The notes below the pieces were generated by a model. That model searched no databases. It had not been told where the DNA came from and worked only from the letters and a program-made list of their open reading frames with translations. A stretch of DNA of 64,000 bases, taken from positions 62,001 through 126,000 of the forward strand of contig NC_014761.1 in NCBI RefSeq assembly GCF_000183745.1. Reading direction: 5' to 3'. The position numbers and the translations under genes were made by a program. Numbering within the stretch: the stretch's first letter is position 1; every line of letters starts with the position of its first letter. Positions 1 through 64,000 of this stretch are shown here, piece after piece. The DNA comes from Oceanithermus profundus DSM 14977 (GTDB lineage Bacteria; Deinococcota; Deinococci; Deinococcales; Marinithermaceae).

Positions 1-853
1 CGTCCACGTCGGGCCCGTCGGCGAGCGTGACCACCAGCTCGCTGGCGGCGGCGGCCTCCAGGTCGGCCGCGGCCCGCTCGCGCAGCGGGCCCGCGCCCTC
101 GTAGCGCCGCGAGACCGAGACCGCGAACCCGGCGCGCTCCAGCTCGGTTCGCATCCGCGCCGCCCAGCAACGCTGCACCTCGAACTGGCCGCCCCCGAAC
201 TCCAGGTGCACGCGTCCGGCCTCGGGCGCCGCCGCGGACGGGGGCGGCGGGTCGTGGGGGCGGAGCACCAGCTCCCGGCAGAGGCCGGCCACCGCGGCCT
301 CGGCCTCGTCGAGGGCGGCGGCCGTCCGGCGCAGGTAGTCCTCGCGGCCGTCGAAGCGCAGGCTCAGGTCGAAACGGCCCAGGTTCTCGATTCGGGCGGC
401 GAGCCGGCCGAGCAGCGGTGGCGCGGTCAGCACCTCCTCGGTGCCGTCGTAGCGCAGCACGAAGAAGTTGAGCCAGAGCAGCACCGCGGGCGTGCCCACG
501 CCGGCGGCGTAGCCCACCTCGAAGGCGACGCCGCTGTCGGCCTGGAGATCGCCGAGCGGGGCCAGCAGGGCGAAGCCACGCTCGATGTGGTCGCGGTCCA
601 GGTCGTAGATGGCGCGGCTGAACCCGTCCGCGGGCACGCCCTGGAGGGCGCTGTTGGAGTCGCGGAAGGGCAGGAAGGTAAGGGGCTCGCGCCCCTCGAG
701 CCCCAGCGCGTTCAACCCGGCGCGCAGGCCGCGCACGCAGCCGCGCTCGAGCCGGGCCCCCAAATAGCGCCCCGAGGGATCGTAGAGCCGGGTGGCCACG
801 TAGACGGGCGCCTCGCCCGCGGCCAGCCGCCTCGCGCGCGCGTGCGGGTTCAT
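1..853 (-). CDS. Nucleoside 2-deoxyribosyltransferase-like protein, tandem domains (3' end outside window)
   Basis: Reading the minus strand from the ATG at 853 gives an open frame that leaves the window at position 1. The first domain (about residues 15-160) ends in DSGVAFEVGYAAGVG, which matches the nucleoside 2-deoxyribosyltransferase signature DSGTxxExGxA with its catalytic Glu. A second copy of the fold seems to begin near residue 210 (RVHLEFGG...) and reaches its own Asp-rich loop, LADGPDVD, at the window edge. The start overlaps the stop of the upstream transporter gene as ATGA, so the two are probably translationally coupled. Family members transfer deoxyribose between bases or hydrolyse nucleotides; the substrate here is unknown. 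The domain repeat is my reading of the sequence and needs the missing 3' end to confirm it. Confidence 0.7.
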   Translation of the reverse strand, partial: MNPHARARRLAAGEAPVYVATRLYDPSGRYLGARLERGCVRGLRAGLNALGLEGREPLTFLPFRDSNSALQGVPADGFSRAIYDLDRDHIERGFALLAPLGDLQADSGVAFEVGYAAGVGTPAVLLWLNFFVLRYDGTEEVLTAPPLLGRLAARIENLGRFDLSLRFDGREDYLRRTAAALDEAEAAVAGLCRELVLRPHDPPPPSAAAPEAGRVHLEFGGGQFEVQRCWAARMRTELERAGFAVSVSRRYEGAGPLRERAAADLEAAAASELVVTLADGPDVD

Positions 854-1371
854 CCTTCGCGGGCCACCATGAAGACCCCCGCCAGCACCAGCAGCAGACC
901 CAGCGCCCGCGTGGGCGTCAGCGCGATCATGGGAAGTTCGAAGAGGCCGAACTGGTCGATGAGGGCCGCGGCGATCAGCTGGCTGGAGACGATGGCCACC
1001 AGCGCGGCGAGCACCCCCAGGTGCTGGATGGCCACGATCGTGCCCACGACGACGAGCGCCCCCAGGACCCCGCCCAGGTAGGCGAAGGCGGGGATCCCTT
1101 CGCCGGGTGCGGCGCGGAAGGCCCAGGCCAGCACGGCCAGCGCCAGCACCACCCCGGCAAGCATCAGGAAGCGCAGCGTGCCGTCGAGGCGCACGGCCGC
1201 GGGGCCGCGCTCGAAGAGCAGCAGCCCCAGGACCCCGACGGCCAGGCCCAGGAGGTGGACCACCGCGACCATCCCCCAGGTGCCCAGGCGCGCCTGCAGC
1301 GCCGCGTTCACGGGACCGATGATCGCGATGAGCACGCCCGTGGTCGCGGCGGCCCAGAGGCCCGGATTCAT
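850..1371 (-). CDS. DMT-superfamily transporter, YdcZ (DUF606) family
   Basis: A 173-residue, almost wholly hydrophobic protein with about five membrane helices. It opens MNPGLWAAATTGVLIAIIGP and has the small-residue-rich helices typical of YdcZ/DUF606 half-size drug/metabolite transporters, which usually have about 140-150 residues and probably work as dimers in the inner membrane. It ends in ATGA overlap with the deoxyribosyltransferase-like gene, so the two form one transcription unit. That pairing hints that a nucleoside or base could be the cargo, but nothing in the sequence proves it. Confidence 0.8.
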   Translation of the reverse strand: MNPGLWAAATTGVLIAIIGPVNAALQARLGTWGMVAVVHLLGLAVGVLGLLLFERGPAAVRLDGTLRFLMLAGVVLALAVLAWAFRAAPGEGIPAFAYLGGVLGALVVVGTIVAIQHLGVLAALVAIVSSQLIAAALIDQFGLFELPMIALTPTRALGLLLVLAGVFMVAREG

Positions 1372-1457
1372 GCGCGACCCACCCGCACGGTCAGGATAGG
1401 CTTCATACTTTCATTCTAAACAAGCCCGGAGGGGATTTTCCAGCGGGACCGCGGGCG

Positions 1458-2606
1458 TCAGGGCCCGGGGTTCGAAGCCGGCGGGGTGGGGTTTTCCGAA
1501 GGCCGGTCCTCGGGCGCGGGCTGGGCGCCGGGCGCGGGGGCCTTGGGTACGGAGGGCGGGGTGAGGCGGCCGCCGGGGTTGAAGGCGTAGTCCTTGCGCA
1601 GCAGCTCCAGGTCTGCGGCGTTCACCGCACCGTCGCCGTTGAGGTCGGGGTCGAACTTGGGCGCGGCCTCCCCCTCTGCGCCCGCGGGGGGCGCCTTGGC
1701 CTCGGGCGCGGGAGCCGCGCCGCCCTCCGGGGCGGTTTCGGCACCGGGTTCCGGAGCCGTCCCCGCGCCCCCGGCGGACTCGGGGGCGGACGGCTCCGCC
1801 TTGGTGGGGGCGCCGGCGGCGGGCGGGGCGGGCTCGCCCTTCTGCGCCGCGGGCTTCCGGCCCCAGGCCGCCGCCAGCGCGCGCAGGTCCTCGAAGGCGT
1901 AGCGGCCCTGGTCGGCGGGGCGCTTGGGCGGCGACTTGGTGTAGGGCTCCCCCTTGGCGTCGAAGAACTGGGTCTGGGCCTGCACCCGCGGGCGCAGCTT
2001 GCGGGTGGGTTCGAACTTGAGCCGGAAGACCTCGCCGCCCTTGAAGGTCTTGGTGAAGGCGCCGTCGAGGTCGAGGGTCTGCTTCTCGGCGTCGTAGCGC
2101 AGCACGTAGAGCAACTCGGGCGCGGCCTTGAAGCTGTCGAGGTCGGGCTTCAGGTCCTTGGCCGTAAGGCGCAGGCGCAGGGCGCTGGCGGGCCGCTCGC
2201 TGAGGGTGAAGACGGCGATGAAGGGGGCGTCGGTCTCGGACTCGGGAATCTTGATCCGGAGCGCGGGCGGGGGCGGGTCCTTGACCGCGAGCGTGAAGGA
2301 GGCGCTGCGGCTGGACAGGGCGGCGTCGGTGACCACCACGGTGACCTTGAAGCTGCCCTTTTCGCGGGGGATGCCGCTGAGGCGGCCGTTCGTGAAGTTC
2401 AGGCCCTGGGGCAGCTTGCCCTCGAGCTCGTAGCGGTAAGGGCGGACGCCGCCCGAGGCGGGAAACTTGGCCTCGTAGCGCTCGCCGATGTACGCGGGGG
2501 GCGCCGAGCGCACGGTGATGCGCAGCGGCTCGCCGGCGCCGCCCTCGCTGGTGCCGCAGGCGGCGAGCAGCAACGCGGCCGCGATCAGGACCCCCGCTAG
2601 ACGCAT
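1458..2606 (-). CDS. Lipoprotein with putative Ig (He_PIG) and dockerin-like segments
   Basis: The N terminus is a lipoprotein signal with lipobox LLLAAC (Cys17). Residues about 30-110 resemble a putative Ig domain (YRYELEGKLPQGLNF and GRLSGIPREKGSFKVTV follow the He_PIG pattern). A long Pro/Ala/Glu/Gly-rich linker covers roughly residues 250-315. It is followed by one calcium-binding dockerin-like repeat (DLNGDGAVNAADLELLRKDY) and a Pro-rich tail. The protein is likely anchored to the cell envelope and may interact with other surface proteins or carbohydrate. A single dockerin half-repeat is less than a true dockerin, so cellulosome-like function should not be assumed. Confidence 0.75.
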   Translation of the reverse strand: MRLAGVLIAAALLLAACGTSEGGAGEPLRITVRSAPPAYIGERYEAKFPASGGVRPYRYELEGKLPQGLNFTNGRLSGIPREKGSFKVTVVVTDAALSSRSASFTLAVKDPPPPALRIKIPESETDAPFIAVFTLSERPASALRLRLTAKDLKPDLDSFKAAPELLYVLRYDAEKQTLDLDGAFTKTFKGGEVFRLKFEPTRKLRPRVQAQTQFFDAKGEPYTKSPPKRPADQGRYAFEDLRALAAAWGRKPAAQKGEPAPPAAGAPTKAEPSAPESAGGAGTAPEPGAETAPEGGAAPAPEAKAPPAGAEGEAAPKFDPDLNGDGAVNAADLELLRKDYAFNPGGRLTPPSVPKAPAPGAQPAPEDRPSENPTPPASNPGP

Positions 2607-2648
2607 GGTTTCAAGCTAGCTCCGGCGGCGATGAGATGGCTGATGGGC

Positions 2649-2852
2649 TCACGTCCGGCGCGAGGCGCGCCCGAGGCGGCAGCCCAGCACCGCGGCGATC
2701 CAGGCGAGGGCCGCGAGTGCGAGCGGCCGCACCCCCGAACCCAGGTATGCGAGGAGCGCGTCGGTCCGGCCCGTGGCCAGTGCGGCCAGAACCGCGAGGA
2801 GGACGAAGAGGAGCAGGGCGAACGTGGCGAAAAGGGAACAGCGCTTCGGCAT
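2649..2852 (-). CDS. Small two-helix membrane protein
   Basis: A 67-residue protein with two predicted membrane helices (FATFALLLFVLLAVLAAL and PLALAALAWIAAVLG) separated by a short loop. I recognise no family. The start is supported by a TAGGAT box at 2864-2859, six bases before the ATG, the leaderless arrangement repeated elsewhere in this window. It sits between the lipoprotein gene, on the same strand, and a divergent secreted-protein gene. It could be chance coding, but the hydrophobic pattern and promoter argue for a real gene. Confidence 0.5.
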   Translation of the reverse strand: MPKRCSLFATFALLLFVLLAVLAALATGRTDALLAYLGSGVRPLALAALAWIAAVLGCRLGRASRRT

Positions 2853-2954
2853 GCCCCCATCCTAGCCCGGGCGCGCGGAGCTTTCGGGTGATAAACGCGG
2901 GATTAACGCGGCGTTTGCCTGGCGTTTACTCCCGGGGTGCACCCTAAGGGCGTC

Positions 2955-3560
2955 ATGAAACGGACACGCGTACACATCCCCCTGATCGCCGCCGCCCTTC
3001 TGCTGGTGGGCGCGGCCCTGGCCATCGGCACCCAGGCCCCAGGCTCCCAGAGCGCGGACGACGTCCCGCCGCAGATCGCCCTTCAGGCGACGGCCGTCTT
3101 CCTCTACGACGCGGACGGCAACGTCGTTTGGAGCGACACCTTCCCGAACAAGGCGGACGACGCCGTCTTCCGGCAGGCCGCGAGCGTCAAGCTCACGGAC
3201 GCCCAGGGGCAGACCGTCTTCGAAGGCCCCGTGGAGTGGATCGCGAGCGGCGACTCCTCGCCCGACGCCTACGTAACGATCGACGGCCGACCGGTGAAGC
3301 TCGAGCACCTGATCCGCGCCGCCCTCGGCCACGGCTCGGAGGACGGCTCCTACGAAGACGACGACCACGGCCAGAGCCGCGGCGACTACGAGCACGACGG
3401 CTCGGACGGCGACCGCAGCCACGACGGCAGCTACGACAGCGACCGCGACAGTGACCACGATCGCTCGGACGGGAGCATGTCGGACGACGACCACGACAGC
3501 GACCACGACAGCGACCGCGGTAGCGACGACGGCGACCACGGCGACGACCACGACGACTAA
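2955..3560 (+). CDS. Secreted protein with Asp/Ser/His-rich tail
   Basis: From ATG 2955 the product has about 201 residues. An N-terminal signal helix (IPLIAAALLLVGAALAIG) is followed by a globular part of about 100 residues (TAVFLYDADGNVVWSD...). The last 75 or so residues are almost only Asp, Ser, His, Gly, Arg and Glu, with repeated DSDHDSDR-like units. An in-frame GTG lies upstream at 2937, but AAGGG at 2946-2950 precedes the ATG. The acidic, His-containing tail is likely disordered and could bind divalent metal ions outside the cytoplasm. No family is recognised. The gene ends just before a strong bidirectional terminator. Confidence 0.7.
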   Translation: MKRTRVHIPLIAAALLLVGAALAIGTQAPGSQSADDVPPQIALQATAVFLYDADGNVVWSDTFPNKADDAVFRQAASVKLTDAQGQTVFEGPVEWIASGDSSPDAYVTIDGRPVKLEHLIRAALGHGSEDGSYEDDDHGQSRGDYEHDGSDGDRSHDGSYDSDRDSDHDRSDGSMSDDDHDSDHDSDRGSDDGDHGDDHDD

Positions 3561-3573
3561 CCAACCGCGCTAA

Positions 3574-3607
3574 GCGAAAGGGGCCCGCTGCAGCGGGCCC
3601 CTTTCGC
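3574..3607. terminator. Bidirectional intrinsic terminator
   Basis: A perfect 34-bp palindrome with arms GCGAAAGGGGCCCGCTG and its complement. It lies between two convergent genes (stops at 3560 and 3619), with AAA/TTT stretches at the stem bases, so it can end transcription from both sides. Confidence 0.85.
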
Positions 3608-3618
3608 GTGGGAGTGGT

Positions 3619-4845
3619 TCAAAGGCCGTAGCTGACGGTCTTCTCGGAGATCATGAGGTCGCTGCCGTCGGGGAGGAAGAACATGCCCGTGTCCCCGAGG
3701 TTCGCCAGCTCCGCGATCGTGCGGTTGGACTCCACGGCGGTCACCGTGACGTTCACGGTGTCGCCGATCGCGGGCAGCGTGTCCGCGAAGCCGCTCAACG
3801 CGGTCAGGTCGGGCAAGGAGTACCCGGTGGCGCTGCCCAGATAGGCCTTGCTGATCACCACGTTCACGACGACGGCCGTGCCCCATTCGACGTTGATGGT
3901 GTAGGCCAGCAGGTTCGCGCCGACGGTGAGGTTCGCGACGCTCACCGGCGAGCCGCTGACGCTGGGGTCGATGGGGGCGGGCAGGGAGATCGTCGGCGCA
4001 CCGGAAGCCCGGACGAAAAAGCTTCCGATTCCATAGGGCGGGTTCTCTGCGGCGACCATGAAGACGTTGCGGTCGGCGAAGCCGAGCTCCGGGTAGGGGC
4101 CGCCGCTGCTGGTGGGGATCGCCCCGTAGGGGCTGACCAGGGTGCCGTTGGGCGTGACCGCCGTAACGCGCCAGAGGCCGGCCCAGCCGGCGGGCACCTG
4201 GGCGCTGAAATCCGGCAGGTTGGCCATGGTCGGGGCGTCGCTGTCGGTGATGGCGTCCCCGGCCCCGGTGAAGTCGAAAGCGGCCCCGTCGGTCGCCGTA
4301 ACCGTGTACATTTTGGCCGCGAGCAGATTGGGCGGGATGTTGCTGTCGTAAACCAGGATCACGAGGTCCTGCTGCCCCTCGACCCCGTCGCTGACGCTGA
4401 AGGTCCCGGTCAGGTTGTTGCTGACCTGGCCCCCGAACCCCGAAGCCTTGTGGACGATCTCGACGACGGCCGCGCCCGTGACGCCGGAAGCGTCGTAGCT
4501 GACATTGAAGGAGATCGTGGCGGGCGGGGCCGCGCTGCACGAGGCGTCGAGCGCGTTCAGGTCGTCGGTGGTCAGGCTGAGTACGCTCACGTTGTCCCCG
4601 CAACGCACGACCACGTCGTAGGCGCCGCCCGCCGTGACCGTGAAGGTGAAGCTCGTGGGGTCGGACGGCACCTGCCAGCTCCCGCCGCCAGCGCGGTAGG
4701 CGGCGGCGCTTGCGCCCGTGGCGGTTACCGTCACGGTGACGTCGCCGCCCCCGCCGTTGCCGCCGTTTCCGGGGGCGCCCCCGCCACTGCAGGCGGCGAG
4801 CAAGAAGCCTAAGCCGAGGGCCAACAACGCTGCTGCTTTTCTCAT
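3619..4845 (-). CDS. Secreted lipoprotein of unknown function
   Basis: The start at 4845 gives a lipoprotein signal (MRKAAALLALGLGFLLAACSGG, Cys19 in the lipobox) and is preceded by GGAGG at 4857-4853 with seven-base spacing; a longer frame from 4917 lacks this support. The mature protein, about 390 residues, begins with a Gly/Asn-rich linker. It then has beta-rich, Val/Thr-rich segments reminiscent of repeated Ig-like or beta-sandwich domains (DVTVTVTATGASAAAYRAGG). It is probably exported and membrane anchored. No enzymatic motif is visible. The preceding 200 bp are AT-rich and probably carry its promoter. Confidence 0.75.
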   Translation of the reverse strand: MRKAAALLALGLGFLLAACSGGGAPGNGGNGGGGDVTVTVTATGASAAAYRAGGGSWQVPSDPTSFTFTVTAGGAYDVVVRCGDNVSVLSLTTDDLNALDASCSAAPPATISFNVSYDASGVTGAAVVEIVHKASGFGGQVSNNLTGTFSVSDGVEGQQDLVILVYDSNIPPNLLAAKMYTVTATDGAAFDFTGAGDAITDSDAPTMANLPDFSAQVPAGWAGLWRVTAVTPNGTLVSPYGAIPTSSGGPYPELGFADRNVFMVAAENPPYGIGSFFVRASGAPTISLPAPIDPSVSGSPVSVANLTVGANLLAYTINVEWGTAVVVNVVISKAYLGSATGYSLPDLTALSGFADTLPAIGDTVNVTVTAVESNRTIAELANLGDTGMFFLPDGSDLMISEKTVSYGL

Positions 4846-5131
4846 ATCCCTACCTCCAGGTTCCCAATGTATACGTACCGATAGTGTGATCTTGTGATAT
4901 ATGCACCTGAGGGGCATGAGACGAACCGGCCCGGAAATCGAAGCATGGGAAAATTCTGTGACCGAAGTTTCTTTTGTGGGGTAAAGTGTAAATCAGATTA
5001 CAACGCGCCGGACATCCCGGCCGATAACGACGGCCCTACCAGGTCCGGGCGGAGGATCCGCCAGAAAAGAGTAATTTATGGAATTGGTACGCTCAAAAAC
5101 CTGAGCCGATAGCGCTCATGCCTATGGCCGG

Positions 5132-5926
5132 CTAGTCCCGGGCGAGCCGCGCGTCCAGATCCGGCAGCTCGGCCAGGCTCGCGATCACGTAATCCGGCTT
5201 CACGTCGGCCCAGTCGAGCTCCTCGGGCCGGGTGACGCCGCTGAGGGTGAGGATGCCCACGAGCCCCGCGCGGCGGGCCATCAGGATGTCCGTGCCCAGG
5301 CGGTCGCCCACCATGGCTACCCGGTCGGCCGGCAGCTCCAGGCGCTCGAGCGCCGCCCGCACGGTGTGGGGCGAGGGCTTGCCCACCACCGCCTCCACCT
5401 TCTTCCCCGTCGTCGCCTCGAGCGCGGCGATCACGGCTGCGGCGTCGGGGATCTCGCCCCCCTCGACCGGGCAGGTGGGGTCGGGGTTGGTGGCCACGAA
5501 GCGCGCCCCCCGGCGGATGGCCTGGAAGGCGGTGTTGAGCTTGTCCCAGGTGCAGGTGCGGTCGAAGGCGGCCACCACGAACTCGATGCGTTCGGGGTCG
5601 CCTGAAAGCTCGAGCCCCGCGGCCTCCAGCTCGGCGAGCAGCGGCGGCTCGCCGATGGCGTAGACGCGCGCCCCCGGCCGCTCGCGCGCCAGGTAGCGCG
5701 CCATCACGTAGGAGGAGTGGATCACGTCGTCCTCGCTCGCCCGCACGCCCAGCCGGGTCAGCTTCTCGGCGTAGTCGGCGCGCGAGTGCAGCGGCTTGTT
5801 CGAGAGGAAGACGATCCTCCGCCCCCGCCGGCGCAGCTCGGCGATGGCCCGGTCGGCCCCCGGGATCAGCCGCTCGCCCAGGTAGACGGTGCCGTCGAGG
5901 TCGAGGAGGTAGCCCTGGATGCCCAT
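5132..5926 (-). CDS. HAD-superfamily IIA (NagD-like) phosphatase
   Basis: A 264-residue HAD hydrolase with motif I DLDGT (nucleophile Asp9), motif II in LSNKP, motif III Lys in GKPSP and motif IV GDRLGTDI. The C2-type cap between motifs II and III places it in the NagD / p-nitrophenylphosphatase / glycerol-phosphate phosphatase group. Its start directly abuts the stop of ugpE (5927), so it is the last gene of the glycerol-3-phosphate-type uptake operon. Context suggests a phosphoglycerol or sugar-phosphate substrate, but the family is promiscuous. Confidence 0.85.
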   Translation of the reverse strand: MGIQGYLLDLDGTVYLGERLIPGADRAIAELRRRGRRIVFLSNKPLHSRADYAEKLTRLGVRASEDDVIHSSYVMARYLARERPGARVYAIGEPPLLAELEAAGLELSGDPERIEFVVAAFDRTCTWDKLNTAFQAIRRGARFVATNPDPTCPVEGGEIPDAAAVIAALEATTGKKVEAVVGKPSPHTVRAALERLELPADRVAMVGDRLGTDILMARRAGLVGILTLSGVTRPEELDWADVKPDYVIASLAELPDLDARLARD

Positions 5927-6754
5927 CTATTTCTCCGACTGCATGGCGATGCCCTGGGCGAAGCTCTTGCGCAGCGCGATCAGCACCACCAAGGGCGGCA
6001 CCATGGCGATCACCGTTCCGGCCATGATCACGTTCCACTCCGGGGCGATCTGCTCGCTGGCGATCAGCATCTTCAGCCCGATCTGGACCACCCGCATGTC
6101 GGCCGAGTTGGTCACGATCAGCGGCCAGAGGTACTGGCTCCACATGAAGATGAACTCGATCACGAATAAGGCGGCGATGTTGGTGCGGGAAAGCGGCACC
6201 AGGATCTGCCAGAAGTAGCGCATCGGCCCGGCGCCGTCCACCCGCGCGGCGTCGGAGAGCTCGCGCGGGACGGTGAGGAAGAACTGGCGGAAGAGCAGGA
6301 TGCCGGTGGTGCTGGCGAAGAAGGGCACGGTGAGGGCGTAGTAGGTGTCGATCCAGTGGAAGGCGTCCATCAGCTCGTAGGTGGGCAGGATGCGCACGGG
6401 CAGCGGCAGCATCTGGGTGATCATGCTGAGCGCGAAGAGGAAGCCCGCGCCGCGGAAGCGGAAGTGGGTGTAGGCGAAGGCGGCCAGCAGCGAGAGCACG
6501 ATCTTCACGAAGGCCACCACCAACGAGATCACGGTGCTGTTGAAGAAGAGCCGGCCGAAGTTGGCGCGCACCCAGGCTTCGTGCAGGTTGCTCAGGAACT
6601 CGGTGCCGGGCAGCAGCCGCGGCGGGTACTGGTAGGCCTCGCGGAAGCTGAGGGTGCTCGTGACCAGCGCGTAGTAGACCGGAAAGGCGAGCACGACCAC
6701 CAGCGCGATCAGCGCGGCGTGGGTGAGCAGGCTCAGGCGGGCGTGGCGGCTCAT
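5927..6754 (-). CDS. ugpE: UgpE-like ABC transporter permease
   Basis: A carbohydrate ABC permease (MalG/UgpE type), 275 residues from ATG 6754, with six predicted membrane helices. The cytoplasmic EAA loop that docks the ATPase is visible (ELSDAARVDGAGPMRYFWQI). I chose 6754 over an upstream start at 6835 because it begins at a typical MSRHARLSLLTHAAL amino-terminal helix and has GGGAGGA upstream; the longer form would overlap ugpA. It follows ugpA by 10 bp. With UgpA it should form the membrane channel for sn-glycerol-3-phosphate or a glycerophosphodiester. No ATPase gene lies in this locus. Confidence 0.88.
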   Translation of the reverse strand: MSRHARLSLLTHAALIALVVVLAFPVYYALVTSTLSFREAYQYPPRLLPGTEFLSNLHEAWVRANFGRLFFNSTVISLVVAFVKIVLSLLAAFAYTHFRFRGAGFLFALSMITQMLPLPVRILPTYELMDAFHWIDTYYALTVPFFASTTGILLFRQFFLTVPRELSDAARVDGAGPMRYFWQILVPLSRTNIAALFVIEFIFMWSQYLWPLIVTNSADMRVVQIGLKMLIASEQIAPEWNVIMAGTVIAMVPPLVVLIALRKSFAQGIAMQSEK

Positions 6755-6764
6755 GGCGTCCTCC

Positions 6765-7658
6765 CTAGCGGGCGTAGACCGCCTTCTTGGTGGCGGCGCG
6801 CAGCTGCACCATGGCGGCGACGGCGATGACGACAAAGATAATCACCGACTGGGCGTTGGCGCGGCCCGAATTCAGGTGGATGAAGGCGTCGCGGTAGAGG
6901 TTGTAAACGAGCAGGTTGGTGGCGTCGCCGGGGCCGCCCTGGGTCATGATGTCGATCAGCCCGAAGACCTGGAAGAAGGCGTAGAGCATGTTCATGAAGA
7001 GCAGAAAGGTCGTCGTGGGGCTCAACATCGGCAGGGTGATGTAGCGGAAGCTGAGCCAGGGGCCGGCGCCGTCCACCCGCGCGGCGTCGATGAGCTCTTC
7101 GGGGATGTTCTGCAGTCCGGCGAGGAAGAAGACGATGTTGTAGCCGAGCATCTTCCAGGTGGCCGCGAGCGAGACCACCAGCAGGGCCAGGCTGCCGTTG
7201 GTCATCCAGTTGAGGGTGTAGCCGGGCGCCACCAGCCCCACGAGCCAGGGAATCAGCCCCGTGGCCGGGGCGAAGAGGAGCGCCCAGATGACCCCCGCCA
7301 CCGCGGGCGAGATCGAGTAGGTCCAGACCAGGGCGATCTGGTAGATGCCCAGACCGCCGATGCGCTGGTTGAGCAGCAGCGCGATGCCCAAGGAAGCCGC
7401 GAGGCCCAGGACGACCACGAAGGCCGAGAAGTAGAGGGTCACCACCACGCTTTGCAGGTAGTCGGGGGAACGGAAGAGCTCGAGGTAGTTCTCGAGCCCC
7501 ACGAACAGCTTCTTGTCGCCGAAGAACGAGGTGATGAAGAACGAGCCCCAAACGCTCTGGGCGAAGGGGTAGATCAGGAAGACGACGATGACCGCGAGCG
7601 AGGGGAGGACGAGCAGGTAGGGCAGGTAGGGGTGACCGGGAAAGCGTTCCTCGATCAT
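6765..7658 (-). CDS. ugpA: UgpA-like ABC transporter permease
   Basis: A MalF/UgpA-type permease of 297 residues with six membrane helices (first LPYLLVLPSLAVIVVFLIYP). Its EAA loop reads ELIDAARVDGAGPWLSFRYI. It is the second transporter gene, after ugpB, and is separated from it by a strong GC-rich palindrome. GGAGC before the ATG probably serves as ribosome binding site. It should pair with UgpE as a heterodimeric inner-membrane channel. Confidence 0.88.
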   Translation of the reverse strand: MIEERFPGHPYLPYLLVLPSLAVIVVFLIYPFAQSVWGSFFITSFFGDKKLFVGLENYLELFRSPDYLQSVVVTLYFSAFVVVLGLAASLGIALLLNQRIGGLGIYQIALVWTYSISPAVAGVIWALLFAPATGLIPWLVGLVAPGYTLNWMTNGSLALLVVSLAATWKMLGYNIVFFLAGLQNIPEELIDAARVDGAGPWLSFRYITLPMLSPTTTFLLFMNMLYAFFQVFGLIDIMTQGGPGDATNLLVYNLYRDAFIHLNSGRANAQSVIIFVVIAVAAMVQLRAATKKAVYAR

Positions 7659-7676
7659 GGGCGGCTCCTTGGGAGG

Positions 7677-7704
7677 GAGCGCGGGGGCGGCCGCCCCCGC
7701 GCTC
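7677..7704 (-). terminator. Intercistronic hairpin between ugpB and ugpA
   Basis: A perfect 28-bp palindrome (arm GAGCGCGGGGGCGG) between the stop of ugpB and the start of ugpA, with no T-run after it. Such hairpins after binding-protein genes often protect the upstream mRNA or partly terminate, so that more binding protein than permease is made. That role is an inference from position. Confidence 0.6.
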
Positions 7705-7713
7705 CGGGGCGGG

Positions 7714-9018
7714 CTAGTGCAGCTTGTTGTACTGCGCCAGCAGCTGGTTGGCCTTGGCCGCGGCTTCGTCGAGGGCCTGCTTGGGGGTCAGCTTGCCGGA
7801 GACGGCCTTCTCGATGGCCGCCCGCTCGAGCTCGCGGATCTGCACGAAGGGCCCCAGGCGCACGCCGGTGGCCGCCGGGGTGTCGCGGCGGCCCGAGAGG
7901 ATCTGCAGGAAGGCGGTGAGGTAGTTCTGGTCCTTGCTGAACCAGCCCTCATTGAGGAGCGCCTGCACCGCGTTGTTCACGGTGGGGAAGTAGCCCGTGC
8001 CCTTGTGCCACTGCACGGCCACGTCCTCGCGGGCCAGGAACTTGAGGAACTCCCAGACCGCCGCCAGCTCCTCCTTGCTCTGCCCCTTGGTGACCCAGAG
8101 GCTGCCGCCGCCGATCACCGAGTTGCCGCGCGGGTAGCCCTCGAAGCGGGGCAGGAAGGTGGTGCCCACCTGGAAGTCGGCGCCCTTGGTGATGCCCGCC
8201 AGCGACGAGGTCGACTGGATCAGCATGGCGATCTGGCCGCCCACGAAGGCGGTGTTGGCCGAGTACTCGGGCCCGCCGTAGAGGAAGACCTTTTCCTTCG
8301 CCAGCCGGGTCCAGGTCTCGAGCACCATCTGCCCGAAGGGCCCGTTGAAGAGCACCTTCTCGGCGCGCCCCTTGCGGCCGTTCTCGTGGTCGGCGAAGAG
8401 CTGGTTGTGGTAGGCGAACATCTGCTCGAAGACCCAGCCGGGCCAGCCGAACGAGAGCGCGTGGTCCACCACGCCGCTCTCCACCAGCTTCTTGCCGTAC
8501 TCCTCGACCTCCTTCCAGGTCCGCGGGGGCTTGTTGGGGTCAAGCCCCGCCTTCTTGAAGAGGTCCTTGTTGTAGTAGAGCATCGCGGTGGAGGAGTTGA
8601 AGGGCATGGACCAGAGGTTGCCGTCGGTGGAGTAGTAGTTGGTGATCGGGATCACGTACTGGGCCCAGTCCCACTCCTCGCCGAGCATGCCCGGAATCTT
8701 GTACACGGGCACGATCGCGCCGCTGTCGAGCATCGTCTGCGTGCCCACCTCGTAGACCTGGACGAGGTTGGGCGCGGTGCCGGTGCGGTAGGCGGCCACG
8801 TACTTGGTCAGGGTCTCGGCGTACTTGCCGGTGTAGAGGGCGTTCAGCTGAATGTCCGGATGGGTGGCGTTGAATTCGTCGACGATCGCCTCGACCACCT
8901 TCAGCCGCGAGCCGCTCATCGCGTGCCACCAGGTGATCTCCACCTTCTTGGCCAGGGCCGTGCCGAAGAGCGAAAGCGCCAGCAGGGCCGCCAGGCCGAA
9001 TCGCATGCCTTGTTTCAT
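7714..9018 (-). CDS. ugpB: UgpB-like sn-glycerol-3-phosphate-type binding protein
   Basis: A periplasmic solute-binding protein of family 1, 434 residues from ATG 9018. The start follows AAAGGGGAGG with eight-base spacing; an upstream GTG at 9027 would overlap that site. A signal peptide ending near TALA is followed by ITWWHAMSG. Segments such as NLVQVYEVGTQTMLDSGAI, PFNSSTAMLYYNKDLFKKAG and WHKGTGYFPT are characteristic of UgpB, giving a firmer assignment than generic sugar binding. It should deliver glycerol-3-phosphate or glycerophosphodiesters to UgpAE. Confidence 0.88.
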   Translation of the reverse strand: MKQGMRFGLAALLALSLFGTALAKKVEITWWHAMSGSRLKVVEAIVDEFNATHPDIQLNALYTGKYAETLTKYVAAYRTGTAPNLVQVYEVGTQTMLDSGAIVPVYKIPGMLGEEWDWAQYVIPITNYYSTDGNLWSMPFNSSTAMLYYNKDLFKKAGLDPNKPPRTWKEVEEYGKKLVESGVVDHALSFGWPGWVFEQMFAYHNQLFADHENGRKGRAEKVLFNGPFGQMVLETWTRLAKEKVFLYGGPEYSANTAFVGGQIAMLIQSTSSLAGITKGADFQVGTTFLPRFEGYPRGNSVIGGGSLWVTKGQSKEELAAVWEFLKFLAREDVAVQWHKGTGYFPTVNNAVQALLNEGWFSKDQNYLTAFLQILSGRRDTPAATGVRLGPFVQIRELERAAIEKAVSGKLTPKQALDEAAAKANQLLAQYNKLH

Positions 9019-9047
9019 GAACTGCACCTCCCCTTTCCTTTAGCCGG

Positions 9048-9884
9048 TCAGGCCGTGTCCTCGAGCCACGTTCCTTCGCCTTCGCTCTCACCCCCTTCCG
9101 CTACCGTGAGGCGCACGTCCAGCTCGCCGAACGCGCTCACGAACTCGGCGGGCGGCGGCCGGTCGGTGATCACCGCGTCCACGCCGCCCAGGTCGGCGAC
9201 GCGCGCGTGGGTGACGACGCCGAACTTGCTGTGGTCGGCCAGCACCAAGGTGCGGCGGGCGCGGCGCACCACCTCGGCCATCACCTCGGCCTCCTCCAGC
9301 GAGGGCAGAGTGAAGCCGTGCTCGAGCGAGACGCCGTTCACCCCCACGAAGGCGGCGTCGAAGAAGACGCCCTCGAGCGCCCGCCGCGCCAGGCCGCCCA
9401 CCATGCCGTAGGAGACGCCGCGCAGGTACCCCCCCACCACGTAGACGCTCACCCCCGGGCGTTCCAGCAGCGCCCCCGCGTGGTTGAGGGCGTTGGTGAA
9501 GACGGCCAGCCGCTCGAAGCGGGGCAGGTGGCGCACGAGCTGCATCGTCGTCGTCCCGTTGCCGACGAAGACCACCGCGCCCTCCTCCAGCTCCGCCGCG
9601 GCCGCCCGGCCGATCCGCGCCTTCTCGGCGCTGCGTTGCGTTTCCTTGTCTTTGTACGAGGGCTCGCGGGCGATCGGTTCGTTGGAGACGGCGCCGCCGT
9701 GGGTGCGCTTGAGCGCCCCGGCCTCGCTGAGGGCGTTCAGGTCGTTGCGGATCGTCATCGCCGAGACGCCGAACAGCCCCGCGAGCTCCGAGGTGCGCAC
9801 CTCACCCCACGCCCGCACCCGCTCCAGGATCAGGCGCCGGCGCTGCTCGGTGAGCGGGGAGACCCGCTTCCGTTTGCGGTTCAT
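9048..9884 (-). CDS. DeoR/GlpR-family transcriptional regulator
   Basis: A 278-residue DeoR-family repressor from ATG 9884, preceded by AGAGG. The N-terminal winged helix-turn-helix (RTSELAGLFGVSAMTIRNDLNAL, then the wing with RTHGGAV) is followed by the sugar-phosphate-sensing domain (GNGTTTMQLVRHL, TNALNHAGAL, DHSKFG). It is the first gene of the ugpB-ugpA-ugpE-phosphatase unit and ends 30 bp before ugpB. Its likely job is to repress this operon until a phosphorylated glycerol or sugar compound accumulates, as GlpR does. An in-frame start further upstream exists, but the conserved domain begins just after 9884. Confidence 0.88.
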   Translation of the reverse strand: MNRKRKRVSPLTEQRRRLILERVRAWGEVRTSELAGLFGVSAMTIRNDLNALSEAGALKRTHGGAVSNEPIAREPSYKDKETQRSAEKARIGRAAAAELEEGAVVFVGNGTTTMQLVRHLPRFERLAVFTNALNHAGALLERPGVSVYVVGGYLRGVSYGMVGGLARRALEGVFFDAAFVGVNGVSLEHGFTLPSLEEAEVMAEVVRRARRTLVLADHSKFGVVTHARVADLGGVDAVITDRPPPAEFVSAFGELDVRLTVAEGGESEGEGTWLEDTA

Positions 9885-9888
9885 GGCA

Positions 9889-9919
9889 ACCTCTTTCGTT
9901 TTTCTTCCTTTGCATTCTA
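9889..9919 (-). promoter_or_regulatory. Putative promoter and operator of the ugp operon
   Basis: On the minus strand TAGAAT (9919-9914) is a good -10 box. It is followed by a leader containing AAAACGAAAG next to the ribosome binding site of the deoR gene. AACGAAA-type repeats resemble DeoR/GlpR-family operator half-sites, which suggests autoregulation. No convincing -35 box is seen. Confidence 0.4.
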
Positions 9920-9990
9920 GCACCGCGCCGCCGCCCCGTCTGGAGGACCTACAAAACCCGGCTGGGGCGGGACGCGGTAAACTGGAGGGC

Positions 9991-10173
9991 ATGAACGCGA
10001 AACAGCGGGCCACGGTCGCGCTCTTCGGCGCCGCCGGCGGCACGGTGGGCACCTTCTTCGCGCTCCGCGGGGGCGAAGACCCCCTCACCGCCCCGGCGCT
10101 GCTGCTGGGCTTCCTGGTGGGGTTCGCGGTCTCCTACGGCCTGCTTTCCCTCATCTACCGCTCGCGCGCCTGA
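9991..10173 (+). CDS. Small membrane protein
   Basis: A 60-residue protein (MNAKQRATVALFGAAGG...) with two hydrophobic segments separated by RGGEDPLTAP, ending YRSRA. The start at 9991 has TAAACT at 9978-9983 with a seven-base spacer, the leaderless pattern seen at other genes here. A longer frame from 9484 is antisense to the deoR gene and is ignored. Function is unknown. Its 3' end overlaps the convergent HepT-like gene by 23 bp. Confidence 0.6.
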   Translation: MNAKQRATVALFGAAGGTVGTFFALRGGEDPLTAPALLLGFLVGFAVSYGLLSLIYRSRA

Positions 10174-10522
10174 GCCGCAGGGGCCGGCTCTGCGGGCCGG
10201 CTTCGAGCATGGCCCGCGCCGCCCGTTTCAGCTGGGGAAGGTGCCCATGGACCACGTCCAGGTCGACGGCGAAGCGTTCGTGCCCCACGACGTTACCTAG
10301 CCCCACCACCCGCCGCCGGTCGATCTCGGGGTGGGCCGCGCGCAGGCCCTCGGGAACGTGACGGGCGGCCTCGCCGACGATTTCCGGGTTGCGCACCACC
10401 GCGCCGGCCACGAGGTCGTCGTTCCACAACTCCTCGCGGGCAAGGCCGCGCGTGTAGCGCTCGACCTTTTCGATGGCCTCGAGGATGCCGGCGAGGAAGA
10501 GCCGGGGGTCCCGCCTGGACAC
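10151..10522 (-). CDS. HepT-like (DUF86/HEPN) protein with lost catalytic motif
   Basis: Taking GTG 10522 as start (GAGGAGG nine bases before it) gives 123 residues that align along their length with HepT toxins of HepT/MntA systems: RRDPRLFLAGILEAIEKVER, VVRNPEIVGEAARHVPEGLR and FAVDLDVVHGHLPQL. The active motif R-x4-H-x-Y, usually RNxLxHxY, here reads GNVVGHER, so Arg and Tyr are both replaced. It is therefore probably an inactive or decaying toxin. No MNT-domain antitoxin gene is recognisable upstream; only a short Ser-poor frame without the GSxxxG...D motif is present. Confidence 0.65.
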   Translation of the reverse strand: MSRRDPRLFLAGILEAIEKVERYTRGLAREELWNDDLVAGAVVRNPEIVGEAARHVPEGLRAAHPEIDRRRVVGLGNVVGHERFAVDLDVVHGHLPQLKRAARAMLEAGPQSRPLRLRRASGR

Positions 10523-10620
10523 GAACCAGGGCCTCCTCGACCCCGCGCCGCAGGGTCCTGCGCAGCGTACCCTGGATGGTCGGGTCCACGGGTCAGCCCA
10601 GCGCCTCCTCCAGGTAGGAT

Positions 10621-10779
10621 TCACGTCCACCAGCCCCACCCCAGGGGGCGCTCGAGCGCCACCCGCAGGCCCACGCCGCCGGCGGGCCCCGCCTCGCCGC
10701 GGCGCAGCCGGAGGCGCACGGCCTCGGGGCCCGCCTGGAGCGCCCGGGCGATCTCCTCGGGGGTGTAGAGCAGGTCCAC
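10621..10779 (-). CDS. Short reading frame with helix-turn-helix-like segment
   Basis: A 52-codon frame starting at GTG 10779. The segment YTPEEIARALQAGPEAVRLR followed by LRRGEAGPAGGVG resembles the excisionase/MerR-type HTH of small DNA-binding proteins. No clear ribosome binding site is seen. It may be a small regulator or the remains of the partner gene once next to the HepT-like gene. Low confidence. Confidence 0.3.
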   Translation of the reverse strand: MDLLYTPEEIARALQAGPEAVRLRLRRGEAGPAGGVGLRVALERPLGWGWWT

Positions 10780-10852
10780 GGCTTCGTTCCGCGCAAACGA
10801 CGCAATCTACGCAAAGCAGTCCAGAGCCGCCGGCCGGTCGCGGCCGCCGCCC

Positions 10853-12286
10853 TCAGCGCCCCAGCTCCCGTTCCACCGCCGCCCGCCAGCGGGCGTAGTT
10901 CGCCTCGAGCCCCGGGTTCGCGCGCGGCTCGAAGACGTCGGGCGCGCCGCCCGGTTCCCAGTCCGCCGGCCGGCCGGCGAGCAGGAAGGCCGCCCCCCGG
11001 GCCGTCGCCTCGAGCTCCGGGGGCCGCTCCACCACGAGCCCCGTCAGGTCGGCGAGCCTTTGGGCCAGCCCGTCCAGGTTCGCCAAGCCGCCGGTAAGGC
11101 GGACGCGCCGCGGCGCGGGCAGGTAGCGGGCCTGCTCCTCCAGGTTGACGGCCAGCATGAAGACGATGCTCTCCACCACGGCCGCCGCCTTCTCGGCCAG
11201 GCCGCCCTCCCCCTCGAAGCGCACCGGGAAGCGCGCCCGCCAGAAGGGCGACCCCAGCCCGGAAACGCCGTTCAGGAAGACGAGCGGGCTCACCGGCACC
11301 TGCGCCAGCCAGCCCTCCAGCCGGCCCGTCAGGTCCTCCACCCCGTAGGTTCGCTCGAACCAGGCCAGCGCCGAGCCGGCGCCGTTGACCGTGCCCTCGA
11401 GCACGTACTCCACCCGCCCCCCGCCTTCGTGCAGCACCCCGGAGAGCAGCCGCCCGGCCCGCACCCGCCGGCTGCCGGTGGTCCGCAGCACGAAGGTGCC
11501 GGTGCCGGCGTTGACGTAGGCCGTGGCCTCGTCCAGCTCGCCGTAGGCGAAGAGGGCGGCGTTCTGATCGCCGGTGACGAGCGCCAGCGGCACCTCCGGC
11601 GCGGCCTCCAGCGATCCGTAGCCCCAGGCGTTGGGCACCACCGGCGGCAGCGGGTCCCGCGGCACGCCGAAGAGGCGCAAAAGCTCCTCGTCCCAGTCGC
11701 GCGTTTCCAGGGCCACAAGCTGGGTGCGGCTGGCGTTCACCACGTCGGCGGCGCGGGCCGCCCCGCCCGCCAGCCGCCCCGCGAGCCAGGCGGCCATGGG
11801 CCCGAAGCCCAGCCGGCCCTCCTCGTGAGCCCGGCGCACCTCGGGCAGGCGTTCCAGGCACCAGCGCAGCTTGCTGGCGCCGTAGTGGGGCGTCAGGAAG
11901 AGGCCGGTGCGCTCGTGGATCCAGGCCTCGCGCGCGCGCAGCGCCTCCACCGCGCGCCAGGCACGGCGGTCCTGCCAGCTGATCACCGGGCCCAGCGGTT
12001 CGCCGCTGTGCCGGTCCCAGCAGGCCACGTTCGAGCGCTGGGTGGCCAGGCCGGCCGCGGCGAGCGGGCCGGGAGCGGCGGCGAGCGCTTCGCGCACCGC
12101 CGCGGCGACCTGCGCCCAGAGCGCCGCGCCGTCGTACTCGGCCCGCAGCTCGTCGGGCCGGCGGGCGCGGATCGCGCGCGCCGCCGCGGCGAGCGGCCGT
12201 CCGCGGGCGTCGAAGACGATGGCGCGGCTGGCGTGCCCGCCCTGGTCGACGACCAGGAAGGCGGTCTCGGTCTCGGGCCTGTGCAT
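10853..12286 (-). CDS. FGGY-family carbohydrate kinase, glycerol kinase-like
   Basis: A 477-residue FGGY kinase from ATG 12286 (GAGGAG upstream; TAGGCT at 12309-12304 as possible -10). The N-terminal domain has FLVVDQGGHASRAIVFDARG and TQRSNVACWD..GPVISWQDRRAW, close to glycerol kinase DQGTTSSRAIVFD and TNQRETTVVWD. The ATP-binding half has VTGDQNAALFAYGELDEATA and NAGTGTFVLRTTG. It probably phosphorylates glycerol or a related polyol to the 3-phosphate, which fits the nearby ugp-type operon. Motifs diverge from standard GlpK, for example GG for GT in the phosphate-1 loop, so another polyol is possible. Confidence 0.78.
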   Translation of the reverse strand: MHRPETETAFLVVDQGGHASRAIVFDARGRPLAAAARAIRARRPDELRAEYDGAALWAQVAAAVREALAAAPGPLAAAGLATQRSNVACWDRHSGEPLGPVISWQDRRAWRAVEALRAREAWIHERTGLFLTPHYGASKLRWCLERLPEVRRAHEEGRLGFGPMAAWLAGRLAGGAARAADVVNASRTQLVALETRDWDEELLRLFGVPRDPLPPVVPNAWGYGSLEAAPEVPLALVTGDQNAALFAYGELDEATAYVNAGTGTFVLRTTGSRRVRAGRLLSGVLHEGGGRVEYVLEGTVNGAGSALAWFERTYGVEDLTGRLEGWLAQVPVSPLVFLNGVSGLGSPFWRARFPVRFEGEGGLAEKAAAVVESIVFMLAVNLEEQARYLPAPRRVRLTGGLANLDGLAQRLADLTGLVVERPPELEATARGAAFLLAGRPADWEPGGAPDVFEPRANPGLEANYARWRAAVERELGR

Positions 12287-12349
12287 GCGCGCTCCTCGGA
12301 CCCAGCCTACAACCCCCGGGCGGGAGTGGCCCTCCCGGCCGGGATGTGC

Positions 12350-12355
12350 TATAAA
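12350..12355 (+). promoter_or_regulatory. Putative -10 box of rpsA
   Basis: TATAAA lies about 145 bp before rpsA in the divergent region shared with the FGGY kinase gene. It would leave a long, GC-rich leader able to fold, with AGGAGG at 12487-12492 before the start. Leader-mediated control of S1 is common in bacteria, but no specific element was recognised. Confidence 0.4.
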
Positions 12356-12501
12356 GGGTTGGTATGCCCCACAGGGGCCAAGCGTCGCCCAAGACCCCGG
12401 GTTCACCAAATCCAAGCGCCGTGCGCTAAAGGGGGAGCACCCTCTGGGGGACTTGACGCGACGCGGCCGCCTCCGGGCGGCGCACAGGAGGATACAGGCG
12501 G

Positions 12502-14295
12502 ATGGAAGACAAGGAACCCAAGACCCCGGCGGAGGCCGGAACCGAAACCCCCGAAACCCAAGCCCCCGAAGCCCAGGTCCGCGAGGCCGAGGCGAAGGCT
12601 CCCGAGGCGGAAGCGGCCGCGGCCGAGCCTGCCGAAGCCGCGCCCGCGCCCGAGGCCCCCGCGGCCGAGCCGGCGCCCGAACCTGCGGCCGAGATGACGA
12701 TGGAGCAAGCGCTCCAGGAGGCCGAGAGCCGGCTGGGCGCCAAGGTGCGCCGCGGCCAGGTGCTGACGGGCCGCGTCGTCTTCGTGGGCAGCGAAGGGGT
12801 GGCGGTCGACGTAGGCGCAAAGGTCGAAGGCATCATCCCGTTCAACCAGCTGACCGAAGAACCCCTCTCCGAGGAAGAGCTCAAGAAGATGCTCAAGCCC
12901 GGGGACGAGGTCGAGGTCTACGTGGTGCGCGTCGACCTTCCCAATAACGTCATCATCCTCTCCAAGAAGCGCGCCGAGGCCGACAAGGCCTGGCGCAAGA
13001 TCGTGGAGCTGGCCGAGAAGGGCGAACCCGTCGAGGTGACCGTGCGCGAGAAGGTGCGCGGCGGCCTGGTGGCCTACCTGGAGGGCGTGCGCGCCTTCAT
13101 TCCCGCGTCGCAGGTCGACATCAAGCGGGTGGCCGAGCTCGACGAGTTCGTGGGGCAGACGATCCCCGTCAAGATCACCGAGATCAACCGCAAGAAGGGC
13201 CGGGTCATCCTCTCGCGACGGGTGCTGCTCGAGGAGGACCAGAAGAAGAAGCGCGCCGAGGTGCTGGAAGGCCTCGAGCCCGGCGCCGAGGTGGAGGGGA
13301 AGGTCGTCGAGGTGACCGACTTCGGCGCCTTCGTCAACCTGGGCGCGATCGACGGCCTGATCCACCGCAGCGAGCTCTCCTGGGGCCGTTTCGAGCACCC
13401 CCGCGAGGTCGTCAAGGTGGGCGACGAGGTCAAGGCCAAGGTGCTCTCGGTCGACAAGGAGCGCGAGCGCGTCAACCTGAGCATCAAGGCGCTCACCCCC
13501 GACCCCTGGCAGACCGCCGCCGAGAAGTACGAGGTGGGCCAGCGCATCAAGGGCAAGGTCGTGGGCCTCACCCCCTTCGGGGCCTTCGTCGAGATCGAGC
13601 CGGGGCTCGAGGGCCTGATCCACATCACCGAGATGAGCTGGACCAAGCGGCCGCGCCACCCCTCCGAGGTCCTCAAGGAGGGCGAGGAGGTCGAGGCCGT
13701 GGTGCTGCGCATCGACCCCGAGCAGCGCCGCCTCAGCCTGGGCCTGCGCCAGACCCTGCCCGACCCCTGGAAGGAGCTGCCCGAGAAGTACCCCCCGGGC
13801 ACCGTGGTCAAGGGCAAGATCACCGGCGTGACCGACTTCGGCGTCTTCGTCGAGATCGAGGACGGCATCGAGGGCCTGGTCCACATCTCCGAGCTCGACT
13901 ACGAGCACATCGACAACCCCGCCGAGAAGTTCAAGAAGGGCGAGGAGCTGGAGGTGGTCGTCCTCAACATCGACGCCACCGACCAGCGCGTCTCGCTCTC
14001 GCGCAAGCGCCTGCTGCCGCCCCCGGTGCCCACCGAAGACGAGGAGCAGGAGAAGAAGCGCCGTCCCCGCCAGAAGAAGGCCAAGGGCGGGCCCAAGCGC
14101 GGCGGTCCCCGCGGTCCGCGCCGCGAGCGCGAGCTGCCCGGCATCGCCACCGCGCAGGGGGCCGACCTGGGCTCCTTCGTCGGCGGCGAGAGCAACACCA
14201 GCGTCAAGCTGGGCGACCTCTACGGCGACCTCCTCGCCGACCTGGGCCTCGAGGAGGAAGCGCCGGCGGAGCCGGCGGGCGAGAGCGAAGGCTGA
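12502..14295 (+). CDS. rpsA: 30S ribosomal protein S1
   Basis: A 597-residue S1 protein with five S1 RNA-binding domains, starting near [66 protein letters not shown] and [18 protein letters not shown]. The ends are unusual: about 65 residues of Ala/Pro/Glu-rich sequence precede the first domain, and a Lys/Arg/Gly-rich basic stretch ([18 protein letters not shown]) followed by an acidic end comes after the last. S1 binds mRNA on the 30S subunit and helps initiation. In a lineage with many leaderless mRNAs its role may be narrower, which is inference. Confidence 0.95.
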
Positions 14296-14311
14296 GCCCC
14301 TCCCGAACCCG

Positions 14312-14340
14312 AGCCCCCGCCGCGCGCGGGGGCTTTTCTT
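14312..14340 (+). terminator. Intrinsic terminator of rpsA
   Basis: A nine-base-pair stem, AGCCCCCGC and GCGGGGGCT, with a five-base loop, followed by TTTCTT, 17 bp after the rpsA stop. Confidence 0.9.
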
Positions 14341-14363
14341 CGTTCTATCCTGAAGCTGGAGCC

Positions 14364-15035
14364 ATGGGCGAGGTGCGCACGCTGCCCGAGCTGCAGGGGC
14401 GGACCCGGGTCTTCGAGGACCGGGCGGACGCCGGGCGGGTGCTGGCGCGCTGGCTCGAGCCCGAGTGGAAGGGCGCCGAGCGCGGGATCGTGCTGGCCGT
14501 GCCCGCCGGGGGCGTGCCCGTGGGGCTCGAGCTGGCCCGCGGCCTGGAGCTCCCCCTGGACCTGATCTTCGTGCGCAAGCTGCACTTCCCCGACAACCCC
14601 GAGGCCGGCTTCGGCGCGGTGGGCGAGGGCGGCGCGCTGCTCGTGGACCCCGAGGCGGCCCGGTTCCTGGGCGAGGACGTCGTGCGGGCCGTGGTGCTCC
14701 GGGAGCGGCGGGCCCTGGCCGAGCGCGTCCGCCGGCTGCGGGGCGACCGGCCGCCGCCGCGGCTCGCCGGACGCCCGGTCCTGCTCACCGACGACGGCCT
14801 CGCCTCGGGCGCGTCGATGCTCGTGGCCGTGCGCGAGGCGCGCGCCCGCGGGGCGGAGCGGGTGGAGGTGGCCGTCCCCACGGCCTCCGGGGAGGCGGCC
14901 CGGCGCGTGGCCGCGGAGGCCGACCGGGTCTGGGTCGCCAACCTGCGCTCCGGGCCGCCCTTCGCCGTCGCCGACGCCTACCGGAACTGGCGCGACCTGA
15001 GCACCGAAGAGGTAGCGGCCCTGCTGCGTTCCTAG
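14364..15035 (+). CDS. Phosphoribosyltransferase-fold protein
   Basis: A 223-residue protein of the type I phosphoribosyltransferase fold. The PRPP loop is seen as VLLTDDGLASGASMLVAV, matching the hhhhDDxxxTGxT pattern with A-S in place of T-G. Upstream segments IVLAVPAGGVPVGLELAR and LDLIFVRKLHFP match the family of stand-alone PRT proteins often annotated as putative phosphoribosyltransferases and sometimes linked to gas-vesicle or erythromycin-esterase genes. The substrate is unknown. TATCCT at 14346-14351 may be its -10 box. Confidence 0.8.
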   Translation: MGEVRTLPELQGRTRVFEDRADAGRVLARWLEPEWKGAERGIVLAVPAGGVPVGLELARGLELPLDLIFVRKLHFPDNPEAGFGAVGEGGALLVDPEAARFLGEDVVRAVVLRERRALAERVRRLRGDRPPPRLAGRPVLLTDDGLASGASMLVAVREARARGAERVEVAVPTASGEAARRVAAEADRVWVANLRSGPPFAVADAYRNWRDLSTEEVAALLRS

Positions 15036-15103
15036 AACGTTCACCGGGCCTTCCCCGTTCGTTCACAGCCGCCGGCCTAGCCTGCGGGCGAAGGAGGCGA
15101 CCC

Positions 15104-15811
15104 ATGCAAACGGCAGCGAGGCGGGGACCGGCGGCGCGCAGGCGGGCGTTTCAGTGGCGGGCCTGGGTCACCCTGGTGCTCCTGGGCGCGGCCACTTGGC
15201 TGGCGGTCTCGGGGGTGGTGCTCTACCTGGCCCCCTCGGGGCGGGTGGCCAAGACCGTGGACTGGCGGCTCCTGTGGCTGGCGAAGGAGCAGTGGGAGGC
15301 GCTGCACACCGTCTTCGGCTTCGTCTTCCTGGCGCTCGTGGGGCTGCACCTGAAGTACAACCTTCGCTCGATCCTCGCCTACCTGCGGCGCCGGGCGGCC
15401 GCGGCCGCCCGGGTGCGCCGCGAGGCCGCCGGGGCGACCCTGGTCCTGCTGCTCGTCACCCTGGCCGCGGTCTACGGGTGGACGCCGGTGCGCCAGGTGA
15501 TGGCCTGGAGCGAGGGGATGAACGCGGTCTGGGAGCGTTGGGGCGCCGAGCGGGGCTTCACCGTGGTGAGCGCGGAGGAGGCCCACGCCGAAGCCGAAGG
15601 CGCCGGGTCGGGCGGTTACGGCCGGCTGAGCGTGGCCGACCTGGCGGCGCAGGAGGGGGTGCCCCTGGAGGCGGCGCTGCGGCGTCTGGCGCAGGCGGGG
15701 GTGGGCGCGCAGCCCGCGGACAACCTGCTCGCCCTGAGCGGCCGCACGGGCGTCGCCCCCGGCGACCTGGCGGCGATCGTGCGCGGCGAGCCCGTCGGCG
15801 AGGGCGACTGA
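15104..15811 (+). CDS. DUF4405-like cytochrome-b-type membrane protein
   Basis: A 235-residue protein starting at ATG 15104, six bases after AAGGAGG. Three hydrophobic helices are seen: WVTLVLLGAATWLAVSGVVL, ALHTVFGFVFLALVGLHL and ATLVLLLVTLAAVYGW. The second contains a His at each end (LHTVFGF...LHLKYN), the pattern of DUF4405 and related small haem-b-binding domains. The C-terminal half is soluble, with a helix-rich segment (LSVADLAAQEGVPLEAALRR) like a small helix-hairpin domain found next to such cytochromes. It probably takes part in membrane electron transfer; its partners are not in the window. Confidence 0.7.
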   Translation: MQTAARRGPAARRRAFQWRAWVTLVLLGAATWLAVSGVVLYLAPSGRVAKTVDWRLLWLAKEQWEALHTVFGFVFLALVGLHLKYNLRSILAYLRRRAAAAARVRREAAGATLVLLLVTLAAVYGWTPVRQVMAWSEGMNAVWERWGAERGFTVVSAEEAHAEAEGAGSGGYGRLSVADLAAQEGVPLEAALRRLAQAGVGAQPADNLLALSGRTGVAPGDLAAIVRGEPVGEGD

Positions 15812-15842
15812 CGTCCCGCTGGGCAAGGCGGCCGCGATCTGT

Positions 15843-15848
15843 TAAGAT
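15843..15848 (+). promoter_or_regulatory. -10 box placing the typA start
   Basis: TAAGAT lies ten bases before ATG 15859 and includes an upstream in-frame ATG at 15847. If this is the -10 element, the earlier ATG is not transcribed and typA starts at 15859 with almost no leader. Confidence 0.55.
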
Positions 15849-15858
15849 GCGTTGTTTT

Positions 15859-17661
15859 ATGGAACTCCGCAACCTTGCCATCATTGCCCACGTCGACCAC
15901 GGGAAGACCACCCTGGTCGACGCGATGCTGAAACAGGCCCACGCGCTGGAGCGGGGCCACGAAGACGACGAGCTGATCATGGACACCGGCGAGCTCGAGC
16001 GCGAGCGCGGGATCACCATCCTGGCCAAGAACACCGCCGTGGTCTGGAACGGCGTCAAGATCAACATCGTCGACACCCCCGGCCACGCCGACTTCGGCGG
16101 CGAGGTCGAGCGGGCCCTCTCGATGGTCGACGGCGTGCTGCTTCTGGTCGACGCCGCCGAGGGGCCCATGCCGCAGACGCGGTTCGTGCTGCAGAAGGCG
16201 CTCGAGGCCGGCCTTTTGCCCATCGTGGTGCTCAACAAGGTCGACAAGCCCGAGGCCCGGCCCGAAGAGGTGTTGAACGAGACCTTCGACCTGATGGTCG
16301 AGCTGGGGGCGAGCGACGAGCAGGCCAATTTTCCCTACCTCTACGCCATCGGCCGCGAGGGCCAGGCCTGGCGCGAGGGCGAAAAGCCCGAAGACCTCAC
16401 CCCGCTTTTCGAGACCATCCTGGAACACATCCCCGAGCCGCGGGTGGAGGAAGGCCCCTTTCAGCTCAGGGTGGCCAACCTGGACTACTCCAGCTACCTG
16501 GGCAAGATCGCCATCGGCAAGGTGCACCGGGGCACGGTCAGCAAGGGCGAGACGGTGGTCATCGTGGGCGCGGCCGGCGAGCCGCGCAAGGTCAAGGTGA
16601 CCGCCGCCTTCACCCACCAGGGCCTCAGCCGCCTGGAGACGACCGAGGTCCTGACCGGCGACATCGTGGCGCTGGCGGGCATGGAGGGGGTGCAGATCGG
16701 CGACACCGTCACCCACAAACTCCACCCCGAGCCGCTGCCGCGGCTGGTCGTCGACGAGCCGACGGTGGCCATCACCCTGACCCCCAACACCTCGCCCTTC
16801 GCCGGCCGCGAGGGCAAGTACGTGACCAGCCGCCAGATCGCCGAGCGGCTCTACCGCGAGCTGGAGACCAACGTCGCCCTGCGGCTGGTCGAGCCCCGCC
16901 CCGACACCTTCGAGCTGCACGGCCGCGGCGAGATGCACCTGGCGATCCTCTTCGAACAGATGCGGCGCGAGGGCTACGAGTTCACCGTCGGCCAGCCGCA
17001 GGTGCTCTTCAAGTACGAGGACGGCCAGAAGCTGGAGCCCTACGAGTACCTGGTCGTCGACGTGCCCGAGGCCAAGTTCGGCGGGGTGATGGAGAACCTG
17101 GGCCAGCGCAAGGCCGAGATGCAGCAGATGGAGCCCGCGGGCGGCCGCATCCGCGCCGAGTACGTGGTGCCGGCGCGGGCGCTGTTCGGCTTCCGCAGCC
17201 AGCTGCTCAGCCTGACCGGCGGCGAGGGCCTGATGAGCCACACCTTCCACGGCTACGGCCCCTACGCCGGCGAGCTCAAGACCCGCACCACCGGAAGCGC
17301 GGTCTCGATGGAGAACGGGGTGGCCTTCGCCTACTCACTGTTCAAGCTGCAAGAGCGGGTGACCTTCTTCATCGAGCCCGGGACCGAGGTCTACGTGGGG
17401 ATGATCGTGGGCGAGAACGCCCGCGAGGGCGACATGAACGTCAACGTGACCAAGAACAAGAAGCTCACCAACGTCCGCGCCGCCGGCTCCGACGAGAACA
17501 TCAAGCTGATCCCGCCGCGCAAGATGACGCTGGAGGAGGCGCTCGAGTTCCTGGCCCCCGATGAGCTGCTCGAAGTCACGCCCAAGAGCCTGCGCTTGCG
17601 CAAGGCCATTCTCGACCCCGGCCAGCGGAAGCGGGTGGAGCGGGGGAAGGAGCCGCGGTGA
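15859..17661 (+). CDS. typA: Ribosome-associated GTPase TypA/BipA
   Basis: A 600-residue translational GTPase: G1 AHVDHGKTT, switch region ERERGITI, G3 DTPGHADFGG, G4 NKVDKPEAR. Elongation-factor-like domains II, III and V follow, then the BipA-specific C-terminal domain (LFKLQERVTFFIEPGTEVYVG, NKKLTNVRAAGSDENI). Length is normal for the family. BipA binds 70S ribosomes and helps large-subunit assembly and stress adaptation. It is the last core gene before the compositional change to the defence island at 17825. Confidence 0.95.
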   Translation: MELRNLAIIAHVDHGKTTLVDAMLKQAHALERGHEDDELIMDTGELERERGITILAKNTAVVWNGVKINIVDTPGHADFGGEVERALSMVDGVLLLVDAAEGPMPQTRFVLQKALEAGLLPIVVLNKVDKPEARPEEVLNETFDLMVELGASDEQANFPYLYAIGREGQAWREGEKPEDLTPLFETILEHIPEPRVEEGPFQLRVANLDYSSYLGKIAIGKVHRGTVSKGETVVIVGAAGEPRKVKVTAAFTHQGLSRLETTEVLTGDIVALAGMEGVQIGDTVTHKLHPEPLPRLVVDEPTVAITLTPNTSPFAGREGKYVTSRQIAERLYRELETNVALRLVEPRPDTFELHGRGEMHLAILFEQMRREGYEFTVGQPQVLFKYEDGQKLEPYEYLVVDVPEAKFGGVMENLGQRKAEMQQMEPAGGRIRAEYVVPARALFGFRSQLLSLTGGEGLMSHTFHGYGPYAGELKTRTTGSAVSMENGVAFAYSLFKLQERVTFFIEPGTEVYVGMIVGENAREGDMNVNVTKNKKLTNVRAAGSDENIKLIPPRKMTLEEALEFLAPDELLEVTPKSLRLRKAILDPGQRKRVERGKEPR

Positions 17662-17798
17662 CCATTTTGCTTTTTCGCACCAAGGCTTAGATACTTCAAA
17701 ATACATACCCGCTGGCTGTTTGCGGTGCCCGCAGGCTTGGAGCAAGCGCCCTTATGGAGTGCGGCAGTGCAAAGCCCGAATTGCCCGTTTCGTGTGCT

Positions 17799-17804
17799 TA
17801 TACT
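17799..17804 (+). promoter_or_regulatory. Putative -10 box of the defence operon
   Basis: TATACT lies 20 bp upstream of the methyltransferase start. GAAGG (17809-17813) and GAGG (17819-17822) are possible ribosome binding sites. No good -35 box at normal spacing is seen. The surrounding 160 bp after typA hold no gene. Confidence 0.5.
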
Positions 17805-17824
17805 AAAAGAAGGTTTCTGAGGTT

Positions 17825-18793
17825 ATGAGAGTCATTGACCTTTACGCCGGGATGGGTGGAATCTCGTGGGGATTCTCGCAAGAGGGTTTTCATGTTACAG
17901 GGCTGGACATCAATCCCCTTTCCCCGGACATCTTTGAGTTAAACGGCATTGGCAAGGTTATCGTCACCGACCTCCGAGATTATCAGATTCAGAACCTAGT
18001 CCCCCGGGTACGGGAAGAGCCATTGGTGTTGGTGGGGGGGCCTTCCTGCCGACCGTGGAGTAACGTGAATCGCCGCCGCCACCTTTTTGGGCCGGCACAC
18101 CCGGATTACGTGTTAATGATTAAATTCCTGAATGCCGTGACGGCCCTCAAGCCAGAAGTGTTCTTGATGGAAAACGTTCTGCCTATAGCCAGCGACCCTG
18201 GCTTTCGGAAAAAGATCACCTCTCTGAAGCGGCATTACTGGGTTGAGGAGACCCGGGTCCGGTATTCGGAGTATGGAGCCCCCACCTCGCGGGTACGCTT
18301 CTTTGCGGTCGGTTTCCGCCGGGGGAAGCGGGTGAACCACGCCCGGAGCTTTTTAAGGAAACTCGATGAAGAGCGCCGCCGTTCCCGACCAAGAACAGCA
18401 GGGGACGTTCTTGCTGATTACGTAAGGCTGGGATATGGGGAGGCGCCTGATCATCACTGGCCTAACTTTAGAACCATCAACCGGTACGAGGACAAGTACC
18501 GCTCAAATAGATATGGCTGGTACAGGCTTGATCCCGAAAAACCTGCGCCCTCTTTCGGGAATGTGATGAAAACCTATACCCTCCCCCCCTGGGTCGGGAA
18601 CGGCCACGGGGTCCCCCTGCGCGTTATTTCTGTCAGGGAGGCCATGGCCCTGATAGGGTTTGACCGCACCTTTAGATTCCCTGAGGGGGCTTCCATGAAA
18701 ACTCGCTATCAGATGGTTGCGGACGCCGTAAGTCCCGTGTTTTCAAGGATTGCTGCGCGCGCTATACGTGAAATCCTCGAGGAAGAGATGTGA
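17825..18793 (+). CDS. DNA (cytosine-5)-methyltransferase, DrmMII-like
   Basis: A 322-residue C5-cytosine methyltransferase. Motif I is DLYAGMGGISWGF (AdoMet site). Motif IV is GGPSCRPWS with catalytic Cys75. Motif VI is MENV (Glu116), motif VIII is GAPTSRVRFFAVG with Thr replacing the usual Gln, motif IX is REAMALIGF and motif X is QMVADAVSP. The target-recognition region between VIII and IX is short. It overlaps the glycosylase gene by four bases (GTGA), so translation is coupled. As first gene of the operon it probably marks self DNA, as DrmMII does in class 2 DISARM. The recognition sequence cannot be read from the gene. Confidence 0.9.
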   Translation: MRVIDLYAGMGGISWGFSQEGFHVTGLDINPLSPDIFELNGIGKVIVTDLRDYQIQNLVPRVREEPLVLVGGPSCRPWSNVNRRRHLFGPAHPDYVLMIKFLNAVTALKPEVFLMENVLPIASDPGFRKKITSLKRHYWVEETRVRYSEYGAPTSRVRFFAVGFRRGKRVNHARSFLRKLDEERRRSRPRTAGDVLADYVRLGYGEAPDHHWPNFRTINRYEDKYRSNRYGWYRLDPEKPAPSFGNVMKTYTLPPWVGNGHGVPLRVISVREAMALIGFDRTFRFPEGASMKTRYQMVADAVSPVFSRIAARAIREILEEEM

Positions 18794-19455
18794 ACACTGC
18801 CGTTGTGGAAGTTAGAGGTCGCGAGATAACCAACGCACTGCTGCGCTGGGGGGAGAAAAACCTGCGCGATTTTCCATGGCGCGGAACGCGTGACCCTTAC
18901 CGTATCTTCGTGGCGGAATTCTTGCTTCAGCGTACCCGGGCGGAGCAGGTGGTTCCAGCGTACGAAGAGTTGGTGCGTAAATACCCGGGGTTTGAGGAAC
19001 TTGCCGGGGCGGACCCGTCCGGGTTGCTGGAAATCATACGCCCCCTAGGTCTGCACCGGAGGGCAAATTTACTGCAAAATGCAGCACGAATAATTAAGGA
19101 GCAATTCGGCGGCCTGTTGCCCCCTTCAATGAAAGAGCTAACCTCGATCGAGGGGGTGGGCACCTACACCGCCGCTGCCATTCTTGCGGCACTGTATGAC
19201 CTTCCTGCACCTGCTGTAGACACAAACACTCTTCGCGTGCTCGGAAGGGTGTTCGGCCTAGAGATTAAGGAGTCATCGCGAAAGAAGCGTGAGTACCGTG
19301 ATCTGATAGAGTCGTTGGTTCCGAAGGGGCAGGCGCGTCTTTATATATACGCTCTGCTGGATCTGGCGGCGACGGTCTGCACACCCCGGAATCCGGCGTG
19401 CGACAGGTGCCCCCTGATCCGTATATGTCATAAGGGAGGCGGAAATGGGCTTTAG
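18790..19455 (+). CDS. Mig-type G:T mismatch DNA glycosylase (HhH-GPD, 4Fe-4S)
   Basis: A 221-residue HhH-GPD glycosylase. FPWRGTRDPYRIFVAEFLLQ is the MutY/Mig N-terminal signature. The helix-hairpin-helix reads IEGVGTYTAAA with Tyr126 at the position of EndoIII Lys120, and the catalytic Asp144 lies in AVDTNTLRV. Both match the catalytic pair known from archaeal Mig thymine-DNA glycosylase, also 221 residues long. Cys197, 204, 207 and 213 form C-x6-C-x2-C-x5-C for a 4Fe-4S cluster. It has no MutY C-terminal domain. Coupled to a 5mC methyltransferase, it most likely removes T from G:T pairs made when 5-methylcytosine deaminates, which is fast in thermophiles. The gene ends inside drmA (11-bp overlap). 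Confidence 0.85.
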   Translation: MNTAVVEVRGREITNALLRWGEKNLRDFPWRGTRDPYRIFVAEFLLQRTRAEQVVPAYEELVRKYPGFEELAGADPSGLLEIIRPLGLHRRANLLQNAARIIKEQFGGLLPPSMKELTSIEGVGTYTAAAILAALYDLPAPAVDTNTLRVLGRVFGLEIKESSRKKREYRDLIESLVPKGQARLYIYALLDLAATVCTPRNPACDRCPLIRICHKGGGNGL

Positions 19456-22400
19456 AAAAATGCTTGTTGAAGATCTTGTCCGCCAGGTTCTCGGCCCGCT
19501 AGACGGTCCGGAGGAGAAGATTGATGCGGAACTTGCGAGTCCGCTGAACCTGTATTTAACGGGGGTGCTGGAGCCTCCGGAATCCTGGGACAGGCAGGGG
19601 CCGGCGGATCCGGATTCCGAGGCCGTCAGGCTTGAGGGTGAGCAGGGCACCTCGGAAGAAGACCAAGAAGACGGAGAGGTCGCTCCTCCACCTGTGCCTC
19701 TTCCCGCCCTGCACCCGGCAAGCCGCCCTTCCGTTTTTGGTATTGCCTTCGAACTGGAGGTTCCGGATGGAAAGCAACCGGAGATCGAAGTTTTGCTGAC
19801 CTGGGGGCGTTACCTCCTTCATGAAGGAAGTGGGGCGGGAAAGGTATGGCAGCGATACCCGAACTACCGGCATATCGAGCGTCTCACTCTCGATCAAAAT
19901 CGCCTCTTCGATGCGGGAGATTTGCAACTTCATGTTCGGGTGAAAAATGCCGGCGGCCGTGTCCGGGCTTTTATTCAGGTCCGGGTGGTGGTAAAGGAGG
20001 AGGGCGAAATCGAGGAACGGTGCGTCTTCCAGCCCTCCTTGCGTATTCGCGTTCTCGAAGGTGTATTGATTCCATTAGGAAACGCCAATCAGGCTCCTGT
20101 TTCAGAGGACGAGCAGGCCATGCTGGATTTCGGTTACCGCAATCTACCGGTTCTTGCTCGCGGCCTGCTATGTTCGGCAACCTGGAAAGAGGTTGATCCC
20201 GAACGGGAAGCGCCGGGTGGCGAGCAATGGATGGCTACTTGGGCCGATGCATATGCCCTGTCCCCGGATTTATTAGAGCGATTCACGGCACCGGACTTAC
20301 GTACCGAATTCATCCCCATGTACGCGCTGTCTGCCCCGGACTGGACATGGGTAGGCGGTGATCCGGAGCCGGAGTTCGACCCGAAAACCCTTTCATCAAG
20401 CGCGGATCCGGACAGGATCGCCCATCACCTGGAGCCGCTAGTGCGCGGGTTCCGGGACTGGATAGAGAAACAGGAATCCGCCGCGAGGAATCTAAAAGGC
20501 AACGCCGTTAAGCGTATTATAAAAGAATTACATGACACTTTAAAGCGGATGGAGCGCGGTCTCGAGTTACTGCACGACGAAATGGATGCGCGCATGGCCT
20601 TTGCCTTTGCCAACCGTGCGCTCTGGCTACAGGCTCGTTGGGACAGCCGCGAATTCACGTGGAGACCGTTCCAGCTGGCCTTTCTGCTTGCCGCGATAGA
20701 ATCGGCTGCCCGGCCAGACTCGCCCGATCGCGACGTTTGCGACGTGCTCTGGGTCCCCACAGGCGGGGGGAAAACTGAGGCGTATCTTGCGCTGGTAGCC
20801 TTCGTGCTTGCCTACCGCCGGCGGATTCACGGGAGGAATGGAAAGTGCGGTTCTGGCGGGGGGACCGCCGTAATCTCCCGCTACACGCTCAGACTTCTCA
20901 CGCTCCAGCAGTTTCGCCGGGCACTCAAGGTTATCACCTCCTGCGAGTACCTCAGGGTGCTGCGGGATCCCGGGGCGGGGAAGCCGGGGTGGAGGCCGGA
21001 AGGGGCTCCTGACGAAGACTTCCCGTGGGGCACGGAACGGTTCTCCGCCGGTATCTGGGTTGGCGGGGCCATCACACCGAATAAACTTAAGGGAACCTGG
21101 AACAACGAGGCACAGCGCAGCATTCCCGGCGCACTGGATGTCCTTGCGGGAAAGGCTAGCGGAGGGGGCGAGCCAGCTCAGGTCACTGGCTGTCCCGCCT
21201 GCGGGGCACTCTTGGCTGTGCCATCGGGCGGGTTAGGACCAGGTGAACACTTGCTACACCTCGTAGTACGCCGGGAGAAGGGGACGGAGGATGGTGGCCC
21301 CGGAGAGGGTTGGCTGCTGGGGAACCCGGACGGATTCAAAGCGTCGATCCTGGATGTTACACCTCTTCCCTCAGGGTTTGAAATTCTGACGGTGCACATT
21401 GAAACGGACCGGGCCCTGACCCGGCAGGACATCGACAGCTGGTGGAAATCGGGGCCAGCTTACGCATATGATCTTGCGCCTTTCGCGGCTTCTCGACCGG
21501 GCTATTTTCCCCGTTACCGGCGAGGCAAGGAGGGCCCTCAGCTCGAGGACTTCGAGATCTGGTGCCCCTCCCCTACCTGCCCTCTGGGCGAAATCGGGGA
21601 GGGGGGGATCTGGTGGGAAACGGCCCCTCGGGATGACCTCGATTTCCACGTAAACGGGACAACAGGCTCTGGCGGTAACCCAAGGCTGAATGGGGTTGGA
21701 AACGTTCATCCAGAAACGGGGACTCCTTTGCGCTGTGTGTTCAGGCGTGTCATTGATCCGTGGGTCGCTCCCAACACAAACAGTCTCGGCGCCGTTCGCA
21801 TTCCCATACCCGCCCTAACCGTTGACGATCAAGTCTATGCGCACCCCCCTTCACTTTTGGTGGGCACGGTAGACAAGTTTGCCCGGATGGCATACGAGCC
21901 CAAAACCTCCCATTTGTTTGGAAAAGTCAATTTTTATCACCCGTGGTCCGGCTACCAGGGCCCGGCAACGCGTCAAGATAACATATATAAGCTTGGGGAT
22001 GCCTGCGAACCGCTACCCCCACCTGAACTTATCCTCCAAGACGAGCTGCATCTGGTGGAGGGGCCCCTTGGAAGCCTTGTGGGCCTGTACGAAACCGCTG
22101 TCGAAAACCTCATCGCTGAGGACTTTGAAGGTTTCCAACCAAAGTATGTCGCGTCCTCGGCCACCATCCGGGAAGCGGGCAGTCAGGTAAAGGCCGTTTT
22201 CGACCGCCGTATCGCGCTCTTTCCCCCTCCCGGGTTTGACGCGAACGATCGATTCTTCGTTCGTGGGGGTGAGGCGCACCCGCTCTATGAGTCCCGTCCA
22301 GGACAGCTTTACGTGGGTATTGCAGCACCCGGCGCGGGGACGCTCAAGCCAATTTATCGGGTATGGGCCGTGCTTTTGCAGGCTGTTTGGAACGGCAGGG

Positions 22401-23311
22401 AGGACGGCGATTACAAGTATTTTCATACTCTTGTCGGCTACTTTAACGCGATTCGCGAGCTTGCCGGCGGAAGGGCCCTCACGCGCCAGGACATTCCGGA
22501 GCATCTGCAGTTTCTGGAACAACTTACCAGCACAAAAGCTAGACCGTTTTATTCCGAGTCAATTGAAGAGCTTTCCGGGCGGATCGATTCAACGGACCTT
22601 CCCGACATTCTCGACCGTCTCGCGGGAGAATCCGAGCGGCCGGACGCATTGCTTACAACCTCCATGTTCGGAACGGGTATTGACCTGCCCCAGCTTTCGC
22701 TCATGGTCATTCACGGACAGCCCAAAACCACTGCTTCCTACATTCAGGCGGCAGGCCGCGTAGGAAGAAATCGAGCAGGCCTGGTGGTGTCTCTTCTCCG
22801 CCCGAGCCGTCCCCGGGACCTCAGCCATTACGAGTTCTTCGTGGGTTACCACAGGCAGGTCTACCGCCACGTGGAGCCCATCACGGTAATGCCCTTTGCG
22901 CCCGCGGCGCTGCATCGGGCAGCCGGGCCCGTGATGGTGGCCATGCTCAGGAACGGCTCCAACACGGCAGCGGACTGGGGGCCTGATTCCGGGGCCACGG
23001 CCATTGCTGCTAGCAGGAGTTCCGCCTATTTAACCGCAATCGTTGAAGCCCTGCGAGGTCGCGGCCGGCGCCAACCGACAGCGCGCCGCCCGGACTCAGA
23101 GAGGGTGGAGGAATTGCTAAATTCCGGACTGGATCGCTGGCAGCAAATCGCGAAGCGCCGTCAAGATCTCGTTTATGTTGAATACGGAAAGGCGGAAAAA
23201 CCAGTCGTCCTCGGTGACCCCCTGCACAGGCGGGAGGGGCTGCCAGTTGTTTTCGAAAATGCGCCCCAGTCGCTCAGGGATATAGAGGAAACTATCGGGA
23301 TCGAGTATTGA
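19445..23311 (+). CDS. drmA: DrmA-like superfamily 2 helicase
   Basis: A 1288-residue helicase. Motif I is WVPTGGGKTEAYL near residue 440, motif II is DELH near 866, motif III is SSATI near 902, and motifs V-VI are TSMFGTGIDLPQ and QAAGRVGRNRAG near 1070-1105. About 420 residues lie between motifs I and II and carry Cys pairs (CPACGALL near 582, CPSPTCPLG near 708) that may bind zinc. Residues 1-400 are unlike known nucleases. Length, motif spelling and the DrmB gene 13 bp downstream identify it as DrmA, the DISARM helicase. It starts inside the glycosylase gene with GGGAGG upstream. It probably unwinds or translocates on incoming DNA together with DrmB. Confidence 0.85.
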   Translation: MGFRKMLVEDLVRQVLGPLDGPEEKIDAELASPLNLYLTGVLEPPESWDRQGPADPDSEAVRLEGEQGTSEEDQEDGEVAPPPVPLPALHPASRPSVFGIAFELEVPDGKQPEIEVLLTWGRYLLHEGSGAGKVWQRYPNYRHIERLTLDQNRLFDAGDLQLHVRVKNAGGRVRAFIQVRVVVKEEGEIEERCVFQPSLRIRVLEGVLIPLGNANQAPVSEDEQAMLDFGYRNLPVLARGLLCSATWKEVDPEREAPGGEQWMATWADAYALSPDLLERFTAPDLRTEFIPMYALSAPDWTWVGGDPEPEFDPKTLSSSADPDRIAHHLEPLVRGFRDWIEKQESAARNLKGNAVKRIIKELHDTLKRMERGLELLHDEMDARMAFAFANRALWLQARWDSREFTWRPFQLAFLLAAIESAARPDSPDRDVCDVLWVPTGGGKTEAYLALVAFVLAYRRRIHGRNGKCGSGGGTAVISRYTLRLLTLQQFRRALKVITSCEYLRVLRDPGAGKPGWRPEGAPDEDFPWGTERFSAGIWVGGAITPNKLKGTWNNEAQRSIPGALDVLAGKASGGGEPAQVTGCPACGALLAVPSGGLGPGEHLLHLVVRREKGTEDGGPGEGWLLGNPDGFKASILDVTPLPSGFEILTVHIETDRALTRQDIDSWWKSGPAYAYDLAPFAASRPGYFPRYRRGKEGPQLEDFEIWCPSPTCPLGEIGEGGIWWETAPRDDLDFHVNGTTGSGGNPRLNGVGNVHPETGTPLRCVFRRVIDPWVAPNTNSLGAVRIPIPALTVDDQVYAHPPSLLVGTVDKFARMAYEPKTSHLFGKVNFYHPWSGYQGPATRQDNIYKLGDACEPLPPPELILQDELHLVEGPLGSLVGLYETAVENLIAEDFEGFQPKYVASSATIREAGSQVKAVFDRRIALFPPPGFDANDRFFVRGGEAHPLYESRPGQLYVGIAAPGAGTLKPIYRVWAVLLQAVWNGREDGDYKYFHTLVGYFNAIRELAGGRALTRQDIPEHLQFLEQLTSTKARPFYSESIEELSGRIDSTDLPDILDRLAGESERPDALLTTSMFGTGIDLPQLSLMVIHGQPKTTASYIQAAGRVGRNRAGLVVSLLRPSRPRDLSHYEFFVGYHRQVYRHVEPITVMPFAPAALHRAAGPVMVAMLRNGSNTAADWGPDSGATAIAASRSSAYLTAIVEALRGRGRRQPTARRPDSERVEELLNSGLDRWQQIAKRRQDLVYVEYGKAEKPVVLGDPLHRREGLPVVFENAPQSLRDIEETIGIEY

Positions 23312-23324
23312 GGGGTTTCATGCT

Positions 23325-25199
23325 ATGAGCAGAAAGAAGCAGAACGTTCGCCTTTCGAATTTCATTCTACAGCTGGGACCCGGAGCGATTGTCGAGACTC
23401 CGGGGGGTCCCCGGATCGTGCTATCGACCGATACCGGCCTGTTCCAGGGGGGGATAAATCCCCATGAGTTAGAGGTTGAGGTTCCTTACGTCGGCACCGG
23501 CTCTGATGCGGAAACGCCTGCCGCAGCCTTCCTTCTCCCCCCCGAAGCCGCATGGAAAACGCAATCGTTTCCAGTATGGAAGCTCTGTACCGAACACTGG
23601 ATCCTTCATGCCCGGGGCTGTCCGGAATGTACACAGGAACAGCGTGCGGGTTCCCGGGAGCAGGCCATCCGCTTTGTCATGGCGTGCCCCGCGGGGCATC
23701 TGGATGAAGTTCACTGGTCCCGCCTCGTTCACGGACGCTCCTGGCCCCACGACGAAGTTCAGGAATACTATCGCTGGGAACATCGCGGGTCGCGCCTTGC
23801 ACAAACCTACGTCGTATGCCCGGTTTGCGGCAAGGAGGCACCGCTCTCCAGGGCCTATTACGGCGAGCACGAATGTACCGGAAGGTTTCCGGAAAATGAG
23901 GAACCCGGGGCGGGGGCCGTAAGACCGCGCAACTGCGATCAGAAAATGCGCATGATTCAACGCCAGGCCGTTAACCTTCGCATTCCAGAGGTGCAGACCT
24001 TCCTTACAGTCCCCCCTATGGAAGCGGGCGAATACCGGATGCTCCAGCTAGAGAAGGATGAACTCATACACACGCTCAGAGTGGCGGGTTTGCTCAGGGG
24101 AGCGCAGGAAAAGCTACAAGTAACCAGGGAAAACGGGCTGCCCGCTCCTGCGCCTGAGGAGGGTGAGAGGCTGCAGGAAGTCTTCGAAATGTTTCTGGAG
24201 AGAGCAGAATCTACGCGCCGGGGTTGGGACCTTGAGGACCTGAGGAAGCTGGCTGAAGATCCCGGTGCACTGGCTGGTGCGATTGAGCGCGTTCTAGGCT
24301 ACCACCGCCCGTCCAGCCCGCAGGATGCCTGGCAGAATGAGTTTCGCAAACTGCTACGTGGTATGGACGAGGGAATTCCACCACTCCAGAGGAAACGTGG
24401 AGCCCGCTCCGGGGCCACAACGCTTATCGAGATGGATCCGTCTGGGGTCAGGAGGGAGATTCCAGGTCCGGGCGGGGTCGGGTTTGTCGTTGCCCCCTTG
24501 CAACGGCTTCACACGGTAACGGTGCAAATAGGCTACCGCCGGGCCGTAGGGAGCACCGGAGACCCCTCGGGGGTGGTCGGAGAACTGGTGGACATGGGTG
24601 CTATGTGGCCGCCCGGCGCGGACGGTGAAAAAAAGTGGTACCCAGCCTATGAAAGTCTTGGGGAGGGCCTGTTCATCACGACGGATAAAGCCTTAATATT
24701 TCAAAATCAGCGCTGGGCAAAATGGATGGAGCTTTTCAAAGAAGCGCTGAAACAATCGGGAAACGTTCTGGATCAGGATGTGCACCGCTTTCACCCAGTT
24801 TTTGTGTGGTGGCATACTTTTTCACACTTGCTCCTTAGAGTACTCGCCGTTGACTCCGGCTACAGCCTGGCTTCTATAAGCGAGAGGATCTACCTGGATT
24901 TTGATGCCTTGAGCGAGAATCCGGAACAGGTTCGTGGCGCCATACTTCTTTACACAACCAGCTCGGGGACGGACGGAACCCTCGGCGGACTCATTGCCCT
25001 GGCAGATAAAATTAAAGAACTTATAGAAAAAGCGGTGGCCGGGGCTGAGGTGTGTTCTTCCGACCCATTGTGCTGGGAAAATGAGTTTCACTCCGAGAGC
25101 CCGATCGGTGCAGCATGCTACGCTTGTCTTCTTGTTTCCGAAACCAGCTGTCGCCATCGAAACCTTTGGCTGGATAGAAGATTATTGTTAGAAAAATAG
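23325..25199 (+). CDS. drmB: DrmB (DUF1998) protein
   Basis: A 624-residue DUF1998 protein. The N terminus, NVRLSNFILQLGPGAIVET, is typical of DrmB. Cys/His clusters follow: CTEHWILHARGCPEC near residue 90, CPAGHLDEVHW near 120, CPVCGKE near 165 and CxxxxCDQK near 205. The C-terminal DUF1998 block reads WWHTFSHLLLRVLAVDSGYS, LYTTSSGTDGTLGGLI and ACYACLLVSETSCRHRNLWLDR. DrmB forms a complex with DrmA in DISARM. Only 3 bp separate it from the next gene. Codon use includes ATA, AGA and TTA more often than in neighbouring core genes. Confidence 0.87.
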   Translation: MSRKKQNVRLSNFILQLGPGAIVETPGGPRIVLSTDTGLFQGGINPHELEVEVPYVGTGSDAETPAAAFLLPPEAAWKTQSFPVWKLCTEHWILHARGCPECTQEQRAGSREQAIRFVMACPAGHLDEVHWSRLVHGRSWPHDEVQEYYRWEHRGSRLAQTYVVCPVCGKEAPLSRAYYGEHECTGRFPENEEPGAGAVRPRNCDQKMRMIQRQAVNLRIPEVQTFLTVPPMEAGEYRMLQLEKDELIHTLRVAGLLRGAQEKLQVTRENGLPAPAPEEGERLQEVFEMFLERAESTRRGWDLEDLRKLAEDPGALAGAIERVLGYHRPSSPQDAWQNEFRKLLRGMDEGIPPLQRKRGARSGATTLIEMDPSGVRREIPGPGGVGFVVAPLQRLHTVTVQIGYRRAVGSTGDPSGVVGELVDMGAMWPPGADGEKKWYPAYESLGEGLFITTDKALIFQNQRWAKWMELFKEALKQSGNVLDQDVHRFHPVFVWWHTFSHLLLRVLAVDSGYSLASISERIYLDFDALSENPEQVRGAILLYTTSSGTDGTLGGLIALADKIKELIEKAVAGAEVCSSDPLCWENEFHSESPIGAACYACLLVSETSCRHRNLWLDRRLLLEK

Positions 25200-25202
25200 A
25201 AT

Positions 25203-25688
25203 ATGCCTGTTAAGAGTTTGCTTGCCACCGGAGAGGCGCTTGTTGGTAACGGCATGCGGTCCTTTGATTCTTCTATCCGGGAGGTTCTCGGGCTCCCAAT
25301 TAAGGAAATCCAAATTGTTTCTTACGGATTCGACCGTTCATTTGGTCCGGTTTTAGAAGGCTTACTGTTCAAGAATTACCGGGCAGGCGCCAGAATGACC
25401 GTGATTACCCGTCCCCCCCGAGAGCACGAGCCCGGGGTTCGCCAAACGCTCATGGTTTTGGAAGAAGAAGGGGTTCTGGTTCAGGCTCCCTCTGAATGCG
25501 GTGGATTGTTGCATATTAAAGCACTCGTGGTCAATCGGGAACATGCCATTCTTGGCTCGGCCAACTTCACATATGGTGGCTTAACAGTCAATCACGAGCT
25601 AGGTGTGTGGCTTACGGGAAAAGAGGCATGGGAAATTGGGAAAACAGTTGATAGACTCGAAGGTTATCTTAAAAAATGCCAAAAATAA
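25203..25688 (+). CDS. drmC: DrmC-like phospholipase D-family protein, short
   Basis: A 161-residue protein with one PLD motif: His104-x-Lys106, then Asn111 where Asp is usual, then GSAN (118-121), in GLLHIKALVVNREHAILGSA. Standard DrmC proteins are larger, about 230-250 residues, so the N-terminal part is reduced. A single HKD motif implies dimerisation if it is active; Asp to Asn may lower activity. It is the last gene of the operon. In DISARM, DrmC is the accessory nuclease and is dispensable in some tests. The gene is more AT-rich than those before it. Confidence 0.75.
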   Translation: MPVKSLLATGEALVGNGMRSFDSSIREVLGLPIKEIQIVSYGFDRSFGPVLEGLLFKNYRAGARMTVITRPPREHEPGVRQTLMVLEEEGVLVQAPSECGGLLHIKALVVNREHAILGSANFTYGGLTVNHELGVWLTGKEAWEIGKTVDRLEGYLKKCQK

Positions 25689-26149
25689 CTACCTATTGTA
25701 ATTATGATAATTAATAAATTTATGGCCAACCTTTACCAACATGGATGTTTTATTTATTCCTCAACCTAAACTGTCAAATCAAAAGTGGAAAATTTGTCAG
25801 TGAACGACACTAGCACAAGGCCCTTTGCCTATCAACCTTTGCCAACTGGGGTAGAGATTGCATATTTTGCCCTTCCAGCCAAGAGTGCGGGCACCCTCTA
25901 GCCTAAGCCTGCGCAGCGTCCAAAACCCCATGATCCAACTGCCGCAAATATACCCTTAGGTGGGAGTCTGGTGGGGGTTGGTGGAGGTGCAAGGCTTATA
26001 ATCGACCTTCCCAGCCAGCTTTTCGTGCCCCTACCCGGCCAAATATTTCCCTTGTTTAGCGGTCGTGCCGCGCCTCCCCACAACTTCTCGCCCAACATCT
26101 AAGTCAAGGCTCGGCAGTTATTTGTAGACAAGGACGAAACACTAGTCAA
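25689..26149. other. AT-rich gene-free tail of the island
   Basis: No credible coding region was found on either strand. The first 130 bp are the most AT-rich in the window; composition then rises gradually. An inverted repeat sits at 25771-25800. I see no tRNA end, integrase gene or direct repeat that would mark an attachment site. Confidence 0.6.
25771..25800. repeat. Imperfect inverted repeat
   Basis: CTGTCAAAT (25771-25779) and ATTTGTCAG (25792-25800) pair at eight of nine positions around a 12-base loop. It may be an operator, a weak hairpin or the trace of a transposon end. It is followed by no T-run. Confidence 0.4.
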
Positions 26150-26800
26150 CTACGTAGTCGCAACTTCTTCCCCATCCTCCGGCACGGCGAAGCGTCCGGG
26201 GCAGGCGGCGGCGGTCTGGGCGTCGTCCATCAGGATGAGCTCCCGCCCCTCGCCCCAAACGGCGCCGCCGGAATGGGTGACGACCACGTCGGGCGCGAGC
26301 GGGGCCGCGGCCGCCGCGAGCTCGGGGTACCAGACGGTGTCGCCGGCCAAATATATGCTCGGCTCGCCCGGCGCGCGCAGGAGGTAGCCCGCAACCGGTC
26401 CCATGTCGGCCAGCACCTCCGGGCTCGAGCCGTGCCGGGCGGGCAGCCGGATCGCTTCCAGCCCCTGCCAACTCGCGGAGTCTTCGAGCGCCAGAACGCC
26501 CTCGAAGCCCCACGCCCTCAGCCGCGGCGCGTCCTCCGGCTGGGCCAGAACGGGCAGCTCGCGCGGCAGCAGCTCGCGCGCGGTCCTGTCGAAGTGATCG
26601 CCGTGCAGGTGCGAAACAATCACCCCCTCCACCCCGGCCAGCACCTCTTCGGGGGGCAGCGGCAGGTCGGCCAGCGGGTTGGTGGCGACGCCGGCGTACG
26701 AGGGCAGGCTGCCCGCGAGCCCCAGCATGGGGTCGTAGAGCAGGGTCTTTCCGGCGAGCGTGAGGCGCAGGGTGGCGTTGCGGATCAGCTGGAGCTGCAT
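26150..26800 (-). CDS. MBL-fold metallohydrolase, probable internal deletion
   Basis: From ATG 26800 the product has 216 residues; TAGACT (26811-26806) lies five bases before it. The zinc motif SHLHGDHFD (HxHxDH) and AGDTVWYPEL identify an UlaG-like MBL-fold protein. Homologues I know continue after the MDAEQT segment with about 35 residues containing a VAVHMEALxHC-type metal-binding stretch before a closing PEDGE motif. Here MDDAQTAAACPGRF leads straight to VPEDGEE. This looks like an in-frame deletion that removes a metal ligand, next to the island boundary. It may therefore be inactive. Confidence 0.72.
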   Translation of the reverse strand: MQLQLIRNATLRLTLAGKTLLYDPMLGLAGSLPSYAGVATNPLADLPLPPEEVLAGVEGVIVSHLHGDHFDRTARELLPRELPVLAQPEDAPRLRAWGFEGVLALEDSASWQGLEAIRLPARHGSSPEVLADMGPVAGYLLRAPGEPSIYLAGDTVWYPELAAAAAPLAPDVVVTHSGGAVWGEGRELILMDDAQTAAACPGRFAVPEDGEEVATT

Positions 26801-26960
26801 GCTCCAGTCTAGCCCGGCCACAGGGGCCCACACACAAACCGGGCCGGCGTGGTCGTTCGGGCAGGCGAGCGCTTCGCCAGCGGCGGGGCCGGGGCAAAGA
26901 GAAAGCCTGGCGGACGAACGCCCTTGGCGCCCGCTACGCTTCGGTTCGCGCTGCGCGCCC

Positions 26961-27338
26961 CTAGCCCCGCATCGAGAGCAGGTACCCCGTGAAGTAGGGC
27001 ACCAGCCAGATCGTCCAGACGAGGACGCTGAAGCGGTGGAAGCGGTGCTTGGCTTCCTCGTCGCCGCGGGCCAGCACCCAGCTGGCCCAGAGCGCGTGCA
27101 CGAACATGAGCGCGAGCGCGGTCAGGCCGGTGACGCCGTGCAGGTTCAGCTCGAAGCGCCCGCCCATGATCCGCCGCATCGCTTCGGTGCCGATGCTGTC
27201 GCACGCGAACCCCGCCCAGAAGAAGGCCAGGTGGGCCGGGCGCAGCGTCCCCGAGAGGCGCTCCCACCAGACGCCGACCGTGTAGAAGACGAGCGCCAGG
27301 TTGATGAAGACCACCGCAAACAGCACGTCCGTGGGCAT
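26961..27338 (-). CDS. HsmA-family (TIGR03987) membrane protein
   Basis: A 125-residue protein from ATG 27338 (AAGGAGG nine bases upstream) with four membrane helices. FINLALVFYTVGVWWERLSG, FFWAGFACDSIGTEAMRRI and LHGVTGLTALALMFVHALWA match the TIGR03987/HsmA family of small multi-helix proteins. Function is unknown; conserved His residues (HGVTG, VHALWA) could bind haem or metal. TATACT upstream near 27380 on the minus strand may be its -10 box. It is divergent from the second transporter locus. Confidence 0.7.
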   Translation of the reverse strand: MPTDVLFAVVFINLALVFYTVGVWWERLSGTLRPAHLAFFWAGFACDSIGTEAMRRIMGGRFELNLHGVTGLTALALMFVHALWASWVLARGDEEAKHRFHRFSVLVWTIWLVPYFTGYLLSMRG

Positions 27339-27437
27339 GAGGCCCTCCTTTGGATCTTGCCTTGCGTTTACGAAAGTATAGCGCAACCCGGTGGTCGCGC
27401 GCCGTCCGTGTAGGATGGAACCCAAAAGGAGGAGCGT

Positions 27438-27968
27438 ATGAAACGACTGTGGATCCTGGTATGGACGCTAGCGGGCCTGGCGCTGGCCAGCACCCCCGCC
27501 TACCCCGAGAACAGCGCGGGGCTGGGCTACGCCCACCCGGGTGCGGGCGTCTTCACGCTCGGCGTGCAGCTGCCCGCGGCCCCCATGGGCCTCGACACCG
27601 GCCTGGACCTGGAGGTGCGCTACCCGAGCCTGGGCGTGAGCGCCACCGGGAAGCTCCTGGTCCTGCCCAGCCTGAGCGTGGGCGGACAGTTCATGGCCGT
27701 GGGCGCCTTCGGCGAGCTGCGCTACGCCGATCCGGGCGCCTTCGGGGGCTACCTGGGCGGCGGCTTCAGCTGGGATCTGCCGCCGCTGGGGCCGGTGGAG
27801 GGCGCGCTCAGCGGCCGCCTGGGGGTGGGCTACTTCCCTAAGGGCAGCCTGGCCGCTTCGCTGTTCAGCTACGGGCTGGGGCTCAGGCTCTACCACGACC
27901 CCGTGGCGCTCGAGCTGGCCACGAACGACCGCGACCTCTTCCGCGCGAGCCTGCTCTTCCTCTGGTAA
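27438..27968 (+). CDS. Predicted outer-membrane beta-barrel protein
   Basis: A 176-residue protein with signal peptide (MKRLWILVWTLAGLALASTPA) and alternating hydrophobic strands rich in Gly and aromatics (GGYLGGGFSWDLPPLGPVEG). It ends in a hydrophobic residue pair before a final Trp (SLLFLW), as expected of a small beta-barrel. AAAAGGAGG lies seven bases before the ATG. It is the first gene of a run with a sugar-type ABC transporter (10 bp to the next gene), so it might help substrates cross the outer membrane. No named family was recognised. Confidence 0.6.
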   Translation: MKRLWILVWTLAGLALASTPAYPENSAGLGYAHPGAGVFTLGVQLPAAPMGLDTGLDLEVRYPSLGVSATGKLLVLPSLSVGGQFMAVGAFGELRYADPGAFGGYLGGGFSWDLPPLGPVEGALSGRLGVGYFPKGSLAASLFSYGLGLRLYHDPVALELATNDRDLFRASLLFLW

Positions 27969-27978
27969 CCCGCCCGGC

Positions 27979-28857
27979 ATGAGGCTGAGGCCCAAACCCG
28001 CGTGGCTGGGGCTGGCACCCTCGCTGGTGGTGCTGGTCGTCTTTGGCCTCTACCCCTTCGTCGAGGTGGTGCGCTTTTCCACCTGGGACTGGTCGGGCCT
28101 CTCGGCCCCCGAGGCGGTGGGGCTGGCCAACTACCGCGAGCTCCTGGCCGACCCCGCCTTCTGGCACAGCCTGCGGGTCACGCTGGTCTTCGCGCTCGTC
28201 ACCCTGCCCAGCTTCCTGCTGCTCTCGCTGCTCGTGGCCTTCGCGCTCGAGGGCCAGCCCTACGAGCGTTGGGTGAAGGGGCTCTTGTTCCTCCCGGGCC
28301 TGGTCACCCTCTCGGCCGCCGCGGTAAGCTGGTACACGCTGCTTTCGCCCGAGTACGGCGCGCTGCAGACCCTCCTCTACGCCCTGGTGCCCGAGGACAG
28401 CCCGCTTGCGGCCTGGCTGGTCGTGCCCGCCTGGGACCGCGAGCCCTTCTGGGCGCTCTTGCTGGTGGTGGCCTTCACCCTCTGGCGTTACCTGGGCTAC
28501 GGCGTGCTCGTGGTCTCGGCGAGCCTCAAGGGGATCCCCCGTTCGCTGCTGGAGGCCGCCTGGGTGGACGGGGCCACGCCGCGCCAGGCGGTGCGCTACG
28601 TGACGCTGCCGCTGTTGCGCCCCGCGGTCACCTTTTTGCTCGTCGTGGGCACGATCCTCACGCTGCAGTCCTACGTGGCCGTCTTCTTGCTCACCCGCGG
28701 CGGCCCCTTCGGGGGCACCCGGGTGCTGGGCTACTTCATCTACGAGGTGGGGTTCGAGCAGTACCGCCTCGGCTACGCGGCCGCGGCGACGATCGTGCTG
28801 CTCCTGCTCACGCTGGGCTTGGCCTACGCCCAGGCGCGGTTCATGGAGGAACGCTAG
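27979..28857 (+). CDS. UgpA-like ABC transporter permease (second locus)
   Basis: A 292-residue MalF/UgpA-type permease with six helices and EAA loop SLLEAAWVDGATPRQAVRYV. Its stop TAG shares its last base with the GTG start of the following permease. The gene set OMP-permease-permease-binding protein-isomerase is an ABC importer operon without an ATPase. A shared MsiK/MalK-like ATPase from elsewhere in the genome would be needed. Confidence 0.85.
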   Translation: MRLRPKPAWLGLAPSLVVLVVFGLYPFVEVVRFSTWDWSGLSAPEAVGLANYRELLADPAFWHSLRVTLVFALVTLPSFLLLSLLVAFALEGQPYERWVKGLLFLPGLVTLSAAAVSWYTLLSPEYGALQTLLYALVPEDSPLAAWLVVPAWDREPFWALLLVVAFTLWRYLGYGVLVVSASLKGIPRSLLEAAWVDGATPRQAVRYVTLPLLRPAVTFLLVVGTILTLQSYVAVFLLTRGGPFGGTRVLGYFIYEVGFEQYRLGYAAAATIVLLLLTLGLAYAQARFMEER

Positions 28858-29636
28858 TGAAGAACCTCGCGCGCCACCTCTTCGTGGCCCTGCTCGTCTT
28901 CGCCGTGGCCCTGCCCTTCCTCTGGATGGCCTACGCCGCCTTCTTGCCGCCCGAGCTCGTCTACGCCGGCGAGATCACCCGGCTGGGCTTCAGCCTCGAA
29001 AACTTCCGCGCCCTGGCCCCCGAGGGCTTCTGGGGCCGGCTCGTCTACAGCCTGGGGGTGAGCGGGCTGGCCACGCTGCTGGCGCTCGCCACCGGCTTCC
29101 CCGCGGCCTACGCGCTGCGCGAGGGGGCGCCGCTGTTGGGCCTCTACCTCTTCCTGCTCGCGGTGCCGGCGGAGATGCTGCTGGTGCCGCTCTACGGCGT
29201 GCTCGCCGGCACCCACCTGCTGGGCAGCCCCTGGGCGCTCGTCTGGCCCTTCGCCGCCAGCCCCTTCGTGGTCTTCCTTCTCTACCAGGGCCTCAGGAGC
29301 GTGCCCTGGCAGGTGGTGGAGGCGGCGCGAATCGACGGCGCCGGCGAGGGGGTGGTGCTCGTGCGGGTGCTCCTGCCTATGATGGCCGGGCATTTGGTCA
29401 CCGCCGGGGTGCTTTCGTTCGCGGCCCACTGGAACCTGGTCCTCTACCCGCGGGTGATGACCTCGGAGACCTGGTGGACGTTGCAGGTGTGGATGGCCGA
29501 CCTGGTGCGCAGGTACCCTTCGGACTGGGGCCTGCTCTCGGCGGCGGCGCTGCTGGGCACGCTGCCGCTCGCGGGGGTGTACCTGCTTTTCGAACGCAAG
29601 ATCGTGGAGACCTTCGAGGGAAGCTTGAAAGGTTAA
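28857..29636 (+). CDS. UgpE-like ABC transporter permease (second locus)
   Basis: A 259-residue permease starting at GTG 28857, overlapping the previous stop by one base. Six helices and EAA loop QVVEAARIDGAGEGVVLVRV are seen. It should pair with the preceding permease. The next gene starts 9 bp later. Confidence 0.84.
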   Translation: MKNLARHLFVALLVFAVALPFLWMAYAAFLPPELVYAGEITRLGFSLENFRALAPEGFWGRLVYSLGVSGLATLLALATGFPAAYALREGAPLLGLYLFLLAVPAEMLLVPLYGVLAGTHLLGSPWALVWPFAASPFVVFLLYQGLRSVPWQVVEAARIDGAGEGVVLVRVLLPMMAGHLVTAGVLSFAAHWNLVLYPRVMTSETWWTLQVWMADLVRRYPSDWGLLSAAALLGTLPLAGVYLLFERKIVETFEGSLKG

Positions 29637-29645
29637 GGTGGAGCT

Positions 29646-30845
29646 ATGAAACGTTGGTGGATCCTAGCCCTGTTCGCCCTGGCGCCGGTGCTGGCGCAGG
29701 TGAACGTGACGTTCTGGCACTCGATGGACGGCCCCGCCGGCGAGGCGATCGACCGCTTCGCCGAGCGCTTCAACGCCGCGCAGTCGGACTACCGGGTCGT
29801 TCCCCGTTACGTGGGCGACTACCGCGAGGCCGAGACCAAGCTGATCGCGGCGCTGCGCACCGGCAGCGCCCCGGTCCTCTACCAGGCCGAGATCGCCTTC
29901 TTCCCGCGCCTCGTGGCCGAGGGGACGGTGCGGCCGCTCGACGCCTTCACCGCCGGCCTGGACCCCGAGTTCGTGGCCGACTTCTACGCAGCCCCCTGGA
30001 ACTACGGCGTGGTCGACGGGGTGCGCTACGGTCTGCCCTTCAACACCTCCACGCCGGTGCTCTTCTACAACGCCGACGCCCTGCGCACCCTGCGCCTGCC
30101 GGTGCCCGGCGACTGGAAGACCTTCGAGGACGACGCCCTCAAGCTGACCACCCGGCGCAGCAAGGGGTTCATCGCCATCCTCGACTCCTGGATCTTCGAG
30201 GCCATGGTCACGAGCCGCGGCGGCAGCCTGGTCACCGCGGACGGCCGGCCCAACTTCGCGAGCCCCGAGGCGGTGGACGCGCTCGCGATGCTGCGCCGCC
30301 TGGTCGACAAGAAGGCCGCGATCCCGCGCAACCTGGCCGAGTCGCAGTTCGCGCAGCTCGACTTCGTGCGCACCAAGGGGATGATGGTCTTCGCCTCGAT
30401 CGCCAACTGGCCGGCGGCCGAGAAGTACTCCTTCGCCTTCGAGCTGGGGGTGGCCCCGGTGCCCCACGAGCCCGGCGGCAAGGTGCCCATGGGCGGCGCC
30501 GAGCTGGTGGTGCTGAAGAGCGCCTCCGACGAGGAAGCCGCGGGCGCCTTCGCCTTCTGGAAGTTCCTGATGCAGCCCGAGAACCTCGTCGAGTGGATCC
30601 ACGCCAGCTACTACGTGCCCCTGCGCCGGTCGGTGCTGCCGCTGCTCGAGGACTTCTACGCCGAGAACCCCTACCGCAAGGTGGCCTTCGAACAGATCGC
30701 GCGCGCGGTGCCGCGGCCGCGGGTGCCGCAGTTCGCGGTCTGGCGCGACTACCTGGACGAGGCGCTGGAGAAGGCGCTCAAGGGGCGCACGGACCCGCGG
30801 CAGGCGCTCGAAGAGGCCCAGAAGAAGGCTCTGGAGGTCCGGTGA
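29646..30845 (+). CDS. UgpB-like ABC substrate-binding protein (second locus)
   Basis: A 399-residue family-1 binding protein with signal peptide (WILALFALAPVLAQ) and the UgpB-type segments VTFWHSMDGPAGEAID, LIAALRTGSAPVLYQAEI and PFNTSTPVLFYNADAL. It has diverged from the UgpB at 7714 (no VYEVGT motif), so it may take glycerophosphodiesters or another phosphorylated polyol. Unusually the binding protein follows the permeases. The end overlaps the next start by four bases (GTGA). Confidence 0.83.
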   Translation: MKRWWILALFALAPVLAQVNVTFWHSMDGPAGEAIDRFAERFNAAQSDYRVVPRYVGDYREAETKLIAALRTGSAPVLYQAEIAFFPRLVAEGTVRPLDAFTAGLDPEFVADFYAAPWNYGVVDGVRYGLPFNTSTPVLFYNADALRTLRLPVPGDWKTFEDDALKLTTRRSKGFIAILDSWIFEAMVTSRGGSLVTADGRPNFASPEAVDALAMLRRLVDKKAAIPRNLAESQFAQLDFVRTKGMMVFASIANWPAAEKYSFAFELGVAPVPHEPGGKVPMGGAELVVLKSASDEEAAGAFAFWKFLMQPENLVEWIHASYYVPLRRSVLPLLEDFYAENPYRKVAFEQIARAVPRPRVPQFAVWRDYLDEALEKALKGRTDPRQALEEAQKKALEVR

Positions 30846-31627
30846 GGCTCGGGTTTTCGGCGGTCACCGCCGGCCTGGTGGACCCGCGCGAGGCCTTCGC
30901 GCTCGCCGCGGAGCTGGGGCTCGACCTTGAGCTGAGCGTGGACCTGCAGGAGATGTTCCCGCAGCTGCCGGGCGCGCGCGAGCTGCGCGAGATGGGTCGG
31001 GCCGCGGGGGTGGGCTTCACCGTCCACCTCCCCTTCGTGGACCTGAACCTGGCCTCTGTGGTGGAGGCGGCGTGGGCGACCAGCCTGGAGCGGATGCAGC
31101 GGGCGCTCGAGTTCGCCGAGACCGTCGGGGCGCAGGTGGGGGTGCTGCACACGGGGCAGATCCCGCTGCGCCACCCGGTCCTGATCGAGGCGGCGAAGGA
31201 GCGGCTCGCCCGGGCGCTCGAGCGCCTGGGCCCGCCCCCGGTGCCCGTGGCCGTGGAGAACCTGGCCCTCGACCGCCACGACCTGCTCGAGGAGCCCGCC
31301 GAGCTCGTCCGCCTCGTCGAGGGTGCGGGGGAGGGCTTCGGCTACACCCTCGACCTGCCCCACGCCTACGTGCAGGGGGGCGAGGCGCAGATCCGCGCCT
31401 ACCTGGAGGCCATGCAGGCCTCGCGGGCGCCGCTGCTGCACCTGCACCTGCACGACAACCTGGGCGACCGCGACGCCCACCTGCCGGTGGGGGCGGGGAG
31501 CCTGCCCTACCCGGCGTTCAAGGAGGCGCTCGCGGGGTTCGCGGGCACGGCGGCGCTGGAGGTCACCGGAGGCGTTGAGGGCGTGAAAAACAGCCTGCGG
31601 GCGCTGCACGCGGCCTGGGACATTTGA
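30842..31627 (+). CDS. Sugar phosphate isomerase/epimerase-like TIM-barrel protein
   Basis: A 261-residue AP-endonuclease-2/xylose-isomerase-like TIM barrel from GTG 30842. Likely metal-binding residues occur in LHTGQIPL, VAVENLALDRHD, YTLDLPHAYVQG and LHLHDNLGDRDAHLPVGAG, the usual Glu-Asp-His-Glu arrangement. It is coupled to the binding-protein gene, so it likely acts on the imported compound or a product of it. Such proteins include epimerases, dehydratases and phosphodiesterases. The exact reaction is not predictable. Confidence 0.75.
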   Translation: MRLGFSAVTAGLVDPREAFALAAELGLDLELSVDLQEMFPQLPGARELREMGRAAGVGFTVHLPFVDLNLASVVEAAWATSLERMQRALEFAETVGAQVGVLHTGQIPLRHPVLIEAAKERLARALERLGPPPVPVAVENLALDRHDLLEEPAELVRLVEGAGEGFGYTLDLPHAYVQGGEAQIRAYLEAMQASRAPLLHLHLHDNLGDRDAHLPVGAGSLPYPAFKEALAGFAGTAALEVTGGVEGVKNSLRALHAAWDI

Positions 31628-31687
31628 CCTAAGCCTGCGCCGATAGGGTGGCCCCTGAACGTGGGCCCCTCCCGCGCCTTGCTGGGC

Positions 31688-31693
31688 TACAAT
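31688..31693 (+). promoter_or_regulatory. Putative -10 box of the cytochrome bc operon
   Basis: TACAAT lies about 70 bp before fbcC and GAGGAGGCGAGGAG precedes the start codon. No -35 box at good spacing is seen. Confidence 0.4.
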
Positions 31694-31762
31694 AGCAAGG
31701 ACGCGGGTGCCGCGTTGTAGGCGGCGAAAAAAACCACGGTTCACGAGGAGGCGAGGAGACGT

Positions 31763-32788
31763 ATGAATCAGAACATCGAGCGGATCGAGGTCTTCCTGGA
31801 CGAGTCCAAAGAGCCCCTACAGGTGCTCACCAGCCCTCCGTTCAAGGTCACCCTGGACACCCGCCAGATCCCCGACGGACCCCACACCCTCAGGGTCGTG
31901 ACCACCTTTAAAGGCGGTCAGGTCGAGGAAGAAGTCATCGACTTCGAGGTCGACAACCTGCCCAGCCCCTTCATCGACGGCCTCGACGACGGCCAGCAGG
32001 TGCGCGGCCCCGTCGAGTTCGAGGTCGTCACCGGCGACTACGCGGCGCCGAAGACCGGCGGCGGTCTTTCGATCGTCGGCGCGGTGCTGAGCGCCGTGCT
32101 GGTGCTGGGGCTCGTCTGGTTCTACTTTGCCTTCGCGCCCAGCGCCAAGGAGATCGTGAAGGAAACCGGAGCCGCCCCGGTGGAGGAGGCCGCGGCCGCC
32201 CCTGCAGGCGCGGGCGACGCGGCTGCGGGCAAGGCGGTCTACGCCGCCCAGTGCGCGAGCTGCCACGGCGCCAACGCCGAGGGCGGGTTCGGGCCGGCGC
32301 TCGCGGGCGCGCCGATCGTCGAGAACGCCGACCAGTTCGCGAGCATCGTCAAGAACGGCCTCGGCGCCATGCCCCCCTTCGCCCAGCTTTCGGATCAGGA
32401 GATCGCCGACCTGCGCGCCTACCTGGGTTCGCTGGGCGGCGGCGCGGCCGAGGCGCCCAAGGAGGAGGCCGCTCCCGCCCCGGCCGCCGCGGCCGCGGTG
32501 GACCCGGCGGTGATGAGCGAGGGCGAGAACCTCTACCTGGCCAGCTGTGCGGGCTGCCACCAGCCGAACGGCGCGGGCGTCGCCACCTTCCCGGCCCTGG
32601 CCGGCAACAAGAACCTGGCCGACAAGGACCTGGTCATCGACCGCATCCTCAACGGCAAGGTGCCCATGCCGGGCTTCGCCGGGCAGTACGACGACCAGCA
32701 GATCGCGGCGATCGCGACCTACATCCGCAACAGCTGGGGCAACGACTTCGGTCCGGTCTCGCCGGACGAGGTCGCCGCCAAGCGATAG
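31763..32788 (+). CDS. fbcC: Cytochrome bc complex dihaem cytochrome c subunit FbcC
   Basis: A 341-residue protein. Residues about 5-65 form a bacterial Ig-like domain (RIEVFLDESKEPLQVLTSPP). One membrane helix covers about 103-125 (VGAVLSAVLVLGLVWFYF). Ala/Pro-rich linkers separate two cytochrome c domains with CASCH near residue 164 and CAGCH near 263, each with a downstream Met ligand candidate (GAMPPF, VPMPGF). It is the first gene of the Thermus-type fbcCDFB operon. It carries electrons from the Rieske protein to soluble or oxidase cytochromes. Confidence 0.88.
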   Translation: MNQNIERIEVFLDESKEPLQVLTSPPFKVTLDTRQIPDGPHTLRVVTTFKGGQVEEEVIDFEVDNLPSPFIDGLDDGQQVRGPVEFEVVTGDYAAPKTGGGLSIVGAVLSAVLVLGLVWFYFAFAPSAKEIVKETGAAPVEEAAAAPAGAGDAAAGKAVYAAQCASCHGANAEGGFGPALAGAPIVENADQFASIVKNGLGAMPPFAQLSDQEIADLRAYLGSLGGGAAEAPKEEAAPAPAAAAAVDPAVMSEGENLYLASCAGCHQPNGAGVATFPALAGNKNLADKDLVIDRILNGKVPMPGFAGQYDDQQIAAIATYIRNSWGNDFGPVSPDEVAAKR

Positions 32789-32797
32789 GGAGGGGAA

Positions 32798-33280
32798 ATG
32801 TACCGCAACGACACGGTTCTACCGTTCTTCGGCATCCTGTTCGGGGTGGCCCTGTGGTACATGGCCTACCTGGACGGGTTGCACATCGCCCGTTTGGCCG
32901 GCCACCAGCCTGAAGAGCTCTCGGTCGGTCAGCTGGGCCTGATCACCTTCGGGATCGTCTTCTTCCTCTGGGGGGCGATCGGGTACGTCTCCGCCTGGCT
33001 CGAGGGCGGCGAGCTGCGTCCCGGACGCGAGGAGGCGGAAGGGGGCGCGGCCCCGATGGTCGTCGTCTTCGTGCTGGCGCTCCTGCTCGTGGGGCTTTCG
33101 GGCCTCTTCGTGAACGCGGTCCTCTACGGGCTGACCGAGGGCCCGGTCAAGTCGTCGTTCATGGGGCAGCTGGCTGCGGCGATCCTGCTGGTGATGACGC
33201 TGCTGCTCGTGGTCTACAAGAAGTTCTTCGTCGACGACGAGGTGCTGGTCGAAGACGAACACTCGGAGGTGCCCTGGTAA
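32798..33280 (+). CDS. fbcD: Cytochrome bc complex subunit FbcD
   Basis: A 160-residue integral membrane protein with four helices (FFGILFGVALWYMAYLDG first) and a charged C terminus. It has no cofactor motif. Position between fbcC and the Rieske gene identifies it as FbcD, the lineage-specific subunit of the Thermus bc complex whose role is unclear. Its stop TAA overlaps the Rieske start by one base. Confidence 0.78.
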   Translation: MYRNDTVLPFFGILFGVALWYMAYLDGLHIARLAGHQPEELSVGQLGLITFGIVFFLWGAIGYVSAWLEGGELRPGREEAEGGAAPMVVVFVLALLLVGLSGLFVNAVLYGLTEGPVKSSFMGQLAAAILLVMTLLLVVYKKFFVDDEVLVEDEHSEVPW

Positions 33281-33906
33281 TGAGCAAGAAAACCGACACC
33301 ACCCGTCGTGCCATCGTGGGCGCCACCGTCGGGGTGGGCCTGGGTCTGGGCGCGATCTCCATGCTGGTGCCCATCGGGGCGCTCAAGCCCAAGAAGGAAG
33401 TGACGCCCGAGACCGAACCACCCAAGAAGGGCGACGTCTTCGTCTTCGCCGAGGGGGACAAGAAGGGCGAGGAGATCACCTTTGACGACCTGCCCAAGGG
33501 CGGCCCCTTCGTGCTGGCCTTCCCCAAGGACCCCAAGACCGGCGTGATCAAGAACGGCGAGCGCAACAACATGGTGCTGCTCATCCGCCTCGACCCGGCC
33601 GAACTCAGCCCCGAGACGGCCGAGTACGCGGCCGACGGCACCGTCGCCTACTCGGCCATCTGCACCCACCTGGGCTGCACCGTGAGCGACTGGGTGGCCG
33701 ACAAGGGCGACCTGCTCTGCCCCTGCCACAAGGGCATCTACGATCCGCGCCAGGGGGCCAAGGTCGTCGGCGGTCCGCCGCCGCGGCCGCTGCCCGCGCT
33801 GCCGATCCAGACGGAGGGCAACAAGCCCGTCTGCGCCGGCGGATTCACCAGCCCGGTCGGCGTGGTGGCCGGCCTCGAGCCCCAAGGGGGAAGCTGCGCC
33901 GTCTAG
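33280..33906 (+). CDS. fbcF: Rieske iron-sulfur protein FbcF
   Basis: A 208-residue Rieske protein. The N terminus has a twin-Arg motif (TTRRAIVG) and a hydrophobic anchor. The cluster motifs are CTHLGCTV and CPCHKGIYD, giving two Cys and two His ligands for a 2Fe-2S centre, followed by GGPPPRPLPALPI. It passes electrons from quinol to the cytochrome c subunit. It overlaps fbcD by one base and precedes fbcB by 9 bp. Confidence 0.93.
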   Translation: MSKKTDTTRRAIVGATVGVGLGLGAISMLVPIGALKPKKEVTPETEPPKKGDVFVFAEGDKKGEEITFDDLPKGGPFVLAFPKDPKTGVIKNGERNNMVLLIRLDPAELSPETAEYAADGTVAYSAICTHLGCTVSDWVADKGDLLCPCHKGIYDPRQGAKVVGGPPPRPLPALPIQTEGNKPVCAGGFTSPVGVVAGLEPQGGSCAV

Positions 33907-33915
33907 GAGGGGATC

Positions 33916-35172
33916 ATGTACCGTTGGTTGGATGAACGACTCAGCTTGTCCCGATTGAACAAGAAGTTCCTGCGCAAGGCGTTCCCGGTGCACCACTCCT
34001 TCTTCCTGGGCGAGATCACCATGTTCGCCTTCATCACCCTGGTGCTCACCGGCATCTTCCTCACCTTCAACTACGAGCCCTCGAGCCGGCTGATCAAGTA
34101 CATGGGCCGCGAGCTGCCCGCCGCCTACGCCTCGATCCTCTACATCGACTCGCTGCCCTTCGGGGCCGTGCTGCGCAGTGTGCACCACTGGTCGGCGAAC
34201 GTGATGATCGCGGCGGCCTTCCTGCACATGCTGCGCATCCTCGTCTCGGGCGCCTACAAGAAGCCGCGCGAGATCAACTGGCTGCTCGGCCTCGCCCTCC
34301 TGGGCCTGAGCGTCGTCACCGCCTTCACCGGCTACTCTCTCCCCTTCGACGCCTTCAGCGTGACCGCGACCCAGATTGGCTACGGCATCGGCGCCTCGAT
34401 GCCCTACATCGGCGAGTGGATCTCCCAGCTGATCTTCGGCGGCGAGTACCCGACGCTGCACTCGATTCCGCGCGTCTACTCGCTGCACGTGCTCTGGTTC
34501 CCGCTCCTGCTCATGGCCCTGATCGGCGCGCACATGCTGATCATGATCAAGCAGAAGCACACCCAGCCGGCCTACGCCGAGAAGGTGGCCCCGGGCAAGA
34601 TCCTGGGCGTGCCCATGATGCCCCAGCAGGGTTTCATGATGGGCGTCCTCTTCCTGCTCTACCTGGCCGTCGTCTTCTTCATCGCCGGCACCTACATCGC
34701 CCACCCGGTCGAGGCCTTCGGCCCGCCCACGGCCTCCACGCCGGCGGTGAAGCCCGACTGGTACTTCCTCTGGATCTACGGCATCCTGCAGATCATCCCG
34801 GGCGACCTCAAGATCCCGCTGCCCTTCGGCGCCGCCATCAACTCCGAGTTCATCGGGGGCGTGCTGGTGCCCGGCCTGCTGGGCATCGCGGCGGTGCTGC
34901 TGCCCTTCCTGGACACCCGCAAGACCAAACAGCGCTACATGGAGCTGCCCACCCGCCACCCGGTGCGCACCAGCGTGACCTTCGCGCTGATCGCGTTCAT
35001 GCTGACCACCTCGCTGGCGGGCTGGAAGCAGGAGTTCGGCTTCTCCAACCTGCAGCTGTGGACGATCATCATCGTGGGCACCCTAGCCACCTACCTGACC
35101 AGCTACCTGATCATCGTCTCCTACTGGGGCAAGGCCCCCAAGGGCGAAGCCGGCGAGCTGGAAGAGGCCTGA
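33916..35172 (+). CDS. fbcB: Cytochrome b subunit FbcB
   Basis: A 418-residue cytochrome b with b6/subunit IV regions in one chain. Haem-ligand His pairs are in VHHWSANVMIAAAFLHMLRI and SLHVLWFPLLLMALIGAHML. The quinol-site motif is PDWYF (PEWY equivalent). Nine or so membrane helices are predicted, with an extra C-terminal part (TSVTFALIAFMLTTSLAGW). It is the quinol-oxidising core of the complex and the last gene of the operon, closed by a terminator. Confidence 0.93.
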   Translation: MYRWLDERLSLSRLNKKFLRKAFPVHHSFFLGEITMFAFITLVLTGIFLTFNYEPSSRLIKYMGRELPAAYASILYIDSLPFGAVLRSVHHWSANVMIAAAFLHMLRILVSGAYKKPREINWLLGLALLGLSVVTAFTGYSLPFDAFSVTATQIGYGIGASMPYIGEWISQLIFGGEYPTLHSIPRVYSLHVLWFPLLLMALIGAHMLIMIKQKHTQPAYAEKVAPGKILGVPMMPQQGFMMGVLFLLYLAVVFFIAGTYIAHPVEAFGPPTASTPAVKPDWYFLWIYGILQIIPGDLKIPLPFGAAINSEFIGGVLVPGLLGIAAVLLPFLDTRKTKQRYMELPTRHPVRTSVTFALIAFMLTTSLAGWKQEFGFSNLQLWTIIIVGTLATYLTSYLIIVSYWGKAPKGEAGELEEA

Positions 35173-35190
35173 TCCGCCTTTCGTGAACCG

Positions 35191-35215
35191 GGGCCGGGCG
35201 CAAGCCCGGCCCTTT
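35191..35215 (+). terminator. Intrinsic terminator of the fbc operon
   Basis: A perfect nine-base-pair stem GGGCCGGGC / GCCCGGCCC with loop GCAA, followed by TTTCG, 18 bp after the fbcB stop. Confidence 0.88.
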
Positions 35216-35371
35216 CGCGTGGGGCGCGGTCAGCGAAGTGCGGGCACATCCTGCTTCGTATCGCCCGGCCCTGCGAAAACGGGGTTCGTGCCGGAAGAGA
35301 AGCCCGAAGTTTCAGTGCCGCCGACGGGCCCGTCACCTTTCCCGGGCCACGAGCCGCGCGCCACGGCACCG

Positions 35372-35395
35372 GAATCTGGTTCAGGGCAGGCCCCG
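35372..35395 (+). repeat. GAATCTGGTTCAGG dispersed repeat, copy 1
   Basis: GAATCTGGTTCAGG is followed by GCAGGCCCC. The same 14 bases recur at 39485-39498, there followed by ACAAGCCCC. Both are intergenic. Confidence 0.6.
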
Positions 35396-35420
35396 GCTCG
35401 CGTAGGCTTTGCCGGCGTGA

Positions 35421-35470
35421 CCGGGGAAGCGACTGATGCACCTTCCTGCAACTCACAAGCGCTTCCCCGG
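35421..35470. repeat. 11-bp perfect inverted repeat with 28-base loop
   Basis: CCGGGGAAGCG (35421-35431) is complementary to CGCTTCCCCGG (35460-35470). No T-run follows, so it does not look like a terminator. Confidence 0.55.
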
Positions 35471-35766
35471 GTGAGCGAGTTTATTCAGGGCTGAGGCCGG
35501 GGTCCATGCCGTGCGAGAAGCCAAGGTCGGGTAGTCGTTGGGGGCCCGTCCGGGTCTGCGTCTGTTTTCCCCGCCCCCTGCTTCGTCGCCCCGGGCAAGC
35601 GCCCGAAGGGCGCGCGACCCGGGGTCTCGTAGGTGCCTTAGCAAACCCGTGGCCCGGGACGAGCCTGTAAGGCGGGTGAGCACTGGTGGCCCGCGCCGGG
35701 CTCGATCCGGGACTTGTCCTACGACCTTGACCAGGTCGTCGCATCCTGGCGATCCCGCAACACCGC

Positions 35767-35792
35767 GGGCGGGCACGCCGGCCCGCCCCTAC
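35767..35792 (-). repeat. GTAGGGGC palindromic repeat, copy 1
   Basis: On the minus strand it begins GTAGGGGCGGGCC and closes with CCCGCCC, forming a hairpin with GC-rich arms. It shares the GTAGGGGC head and the closing complement with copies at 35883 and 39328. Confidence 0.65.
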
Positions 35793-35882
35793 AACCCGCA
35801 CTCCTGGGTGGGCGCGTGGGTCGGAGCCTGAGGTGCGCCGCAAACCAGGCACGGGTGCGCCGACCGGCCCCCACGGTCAATC

Positions 35883-35910
35883 GGGCAGTGCGCTCCGGGG
35901 CTGCCCCTAC
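35883..35910 (-). repeat. GTAGGGGC palindromic repeat, copy 2, supplies the pepF stop
   Basis: On the minus strand it begins GTAGGGGCAGCCCC and ends CTGCCC. The TAG of its GTAG head (35909-35907) is the stop codon of pepF, so the element lies exactly at the end of that gene. Confidence 0.65.
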
Positions 35911-37685
35911 GCTCCGCTTTCTTCTTCCAGCTTCGCCAGCAGTTCGGCGATCACGTCGAAGCCGCCCTGCCAGAACGCCGCGGCGGTGACGTCGAAGCCC
36001 TCGCGCGCCAGCAGCTCCGCCGGAGCGACGCTGCCGCCGGCCTCGAGAATGCGGAACAGCCGCGGCTTGAAGGCCTCGCCCTCCTCCCGGTAGCGCTTGT
36101 AGAGCGCCAGCACCAGGAGCTGGCCGAAGGCGTAGGCGTAGACGTAGAAGGGCGTGCCGTAGATGTGGGGGATGCTGATCCACTCCCAGTCGAACTCGTC
36201 CGACAGCTCCACGGCATCGGCGAACTGTTCTTCCAGGTTCGCGCGGTAGGCGGCCTTCAGCTCGTCGGCCGTCGCCCCCTCGGGGATCCGCCGGTGCGCC
36301 TCGATCTCGAAGAGGGCGAAGTAGGCCTGGCGCAGGATGGTGGCGTAGTTGCCGTCCATCTGGTCGAAGAGGACCTGGCGCCGCACCTCGGCGTCGGACT
36401 CGGTGGCCAGGAGGTGGTCCACCAGCAGCATCTCGGCGAAGGTCGAGGCCGTCTCGGCCAGGGGCATGGGGGCGTGGAAGGTGAAGACCGGGTGCTCGCC
36501 GGCGAGCATGCCGTGCACGGCGTGCCCCAGCTCGTGGGCCATGGTGCTCACGTCGTCGGGGCGGCCCTGGTAGTTGAGCAGCACCCAGGGCACCGTGCCC
36601 GGCGCGGGCGTCCAGCAGAAGGCGCCCCCGGCCTTGCCCTCGCGCACCTCGGCGTCGACGTGGCGGCGCTCGAAGACGCGCGCGGCCAGCTCGGCGAAGC
36701 GGGGGTCGAAGGCGGCGAAGGCCTCGTCCACCATCCGGCGCGCCTCGGCGTAGCCGTAGCGCTTCTCGGCCTTGGTGACCGGGGCGTAGACGTCGTAGCG
36801 GCGCAGCCGCTCCATCCCCAGCACCCGCGCCTTGAGGCGGAAGTAGCGCTGGAAGAGGGGGGCGTTCCGGCGGCTGACCTCGAGCAGCGTCTCCACCACC
36901 GCGTCGGGCAGGTCGTTGATCTTGTTGCGCACGGCGATGGCGCTTTTGAAGCCGCGCACCTCCAAGTACTCGTTCTTCCAGTCGCTGACGATGTTCTGGT
37001 AGATCTGCGCCAGCACCGGGGCGTCCTCCGCGTAGACCCGGTAGAGCTCGCGGTAGGCGGCGGCGCGCACCTCAGGCCGGGGGTCGCGGGCGTAGACCAT
37101 CAGCTCGCCGCGGGTCAGGGTCTTGGTCTCGCCGTCGACCTCGAGGGTGAACTTGTAGCGACTGGTGATGGTGTCGTAGAGGGTGTCGAGGGCGCTGCGG
37201 CCGGTGGCGTTCTTAAGGTTGACGATCTTTTCCTCGCCCTCGCTGAGGGTGTAGGGCTTCCAGGCCCGCATCTGCTCGAGCCAGTAGCGGTAGCGCTCCC
37301 CGGCGGCCTGGACGAGGCGGTCGGCCTCTTCGTCGGGCAGGTCCTTGAACCAGAGCTCGAAGAAGAGCGTCTGGTTCTCGATCTCCGCCGACTTCTGGCG
37401 CATCTGCGCGAGCAGCGCCTGGGCCTCGGGGTTTTGGGTGTCCTCGTAGAACCACAGCCCCGCGGCGGCGTAGGCGCGGTGCATCAGGTCGGCCAGCTCC
37501 TCAACCTGGCGCACGATCTCGAGAAAGCGCTCCGGGGGCAGGCCGGGCTTCAGCTCGTCGCGCACGGCCTGCAGCGCCGCGGCTTTTTGGTCGAGCTCTT
37601 CGAGCGCCCGCTTGAACCCGGGCGACTGCGGTCCGCCAAACAGGTCTTCGAGGGTCCAGCGTTCGGGGGTGAGGGTGGCGTCCAT
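35907..37685 (-). CDS. pepF: Oligoendopeptidase F (M3B)
   Basis: A 592-residue M3B metallopeptidase. The zinc motif [11 protein letters not shown] gives two His and the general-base Glu, and the third ligand lies in the following ASTFAEMLL segment. Length is typical. Start 37685 is preferred over 37697 because TATGGT at 37698-37693 is seven bases before it, the leaderless spacing used elsewhere here. It degrades oligopeptides in the cytoplasm. It is divergent from gatB. Its stop codon lies within a palindromic repeat, so the original C terminus may have been altered by insertion. Confidence 0.92.
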
Positions 37686-37775
37686 GGAACCCACCATAAC
37701 CCGCCCGCCTTAGGGGAGTGTGACCGGGGTTTCGGGGCGGAGAAAGCACGTCCAGGACGGACAAAATGCATAACC

Positions 37776-37804
37776 TTGCTGCATAGCGCATACCATGGTA
37801 TATT
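37776..37804 (+). promoter_or_regulatory. Promoter with 17-bp spacing and palindrome over the -10 box
   Basis: TTGCTG (37776-37781) and TATATT (37799-37804) are spaced by 17 bp, a good sigma-70-type promoter. ATACCATGGTAT (37790-37801), a perfect 12-bp palindrome, overlaps the -10 box and could bind a regulator. The transcript would start near 37811, directly before a terminator. Confidence 0.6.
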
Positions 37805-37815
37805 GATACTTAGGA

Positions 37816-37839
37816 GGCCCGGTGAACGGGCTCTTTTTT
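37816..37839 (+). terminator. Terminator immediately after the 37776 promoter
   Basis: GGCCCG / CGGGCT form a six-base-pair stem (one G-U pair) with loop GTGAA, followed by CTTTTTT. It lies between the strong upstream promoter and the gatB promoter. Confidence 0.65.
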
Positions 37840-37852
37840 ATGGTCCCCGCCG

Positions 37853-37858
37853 TATAAT
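37853..37858 (+). promoter_or_regulatory. -10 box of leaderless gatB
   Basis: A consensus TATAAT seven bases before the gatB ATG, with no ribosome binding site between them. Confidence 0.7.
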
Positions 37859-37865
37859 CGGGGCT

Positions 37866-39281
37866 ATGTACGAGCCGGTGATCGGGCTGGAAGTCCACCT
37901 CCACCTCAAGACCAAGACCAAGATGTTCTGCTCGTGCAGCGCCGACTACTTCGGCGCCGCGCCCAACACCCACGTCTGCCCGGTCTGCCTGGGGTTGCCG
38001 GGGGTGCTGCCGGTGCCCAATGCCCAGGCCGTCGACTACGGCATCATGTTTGCCCTGGCGCTCGGCTGCGAGGTGCCCGAGTGGACCCAGTTCCACCGCA
38101 AGCACTACTTCTACCCCGACATGCCCAAGAACTACCAGATCAGCCAGTACGACCGGCCCATCGGCGCCCGCGGCGTCCTCGAGGTGGCCGGCGAGCGCAT
38201 CGGCATCACCCGGGTTCACCTGGAAGAAGACGCCGGCAAGAGCCTGCACCCTGCCGGCGAGGCCCACACCCTGCTCGACTTCAACCGCGCCGGCAGCCCG
38301 CTGATCGAGCTGGTGACCGAGCCCGACATCAAGAGCCCGGAGCAGGCGCGGCTCTTTTTGAACCACCTGCGGGCCATCGCCCAGACCCTGGGCATCTCCG
38401 ACGCCAACCCCGAAGAGGGCAAGATGCGGGCCGACGTGAACGTGAGCGTGCGCCGGCCGGGCGAGCCGCTGGGCACCAAGGTGGAGATCAAGAACCTCAA
38501 CTCGTTCAGGAGCGTGCAGAAGGCGCTCGAGTACGAGATCGAGCGGCAAACGAAGATCTTGAAGAAGGGCGGCCAGATCGAGCAGGCCACCCTGGGGTGG
38601 GACGAGAACGCCGGCCGCACCTACCTGATGCGCACCAAGGAGGGCGAGGCCGACTACCGCTACATGCCCGAGCCCGACATTCCCATGCTGCACGTTACAA
38701 AAGAGTGGCTCGAGCGCGTGCGCGCGGCCATGCCCGAGCTGCCGGCCGAGAAGATGCGGCGCTACCGGGAGGCCGGCGTGAAGGCCTACGACGCCGAGAT
38801 CCTGGCCTACGACCGCGAGCTCTCGGGCCTCTTCGACGCGGCGCTCGCGGCCGGGGCCCCGGCCCAGGCGCTGGCCAACTGGCTCAACGCCGACGTGCGC
38901 GGGTTCTTGGCGGCCGGCGAGAAGACCGTGGCCGAGACCGGCCTCACCCCCGAGCACCTGGCGGCCCTCGTGAAGCTGGCGGACGAAGGCAAGATCACCA
39001 GCCGTGTGGCCAAGGAGTTGCTGCCGGAGGTGATGGAGGGGGCCGACCCGGCCCGATTGGTGAAGGAGCGGGGGCTCGAGGCGGTGAGCGACGAGGGAGC
39101 GCTGGCGAAGATCGTGGACGAGGTCATTGCGAACAACCCTGCCGTGGTCGAGCAGATCAAGGGCGGCAAGGCCAAGGCCATCAACGCCCTCCTGGGCCAG
39201 GTGATGAAGGCCACCCGCGGCACCGCCCGCCCCGACTTGGTGCGCAAGCTGCTGGCGGAGAAGATCGGGGTGGAGGTTTAG
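37866..39281 (+). CDS. gatB: Aspartyl/glutamyl-tRNA amidotransferase subunit B
   Basis: A 471-residue GatB. The N-terminal cradle begins [20 protein letters not shown] and has the zinc Cys set CSC...CPVCLGLPG. The family signature [10 protein letters not shown] and the conserved EDAGKSLH and DVNVSVR motifs are present. The C-terminal tRNA-binding YqeY-like tail is complete ([11 protein letters not shown]...[10 protein letters not shown]). With GatA and GatC, not in this window, it converts Glu-tRNAGln or Asp-tRNAAsn to the amide form. The true start is fixed by the TATAAT box; a much longer frame upstream is antisense to pepF. Confidence 0.95.
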
Positions 39282-39327
39282 CGCGCCTTGTGGCCCGCGG
39301 TTCGTGGTACGTGGCGCGTGGTACGTC

Positions 39328-39353
39328 GTAGGGGCGGACCAATGTGTCCGCCC
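39328..39353 (+). repeat. GTAGGGGC palindromic repeat, copy 3
   Basis: GTAGGGGCGGACC followed by a short loop and GTCCGCCC; the GGGCGGAC and GTCCGCCC arms pair perfectly. Same design as the copies at 35767 and 35883, in the opposite orientation. Confidence 0.65.
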
Positions 39354-39484
39354 GATCGGTTCGTGGTGTGTAGTAACAGCATGGTTTATGGCCCGTAGCC
39401 CGTGGCCTGAAGTAGCGCCGTTAACGGCAACGAAATCTCGGCTATTCGTACAGCACGGCCCCTGCTTTCGCGGGGGCAGGCGCT

Positions 39485-39508
39485 GAATCTGGTTCAGGAC
39501 AAGCCCCC
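39485..39508 (+). repeat. GAATCTGGTTCAGG dispersed repeat, copy 2
   Basis: Identical over 14 bases to the copy at 35372 and again followed by a CA-R-GCCCC segment. Confidence 0.6.
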
Positions 39509-39626
39509 GGGTCTCGCTCGCTGCAGGGCTCGTTCGCCCGGGGAAACAAAAGCAGCTTGTGGTTGGCGGCTTGTAGCTTGCAACAAACCCATGAACGGTA
39601 ATTAATTTTGACTTTTAGAGCCGCGG

Positions 39627-39632
39627 TATACT
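39627..39632 (+). promoter_or_regulatory. -10 box of the VOC gene
   Basis: TATACT lies 24 bp before the start codon, with AAAGGAGG in between as ribosome binding site. Confidence 0.5.
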
Positions 39633-39656
39633 GACTCCAACCGAAAGGAGGCCGCC

Positions 39657-40004
39657 ATGAAGCTGGGTTTCACCATCCTCTTCGCGCGCGATCTGGGGCC
39701 GCTAAAGGCGTTCTACAAGGACGCCGTGGGGTTCCGGGCGGGCGCCGAATACCCGGAGTGGGTGGAGTTCGACACCGGCCCCGCCAAGCTGGCCCTGCAC
39801 CAAGCCGGGCCGGACGACCCGGAGACCCGGGGTGTGGGGCTCTTCTTCACCGTCGACAACGTAGACGCCCTGGTGCGGCGGCTGGCGGAGCGGGGGCTCG
39901 AGCCCCAGACCGCCCCCGTGGACCAGGACTTCGGCTTCCGCACGGTGGCCTACACCGACCCCCTCGGCAACCGCGTCGAGTTCGGCGAACCGCTGGCGCC
40001 GTAG
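39657..40004 (+). CDS. VOC-family (glyoxalase-like) protein
   Basis: A 115-residue protein with two beta-alpha-beta-beta-beta modules of the vicinal oxygen chelate fold: LGFTILFARDLGPLKAFYKD ... WVEFDTGPAKLALHQ and VGLFFTVDNVDALVRRL ... DPLGNRVEFGEP. Metal-ligand candidates are His in LALHQ and Glu in VEFGEP. It could be a glyoxalase, a dioxygenase-like or an antibiotic-binding member; the family does not allow a firmer call. It is followed after 2 bp by a secreted protein. Confidence 0.8.
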   Translation: MKLGFTILFARDLGPLKAFYKDAVGFRAGAEYPEWVEFDTGPAKLALHQAGPDDPETRGVGLFFTVDNVDALVRRLAERGLEPQTAPVDQDFGFRTVAYTDPLGNRVEFGEPLAP

Positions 40005-40006
40005 CG

Positions 40007-40375
40007 GTGAGGCGCGTGCGGCTTGCGCTCCTGGGCCTGCTGCTGGCTGCGGCTGTGGCACCCGCCCAGAGCGCCACGACCCTGAACCGCATCGAGGCCG
40101 ATCCGGCCGCCTACGCAGGCCGCGAGGTGGTGCTCGTCGGCTACGCCTGGAGCTGGTTCTCCCCCGAGGTTCCGCCGGTCTGCGAGGGCCTGCCCCTGCC
40201 GGCCGGCAACCGGATGCGCACCCGTTCCGACGGCAGCTTTTGCGACGGCACCCGCATCGCCTACCTGCCGCCGGGCGGCGTGCGGATCGGCGCGCCCGCC
40301 GGGGCCGTGCAGCTGGTGGCCCGGGTGCACGTGGGGCCCGAGGGCTGGTGGCTCGAGCCCCTGAGCCTGCGCTGA
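40007..40375 (+). CDS. Small secreted protein, OB-fold-like
   Basis: A 122-residue protein from GTG 40007. The signal peptide is LALLGLLLAAAVAPAQS. The mature part (IEADPAAYAGREVVLVGYAW ... VQLVARVHVGPEGWWLEP) resembles short OB-fold proteins in which a DPAAYAGREVxVxG motif opens the barrel. Two Cys (VCEGL and FCDGT) could form a disulfide. Function is unknown. It is probably transcribed with the VOC gene. Confidence 0.6.
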   Translation: MRRVRLALLGLLLAAAVAPAQSATTLNRIEADPAAYAGREVVLVGYAWSWFSPEVPPVCEGLPLPAGNRMRTRSDGSFCDGTRIAYLPPGGVRIGAPAGAVQLVARVHVGPEGWWLEPLSLR

Positions 40376-40400
40376 CGCCCCCGGGAGGGTCCGACGGGCC

Positions 40401-40838
40401 CTACGGCGCTTCCACGGCGAGCACCCGTCCGCCAGGCAGGTCCACCAGCACGCTAAGCACCGTCTTGCCCCCGGCGGCGAAGTCCACCGCCCAGCGGCCC
40501 GCGTCCAGCGGTTCAGCGTAGGCCGTCCAGTCGTCGAAGGGCTCGAGCCGCTGCCCCACGGCCGCGTCGCCGTAGGCGACCCGGACGGCGCGGTCCCGGT
40601 CGTAGCGCCGCCGGCGTCGCCCGAAGCGACGGGCCGAAGGGTCTTGGCGGGCGGCGTGCGGTGTTCGGCCGGAAACATGCCCACCCCCGGGTCTTTGCTG
40701 TGCCCCCGGTGGCGTCGTCAACGCCATTATGGTGGCGGGATCGGGTTCAGGCGAAAAAGCGAGACGGGCAACTAAGAGACATTGGCCGGGCATGGTGACG
40801 GCAGCGTGGCTGTTCCAACATTGGTTTGGGTTTTTCAC
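40401..40838 (-). pseudogene. Possible gene fragment without a clear start
   Basis: The last 65 or so codons before the stop at 40401 look protein-like (YDRDRAVRVAYGDAAVGQRL ... GKTVLSVLVDLPGGRVLAVE), with balanced composition and strand-like pattern. Upstream the frame turns into Arg/Pro-rich sequence with no plausible start or signal. It may be the 3' remnant of a secreted-protein gene. Low confidence. Confidence 0.25.
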
Positions 40839-40872
40839 CGAGTGCCCGGCCCGGGCAAGCTGAGTGTTTCGT

Positions 40873-41316
40873 CTACGCGGGAGGGCAGAACCCGGCGTGG
40901 TTCACGTGAGAAACGAAGTAAGCGTGTATGTCGTAGTGGGGGATCTCGTAACCCTCGTGCCCCTCGGGTTCGAACTCTATATCTACATGATCCACGGCAG
41001 AACCTTTTGCCGGCATGAGAACGCCTGTCCAGGACTTGCCGGCTCTAAAGTCTTCCTGGGAGATCATGATCTCCACGAAGACCACTTCGTCCCCCACAAC
41101 CCCATAGATGGGTCCGAAAGGAAGGCTTTCCGGATTGGCCCAGTGTTCTCCCATGCCGGGAACACAGGGAGTGAGCTGGATGGTGCCTTTGGGCAATCCA
41201 AGCTTTGCGGCCGTGGCCTTCATTTGCTCTGGAGCGGCCTTATTGGGCGAGTTGCCGCTTTGAGCTGCGAAGGCCAGCGCTACAAGGGTGAGCAATATCG
41301 CAAATAGTCTTCCCAT
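40873..41316 (-). CDS. Secreted TTHB210/DUF5602-like protein
   Basis: A 147-residue protein with signal peptide (LFAILLTLVALAFA) and start 41316 six bases after AAGGAGG. The mature part has CVPGMGEHWANPESLPFGPI near the N terminus and DHVDIEFEPEGHEG followed by IPHYDIHAYFVSH. These His/Glu-rich motifs match TTHB210/DUF5602-like domains of Thermus. The clustered His residues suggest metal binding outside the cytoplasm. It is more AT-rich than its neighbours. Confidence 0.68.
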   Translation of the reverse strand: MGRLFAILLTLVALAFAAQSGNSPNKAAPEQMKATAAKLGLPKGTIQLTPCVPGMGEHWANPESLPFGPIYGVVGDEVVFVEIMISQEDFRAGKSWTGVLMPAKGSAVDHVDIEFEPEGHEGYEIPHYDIHAYFVSHVNHAGFCPPA

Positions 41317-41565
41317 TACTTGCCTCCTTAATTACTCGCTGAAAAAGCCTTTTTTGCTGCCAAAACCCACCATAGCGGATGGATTTAGTAGGAATAGTAG
41401 CGCAGGCTTCAGTTGTAATGCTGCAGTTAAGGGCACAACTTTTGCTGTATGTTTGCTTGCCGCAACCTCCCAACACCTTGTTTACTAGAGCCCGCACTCC
41501 GGTAGCCGTGAAGGCATAGCTCCAAGCGCGGGGGGTCCCCGTCTGCGCGGGTACAGGCTCCTGCG

Positions 41566-42093
41566 AACACACACAAGAACGTGCGGCTTGTGTTCGAGGA
41601 AAGGTTCAACCTTGCGTTTCGCATCATCGAAGGCCTGCCGGTGAGGGGGGCGGCCAAAGCGCAAGGGGCAAGCTTAAAACCCACCTACAAGCGGCCTTTG
41701 CGCTACCAAAAGGGAGGGGGAAGCTGGCCTCCAGGACAAACTAGGTCAAGTCGAAGCCCCGAGCGCACCCCTGATAAGGTCCGGGAGCGGGCATCCTGCT
41801 TCGCCGGCAACGCTGGGCCTCCATGCCAGCGCCCGTAGGGTTGGGTCTCCGGGAGCACGGCGGGAGCGTCTTAAGGCCGGGGGCTCAACCGACTCTTCGT
41901 TTTGGGGCCCAAGCCCCGCCCCAGCGCTTTGGGGTTGAGGCTCCCGGGTCCCCTGCGCTTGGACACCAAGAAGCTCGGCCGGTTTCGAAGGCCCAAGCAC
42001 CGGGTGACGCGGGACCAGAAGGATCGGAATCGCTCGCCCGGCTGGTCGTACGTCTTTGTTGCGGTGCGCGATCACAGCCGGCTGGCTCGGGAC
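41566..42093 (+). pseudogene. Decayed IS481-family transposase
   Basis: In one frame the N-terminal HTH region reads THKNVRLVFEERFNLAFRII, EGLPVRGAAKAQGASLK and RSSRSPERTPDKVRERA. After stops at 41836 and 41872 it resumes as GLNRLFVLGPKP and LRLDTKKLGRFRRPKHRVTR, WSYVFVAVRDHSRLA. These match the IS481 HTH segment and the first catalytic-Asp block (LHLDxKKLGRI, VDDHSRLAY). The rest of the DDE domain is missing, so it cannot be active. No terminal inverted repeats were found. Confidence 0.72.
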
Positions 42094-42231
42094 CGTGCCG
42101 CGCTCTTCATCAGCCATTGCCTGGCCGCGGTGGGCGACGCCAACCGGATTCTGGCGCTGCGCGTCAGCCGTTTGGTCGAGGGCGGGACGCGCGCCAAGCT
42201 GTGGCGGTTGCAGGTGGAACGGTGCGGCCCA
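42094..42231 (+). pseudogene. Fragment of an ABC exporter ATPase C terminus
   Basis: Directly in frame after the transposase remnant comes RDRAALFISHCLAAVGDANR then ILALRVSRLVEGGT and KLWRLQVER. This follows the end of the intact exporter at 48592 (RGRTALLVTHRLASVREADR, ILVLKAGRLVEDGT, ELWRLQAER) with about ten codons deleted. It carries only the H-loop end of the nucleotide-binding domain and is not functional. Confidence 0.7.
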
Positions 42232-42313
42232 TGACGAGCCGGCGGTTGTGGCCCCGGCGCATAAGCCGCGGCGACACCCGGATGGCCGCGCCATCGCCTT
42301 CCGCCGGTCCTGG

Positions 42314-45300
42314 TTAGCCGGAAAAGTTTTCGGGCGGGGCCGGGCGGGCGATGCCGTAGCCCTGGGCGTAGCGCACCCCGATCGAGGCCAGGTAGGCGAG
42401 GTGGCGCTCGTCCTCCACCCCTTCGGCCAGGACCTCGAGCCCCATGCCCGACATGGCGGGCACCAGGCCCTCGAGCAGCGCCCGGGCCTTGGCGTCGTCC
42501 TGCTCGAGGGCCCGCAGGATGAGGCCGCGGTCGAGCTTGATCAGGTGCAGGGGAAAGTCGTAGAGCAGGTTCAAACTGGCGTAGCCCGTACCGAAGTCGT
42601 CGAGCGCCAGCGCGAAGCCCTCGGCCGCGAGCTCGCGGGCGTGGGCGTGGGCTTCGGGCTTGAGGACGCCGTGCTCGGTGACCTCGAACCCCACCCAGCG
42701 GGGGTCGGGCCGCTGCGGCACGCCCACGGCCAGCGTGGAGGGCAGCAGGTTGACGAAGACGGGCTTGCCCAGCCGGCGGGCCAGCGCCTCCGCCCGGTCG
42801 AGGACGTAGGCGTCGAGGGCGGGGCCGAGCCCCACGCGCTCCGCCAGCGCGATGAACCGCGCGGGCGGCTCCTTCCAGCGCAGGAGGACCTCGAAGTGAG
42901 CGTAGCTGCCGTCGCGCAGGTCGAGGATCGGCTGGACGACCAGGTCGAGGCCGCCGCCGGTCAGCGCCGACTTGAGCTCGATCTCCAGTTCCCGCTCGGC
43001 GCTGCGGGCGGCCTCCAGCTCGGCGTCGAAGAAGGCGAGGGCGCGCCCTTCCTCGCGGGCCCGGAGCAGCGCCAGGTCGGCCTTGTGCAGCAGCTCGGGC
43101 AGGCTGGTGCCGTCGCCGGGCGCCACCGCGACGCCCAGGGTGATCGAGGGCTGCAGCACCCGCCCCTCGACCTGGACCGGGGCGGCCATGGCCTCGAGGA
43201 TTCGCCGGGTCGCCTTCTCGGCGCCGCCGGCGTCGCAGCCCCGGAGGACCGCGGCGAACTCGTCGCCCCCCAGGCGCAGCACCACGTCGCCGTCGAAGAG
43301 CGCCGCCTTGAGCCGCCGGGCCACCTCCTTGAGCAGGACGTCGCCCGCGGGGTGGCCGAGGGTGTCGTTGTAGGTCTTGAGCCGGTCCACGTCCACCATC
43401 AGCAGCGCCGCGGGCTCGCCGCGGTCGGCGCGGGCGATCAGCTTGGACCCCAGCTCCACGAAGAAGCGGCGGTTGGGGAGGCCGGTGAGGGCGTCGTGGT
43501 AGGCCAGGTAGGCCGCCTGGTCCTTCTGCTTCTTCCAGCCCAGGAAGAAGCCCAGCGCCCCCGCGAGCAGGTCCATGCGCTCGAGGTCGCGCTCGCTGAA
43601 GGCGTTCGTGCGGAAGGCGTCGAGGTTGAGGACGAGCTCCTCCTGCCCTTCCAGGGCGATGGGCACGTAGAGCACCTCGCGGATCTCGGCGGTGTTCGCG
43701 GCGGCGTAGAGCTTGGGGTGGCGGGCCTTGCTGCGCCGGTGCGCCTCGGCGGAGAGCCGGAAGATGCCCACCTTGTTCTTGGGGATGGGCCACTGCGCGT
43801 GGCTGGGCAGCCGCTGGTGCAGCAGGTCGGGCGGGTGGCCGCGGAGGGCGACGAAGAGCAGGTCGCCGCTTTCCTCGCGGATCATCAGGCTGCCGGCGTC
43901 GGCGCCGGGCACCTGTTCGAGCGCGAAGTCGAGGACCAGCTTGTAGGGGTCCTCGGCCTCGACGACGTGCTGCATCAACCGCAACAGCGCGTGGCGGAAG
44001 GCGGCCTCCTTCTCCAGGTCGGTGACGTCGACGAAGACGGCGACGACCCCCGCGGGTTCCTGGCCCAGTCCGCGGACCGGCTGGGGGTGGACGCGAAAGC
44101 TCCGCCCCTGCCACTGGAAGTGCAGCGGAGGCACCTCGCCGCCCCGACGCAGCTGCTCGAGCCGCTTCAGGAAGCCCTCGGGTCCCTGGGGGTGGAGGAG
44201 CGGGACCGGGCGCCCGCGGTGTTCGTCCTTGAGCTCGAACACCCGGGCGGCGGCGCGGTTGAACCGCAGCAGCCGGCCGGCGAGGTCCACCATGATCACC
44301 GGCTGCGGCAGGGCGTCGAGGACCGCGGTCAGCTCGGCCTTGGTGCGCTCCTCCGCGCCGGTGTCGCGGCCGAAGGCGACGTAGTACTCCTTGCCGCGGG
44401 CCCGCACCGGCGCGATCAGACGGTCGGAGGGGTAGAGTTCGCCGGTCTTGCGACGGTTGACGAAGGTGGCGCGGAAGGTGCGCCCCGCCTTGAGCGCCTG
44501 CCAGAGGCTGCGATAGAACGACGGGCTGTGGCGGTTCGATTTGAGGATCCGGGGGTTGCGGCCCAGGACCTCCTCGAGGGCGTAGCCGGTCTCGGCGACG
44601 AAGGTGCGGTTCGCGAACTCGATGCGGCCCTCGGTGTCCGTGATCAGGATGGACTCGGGGATCTGCTCGATGACGGCCCGGAAGAGCTCGAGCCGCTCTC
44701 CGGTCTCGAGGCGGACCTTGACCTCGCCCAGCAGCTGGGCGACCCGCTCGAGCATCTCCAGCTCTTCGCCCTCGAAGGCGTCGGCCTCGCCGGCGTAGAC
44801 CGAGAGGACCCCGACGGGCCGCCCCTCCACCGCGAACGGGAAGGCGGCGTTGGCCCGCAGGCCGTAGCGTTCGGCCGTGGGGCGCCAGGGGGCGAAGGTG
44901 GGGTCCTCCAGGGCGTTCTGCAGGACGACGGGCCGCCCTTCCTTCAGCGCGCGGCCGCCCGGACCGCGGCCGGTGGGCGCGTCGTCGAGGGTGACCTTGA
45001 TGCTGCGCGCGTACTCCAGGGCGTCGCCGGCCCCGGCCACGAAGTCGAGGGCCGCGCCGCGGCCGCGCGTCCACACCGCCGCCAGCGGGTACCCGCCGGC
45101 GTCCACCAGGGTCTCCGTCAGGGAACGGGCGAAGCCGGACCAGCTCTCCGCCCCCAGCGCGGCCTCGAGCGCCCGCAGCAGCACCCGGCGCGCCCGGTCG
45201 GCGCGGCGGTGCGCCCGGGCCGTCTGCTCGTGCCGCACCACCAGCCCCACGAGCCGGGCCGTTTCCTCGAGGAAGCCGCGGGTCGCCGCGCCCAGCTCCT

Positions 45301-45640
45301 CCCCGGGGGCGAGGCAGAGGTGGAGCACGCCCACGGGCGCGTTGCCGGCGGGGATGGGGAAGGTGGCGTGCCCCTGCCGCGCCCCGCTCTCGGGGTCGGG
45401 GCCGCAGGCGCAGGAACCGGGCCCGGCGGCGTCGCAGCGGGCGCGCTCCTCGGGCTCGAGCCCGTAGGCGGCCGCCAGCCGCAGCCGTCCCCCCTCCTGC
45501 AAGAAGACGGCCGCCCGCGGGGCCAGCCCCGGCCAGGGGTTGCGGCAGAGCTGGGCCAGCGCCCTTGCCAGCCGTTCTTCAAGGGGAAGCGGTTCGAGGA
45601 GGGTGCCGATGAGCCGGCGCTGTACTTCAAACGTTCGCAC
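42314..45640 (-). CDS. GAF/PAS-GGDEF-EAL cyclic-di-GMP signalling protein
   Basis: An 1108-residue protein. Order: N-terminal GAF-like domain with a Cys pair (GSCACG), second GAF (about 165-310), PAS (about 320-430, FRAVIEQIPESILITDTEGR), second PAS (about 435-560), third GAF (about 565-710), GGDEF (LGGDEFAAVL near 790) and EAL (about 870-1105). The inhibitory RxxD site reads FDGD, so product feedback is probably lost. The EAL motif is EVL, with DDFGTGYASL, KLDR, AEGVED and QGYGIARP present, so phosphodiesterase activity is likely. GTG 45640 follows TATATT (45656-45651) by ten bases. It appears cytoplasmic. Confidence 0.88.
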   Translation of the reverse strand: MRTFEVQRRLIGTLLEPLPLEERLARALAQLCRNPWPGLAPRAAVFLQEGGRLRLAAAYGLEPEERARCDAAGPGSCACGPDPESGARQGHATFPIPAGNAPVGVLHLCLAPGEELGAATRGFLEETARLVGLVVRHEQTARAHRRADRARRVLLRALEAALGAESWSGFARSLTETLVDAGGYPLAAVWTRGRGAALDFVAGAGDALEYARSIKVTLDDAPTGRGPGGRALKEGRPVVLQNALEDPTFAPWRPTAERYGLRANAAFPFAVEGRPVGVLSVYAGEADAFEGEELEMLERVAQLLGEVKVRLETGERLELFRAVIEQIPESILITDTEGRIEFANRTFVAETGYALEEVLGRNPRILKSNRHSPSFYRSLWQALKAGRTFRATFVNRRKTGELYPSDRLIAPVRARGKEYYVAFGRDTGAEERTKAELTAVLDALPQPVIMVDLAGRLLRFNRAAARVFELKDEHRGRPVPLLHPQGPEGFLKRLEQLRRGGEVPPLHFQWQGRSFRVHPQPVRGLGQEPAGVVAVFVDVTDLEKEAAFRHALLRLMQHVVEAEDPYKLVLDFALEQVPGADAGSLMIREESGDLLFVALRGHPPDLLHQRLPSHAQWPIPKNKVGIFRLSAEAHRRSKARHPKLYAAANTAEIREVLYVPIALEGQEELVLNLDAFRTNAFSERDLERMDLLAGALGFFLGWKKQKDQAAYLAYHDALTGLPNRRFFVELGSKLIARADRGEPAALLMVDVDRLKTYNDTLGHPAGDVLLKEVARRLKAALFDGDVVLRLGGDEFAAVLRGCDAGGAEKATRRILEAMAAPVQVEGRVLQPSITLGVAVAPGDGTSLPELLHKADLALLRAREEGRALAFFDAELEAARSAERELEIELKSALTGGGLDLVVQPILDLRDGSYAHFEVLLRWKEPPARFIALAERVGLGPALDAYVLDRAEALARRLGKPVFVNLLPSTLAVGVPQRPDPRWVGFEVTEHGVLKPEAHAHARELAAEGFALALDDFGTGYASLNLLYDFPLHLIKLDRGLILRALEQDDAKARALLEGLVPAMSGMGLEVLAEGVEDERHLAYLASIGVRYAQGYGIARPAPPENFSG

Positions 45641-45792
45641 TTACGCGTCAAATATAACACCAACGCAAGCGGGCCAACGGCGAAAACGCACACGGAAAAA
45701 GTGCCGCTGGGAGCGTTCTCTATCGCATGCCGGAATATATATTGATAACATCGTAAGTTGCGTTGCCGGGGGATACCCGGATGCGCGCGGCC

Positions 45793-46752
45793 TCAGCCGG
45801 GGTGGTGGTTGCGGCGGGCCTTCTCCCGGTAGAGGCGTTCGTCGGCGGCGCGGAAGGCGGCCTCGAACTCGTCGGTGGTGGCGTCGATCCAGCCCACCGA
45901 GACCTCGGGGAAGTGTTCGCGGACGCGCTCGAAGAGGGCGTCCGGGTCCTTGAGGTCCAGGTGCAGCCCCGCGAACTCGTCGCCCCCGGTGCGGTAGACC
46001 CCGTCGCCGCGCCGGGTGGATTGGCGCAGCGCGTCGGCCAGGTCGCGCAGCGCCTGATCCCCCGCCTGGTGCCCGTGGCGGTCGTTGATGCCCTTCAGGT
46101 CGTCGAGGTCCCACAGCGTCAGCACGAGGCGCCGGCCGGTGCGCTGGGCCAGGCCCTGCATGCGGGCGAAGTCCTCCTCCATGGCGCGGCGGTTCCCCAG
46201 GCCGGTGAGGGCGTCGCGCAGCGCCTGGTAGTGCAGCCGTTCGTGGTAGGTTTCCAGCCGCCGCAGCAGCTCGTGGTAGCTCGCCCCCAGCAGCGCCGAA
46301 AGCAGCCAGGCCATCGCGAACAGCTCGGCGGGATCGGGCCAGCGGAAGTAGAGCAGCGCCATCGCCGCGGCCACCGCCAGCGCCGCCAGGGCGCCGGGCA
46401 GGCCTAGCGTCAGGGCGGCGACGTTGATGGGGAAGATCGCCAGCACCGCATAGGCCTCGCTCTTGAAGTCCGGGGGAATCAGCGTGGGGTTCTGGGCCAC
46501 GTAGTAGGCGAAGAGGGGGAGGAGGCCGAGGGTGTGGACGAAGCGCCGCCAGAAGGGGCGGCGGGCCGGGAAGAAGTAGAGCCCCAGGCTCCAGACGGCG
46601 ATCAGCGCGTCGATGAAGAAGTCGGTGAAGGTGCCGCGGGCGAGCTGCAGCAGGAAGGCCACGCCCAGCGCCGCGGCCACCGTGAGCCAGTAGGAAGCCT
46701 CCAGAAAACGTTCCAGAGGATTGGCGGACGCGTAGGGCGCTTTCGCGGACAT
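45793..46752 (-). CDS. Membrane-bound diguanylate cyclase
   Basis: A 319-residue protein from ATG 46752. Six or so membrane helices (residues 18-150) are followed by a short coiled region and a GGDEF domain with TGGDEFAGLHL. The inhibitory site RRGD sits at the usual position, so product inhibition should work. TACAAT (46768-46763) ten bases before the ATG supports this start over one at 46794 that lies upstream of the box. It makes c-di-GMP at the inner membrane and lies 150 bp before the bifunctional protein gene on the same strand. Confidence 0.87.
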   Translation of the reverse strand: MSAKAPYASANPLERFLEASYWLTVAAALGVAFLLQLARGTFTDFFIDALIAVWSLGLYFFPARRPFWRRFVHTLGLLPLFAYYVAQNPTLIPPDFKSEAYAVLAIFPINVAALTLGLPGALAALAVAAAMALLYFRWPDPAELFAMAWLLSALLGASYHELLRRLETYHERLHYQALRDALTGLGNRRAMEEDFARMQGLAQRTGRRLVLTLWDLDDLKGINDRHGHQAGDQALRDLADALRQSTRRGDGVYRTGGDEFAGLHLDLKDPDALFERVREHFPEVSVGWIDATTDEFEAAFRAADERLYREKARRNHHPG

Positions 46753-46854
46753 GTTCGTTGCTATTGTACCTTGAAAAAATTTGTGGACGTGCATCAGCGA
46801 TGCGCCGCGAGCGGCCGCGGCGCGAAATGGACCGCGCCCCGCGGGGGCGGCCGG

Positions 46855-47613
46855 TCACGGCCCCTGGAGCAGGGACCGGCCCTCCCAGTCGCCGGGGGCG
46901 GGGACGCCCAGGAGCGCGGTCAGCGTGGGGGCGACGTCGAGGATGCCCGCGGGCTCGGGAAGCCGCTCCGGAGCGCCGGGACCGTGGAGCACGAGGGGCA
47001 CGGTCACGTCTTCGGGGCGGTCGCTGCCGTGGGTGCGGCCGTGGCCCCCGTGGTCGCTGGTCACGACGACCGCAGCGCCGTCGCCCGCGGCGTCGAGCAC
47101 CCGCGCGATCAGCCCGTCGGCGCGGGCGACCGCCCCCAGGTAGCCCCGCGACATCCAGCCCTCCCGGTGGCCCACCAAGTCGGTTTCGCCGAAGTAGACG
47201 AAGGCGAAGTCGAGCCCGCCCAGGTGCCGCCGGGCCTCTTCGGCCACGCGCGCGTCGGGCGCGCTCAGGAAGACGGAGGTTTCCAGCTGCCCCGGCGGGG
47301 CCATGTCGCGCAATTCCTCCCAGTTGTAGAAGCTGCCGGCGCGCAGCCCCGCGGCGCGCAGCACCGTGAACAGGCTGGGGGTGGGGCGCACCGGCGGGCT
47401 CCAGGTGTTGGTGGTCACGCCGTGGCGGTCGGGGCCCACGCCGTAGAACAGCGAGGTGTGGGCCGGCAGGGTGGCGGAAGGAACCACCGTCCGGCCGTTC
47501 AGGGTGTGGGCGCCGCCGTTCATCAGCCGCCAGATCGTCGGGGTGCGCCGTGGGTCGAGGGCGTCGGGGCGCAGGCCGTCGACCACGAAGAGCAACGCCG
47601 GGCGGGGGCGCAT
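46855..47613 (-). CDS. Alkaline-phosphatase-superfamily phosphodiesterase
   Basis: A 252-residue enzyme of the nucleotide pyrophosphatase/phosphodiesterase type. FVVDGLRPDAL provides the first metal Asp, VVPSATLPAHTSLFYGVGPD the Thr nucleophile region (LPAHTS), and later metal ligands lie in ETDLVGH and TSDHGGHG. It has no signal peptide, so it acts in the cytoplasm. TATACT (47626-47621) lies seven bases before the ATG and overlaps the stop of the upstream permease gene. It may hydrolyse phosphodiesters or pyrophosphates; the substrate is unknown. Confidence 0.8.
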   Translation of the reverse strand: MRPRPALLFVVDGLRPDALDPRRTPTIWRLMNGGAHTLNGRTVVPSATLPAHTSLFYGVGPDRHGVTTNTWSPPVRPTPSLFTVLRAAGLRAGSFYNWEELRDMAPPGQLETSVFLSAPDARVAEEARRHLGGLDFAFVYFGETDLVGHREGWMSRGYLGAVARADGLIARVLDAAGDGAAVVVTSDHGGHGRTHGSDRPEDVTVPLVLHGPGAPERLPEPAGILDVAPTLTALLGVPAPGDWEGRSLLQGP

Positions 47614-47618
47614 GGGCC

Positions 47619-48521
47619 TCAGTATAGGGCCACCAGCACCAGGCCCGCCGTCACCGCGGCCAGGCCCAGCAGCTTGGGGCCGTGGGGGCGCTCGCCCAGC
47701 AACGCCATCCCCAGCGCCGCGCCCAGCAGGATGCTCAGCTGCCGGAAGGCGGCCACGTAACCGACGTTGCTCACGAAGGCCATCGCGGCCAGCACCAGGG
47801 CGTAGGCACCGGTGATCACCAACCCCGTCAGGCCGGCCGCCAGGGCCCCGCGACCGCCCAGCGCCCGCAGCCGCCGCCGCTCGGCCGGCCAGGCGAGCAA
47901 CGCCAGCGCCATCCAGAGGCCGGTGCTGTAGGTCTGCAGCACCACGTAGAAGGCGGTGACCCGCAAAGGGCCGAGGCCGGGGAGTTCGCCGCGCAGGAAG
48001 CGCTGGGCGGCGTCGTCGATCAGGGTGTAGCCGGTCGTGCCCGCGGCGGCGACGAGCGCCAGCCACAGCGCCGGGCCGGCGTAGTCGCGCGGCCGGGGGA
48101 CGGCGAAGCGCTCGAGCGGGAGCAGCAAGCAGCCCAGCGCCACCAGGGCGATGCCCGCGAGGGCCGGCGGCGCGATGGGCGCCCCCTGGCCCAGCAGCAG
48201 GCTGAGCGCGGTCACCCCCAGCACCGGCAGGGCGCGCAGCACCGGATAGACGACGGACAGCTCTCCGTGGCGGTAGGCCCCGGCGAGGCCGGTGAAGTAG
48301 ACGGTCTGGAAGAGGCCGGTCGCCGCCACCAACCCCCACACCGCGGCCGGCACCGCCGGCAGCAGGGTGCGGTCGAGAGCGGCCAGCGGCGCCAGCGCGG
48401 CCATCGAGGCCAGCACCGAGACGGCGAAGAAGGCCAGGCTGGGCCGGGTCTTGCTGAAGAAGTTCCAGCCGGCGTGGGCCACGACCGAAAGGGTGATGAG
48501 GACCAGCGCGGTGGGCGTCAT
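47619..48521 (-). CDS. EamA/DMT-superfamily permease
   Basis: A 300-residue protein with ten helices in two EamA-like halves (LITLSVVAHAGWNFFSKTRP first; VGYVAAFRQLSILLGAALG near the end). The Pro-rich and small-residue patterns are typical of drug/metabolite exporters. Start 48521 fits the first helix. The next gene starts 5 bp after its stop and its -10 box overlaps that stop. Substrate unknown. Confidence 0.82.
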   Translation of the reverse strand: MTPTALVLITLSVVAHAGWNFFSKTRPSLAFFAVSVLASMAALAPLAALDRTLLPAVPAAVWGLVAATGLFQTVYFTGLAGAYRHGELSVVYPVLRALPVLGVTALSLLLGQGAPIAPPALAGIALVALGCLLLPLERFAVPRPRDYAGPALWLALVAAAGTTGYTLIDDAAQRFLRGELPGLGPLRVTAFYVVLQTYSTGLWMALALLAWPAERRRLRALGGRGALAAGLTGLVITGAYALVLAAMAFVSNVGYVAAFRQLSILLGAALGMALLGERPHGPKLLGLAAVTAGLVLVALY

Positions 48522-48591
48522 GAAGCCTTTCGCGCCGAGCCTACCACGCCCCGGACGGGTTGCCGGGAGGGCGCGGTATTCTGGAATCCTG

Positions 48592-50391
48592 GTGACGCCG
48601 CAACCCGCCGAACCCCCGGGAGCGCGCGCGACCGTCGCGCGCGTGTTGCGCGCCCTTAGCTGGCTTTGGGGTGTGAGCCCGTGGGGTGTGAGCCTGCTGG
48701 CGCTGCTGCTGGTGCTCCAGGGGACGCTGCCGGTGGCGGCCATCGCCATCAGCCGGCGGGTGGTGGACGGGTTGGTGGAGGGCGGCCCCGACCCGCTCCT
48801 CTGGGTCGGCGCCTGGGCGGGGGTGCAGCTTTTGGGCGGGCTGCTCGGCCCCTTCGACCGCATGCTGCGCGGCGAGCTGGCCGACCGCTTCACCGCCGCC
48901 GTCAACCTGCGCCTCATCAAGAAATCCGGTGAGCTCGCGGGCCTGGGCGTCCTCGAGGACCCGGCCTACCACGACGACCTCGAGGTCCTGCGCCAGGGCG
49001 CGCGCAGCTACCCGCTCAACCTGATCGTCAACCTGGTCTTCCTCACCCGCGACGCGGTCACGCTGGGGGCGCTGGCGCTGCTGCTCGGGGCCTACGCGCC
49101 GTGGATGCCGCTCGTGCTGCTGGCGGCGGCGCTGCCGCTGGCGCGCTCGCTGGTGGCCCAGCGCGAGGCCAGCTACCGCGCGGTGGTCGGCGCGAGCCCC
49201 GACGCTCGGGCGATGAACTACCACGGGCGGGTGGCCCTGGGGCTCGAGCACGCCGCCGAGGTGCGGTTATGGAACCTCACGGACTGGCTGGCGGACCGCT
49301 ACCGCCGGCGCTTCGGGCGCGTCTTCGCGCGCATGCAGCGGGTGCGCCGCGAGGCGCTCTGGCGTTCGCTGGCCCCGCTCGCGCTCTTCTACCTGGCCGC
49401 CGGGCTCTCGCTCGGATGGACGGTGCAGGCGGCGGCCGCCGGCGCGCTCAGCGTGGGCGTGGTGGTGCTGGTGCTCCAGGGCATCGCCCGCCTGCAGGCC
49501 AGCGCCCAGGGGGCGGTCGAGTCGCTGGGCTACCTCTTCGAGCGCTCGCTCTTCTTCGGCCACCTCTTCCGCTTCCTCGAGGCCGCGCCGCGGGTGCGGC
49601 CGCCCGCCCGCCCCCGGCCCGTGCCCGAGCGGCCGGAGATCGCCTTCGAAGACGTCGGCTTCGTCTACCCGGGCGGCCGGCGGGCGCTCGAGGGCGTGAG
49701 CTTTCGCGTCCCCTACGGCCAGACCGTGGCCCTGGTGGGCGAGAACGGCGCCGGCAAGACCACGCTGATCAAGCTGCTGTTGCGCTTCTACGACCCCAGC
49801 GAGGGCCGGATCCTGGTCGGCGGTGTGGACCTGCGCGAGCTCGACCTGGCGGCGTGGCGCCGGGAGGTGGGTGCGGTCTTTCAGCGCTTCGGCCGCTACG
49901 CCTTCACTTTGGGCGAGAACGTGGGCCTGGCGGACCTGGCGCGGCTGGACGACGCGGAGGCGCTAGAAGCGGCGCTGCGGAATGCAGGGCTCGGGGAGGT
50001 GCTGGGCCGGCTGCCCCAGGGTCTGGATACGCCGCTAGGCCGCGCCTTCGGCGGCCGCGAGCTTTCGGGCGGCGAGTGGCAGCGGCTGGCCATCGCCCGG
50101 GCGCTCTTTCGCGAGGCGGAGGTGCTGGTCCTCGACGAGCCCACCGCCGCCCTCGACGCCCGCGCCGAGCACCGCATCTTTTCGGACTTCGTCCGTCTGG
50201 CCCGCGGCCGCACGGCGCTGCTCGTCACCCACCGCCTGGCCTCGGTGCGCGAGGCCGACCGGATCCTGGTGCTCAAGGCCGGCCGCCTGGTCGAAGACGG
50301 GACGCACGACGAGCTGCTGGCCAAGAGCGGCGAGTACGCCGAGCTGTGGCGGTTGCAGGCGGAGCGCTACAAAGACGCCGGCGTCGGGTGA
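48592..50391 (+). CDS. ABC exporter, fused permease and ATPase
   Basis: A 599-residue half-transporter from GTG 48592, with TATTCT (48577-48582) nine bases before it. Six membrane helices (about residues 30-310) are followed by an ATPase: Walker A GENGAGKTT, Q-loop VFQRFG, signature LSGGEWQRLAIARAL, Walker B VLVLDEPTAALD and H-loop VTHRLAS. It works as a homodimer exporting lipids, peptides or drugs. A decayed fragment of a related gene lies at 42094. It is convergent with rny. Confidence 0.88.
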   Translation: MTPQPAEPPGARATVARVLRALSWLWGVSPWGVSLLALLLVLQGTLPVAAIAISRRVVDGLVEGGPDPLLWVGAWAGVQLLGGLLGPFDRMLRGELADRFTAAVNLRLIKKSGELAGLGVLEDPAYHDDLEVLRQGARSYPLNLIVNLVFLTRDAVTLGALALLLGAYAPWMPLVLLAAALPLARSLVAQREASYRAVVGASPDARAMNYHGRVALGLEHAAEVRLWNLTDWLADRYRRRFGRVFARMQRVRREALWRSLAPLALFYLAAGLSLGWTVQAAAAGALSVGVVVLVLQGIARLQASAQGAVESLGYLFERSLFFGHLFRFLEAAPRVRPPARPRPVPERPEIAFEDVGFVYPGGRRALEGVSFRVPYGQTVALVGENGAGKTTLIKLLLRFYDPSEGRILVGGVDLRELDLAAWRREVGAVFQRFGRYAFTLGENVGLADLARLDDAEALEAALRNAGLGEVLGRLPQGLDTPLGRAFGGRELSGGEWQRLAIARALFREAEVLVLDEPTAALDARAEHRIFSDFVRLARGRTALLVTHRLASVREADRILVLKAGRLVEDGTHDELLAKSGEYAELWRLQAERYKDAGVG

Positions 50392-50474
50392 AGCAAGTGC
50401 GCCGCGAGAATCGCGCTGCGGCCGTTTTTCGCGGGCAGAGGCGACCGAGCGATGCCCGGGCCCGCGTTTGAAAG

Positions 50475-50506
50475 GACAACACCGGCCCCGCGGGGCCGGT
50501 GTTGTC
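50475..50506. terminator. Bidirectional terminator between ABC exporter and rny
   Basis: A perfect 32-bp palindrome with arm GACAACACCGGCCCCG, between convergent stops at 50391 and 50523. Confidence 0.85.
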
Positions 50507-50522
50507 GGTAAAGCGTTGAAGT

Positions 50523-52274
50523 CTATTTGGCGTAGTCCACCGCCCGGGTCTCCCGCACCACGGTCACCTGCACCTGACCCGGGTAGTCCATGTCGCGCTC
50601 GATGCGCTGGGCGATCTCGCGGGCCAGCAGGGTGGCCTTGGCGTCGTTCACCTTGCCGGGCTTGACCAGCACCCGCACCTCGCGGCCGGCCTGGACGGCG
50701 AAGGCCTGCTCCACGCCGGGGAAGCTGGTGGCGATCTGCTCGAGCTGCTCCAGCCGCTTGATGTAGTCCTCCATGCTTTCGCGGCGGGCGCCCGGGCGGG
50801 CGGCGCTGATGGCGTCGGCGGCGGCCACCAGCACGGCGTAGGTGGTCTCGGCGTTCTCGGGGTCGTGGTGGTGGGCGATGGCGTCGAGCACCTCGGGCGG
50901 CTCGCCGAAGCGCTTGGCCAGGGCGATGCCGATGTCCACGTGGGTGCCCTCGATCTCGCGGTCCACGCTCTTGCCGATGTCATGCATCAGGCCGGCGCGG
51001 CGGGCCAGGTTGACGTCGAGGCCCAGCTCGGCGGCCAGGATGCCCGAGAGGTGGGCCACCTGGATCGAGTGCTTAAGCACGTTCTGGCCGTAGCTGCTGC
51101 GGAAGTGCAGCCGGCCGAGGAGCTGGACCAGGCCGGGTTTGAGCCCCACCACGCCGGCCTCGAGTGCCGCCTCCTCGCCGCGCTCGTAGAGGTAGTGCTT
51201 CATCTCCTCCTTGGCCTTCTCCACCACCTCCTCGATGCGGCTGGGGTGGATGCGGCCGTCGGTGACCAGCTGCTCGAGCGCCATCTTGGCGATCTCGCGG
51301 CGCACCGGGTTGAAGGAGCTGAGGATGACCGCCTCGGGGGTGTCGTCGATGATCAGGTCGACGCCGGTCAGCGACTCGAAGGTGCGGATGTTGCGCCCCT
51401 CGCGGCCGATGATGCGGCCCTTCATGGCGTCGGAGGGGATGGGCACCACGCTCACCGCCAGCTGCGCGGCCGTCTCCGAGGCCTGGCGCTGGACCGCCTG
51501 GGCGATCAGGTGGGCGGCCTGCTTCTTGGCCTCCATGCGGGCCCGCTCCATCGCCGCCTTGACGTGGATGGCCTTCTCCTCCTCCAGCTCCTCGTCGAGC
51601 CGGGCCAGCAGCTGCCGGCGCGCCTCCTCGCGGGTGAGGCCGGCGATCTCCTCGAGCTTGAGCTCGATCTCGCGCTCGCGCCGGTCCAGCGCCTCGGCGC
51701 GCTGCACCAGCTGCCGTTCCTCGGCGTTCAGCTTCTCCTCCAGCTCGTCCAGCCGCGCCGCGCGGGCGTCCAGCTGCTCGCCGCGGCGGGCCAGGCGCTC
51801 GTCCTGGCGCTTCAGCTCCTCGCGCTCGCGGCGGATGGCCTCGAGGTCGCGCTCGATGCGCTCGCGGTCGCGCGCCAGGTCGGCCTCGAGGCGCTGGCGT
51901 TCCTCGGCCAGGCGCTCCTTCATCTCGGCCTCGAGCTTGGCGCGCAGGCGGTCGGCCTCGGCCTCGGCGCGTTCGCGCAGCTGCCGCGCCTCGGCGCGGG
52001 CCTCTTCCAGCTCGCGGCGGGCCTGCTCGCTGAGGCGGGCGGCCTCTTCGCGGGCGCTCTGGCGCAGTTGCTCGACCTCGCGCTGGGTCTCCTCGACGAG
52101 GCGGCGGCGCTCGGCCTCGAGCCGGCTGCGCTCCTCCTCGGCGGTCTGGCGCAGTTTCTCGATCTCTTCGATCAGCGGCGCGCCCCCGGCGCCGCCGCCG
52201 CTGCGGCGGCCGATCAGCAGGGCGGCGCCGCCGGCGAGGAGGGCGGTGAGGACAACGATGACGATGGTTTCCAT
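50523..52274 (-). CDS. rny: Ribonuclease Y
   Basis: A 583-residue RNase Y. N-terminal membrane anchor ([20 protein letters not shown]) is followed by a long coiled coil rich in Arg/Glu/Ala (about 35-270), a KH domain ([19 protein letters not shown]) and an HD domain ([23 protein letters not shown]). It starts endonucleolytic mRNA decay at the membrane. It lies 13 bp after recA on the same strand and probably shares its transcript. Confidence 0.95.
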
Positions 52275-52287
52275 GGCGGCCCTCCTC

Positions 52288-53295
<1,008 letters not shown>

Positions 53296-53814
53296 GTTCG
53301 TCACGCTCCTTTAGGGCAAAGGTGTCCAAAACCGTGTACTGGGGGCCCTTCGGCGTGAGCCGGCTCTCGACCAGCGCGAAGGCCTCCACGGGAAACTCGA
53401 GGTCGAAGACCACCGGCCCTGGCCGCGGGGCGGGCCCCTTGCGGCGGGCCAGGGTCAGGTGGGCCTTGTAGGCCCGTTCGTCTTCCAGAAACTCGGGCAG
53501 CGTCCGGCGCAGCGCCAGCGCCAGGGGCTCGAAGCCGTCGCCCTCGGCGCGGGCGAACCAGACGCGCGGCCGCCCCTCGTTGGGGAAGAAGCCGGTCCCC
53601 CGAACCCGGGCGGTGAAGGGGCCGCTCGCCCGGGCGGCCTCGCGGCCCGCGGCGCGCACCCGCGCGAGCTCGGACTCGGGGACGTCGCCTAAAAAGCCCA
53701 GGGTGAGGTGGATCTGGTCTTCCCGCACCGGCTTCCAGTTGCCGCGCAGCATCCGCTGCGCCTCGGCCAGCGTGCGCTGAACGGTGCGGGGAGGGAAGAT
53801 CGCGTAGAAGAGTC

Positions 53815-55011
53815 TCATCGGCGGTGGCTCCAAAACAGCGCCAGGGCCGCGTAGGCGGCGCGCAGGCGCACGGCCTCGCGTCCCAGCGGGGGAAAGCGGT
53901 AACGCTTCGTTTGGGTGCCGTCCGGTCCGGCCAGCCCGACGTAGACGGTGCCGACCGGGTGCCCTTCCAACTCGTCGGGGCCGGCCACCCCGGTGGTGGC
54001 CAGGCCGTAGGTCGCGTTCAGTTCGCGCCGCGCGGCTTCGGCCATGGCCGAAGCGGTCTCGGCGGAAACGGCCCCGTGGGCCGTGAGGGTGTCGGTAGGC
54101 ACGCCAAAACGGGCCTTTGCGCCCATAGAATAGGATACCATGCCGCCCAAATAGTTCCGGCTGGCCCCGGGAACCTCGGTCACCAACGCGGCCAGCAGCC
54201 CGCCGGTGAGGGACTCCATGGTGGCGAGCGTGGCCCCCTGCTCGCGCAGCCGCGCGAGGACCTGGCCGGGCAGGGTGTCCTCGTCGTAGCCCCAGACGTG
54301 CCCGGCCAGCCGCCGGGAAACCTCGTTCATCCACCGCTCCACGGCCGCGGGCGCGCCCTCGGCGCTCAGGTGCACGCCGTCGGCGTGGGCGTAGATGCCG
54401 CTCGTCACCCCCGCGTCCCAGAGGTCCGCGAGGCGCGCCATGATCTGGGATTCGCCCAGGCCGAAGGTCTTGAGCTCGCGGCGCACGGCGCCGCTTTGCG
54501 GCAGCCCCAGCCGCGGCAGCAGCCCGGCCCACATCGGCCGCCACTCGGCCGGCGGACCCGGTAGGGCCACCAGGTCGCGGCCGCCTTCGCGCAGCCACCA
54601 GCCGGGGGCGGTGCCGCGGGGGTTGGCCAGCCAGACGGCGGCCCGCGGCTTGACGGCCTGTTTGACGTTGATCCGCGTCATGGTGCGGCCCATGCGCGCG
54701 AAGCGGTCCTCGATCGTGCGCACCATGGCCGGGTCCTCGGCGAGCTCGAGCCCCAGCCCCCGGGCCACCGCCTCGGTGGTCACGTCGTCGGGGGTGGGCC
54801 CGAGGCCGCCCAGGAAGACGAGCAGGCGCGCGCCCGGCCAGAGTTCGCGCGCGGTCTGCGCCAGGCGCGCGGGGTCGTCGGCGACGCGCAGCGTGCGCCA
54901 GACCTCGAGCGCGTAGGGGCGCAGGCTCCGGGCGACTTCGGCGGTGTTGGTGTCGAGCGTCTCGCCGCGAATCAGCTCGCTGCCGACGCCGACGATCTCG
55001 GCAGTCTCCAT
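53815..55011 (-). CDS. cinA: CinA-like protein (competence/damage inducible)
   Basis: A 398-residue CinA. The N-terminal MoaB/COG1058 domain ([34 protein letters not shown]) hydrolyses ADP-ribose in characterised relatives. The C-terminal PncC domain ([42 protein letters not shown]) deamidates NMN. It is the first gene of the cinA-thpR-recA-rny run, and co-expression with recA suits a naturally competent lineage. Confidence 0.92.
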
Positions 55012-55115
55012 CGTCGTTCTGGGGGCGGGCCCCTTCCCAGTCTACCCTTCGTTTGCGCTGCGAACGGTTCAGAAAAGCACGGGAAGCCTTGCACAAGAAG
55101 CCGGCGCCGGCGCGC

Positions 55116-55493
<378 letters not shown>

Positions 55494-55524
55494 ACGCTCA
55501 GCTTACCTGCCTATACTGGGGGCG

Positions 55525-56583
55525 ATGAAACCGGAACTGAACCTCAACTTCTTCGAAGAACTCCTGGGCGCGGTGGGGCCGAGCGGCTTCGAGGACGAGG
55601 CCGCGCGCGTCTGGGTGCGCGAGGCCGAGACCTTCGCCGACGAGGTCTGGCGCGACGCCCACGGCAACAGCTACGCCCGCATCCGCCCCGGCGGGAGCCC
55701 GCGCATCATGCTGGCCGGGCACATCGACGAGATCGGCCTGATCGTCACCCACGTCTCCGACGAGGGCTTCGTCTACGTCGAACCCCTGGGGGGCTGGGAC
55801 CCGCAGGTGCTCGTGGGCCAGCGGGTGCGCTTTCTAGGCAGGAAGGGGCAGGTGCTGGGCGTGGTGGGGCGCAAGCCCATCCACGCCCTAGAGCCCGACG
55901 AGCGCGGCAAGGCGGTGAAGCTGAAGGACGTCTGGATCGACGTCGGCGCCGCGGACAAGAAGGAGGCGCTGGAGGCGCTCGAGGTGGGCAGCGTGGGCGT
56001 GATCGACCAGCCGCTGCGCTACCTGATGGGGCGGCGGGTGGTGAGCCGCGCCATCGACAACCGCATCGGCGCCTTCGTGGCGCTCGAGGCGCTGCGCCGG
56101 GCCCAGGAGCTGGGCGGCGAGGCCGAGGTGGTGGCCGTGGCCACGGTGCAGGAGGAGATCGGGGCCTGGGGCGCGCGCACCGCCGCCTTCCGGCTCGAGC
56201 CCGACACCGCGCTGGTGGTGGACGTGACCCACTGCAGCCGGCAGCCCGGGGTGGACCCCAAGCGGCACGGCGAGGTGGCCCTGGGCAAGGGGCCCAGCCT
56301 GGCCGTGGGGCCCTACGCCCACCCGGGGGTGCTGGCGCGGCTGCGGGCGCTGGCCGCGGAGCACGGGATCCCCTACGTGCTCGAGGCCCACGGCCGCTGG
56401 TCGGGCACCGACGCCGACGAGATCGCCGTCACCCGCGAGGGCGTGCCCGCCGCGGTGGTGAGCGTGCCCAACCGCTACATGCACTCGCCTTCCGAGATGA
56501 TCGACCTGGGCGACGTCGAGCACACCGTGGAGCTGATGGCCCGCTACGCCGCGGCGCCGCTTACGGAGCTGGTGCGGAAGTGA
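55525..56583 (+). CDS. M42-family aminopeptidase
   Basis: A 352-residue M42 metallopeptidase (TET/FrvX/CelM group). Metal and catalytic residues occur in LAGHIDEIGL, SRAIDNRIGAF, TVQEEIGAWGARTA, VVDVTH and PNRYMHSPSEM. It probably forms a dodecameric cytoplasmic shell that trims peptides. TATACT (55512-55517) lies seven bases before the ATG. The mazG-like gene overlaps its stop (GTGA), starting a four-gene unit. Confidence 0.9.
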   Translation: MKPELNLNFFEELLGAVGPSGFEDEAARVWVREAETFADEVWRDAHGNSYARIRPGGSPRIMLAGHIDEIGLIVTHVSDEGFVYVEPLGGWDPQVLVGQRVRFLGRKGQVLGVVGRKPIHALEPDERGKAVKLKDVWIDVGAADKKEALEALEVGSVGVIDQPLRYLMGRRVVSRAIDNRIGAFVALEALRRAQELGGEAEVVAVATVQEEIGAWGARTAAFRLEPDTALVVDVTHCSRQPGVDPKRHGEVALGKGPSLAVGPYAHPGVLARLRALAAEHGIPYVLEAHGRWSGTDADEIAVTREGVPAAVVSVPNRYMHSPSEMIDLGDVEHTVELMARYAAAPLTELVRK

Positions 56584-56903
56584 GCCTGACCCTGAAGGAA
56601 GCCCAACGGCGCGTGGACGCCTGGATCGGCCGCTTCGAGGAGGGGTACTTCCCGCCGCTCCTCATGCTGGCGCGGCTCACCGAGGAGACCGGCGAGGTGG
56701 CGCGGGTGCTGGCCCACGCCCACGGCAAGACGCCCAAGCCGGGCGAGGCCGCGGGCGAGCTGGCCGAGGAGCTGGCCGACCTGCTCTTCGTCCTCATCAG
56801 CATGGCCAACAGCCACGGCATCGACCTGGAGGAGGCCTTCTTGGCGGCGCTGGCCAAGTACGAAGCGCGCGACGCGGACCGCTGGACGCCCAAGCAGCCG
56901 TGA
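56580..56903 (+). CDS. MazG-like nucleotide pyrophosphohydrolase
   Basis: A 107-residue all-helical MazG-family protein with the metal motif EETGEVAR (ExxE) and EELADLLF (ExxD). Such small MazG proteins hydrolyse noncanonical NTPs or dNTPs to NMP and PPi. The GTG start overlaps the peptidase stop by four bases and its end overlaps pgeF by four. Confidence 0.85.
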   Translation: MSLTLKEAQRRVDAWIGRFEEGYFPPLLMLARLTEETGEVARVLAHAHGKTPKPGEAAGELAEELADLLFVLISMANSHGIDLEEAFLAALAKYEARDADRWTPKQP

Positions 56904-57637
56904 ACCTCCTGCGCTTGGACCTGCTTGCCGCGCCCCACGGCTTCACCACCCGCGCCGGGGGCGTGAGCACCGGGCCCTACGCGGCGCTCAACCTCTCGAC
57001 CGCCACCGGCGACGACCCTGCGGCCGTGGCCGAGAACCGCCGCCGGGTGCGGGCCGCCTTCGGCGGCGCGCCGCTGGCGCGGCTCAGCCAGGTGCACGGC
57101 ACCGCCGTGCACGCGGTGCAGGGGCCCGGAGTGTGGGAGGGCGACGGGCTGGTGAGCGCCGAGCCGGGGCTCGTGCTCGCCGTGAGCGTGGCCGACTGCT
57201 ACCCGCTCCTGCTGGAGGACCCCGCCGTCGGGGCGGTGGCGGCGCTGCACGCGGGCTGGCGCGGGGTGCTGGGGAACATCCTGGCCGTGGGGGTGGAGCG
57301 GCTGGCGGAGCTGGGCGCCGATCCGGCGCGGCTGCGCCTGGCCGTGGGCCCGGGCATCGCCGGGCCCAGCTACCAGGTTTCGGCGGAGCTGGCGGAGCGC
57401 TTCGCCGCGGCGGGCTACGAGGACGCCGTGCTCCCCGACCCCGAGCCGGGGCGGGCGCGGCTCGACCTGCCCACCGCGATCCGCCGGCAGGCGCTGGCGC
57501 TGGGGATCGGGCTCGAGCACCTCGCCTTCTCGGGGCGCGACACCTACCGCGACCCGGCGCTCTTCTCCTACCGCCGCGACGGGGCGGCGAGCGGGCGCAT
57601 GTGGGGCCTCATCCAGGTGCCCCCGCGCCCGGGGTAG
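56900..57637 (+). CDS. pgeF: Peptidoglycan editing factor PgeF (multicopper-oxidase-like/laccase domain)
   Basis: A 245-residue YfiH/PgeF protein starting at GTG 56900. The metal/active-site His and Cys are seen in LSQVHGTAVH, SVADCYPLLL and ALHAGWRGVL. The family is reported both as a peptidoglycan precursor editing enzyme and as a purine nucleoside phosphorylase. Its stop codon TAG forms the first half of the predicted -10 box of the next gene. Confidence 0.88.
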   Translation: MNLLRLDLLAAPHGFTTRAGGVSTGPYAALNLSTATGDDPAAVAENRRRVRAAFGGAPLARLSQVHGTAVHAVQGPGVWEGDGLVSAEPGLVLAVSVADCYPLLLEDPAVGAVAALHAGWRGVLGNILAVGVERLAELGADPARLRLAVGPGIAGPSYQVSAELAERFAAAGYEDAVLPDPEPGRARLDLPTAIRRQALALGIGLEHLAFSGRDTYRDPALFSYRRDGAASGRMWGLIQVPPRPG

Positions 57638-57647
57638 GCTGGGGCCG

Positions 57648-58181
57648 ATGCGGCTTTTGTGGCCCAAGGCGCGCGTGCGGCGCGTGACCGAGCTCACCCC
57701 CGAGTGGTTGGCGGCGCGAGGGCTTCGCGGCCTCGTGGTGGACCTGGACAACACCCTGGTGCCCTACGGCGTCCGCCCGCCGGCGGAGGGCGAGCTGGCC
57801 GCGTGGAACCGCGCGCTCGCCGAGGCGGGGATCCCCGTCTTCATCGTCTCCAACGCCAAGCCGGGGCGCACCCGCGCCTGGGCGCGGTCGCTGGGGTTGG
57901 AGGGCTGGGGCCTCGCGGGCAAGCCCTTCCCCTGGAGCCTACGCCGGGCGGTGCGGCGGATGGGCCTCGCGCCGCGCGAGGTGGCCGTGGCCGGCGACCA
58001 GCTCTTCACCGACGTGCTGGGCGCCAACCTGATCGGGGCCTATTCCGTGCTCGTCGAGCCGATCGAGCCGAAGAAGGGGCTGCCGCACACGCGCTGGGTG
58101 CGGGCCCTCGAACGCCGCATCCTGGAGCGAGTTCCAGGCCCCCAAAACGGGGGTGCACAGCGCTCGGAATCCGGTGAATAA
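57648..58181 (+). CDS. YqeG-family HAD IIIA phosphatase
   Basis: A 177-residue HAD phosphatase with motif I VVDLDNTLVPY, motif II FIVSNA, motif III Lys in AGKPF and motif IV AGDQLFTDVLGAN. This is the YqeG/PGPP group, related to phosphatidylglycerophosphate phosphatases. TAGGCT (57635-57640) is seven bases before the ATG and includes the stop codon of pgeF. Substrate not certain. Confidence 0.85.
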   Translation: MRLLWPKARVRRVTELTPEWLAARGLRGLVVDLDNTLVPYGVRPPAEGELAAWNRALAEAGIPVFIVSNAKPGRTRAWARSLGLEGWGLAGKPFPWSLRRAVRRMGLAPREVAVAGDQLFTDVLGANLIGAYSVLVEPIEPKKGLPHTRWVRALERRILERVPGPQNGGAQRSESGE

Positions 58182-58208
58182 TAAACGAACGCAGCAGGAG
58201 CGGGCGAC

Positions 58209-58214
58209 TATACT
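58209..58214 (+). promoter_or_regulatory. Putative -10 box of pilF
   Basis: TATACT lies 47 bp before pilF; GGCTGGAGGAAACCG just before the ATG contains the ribosome binding site GGAGG. This gene is therefore preceded by a leader, unlike many neighbours. Confidence 0.5.
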
Positions 58215-58261
58215 TGAGCCAAGGCGAAGGCGTGTAGCCCGGATTCGGCTGGAGGAAACCG

Positions 58262-60913
58262 ATGAGCGTATTGACGATTGGCGATAAGCGGCTCGGCGCC
58301 GCACTTATTGAACTCGGCCACTTGAAGGACGAGGATTTGCAGCGTGCCCTGGAACGGCACCGCGAAATCGGGGGCTCGTTGGCCGAGGTGATCGTGGACA
58401 TGGGGCTGCTCTCGGAGCAGCGCATGGCCCAGGTGATCGAAGAAGCCTTCGGGATTCCTCTGGTCAACCTGCACGAGGTGGAGATCCCGCCCGAGGCGCG
58501 GGCCAAGCTGCCCGCGGAAAAGGCGCGGGAGCTCGAGGCCATCCCCTTCGCCCTCGAGGGCGACACCCTGCGCGTCGCCTTCACCAACCCCCTCGACACC
58601 CTGCGCGTCGACGAGGTGGAGGACCTCACCGAGATGCTCGTCGAGCCCTACCAGGTGCTCCGGCCCTCGTTCGAGTACGCGCTGGCGGTCAACTACCCCG
58701 AGCTGGGGCTCGAGACCCCGCCGCCCCCCTCGCCGATCCAGGAGCACGAGATGCGCCTGGGCGAGCTGCTGTTGCAGAAGGGGCTGATCCAGCGGGAGGC
58801 GCTCGAGCAGGCCCTGGTCGAGCAGGAGCAGACCGGCGAGCTGCTGGGCCGCATCCTCGTCGGCAAGGGGCTGATCCAGGAGATCGACCTCTACCAGGCC
58901 CTGGCCGAGCAGGAAGGGGCCGAGTTCCTACCGAGCACCGACAAGGTCGAGGTCGACCGCGACACCGCCAACCTCTTCCTGCGCACCGACGCGCTGCGCT
59001 ACCACGCGATCCCCGTCCAGCAGGGGCGCAAGAGCGTGCGCGTCGTCGTCTCCGACCTGCGCCACAAGCAGGCCGTCGAGAGCCTGCTGGGCAAGCGGGT
59101 GAAGTTCGTCCTCACCCTGCCCGAGGAGTGGGAAAAGCTCTTCGCCCGCGCCTACCCGGGCTCGGGCCGCCTGGGCGAGTCGCTCGTCCAGGACGGCAAG
59201 CTCGACCGCGACAGCCTGCGGCAGGCGCTCAAGGTCCAGGAGCGCCTGGGCAAGGCGCGGCCGCTGGGCGAGGTTCTCGTCGAGCTCGGCTACGTCTCCG
59301 CCGAGGACGTGGAAGAAGCCCTCAAGAAGCAGCGCGCCGGCGGCGGCCGCCTCGAGGACACCCTGGTCCAGTCGGGCAAGATCAACCCCGAGATGCTGGC
59401 CCAGAGCCTGGCCATCCAGCTGGGCTACGACTACATTGACCCCGTGGAGAACCCGCCCGACCCCAGCGTGCTGCACCTGGTGGGCGAGAATACGGTGCGC
59501 CGCTACACGGTCTTCCCGCACCACCTCGAAGGCGACGCCCTGGTGGTGCTGATGAAGGACCCGCGCAACATCTGGGCGATCGACGACCTGCGGGTCTTCA
59601 CCAAGCGCGAGATCATCCCCGCGGTGGCCGCCGAGGAGCAGATCGTCAAGCTGATCGAGCGCTTCTACGGCTCGAGCGGCGACCTCGACGAGCTGACCAA
59701 GGAGTTCGCCCACAAGCACCGCGAGGAAGAGGAGGTCTCCACCGACCTCGACGACAACGCGGTGGTGCGGCTCGTCAACACCATCATCCGCGAGGCCTAC
59801 CTGCAGGACGCCTCGGACATCCACATCGAGCCGCGCGAGGCCGACGTGATCGTGCGCATCCGCATCGACGGCGCGCTGCGCGAGTACATGCGCCTGCCCA
59901 AGGGCGCGGCCCCGGCCATCGCCAGCCGCATCAAGATCATGGGCAACCTCGACATCGCCGAGCGCCGCCTGCCCCAGGACGGCCGCGTGCGCTTCAAGGA
60001 CCGCAGCATCGACCTCGACCTGCGCCTTTCCACGCTGCCCACGGTCTACGGCGAGAAGTCGGTGATGCGCCTCTTGCGCAAGGCCACCGAGATCCCCGAG
60101 ATCGAGGGATTGGGCTTCGCCCCCGACGTCTTCGAGCGCTTCCAGGAGGTCATCAGCAAGCCCTACGGCATCTTCCTGATCACCGGCCCCACCGGTTCGG
60201 GTAAGTCGTTCACTACCTTCTCGATCCTCAAGCGGGTGGCCACCCCCGACAAGAACACGACCACGATCGAGGACCCGGTGGAGTACGAGATCCCCGGCAT
60301 CAACCAGACCCAGGTGAACATGGCCGCGGGCCTCGACTTCGCCCGCGCCCTGCGCGCCTTCCTGCGCCAGGATCCGGACATCATCATGGTCGGTGAGATC
60401 CGCGACTCGGAGACCGCGCAGATCGCCACCGAGGCCGCGCTCACCGGCCACCTGGTCATCGCCACCCTGCACACCAACGACGCCGCCGGCGCGATCACCC
60501 GCCTCGACGAGATGGGCGTCGAGCTCTTCAACATCTCGGCCTCGCTGATCGGCGTGCTGGCCCAGCGCCTGGTGCGCAAGGTCTGCGACCACTGCAAGGT
60601 CGAGGTCGAGCCCGACCCCTCGGTGCTGCGGCGCCTCAACCTCGACGAGAAGGAGTTCAAGGACGTCACCCTCTACCGCGGCGTCGGCTGCGAGCGCTGC
60701 AACGGCACCGGCTACAAGGGGCGCTACGCCATCCACGAACTGATGGTCATCGACGACGAGATCCGCCGGGCCATCGTCGAGGGCAAGTCGGCCACCGAGA
60801 TCAAGGAACTCGCACGCAGCAAGGGGATGAAGACGCTGCGCGAGGACGGCATCTACAAGGCCATGCAGGGCATCACCACGCTGGAAGAGGTCATGGCCCG
60901 CACGATCGAGTAA
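58262..60913 (+). CDS. pilF: Type IV pilus assembly and DNA-uptake ATPase PilF
   Basis: An 883-residue PilF. Three N-terminal GSPII/MshEN domains begin near residues 8 (KRLGAALIELGHLKDEDLQRA), 162 (MRLGELLLQKGLIQREAL) and 300 (GRLGESLVQDGKLDRDSL). The secretion ATPase core follows: Walker A GPTGSGKS near 645, Walker B DPDIIMVGEIRD near 705, His box HLVIATLHTNDAAG. A zinc Cys4 (CDHC and CERC, about 775-820) is present. GSPII domains of Thermus PilF bind c-di-GMP, linking it to the cyclase genes at 42314-46752. It powers pilus extension and natural transformation. It is followed 11 bp later by pilT. Confidence 0.95.
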   Translation: MSVLTIGDKRLGAALIELGHLKDEDLQRALERHREIGGSLAEVIVDMGLLSEQRMAQVIEEAFGIPLVNLHEVEIPPEARAKLPAEKARELEAIPFALEGDTLRVAFTNPLDTLRVDEVEDLTEMLVEPYQVLRPSFEYALAVNYPELGLETPPPPSPIQEHEMRLGELLLQKGLIQREALEQALVEQEQTGELLGRILVGKGLIQEIDLYQALAEQEGAEFLPSTDKVEVDRDTANLFLRTDALRYHAIPVQQGRKSVRVVVSDLRHKQAVESLLGKRVKFVLTLPEEWEKLFARAYPGSGRLGESLVQDGKLDRDSLRQALKVQERLGKARPLGEVLVELGYVSAEDVEEALKKQRAGGGRLEDTLVQSGKINPEMLAQSLAIQLGYDYIDPVENPPDPSVLHLVGENTVRRYTVFPHHLEGDALVVLMKDPRNIWAIDDLRVFTKREIIPAVAAEEQIVKLIERFYGSSGDLDELTKEFAHKHREEEEVSTDLDDNAVVRLVNTIIREAYLQDASDIHIEPREADVIVRIRIDGALREYMRLPKGAAPAIASRIKIMGNLDIAERRLPQDGRVRFKDRSIDLDLRLSTLPTVYGEKSVMRLLRKATEIPEIEGLGFAPDVFERFQEVISKPYGIFLITGPTGSGKSFTTFSILKRVATPDKNTTTIEDPVEYEIPGINQTQVNMAAGLDFARALRAFLRQDPDIIMVGEIRDSETAQIATEAALTGHLVIATLHTNDAAGAITRLDEMGVELFNISASLIGVLAQRLVRKVCDHCKVEVEPDPSVLRRLNLDEKEFKDVTLYRGVGCERCNGTGYKGRYAIHELMVIDDEIRRAIVEGKSATEIKELARSKGMKTLREDGIYKAMQGITTLEEVMARTIE

Positions 60914-60924
60914 GGGAGGCAAGG

Positions 60925-62040
<1,116 letters not shown>

Positions 62041-62074
62041 CGTATCGGGAGCGGCTGCAAGGTGCCGCGACGGG

Positions 62075-62103
62075 TTGACGCGTTCCGGGGCCGCGGGAAT
62101 AAT
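62075..62103 (+). promoter_or_regulatory. Sigma-70-type promoter of the nucleoside ABC operon
   Basis: TTGACG (62075-62080) and AATAAT (62098-62103) are separated by 17 bp. The transcript would start about 20 bp before the ATG at 62134; no clear ribosome binding site is seen. Confidence 0.6.
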
Positions 62104-62133
62104 TAAGCCATCCGGCGCTGCCGGTGGCCCCCT

Positions 62134-63630
62134 ATGACGGAGCCGAACGCGTTGCTCACGCTAAAACACGTTACCAAGCGCTTTCCGGGCGTGGTAGCCG
62201 TGGACGGCGTCAGCCTGGAGGTGCGTCCGGGGGAGGTGCACGCCCTGCTCGGCGAGAACGGGGCCGGGAAGACGACCCTGGTCAGCCTCCTCTACGGCCT
62301 CTACCCCCCCGACGCGGGGGAGATTTTTTGGCAGGGGCGGCCGGTGCGGATCCGCTCCCCCCAGGAGGCCATCCGCCTGGGGATCGGGCTGGTGCCGCAG
62401 CACCCGCTCCTGGTGCGGGCGCACACGGTGCTCGAGAACCTGGCCCTGGGCATGCCCCGGGGCTTCCTCTTTCCCACCCGCGGGCTCGAGTCCCGCATCG
62501 CCGAGCTGACGCGGCACTACGGCTTCCGCTTCGACCCCCACGCCCCCGTCTGGCAGCTTTCCGAGGGCGAGAAGCAGCGGGTGGAGATCGTGCGCGCGCT
62601 GCTGCAGGGGGCGAGGCTGCTCGTCCTCGACGAGCCCACCTCGGTTCTCACCCCCCAGGAGGCGCGCGAGCTGTTCAAGGTGATCCGCCGCATGCGCGCC
62701 GAGGGGGAGGCGGTGATCTTCATCAGCCACAAGCTCGACGAGGTGCTCGAGGTGGCCGACCGCATCAGCGTGCTGCGCAAGGGGCGGCTGGTGGGGACGA
62801 TCGCGCGTGAGGAGGCCGACAAGGCCGAGCTGGCGCGGATGATGGTGGGGCGGCAGGTCAGCTTCGAGCGCCGCAAGCCGCCGGCGCAGCCCGGGGAGGT
62901 GGTGCTCGAGCTCACCGAGGTGCACGCCGCGAGCGACCGCGGCCTGCCCGCGTTGCGCGGCGTCGACCTGCGGGTGCGCGCCGGCGAGATCCTGGGCCTG
63001 GCCGGCGTGGCCGGCAGCGGCCAGCGCGAGCTCGTCGAGGTGGTGACGGGGCTGCGCCGCCCCGAGCGCGGCGAGGCGCGGGTGCTCGGCCGGGCGCCCT
63101 GGAGCCGCCAACGCGCGCGCATCGCCCACATCCCCGAAGACCGCCGCCGCCAGGGGGTGGCCGGCGGCCTCGACCTGGCCGAGAACCTGATCCTGCACGA
63201 CTACGCCCGGCCCCCCTTCGCGCGCGGGCCGCTGATCGACCGCCGCGCCGTCTACGCCTTCGCCCGCGAGCAGGTCGCGCGCTACCGTATCGACCCTCCC
63301 GACCCCCACACGCCGGCGCGGCTGCTCTCCGGGGGCAACCTGCAGAAGCTGATCCTCGCGCGCGAGCTCCACGGGGAGCCGCCCCTGATCGTCGCGGTCC
63401 ACCCCACCTACGGCCTCGACGTGGGGGCGACCGAGCTGGTCCACGAGCTGCTCATCGAGCAGAGCCGCGGCGGGGCGGCGGTGCTGCTCGTCTCCGAGGA
63501 CCTCGACGAGGTCCTCGCCCTCGCGGACCGGGTGGCCGTAATCCAAGGGGGCCGCATCGTGGGCGAGGTGCCCGCGGAGGCGGCCGACCGTGAGCGCATC
63601 GGGCTTTGGATGGCGGGGGTGGAGGCGTGA
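62134..63630 (+). CDS. Nucleoside/sugar-type ABC transporter ATPase with two ABC domains
   Basis: A 498-residue double ABC protein. The first domain has Walker A GENGAGKTT, signature LSEGEKQRVEIVRALL and Walker B LLVLDEPTSVL. In the second the Walker A equivalent is degenerate (GVAGSGQRELVEV), the signature reads LLSGGNLQKLILARE and the Walker B region VAVHPTYGLDVGA. This is the pattern of the BmpA-linked NupO/YufO ATPases for nucleoside uptake and of RbsA. The next gene, a YufP-like permease, supports the nucleoside family. The overlap GTGA couples them. Confidence 0.87.
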   Translation: MTEPNALLTLKHVTKRFPGVVAVDGVSLEVRPGEVHALLGENGAGKTTLVSLLYGLYPPDAGEIFWQGRPVRIRSPQEAIRLGIGLVPQHPLLVRAHTVLENLALGMPRGFLFPTRGLESRIAELTRHYGFRFDPHAPVWQLSEGEKQRVEIVRALLQGARLLVLDEPTSVLTPQEARELFKVIRRMRAEGEAVIFISHKLDEVLEVADRISVLRKGRLVGTIAREEADKAELARMMVGRQVSFERRKPPAQPGEVVLELTEVHAASDRGLPALRGVDLRVRAGEILGLAGVAGSGQRELVEVVTGLRRPERGEARVLGRAPWSRQRARIAHIPEDRRRQGVAGGLDLAENLILHDYARPPFARGPLIDRRAVYAFAREQVARYRIDPPDPHTPARLLSGGNLQKLILARELHGEPPLIVAVHPTYGLDVGATELVHELLIEQSRGGAAVLLVSEDLDEVLALADRVAVIQGGRIVGEVPAEAADRERIGLWMAGVEA

Positions 63631-64000
63631 GGCGGGTCGGCCCCTTCCTGATCGAGAAGGACCTCGTCGCCCCGCCGGGGCGGGTGCTCGCCGTCTCCAC
63701 GGCGGCGCTGGTGCTCGCCTTCCTGGCCGCGGGGCTGGTCTTCTGGGCCTACGGGGTAAGCCCCTGGGTGGCCTACCGCACGATCTTCACCGAGACCCTG
63801 CTGAGCCCCAGCGGTTTCGCCGAAGGGGTGCGCCGGGCGATTCCGCTGCTGCTCGCGGGCGTGGGGCTGGTCCTTGCCTTCCGCGGCCAGTTCTGGAACA
63901 TTGGCGCCGAGGGGCAGCTCCTGCTCGGCGCGGTGGCCGCCGCCGGGGTGGCCCTCTTCGTGCCGCTGCCCGACGCGCTCAAGCTGCCGGCGATGTTCCT
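63627..64000 (+). CDS. Nucleoside-type ABC transporter permease (3' end outside window)
   Basis: Starts at GTG 63627 overlapping the ATPase stop and continues past the window end (124 codons visible). Two helices are seen (VLAVSTAALVLAFLAAGLVF and RAIPLLLAGVGLVLAF), followed by the family motif FWNIGAEGQLLLGAVAA typical of BPD_transp_2 permeases of the NupB/YufP type. It forms the channel with a second permease expected downstream. Confidence 0.85.
   Translation, partial: MRRVGPFLIEKDLVAPPGRVLAVSTAALVLAFLAAGLVFWAYGVSPWVAYRTIFTETLLSPSGFAEGVRRAIPLLLAGVGLVLAFRGQFWNIGAEGQLLLGAVAAAGVALFVPLPDALKLPAMF

What the first reader, a model, noticed from the sequence alone, without database searches (positions are those of the whole stretch)
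17825..25688. Compact DISARM-type defence operon with an unusual gene set
Five tightly spaced or overlapping genes on one strand encode a C5 methyltransferase, an HhH-GPD glycosylase, a DrmA-like helicase, DrmB (DUF1998) and a DrmC-like PLD protein. DrmA, DrmB and DrmC are the DISARM core and a 5mC methylase marks class 2. There is no drmE, drmD or drmMI nearby, and the methylase comes first instead of last. The operon differs in base composition from both flanks. I infer a reduced, thermophile-adapted DISARM variant.
Basis: partly seen in the sequence, partly recalled or inferred. Interest (0 to 1): 0.9.

Follow-up and report, generated by a model that had tools for sequence, protein, structure and literature searches.

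The report
Anti-phage operon with built-in DNA repair
A heat-loving deep-sea bacterium carries a compact version of the known DISARM anti-virus system that includes, next to its DNA-marking enzyme, a repair enzyme of the kind thought to fix the mutations such marks cause in hot cells.

Summary
The five genes are real, intact and where stated. Profiles assign four to DISARM: DrmMII, DrmA, DrmB and a short DrmC. A DrmE model finds nothing in the whole genome and no DrmD reaches its cut-off, so the locus fails PADLOC's type II definition although its methylase is type II-like. The same five genes in the same order occur in two other genomes of the order. Those two copies share 95% DNA identity over 7,822 bp ending within 20 bases of the operon's ends, with no match outside in the stretches held: the five genes move as one unit. 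The new part is gene 2: neither the cell's MutY nor its endonuclease III, but a Mig.MthI-type glycosylase by residues and tree (MutY clade 99/96). Such glycosylases sit beside C5 methylases in 11 of 13 loci fetched, MutY in 0 of 12. Best reading: a minimal DISARM in which DrmMII marks self and the glycosylase repairs T:G mismatches left when 5mC deaminates. Substrate, methylation and phage defence are inferred, not shown.

The parts
17825..18793 (+). drmMII-like C5-cytosine DNA methyltransferase, 322 aa; the only PF00145 match in the genome
   Evidence: PADLOC DrmMII PDLC02655 657.7 bits; PF00145 101.3 bits; genome-wide search. Catalytic Cys kept in motif IV, written PSC here and PPC in the two relatives
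18790..19455 (+). HhH-GPD DNA glycosylase of the Mig.MthI (T:G mismatch) type, 221 aa, GTG start, Fe-S motif, no C-terminal 8-oxoG domain
   Evidence: PF00730 and PF10576; PDB 1kea E 1.6e-40 and MutY E 3.5e-44; residues E43, A51, Y126, D144, Y187; tree
19445..23311 (+). drmA, SF2 (YprA-family) helicase, 1288 aa, helicase motifs intact
   Evidence: PADLOC PDLC02571 1629.9 bits; NF038326 DrmAL 1637.1 bits, cut-off 999; solved DrmA 7s9v; motifs
23325..25199 (+). drmB, DUF1998/MZB zinc-binding partner of DrmA, 624 aa
   Evidence: PADLOC PDLC02583 686.4 bits; NF038324 420.6 bits, cut-off 240; solved DrmB 7s9v chain B
25203..25688 (+). short drmC-like single-HKD PLD nuclease, 161 aa; matches only positions 80-223 of the 236-position DrmC model, so it lacks the N-terminal third
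   Evidence: PADLOC PDLC02614 157.1 bits; PF13091 41.6 bits; NF038319 41.1 bits, below its cut-off of 133; HxK and GSxN kept, the Asp between them is Asn
17660..26954 (.). segment of O. profundus replaced by 2,904 bp of other DNA in the same-genus genome G001
   Evidence: blastn: 92.5% identity ends at 17659 and 94.6% identity resumes at 26955

Best explanation
A minimal DISARM-type defence operon. DrmMII methylates cytosine at its motif in host DNA. The DrmA-DrmB helicase loads on invading DNA with unmodified single-stranded ends and blocks or unwinds it, with the small PLD protein DrmC as candidate nuclease. The embedded glycosylase is a dedicated T:G (and U:G) mismatch glycosylase, the thermophile counterpart of Vsr beside Dcm: it removes the thymine made when 5mC deaminates, so that base excision repair restores C:G and the self-marked sites are kept. 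Shown here: gene content, intact motifs, conserved order, co-transfer as a block, glycosylase type by residues and tree, absence of DrmE. Inferred from families and literature: methylation, self-recognition, loading on ends, T:G excision, phage defence.
For: Profiles: DrmMII, DrmA, DrmB and DrmC in PADLOC; DrmAL and DrmB_fam over curated cut-offs. DrmA and DrmB match the solved DISARM complex. The methylase and DrmA subfamilies are found in the same 3 genomes: 3 of 111 genomes of the order for PDLC02655 and 3 of 390 genomes for PDLC02571 at E<=1e-150; in each the glycosylase lies between them with an 11-bp overlap into drmA. Two copies share 95.0% DNA identity over 7,822 bp with no blastn match outside. 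Identity of all five proteins to the relatives is of one order, 44-59%. Glycosylase: in 12 MutY-type sequences V stands at the A50 site in 12 and Q at the L187 site in 11 (E in 1), whereas the operon copies have A and Y/L/L, with Y126 and D144 kept. A50 and L187 are the Mig.MthI residues whose change to V and Q shifts it from T:G to A:G (PMC2714593, passages). The MutY clade (99/96) leaves out the operon glycosylases, which form a clade of their own (97/96). The genome has a separate MutY-type and endonuclease III-type gene. C5 methylase near Mig-type genes 11 of 13, MutY 0 of 12, endonuclease III type 0 of 13. Mig.MthI itself lies near a C5 methylase and a restriction enzyme on pFV1. Optimum 60 C.
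Against: By plain sequence score the glycosylase is slightly closer to MutY than to 1kea (154.6 and 142.7 bits), and its residue at the L187 site is Tyr, not Leu. EcMutY with V45A/Q182L gained no T:G activity, so the two residues do not prove specificity. Mig-type genes beside methylases also occur in haloarchaea, so they are not special to thermophiles. No methylome, activity or phage data. DrmC is short, scores below the NCBIfam cut-off and has Asn for the HKD Asp. The AlphaFold model of the glycosylase failed (mean pLDDT 37.6).
Confidence: 0.74

Rival explanations
1. The glycosylase is part of the attack, not of repair: it excises modified, deaminated or mismatched pyrimidines in phage DNA, making abasic sites or nicks on which DrmAB and DrmC act.
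For: It is always inside the unit in the three bacterial copies and overlaps drmA. Base excision as defence exists: Brig1 and Brig3 excise glucosyl-5hmC or 5hmC (PMC11078745, PMC13160076, passages), and restriction glycosylases are known (PMC10273834, passages).
Against: Brig1 and Brig3 belong to the uracil-glycosylase superfamily, not HhH-GPD. Mig-type genes recur next to C5 methylases where no DISARM gene is annotated, which fits a partner of the methylase. None of 7 other DISARM-like loci searched by BLAST has such an ORF (L035, L038-L043).
Confidence: 0.12
2. The glycosylase is an adenine glycosylase (MutY paralogue) carried by chance beside the methylase.
For: Best PDB scores are MutY; best NCBIfam model is mutY, 188 bits, but below its cut-off of 286.5.
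Against: Residues and tree put it outside MutY; it lacks the C-terminal domain; the genome has a MutY-type gene elsewhere; position and order are conserved in three genomes.
Confidence: 0.08
3. A remnant: a decayed class 2 DISARM that has lost drmE and part of drmC and gives no defence.
For: DrmE absent, DrmC short; PADLOC's type II needs DrmE.
Against: All five frames are open, helicase and methylase motifs are intact, and the same set without DrmE is kept in two further genomes and moved recently as an intact block.
Confidence: 0.06

Closest known systems
DISARM class 2 (PADLOC type II: DrmA, DrmB, DrmC, DrmE, DrmMII)
   Same: DrmA, DrmB, DrmC and a DrmMII-type C5 methylase in one operon
   Different: No DrmE in the genome; extra HhH-GPD glycosylase; DrmC without its N-terminal third
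DISARM class 1 (DrmA, DrmB, DrmC, DrmD, DrmMI), with the solved Serratia DrmAB
   Same: DrmA and DrmB related over long stretches to 7s9v
   Different: No DrmD over its cut-off and no large adenine methylase gene in the operon; a class 1 operon with these genes is L035
Mig.MthI with its restriction-modification genes on plasmid pFV1 of Methanothermobacter
   Same: Mig-type glycosylase encoded near a C5 methylase; same diagnostic residues except Tyr for Leu187
   Different: There the partner is a restriction enzyme, here a DISARM helicase complex
Vsr with Dcm (very short patch repair)
   Same: A T:G-directed repair enzyme linked to a C5 methylase (recalled; a vsr gene and a C5 methylase follow a class 1 DISARM in Deinococcus sp. 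AJ005)
   Different: Glycosylase instead of an endonuclease; inside the operon, between methylase and helicase
DISARM-like locus of a Thorarchaeota archaeon (L001)
   Same: Same DrmA subfamily, with DrmB, short DrmC, an HhH-GPD gene and a C5 methylase
   Different: Order A-B-C-X(469 aa, no family)-HhH-GPD-methylase; its HhH-GPD has the Lys of endonuclease III types, not the Mig residues

Membership tests
DISARM (core) | DrmA helicase | tested here: met
   1637.1 bits against NF038326, cut-off 999
DISARM (core) | DrmB (DUF1998/MZB) as a separate adjacent gene | tested here: met
   NF038324 420.6 bits, cut-off 240; next gene
DISARM (core) | DrmC PLD nuclease | tested here: inconclusive
   PADLOC DrmC 157.1 bits, but NCBIfam DrmC_I 41.1 bits, below cut-off 133, N-terminal third missing
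DISARM (core) | restricts phages | not testable with these tools
   needs an infection assay
DISARM type II (PADLOC) | DrmMII C5 methylase | tested here: met
   PDLC02655 657.7 bits
DISARM type II (PADLOC) | DrmE (required by the definition) | tested here: not met
   NF038316 DrmE_fam: 0 of 7 genomes incl. the 3 with the operon; of 14 control genomes 1 rang and none over the cut-off, so the positive control is weak
DISARM type I (PADLOC) | DrmD | tested here: not met
   best 376.8 bits in the own genome, cut-off 610; 2 other genomes of the 7 pass
DISARM type I (PADLOC) | DrmMI | not tested
   no genome-wide DrmMI search was run; none of the five operon genes is one
Mig.MthI-type T:G glycosylase | not V/Q at the A50/L187 sites; Y126 and D144 kept | tested here: met
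   A51, Y187, Y126, D144 in window numbering; Leu187 itself is not conserved
Mig.MthI-type T:G glycosylase | outside the MutY clade | tested here: met
   MutY clade 99/96 without it; the branching among Mig-type rows is largely unresolved
Mig.MthI-type T:G glycosylase | excises T opposite G | not testable with these tools
   needs an enzyme assay

The most novel reading that the evidence does not exclude
The glycosylase is a working component of the immune mechanism: it reads the chemical state of cytosine or uracil sites and turns deaminated, mismatched or modified pyrimidines in incoming or replicating phage DNA into abasic sites and nicks that load DrmAB-DrmC, so the operon couples methylation-based self-marking to base-excision restriction.
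Probability: 0.12. Interest if true: 0.85.

Novelty: new variant of a known kind. Interest (0 to 1): 0.55.

Why it matters
Systems that mark self with 5mC carry a mutational cost that should grow with temperature. An operon that packs marker, defender and a likely mismatch-repair enzyme into one mobile block would be a direct, testable answer to how such systems are tolerated in hot cells, and would show which proteins suffice for DISARM without DrmE or DrmD. It also offers thermostable DrmAB, DrmC and DrmMII for structural work.

Tried and rejected
Genome-wide collection scan with DrmA: 66 stretches matched patterns, 1 relative found (Thorarchaeota); the patterns lay in variable stretches, so this is no census. 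Scans of viral contigs with DrmA (2 stretches, none a relative) and with the methylase (no stretch) gave nothing; same limitation. AlphaFold on the glycosylase alone: mean pLDDT 37.6, unusable, no fold search made. Promoter and terminator scan: no promoter-like site on the + strand between typA and the methylase; terminator-like sites no more than in shuffles. Repeats at the island's ends: only short chance-level pairs. tRNA gene at the insertion site: none in 12000-40000. Idea that DISARM in general comes with a T:G repair gene: not supported. Of 11 plasmid DISARM-like loci fetched (L035, L094-L103) 5 have an annotated C5 methylase, 1 an annotated vsr, none a base-excision glycosylase; this rests on the product names of an incomplete gene table. 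Idea that the glycosylase is universal in this DrmA subfamily: not supported in archaea. Of 4 genomes with it among 227 of the archaeal phylum only L001 shows an HhH-GPD gene, of another type; L087, L088 and L089 show neither glycosylase nor methylase by BLAST, but two are short contigs. Temperature of the two bacterial relatives: not established; 16S G+C is 62.5% for the window's genome and 58.6% for G085, none was found for G093.

Full report
What is there. Five genes lie on the + strand at 17825-18793, 18790-19455, 19445-23311, 23325-25199 and 25203-25688, with junctions of -4, -11, +13 and +3 bp. The genome has 2,439,291 bases with a chromosome contig of 2,303,940, the figures printed for Oceanithermus profundus 506T, which grows best at 60 C (PMC3111992, passages). 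The operon has 57.4% G+C in a window otherwise at 70.5%; third-position G+C is 0.475-0.635 in the five genes and 0.960 in typA next to it.

Family assignment. PADLOC gives DrmMII 657.7 bits, DrmA 1629.9, DrmB 686.4 and DrmC 157.1. NCBIfam puts DrmA (1637.1, cut-off 999) and DrmB (420.6, cut-off 240) over curated cut-offs, but DrmC (41.1, cut-off 133) and the dcm model (77, cut-off 100.65) below. DrmA and DrmB match the two chains of the solved DISARM complex 7s9v. Helicase motifs, the methylase catalytic Cys and the HxK and GSxN of DrmC are kept; the methylase has PSC for PPC and DrmC has Asn for the HKD Asp. The DrmC protein matches only positions 80-223 of the 236-position model, so the N-terminal part is missing; Bell et al. 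describe a 4-helix bundle at the N-terminus of most DISARM PLD proteins (PMC12458937, abstract, outline, passages and figure legends). Near its N-terminus DrmA has a variable acidic stretch in all five homologues compared, which by position could play the part of the Serratia trigger loop (PMC9142583, passages); this is inference. The residue aligned with Serratia V1296, the base contact, is Ile here and Val in the two bacterial relatives.

Which DISARM. [quoted passage not shown] type I needs DrmD and DrmMI (PMC9252829, passages). A DrmE model finds nothing in 7 genomes searched, including all three that carry the five-gene operon; its control is weak, as 1 of 14 control genomes rang and none passed the cut-off. 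A DrmD model gives at best 376.8 bits in the own genome (cut-off 610), on another part of the chromosome, while 2 other genomes of the 7 pass. So it is DISARM by its core, type II-like by its methylase, and neither type by definition. The original DISARM paper (Ofir et al. 2018) is not held.

Conservation and mobility. Full-length DrmA of this subfamily (PDLC02571, E<=1e-150) is found in 3 of 390 genomes related to the window's, itself included, and in none of 5 same-genus genomes. The methylase subfamily (PDLC02655, E<=1e-50) is found in 3 of 111 genomes of the order, the same three. In all three the order is methylase, glycosylase, drmA, drmB, drmC, with the glycosylase overlapping drmA by 11 bp. 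The copies in G085 and G093, which belong to different genera of one family, are 95.0% identical over 7,822 bp, from within 20 bases of the operon's start to within 20 bases of its end, and blastn (E<=1e-5) finds no other match between the two stretches of 19,901 and 16,109 bp. A tyrosine recombinase gene follows the operon in G085. In the same-genus genome G001 the flanks align at 92.5% up to window 17659 and at 94.6% from 26955, and 2,904 bp of other DNA stand in place of 9,295 bp; there one ORF matches type IV restriction models. The operon is thus a recent cargo at a variable site behind typA, and the five genes are the unit that moves.

The glycosylase. It has the HhH-GPD domain and the Fe-S motif. 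Against PDB sequences it scores 154.6 bits to MutY and 142.7 to 1kea, the G-T mismatch enzyme of Methanothermobacter; that alone would favour MutY. The residues that set the two apart were compared in 40 sequences. MutY-type: 12 of 12 have Val at the A50 site and 11 of 12 Gln at the L187 site (one Glu). Mig-type: 14 rows, 13 Ala and 1 Ser at the first site; 9 Leu, 4 Trp and 1 Tyr at the second; the Tyr is this one. All 26 keep Y126 and D144. The other 14 rows, endonuclease III types and the Thorarchaeota gene, have Lys for Y126. Changing A50 and L187 of Mig.MthI to Val and Gln shifts it from T:G to A:G, but the reverse changes did not make E. coli MutY a thymine glycosylase (PMC2714593, passages), so the residues mark the type and do not prove activity. 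In the tree the 12 MutY-type rows form one side of a branch with 99/96 support and the three operon glycosylases group with 97/96; the rest of the Mig-type branching is mostly unresolved, several end branches are long, and the two diagnostic columns were left in. The own genome also has a MutY-type and an endonuclease III-type gene elsewhere, so the operon copy is a third, specialised one.

Company of Mig-type genes. By tblastn a C5 methylase lies in the fetched stretch of 11 of 13 Mig-type loci, 0 of 12 MutY-type and 0 of 13 endonuclease III-type loci. Two of the 11 are the DISARM copies; without them it is 9 of 11. The misses are Gloeothece (L052) and a Thorarchaeota gene (L058). The stretches were not equal: 10 Mig-type and 3 MutY-type loci had about 4 kb on each side (less at record ends), the rest 1.5 kb; and the Mig-type plasmid loci were picked from the top of hit lists. 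Among them are pFV1, where mig itself stands near a C5 methylase, a Caldicellulosiruptor plasmid, Thermus plasmids and haloarchaeal plasmids. The last show that the pairing is not limited to thermophiles. The genome's only C5 methylase is the one in this operon, so if the glycosylase serves a C5 methylase it serves this one.

How it most likely works. Established for DISARM: DrmAB is autoinhibited, loads on DNA with a 5' overhang and has its ATPase lowered by 5mC; DrmC is dispensable in tests (PMC9142583, passages). Inferred here: DrmMII marks the host, DrmAB attacks unmarked ends with DrmC as an aid, and the glycosylase removes T from T:G at deaminated 5mC so that repair restores the site. 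Mig.MthI is described as reducing deaminated bases from 5mC. Rivals are an attacking glycosylase, a MutY paralogue and a decayed system; see the fields above.

Other members of the DrmA subfamily. Thorarchaeota L001 has A-B-C-X-HhH-GPD-methylase; its HhH-GPD gene is of another type (Lys, no Glu at the E37 site). The other three archaeal genomes show no such gene in the stretches held. Among 7 DISARM-like loci of other subfamilies searched by BLAST (L035, L038-L043) none has a related glycosylase.

Novelty. PADLOC already holds DrmMII, DrmA, DrmB and DrmC models that fit these proteins closely, and it files its best glycosylase match as a type II nicking endonuclease (PDLC03398), not as DISARM; so the DISARM genes are catalogued and the glycosylase is not listed with them. 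I found no paper that joins DISARM with a mismatch glycosylase: searches (the last listed 15 of 102 papers), and 0 uses of 'glycosylase' in the YprA survey, which does mention many uncharacterised DISARM-like classes. Hence a new variant of a known kind. Interest 0.55: the anatomy and the block transfer are strong, the function is untested.

Noticed in passing
L092:12555-13325 (G001, same genus): At the site that holds the DISARM operon in O. profundus the sister genome has a Mrr-like ORF matching type IV, methyl-directed restriction models; such an enzyme could clash with a 5mC-writing operon.
   Followed up: partly
L093 (G003), after typA: A third gene set (transporter genes) follows typA in another same-genus genome, so the place behind typA is variable.
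   Followed up: partly
L033:3732-6651: Caldicellulosiruptor plasmid with a PLD-type restriction enzyme, a C5 methylase and a Mig-type glycosylase side by side.
   Followed up: partly
L049:2590-4645; L050:2590-4645: Thermus plasmids with a C5 methylase gene overlapping a Mig-type glycosylase annotated as hypothetical, and no DISARM gene annotated in the stretch.
   Followed up: partly
L001:16101-17510: 469-aa protein without any Pfam or PADLOC match between drmC and the HhH-GPD gene of the Thorarchaeota DISARM-like locus.
   Followed up: no
L087:6596-9637: 1,013-aa protein without family directly after drmC in another archaeal locus of the same DrmA subfamily.
   Followed up: no
G000:C2:2266769-2268850: SNF2-like helicase in the same genome, 376.8 bits to DrmD but below its cut-off; perhaps of another defence system.
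   Followed up: no
L035:14179-15870: Deinococcus plasmid with a class 1 DISARM followed by vsr and a C5 methylase, a possible mesophile parallel; 1 of 11 such plasmid loci looked at.
   Followed up: partly
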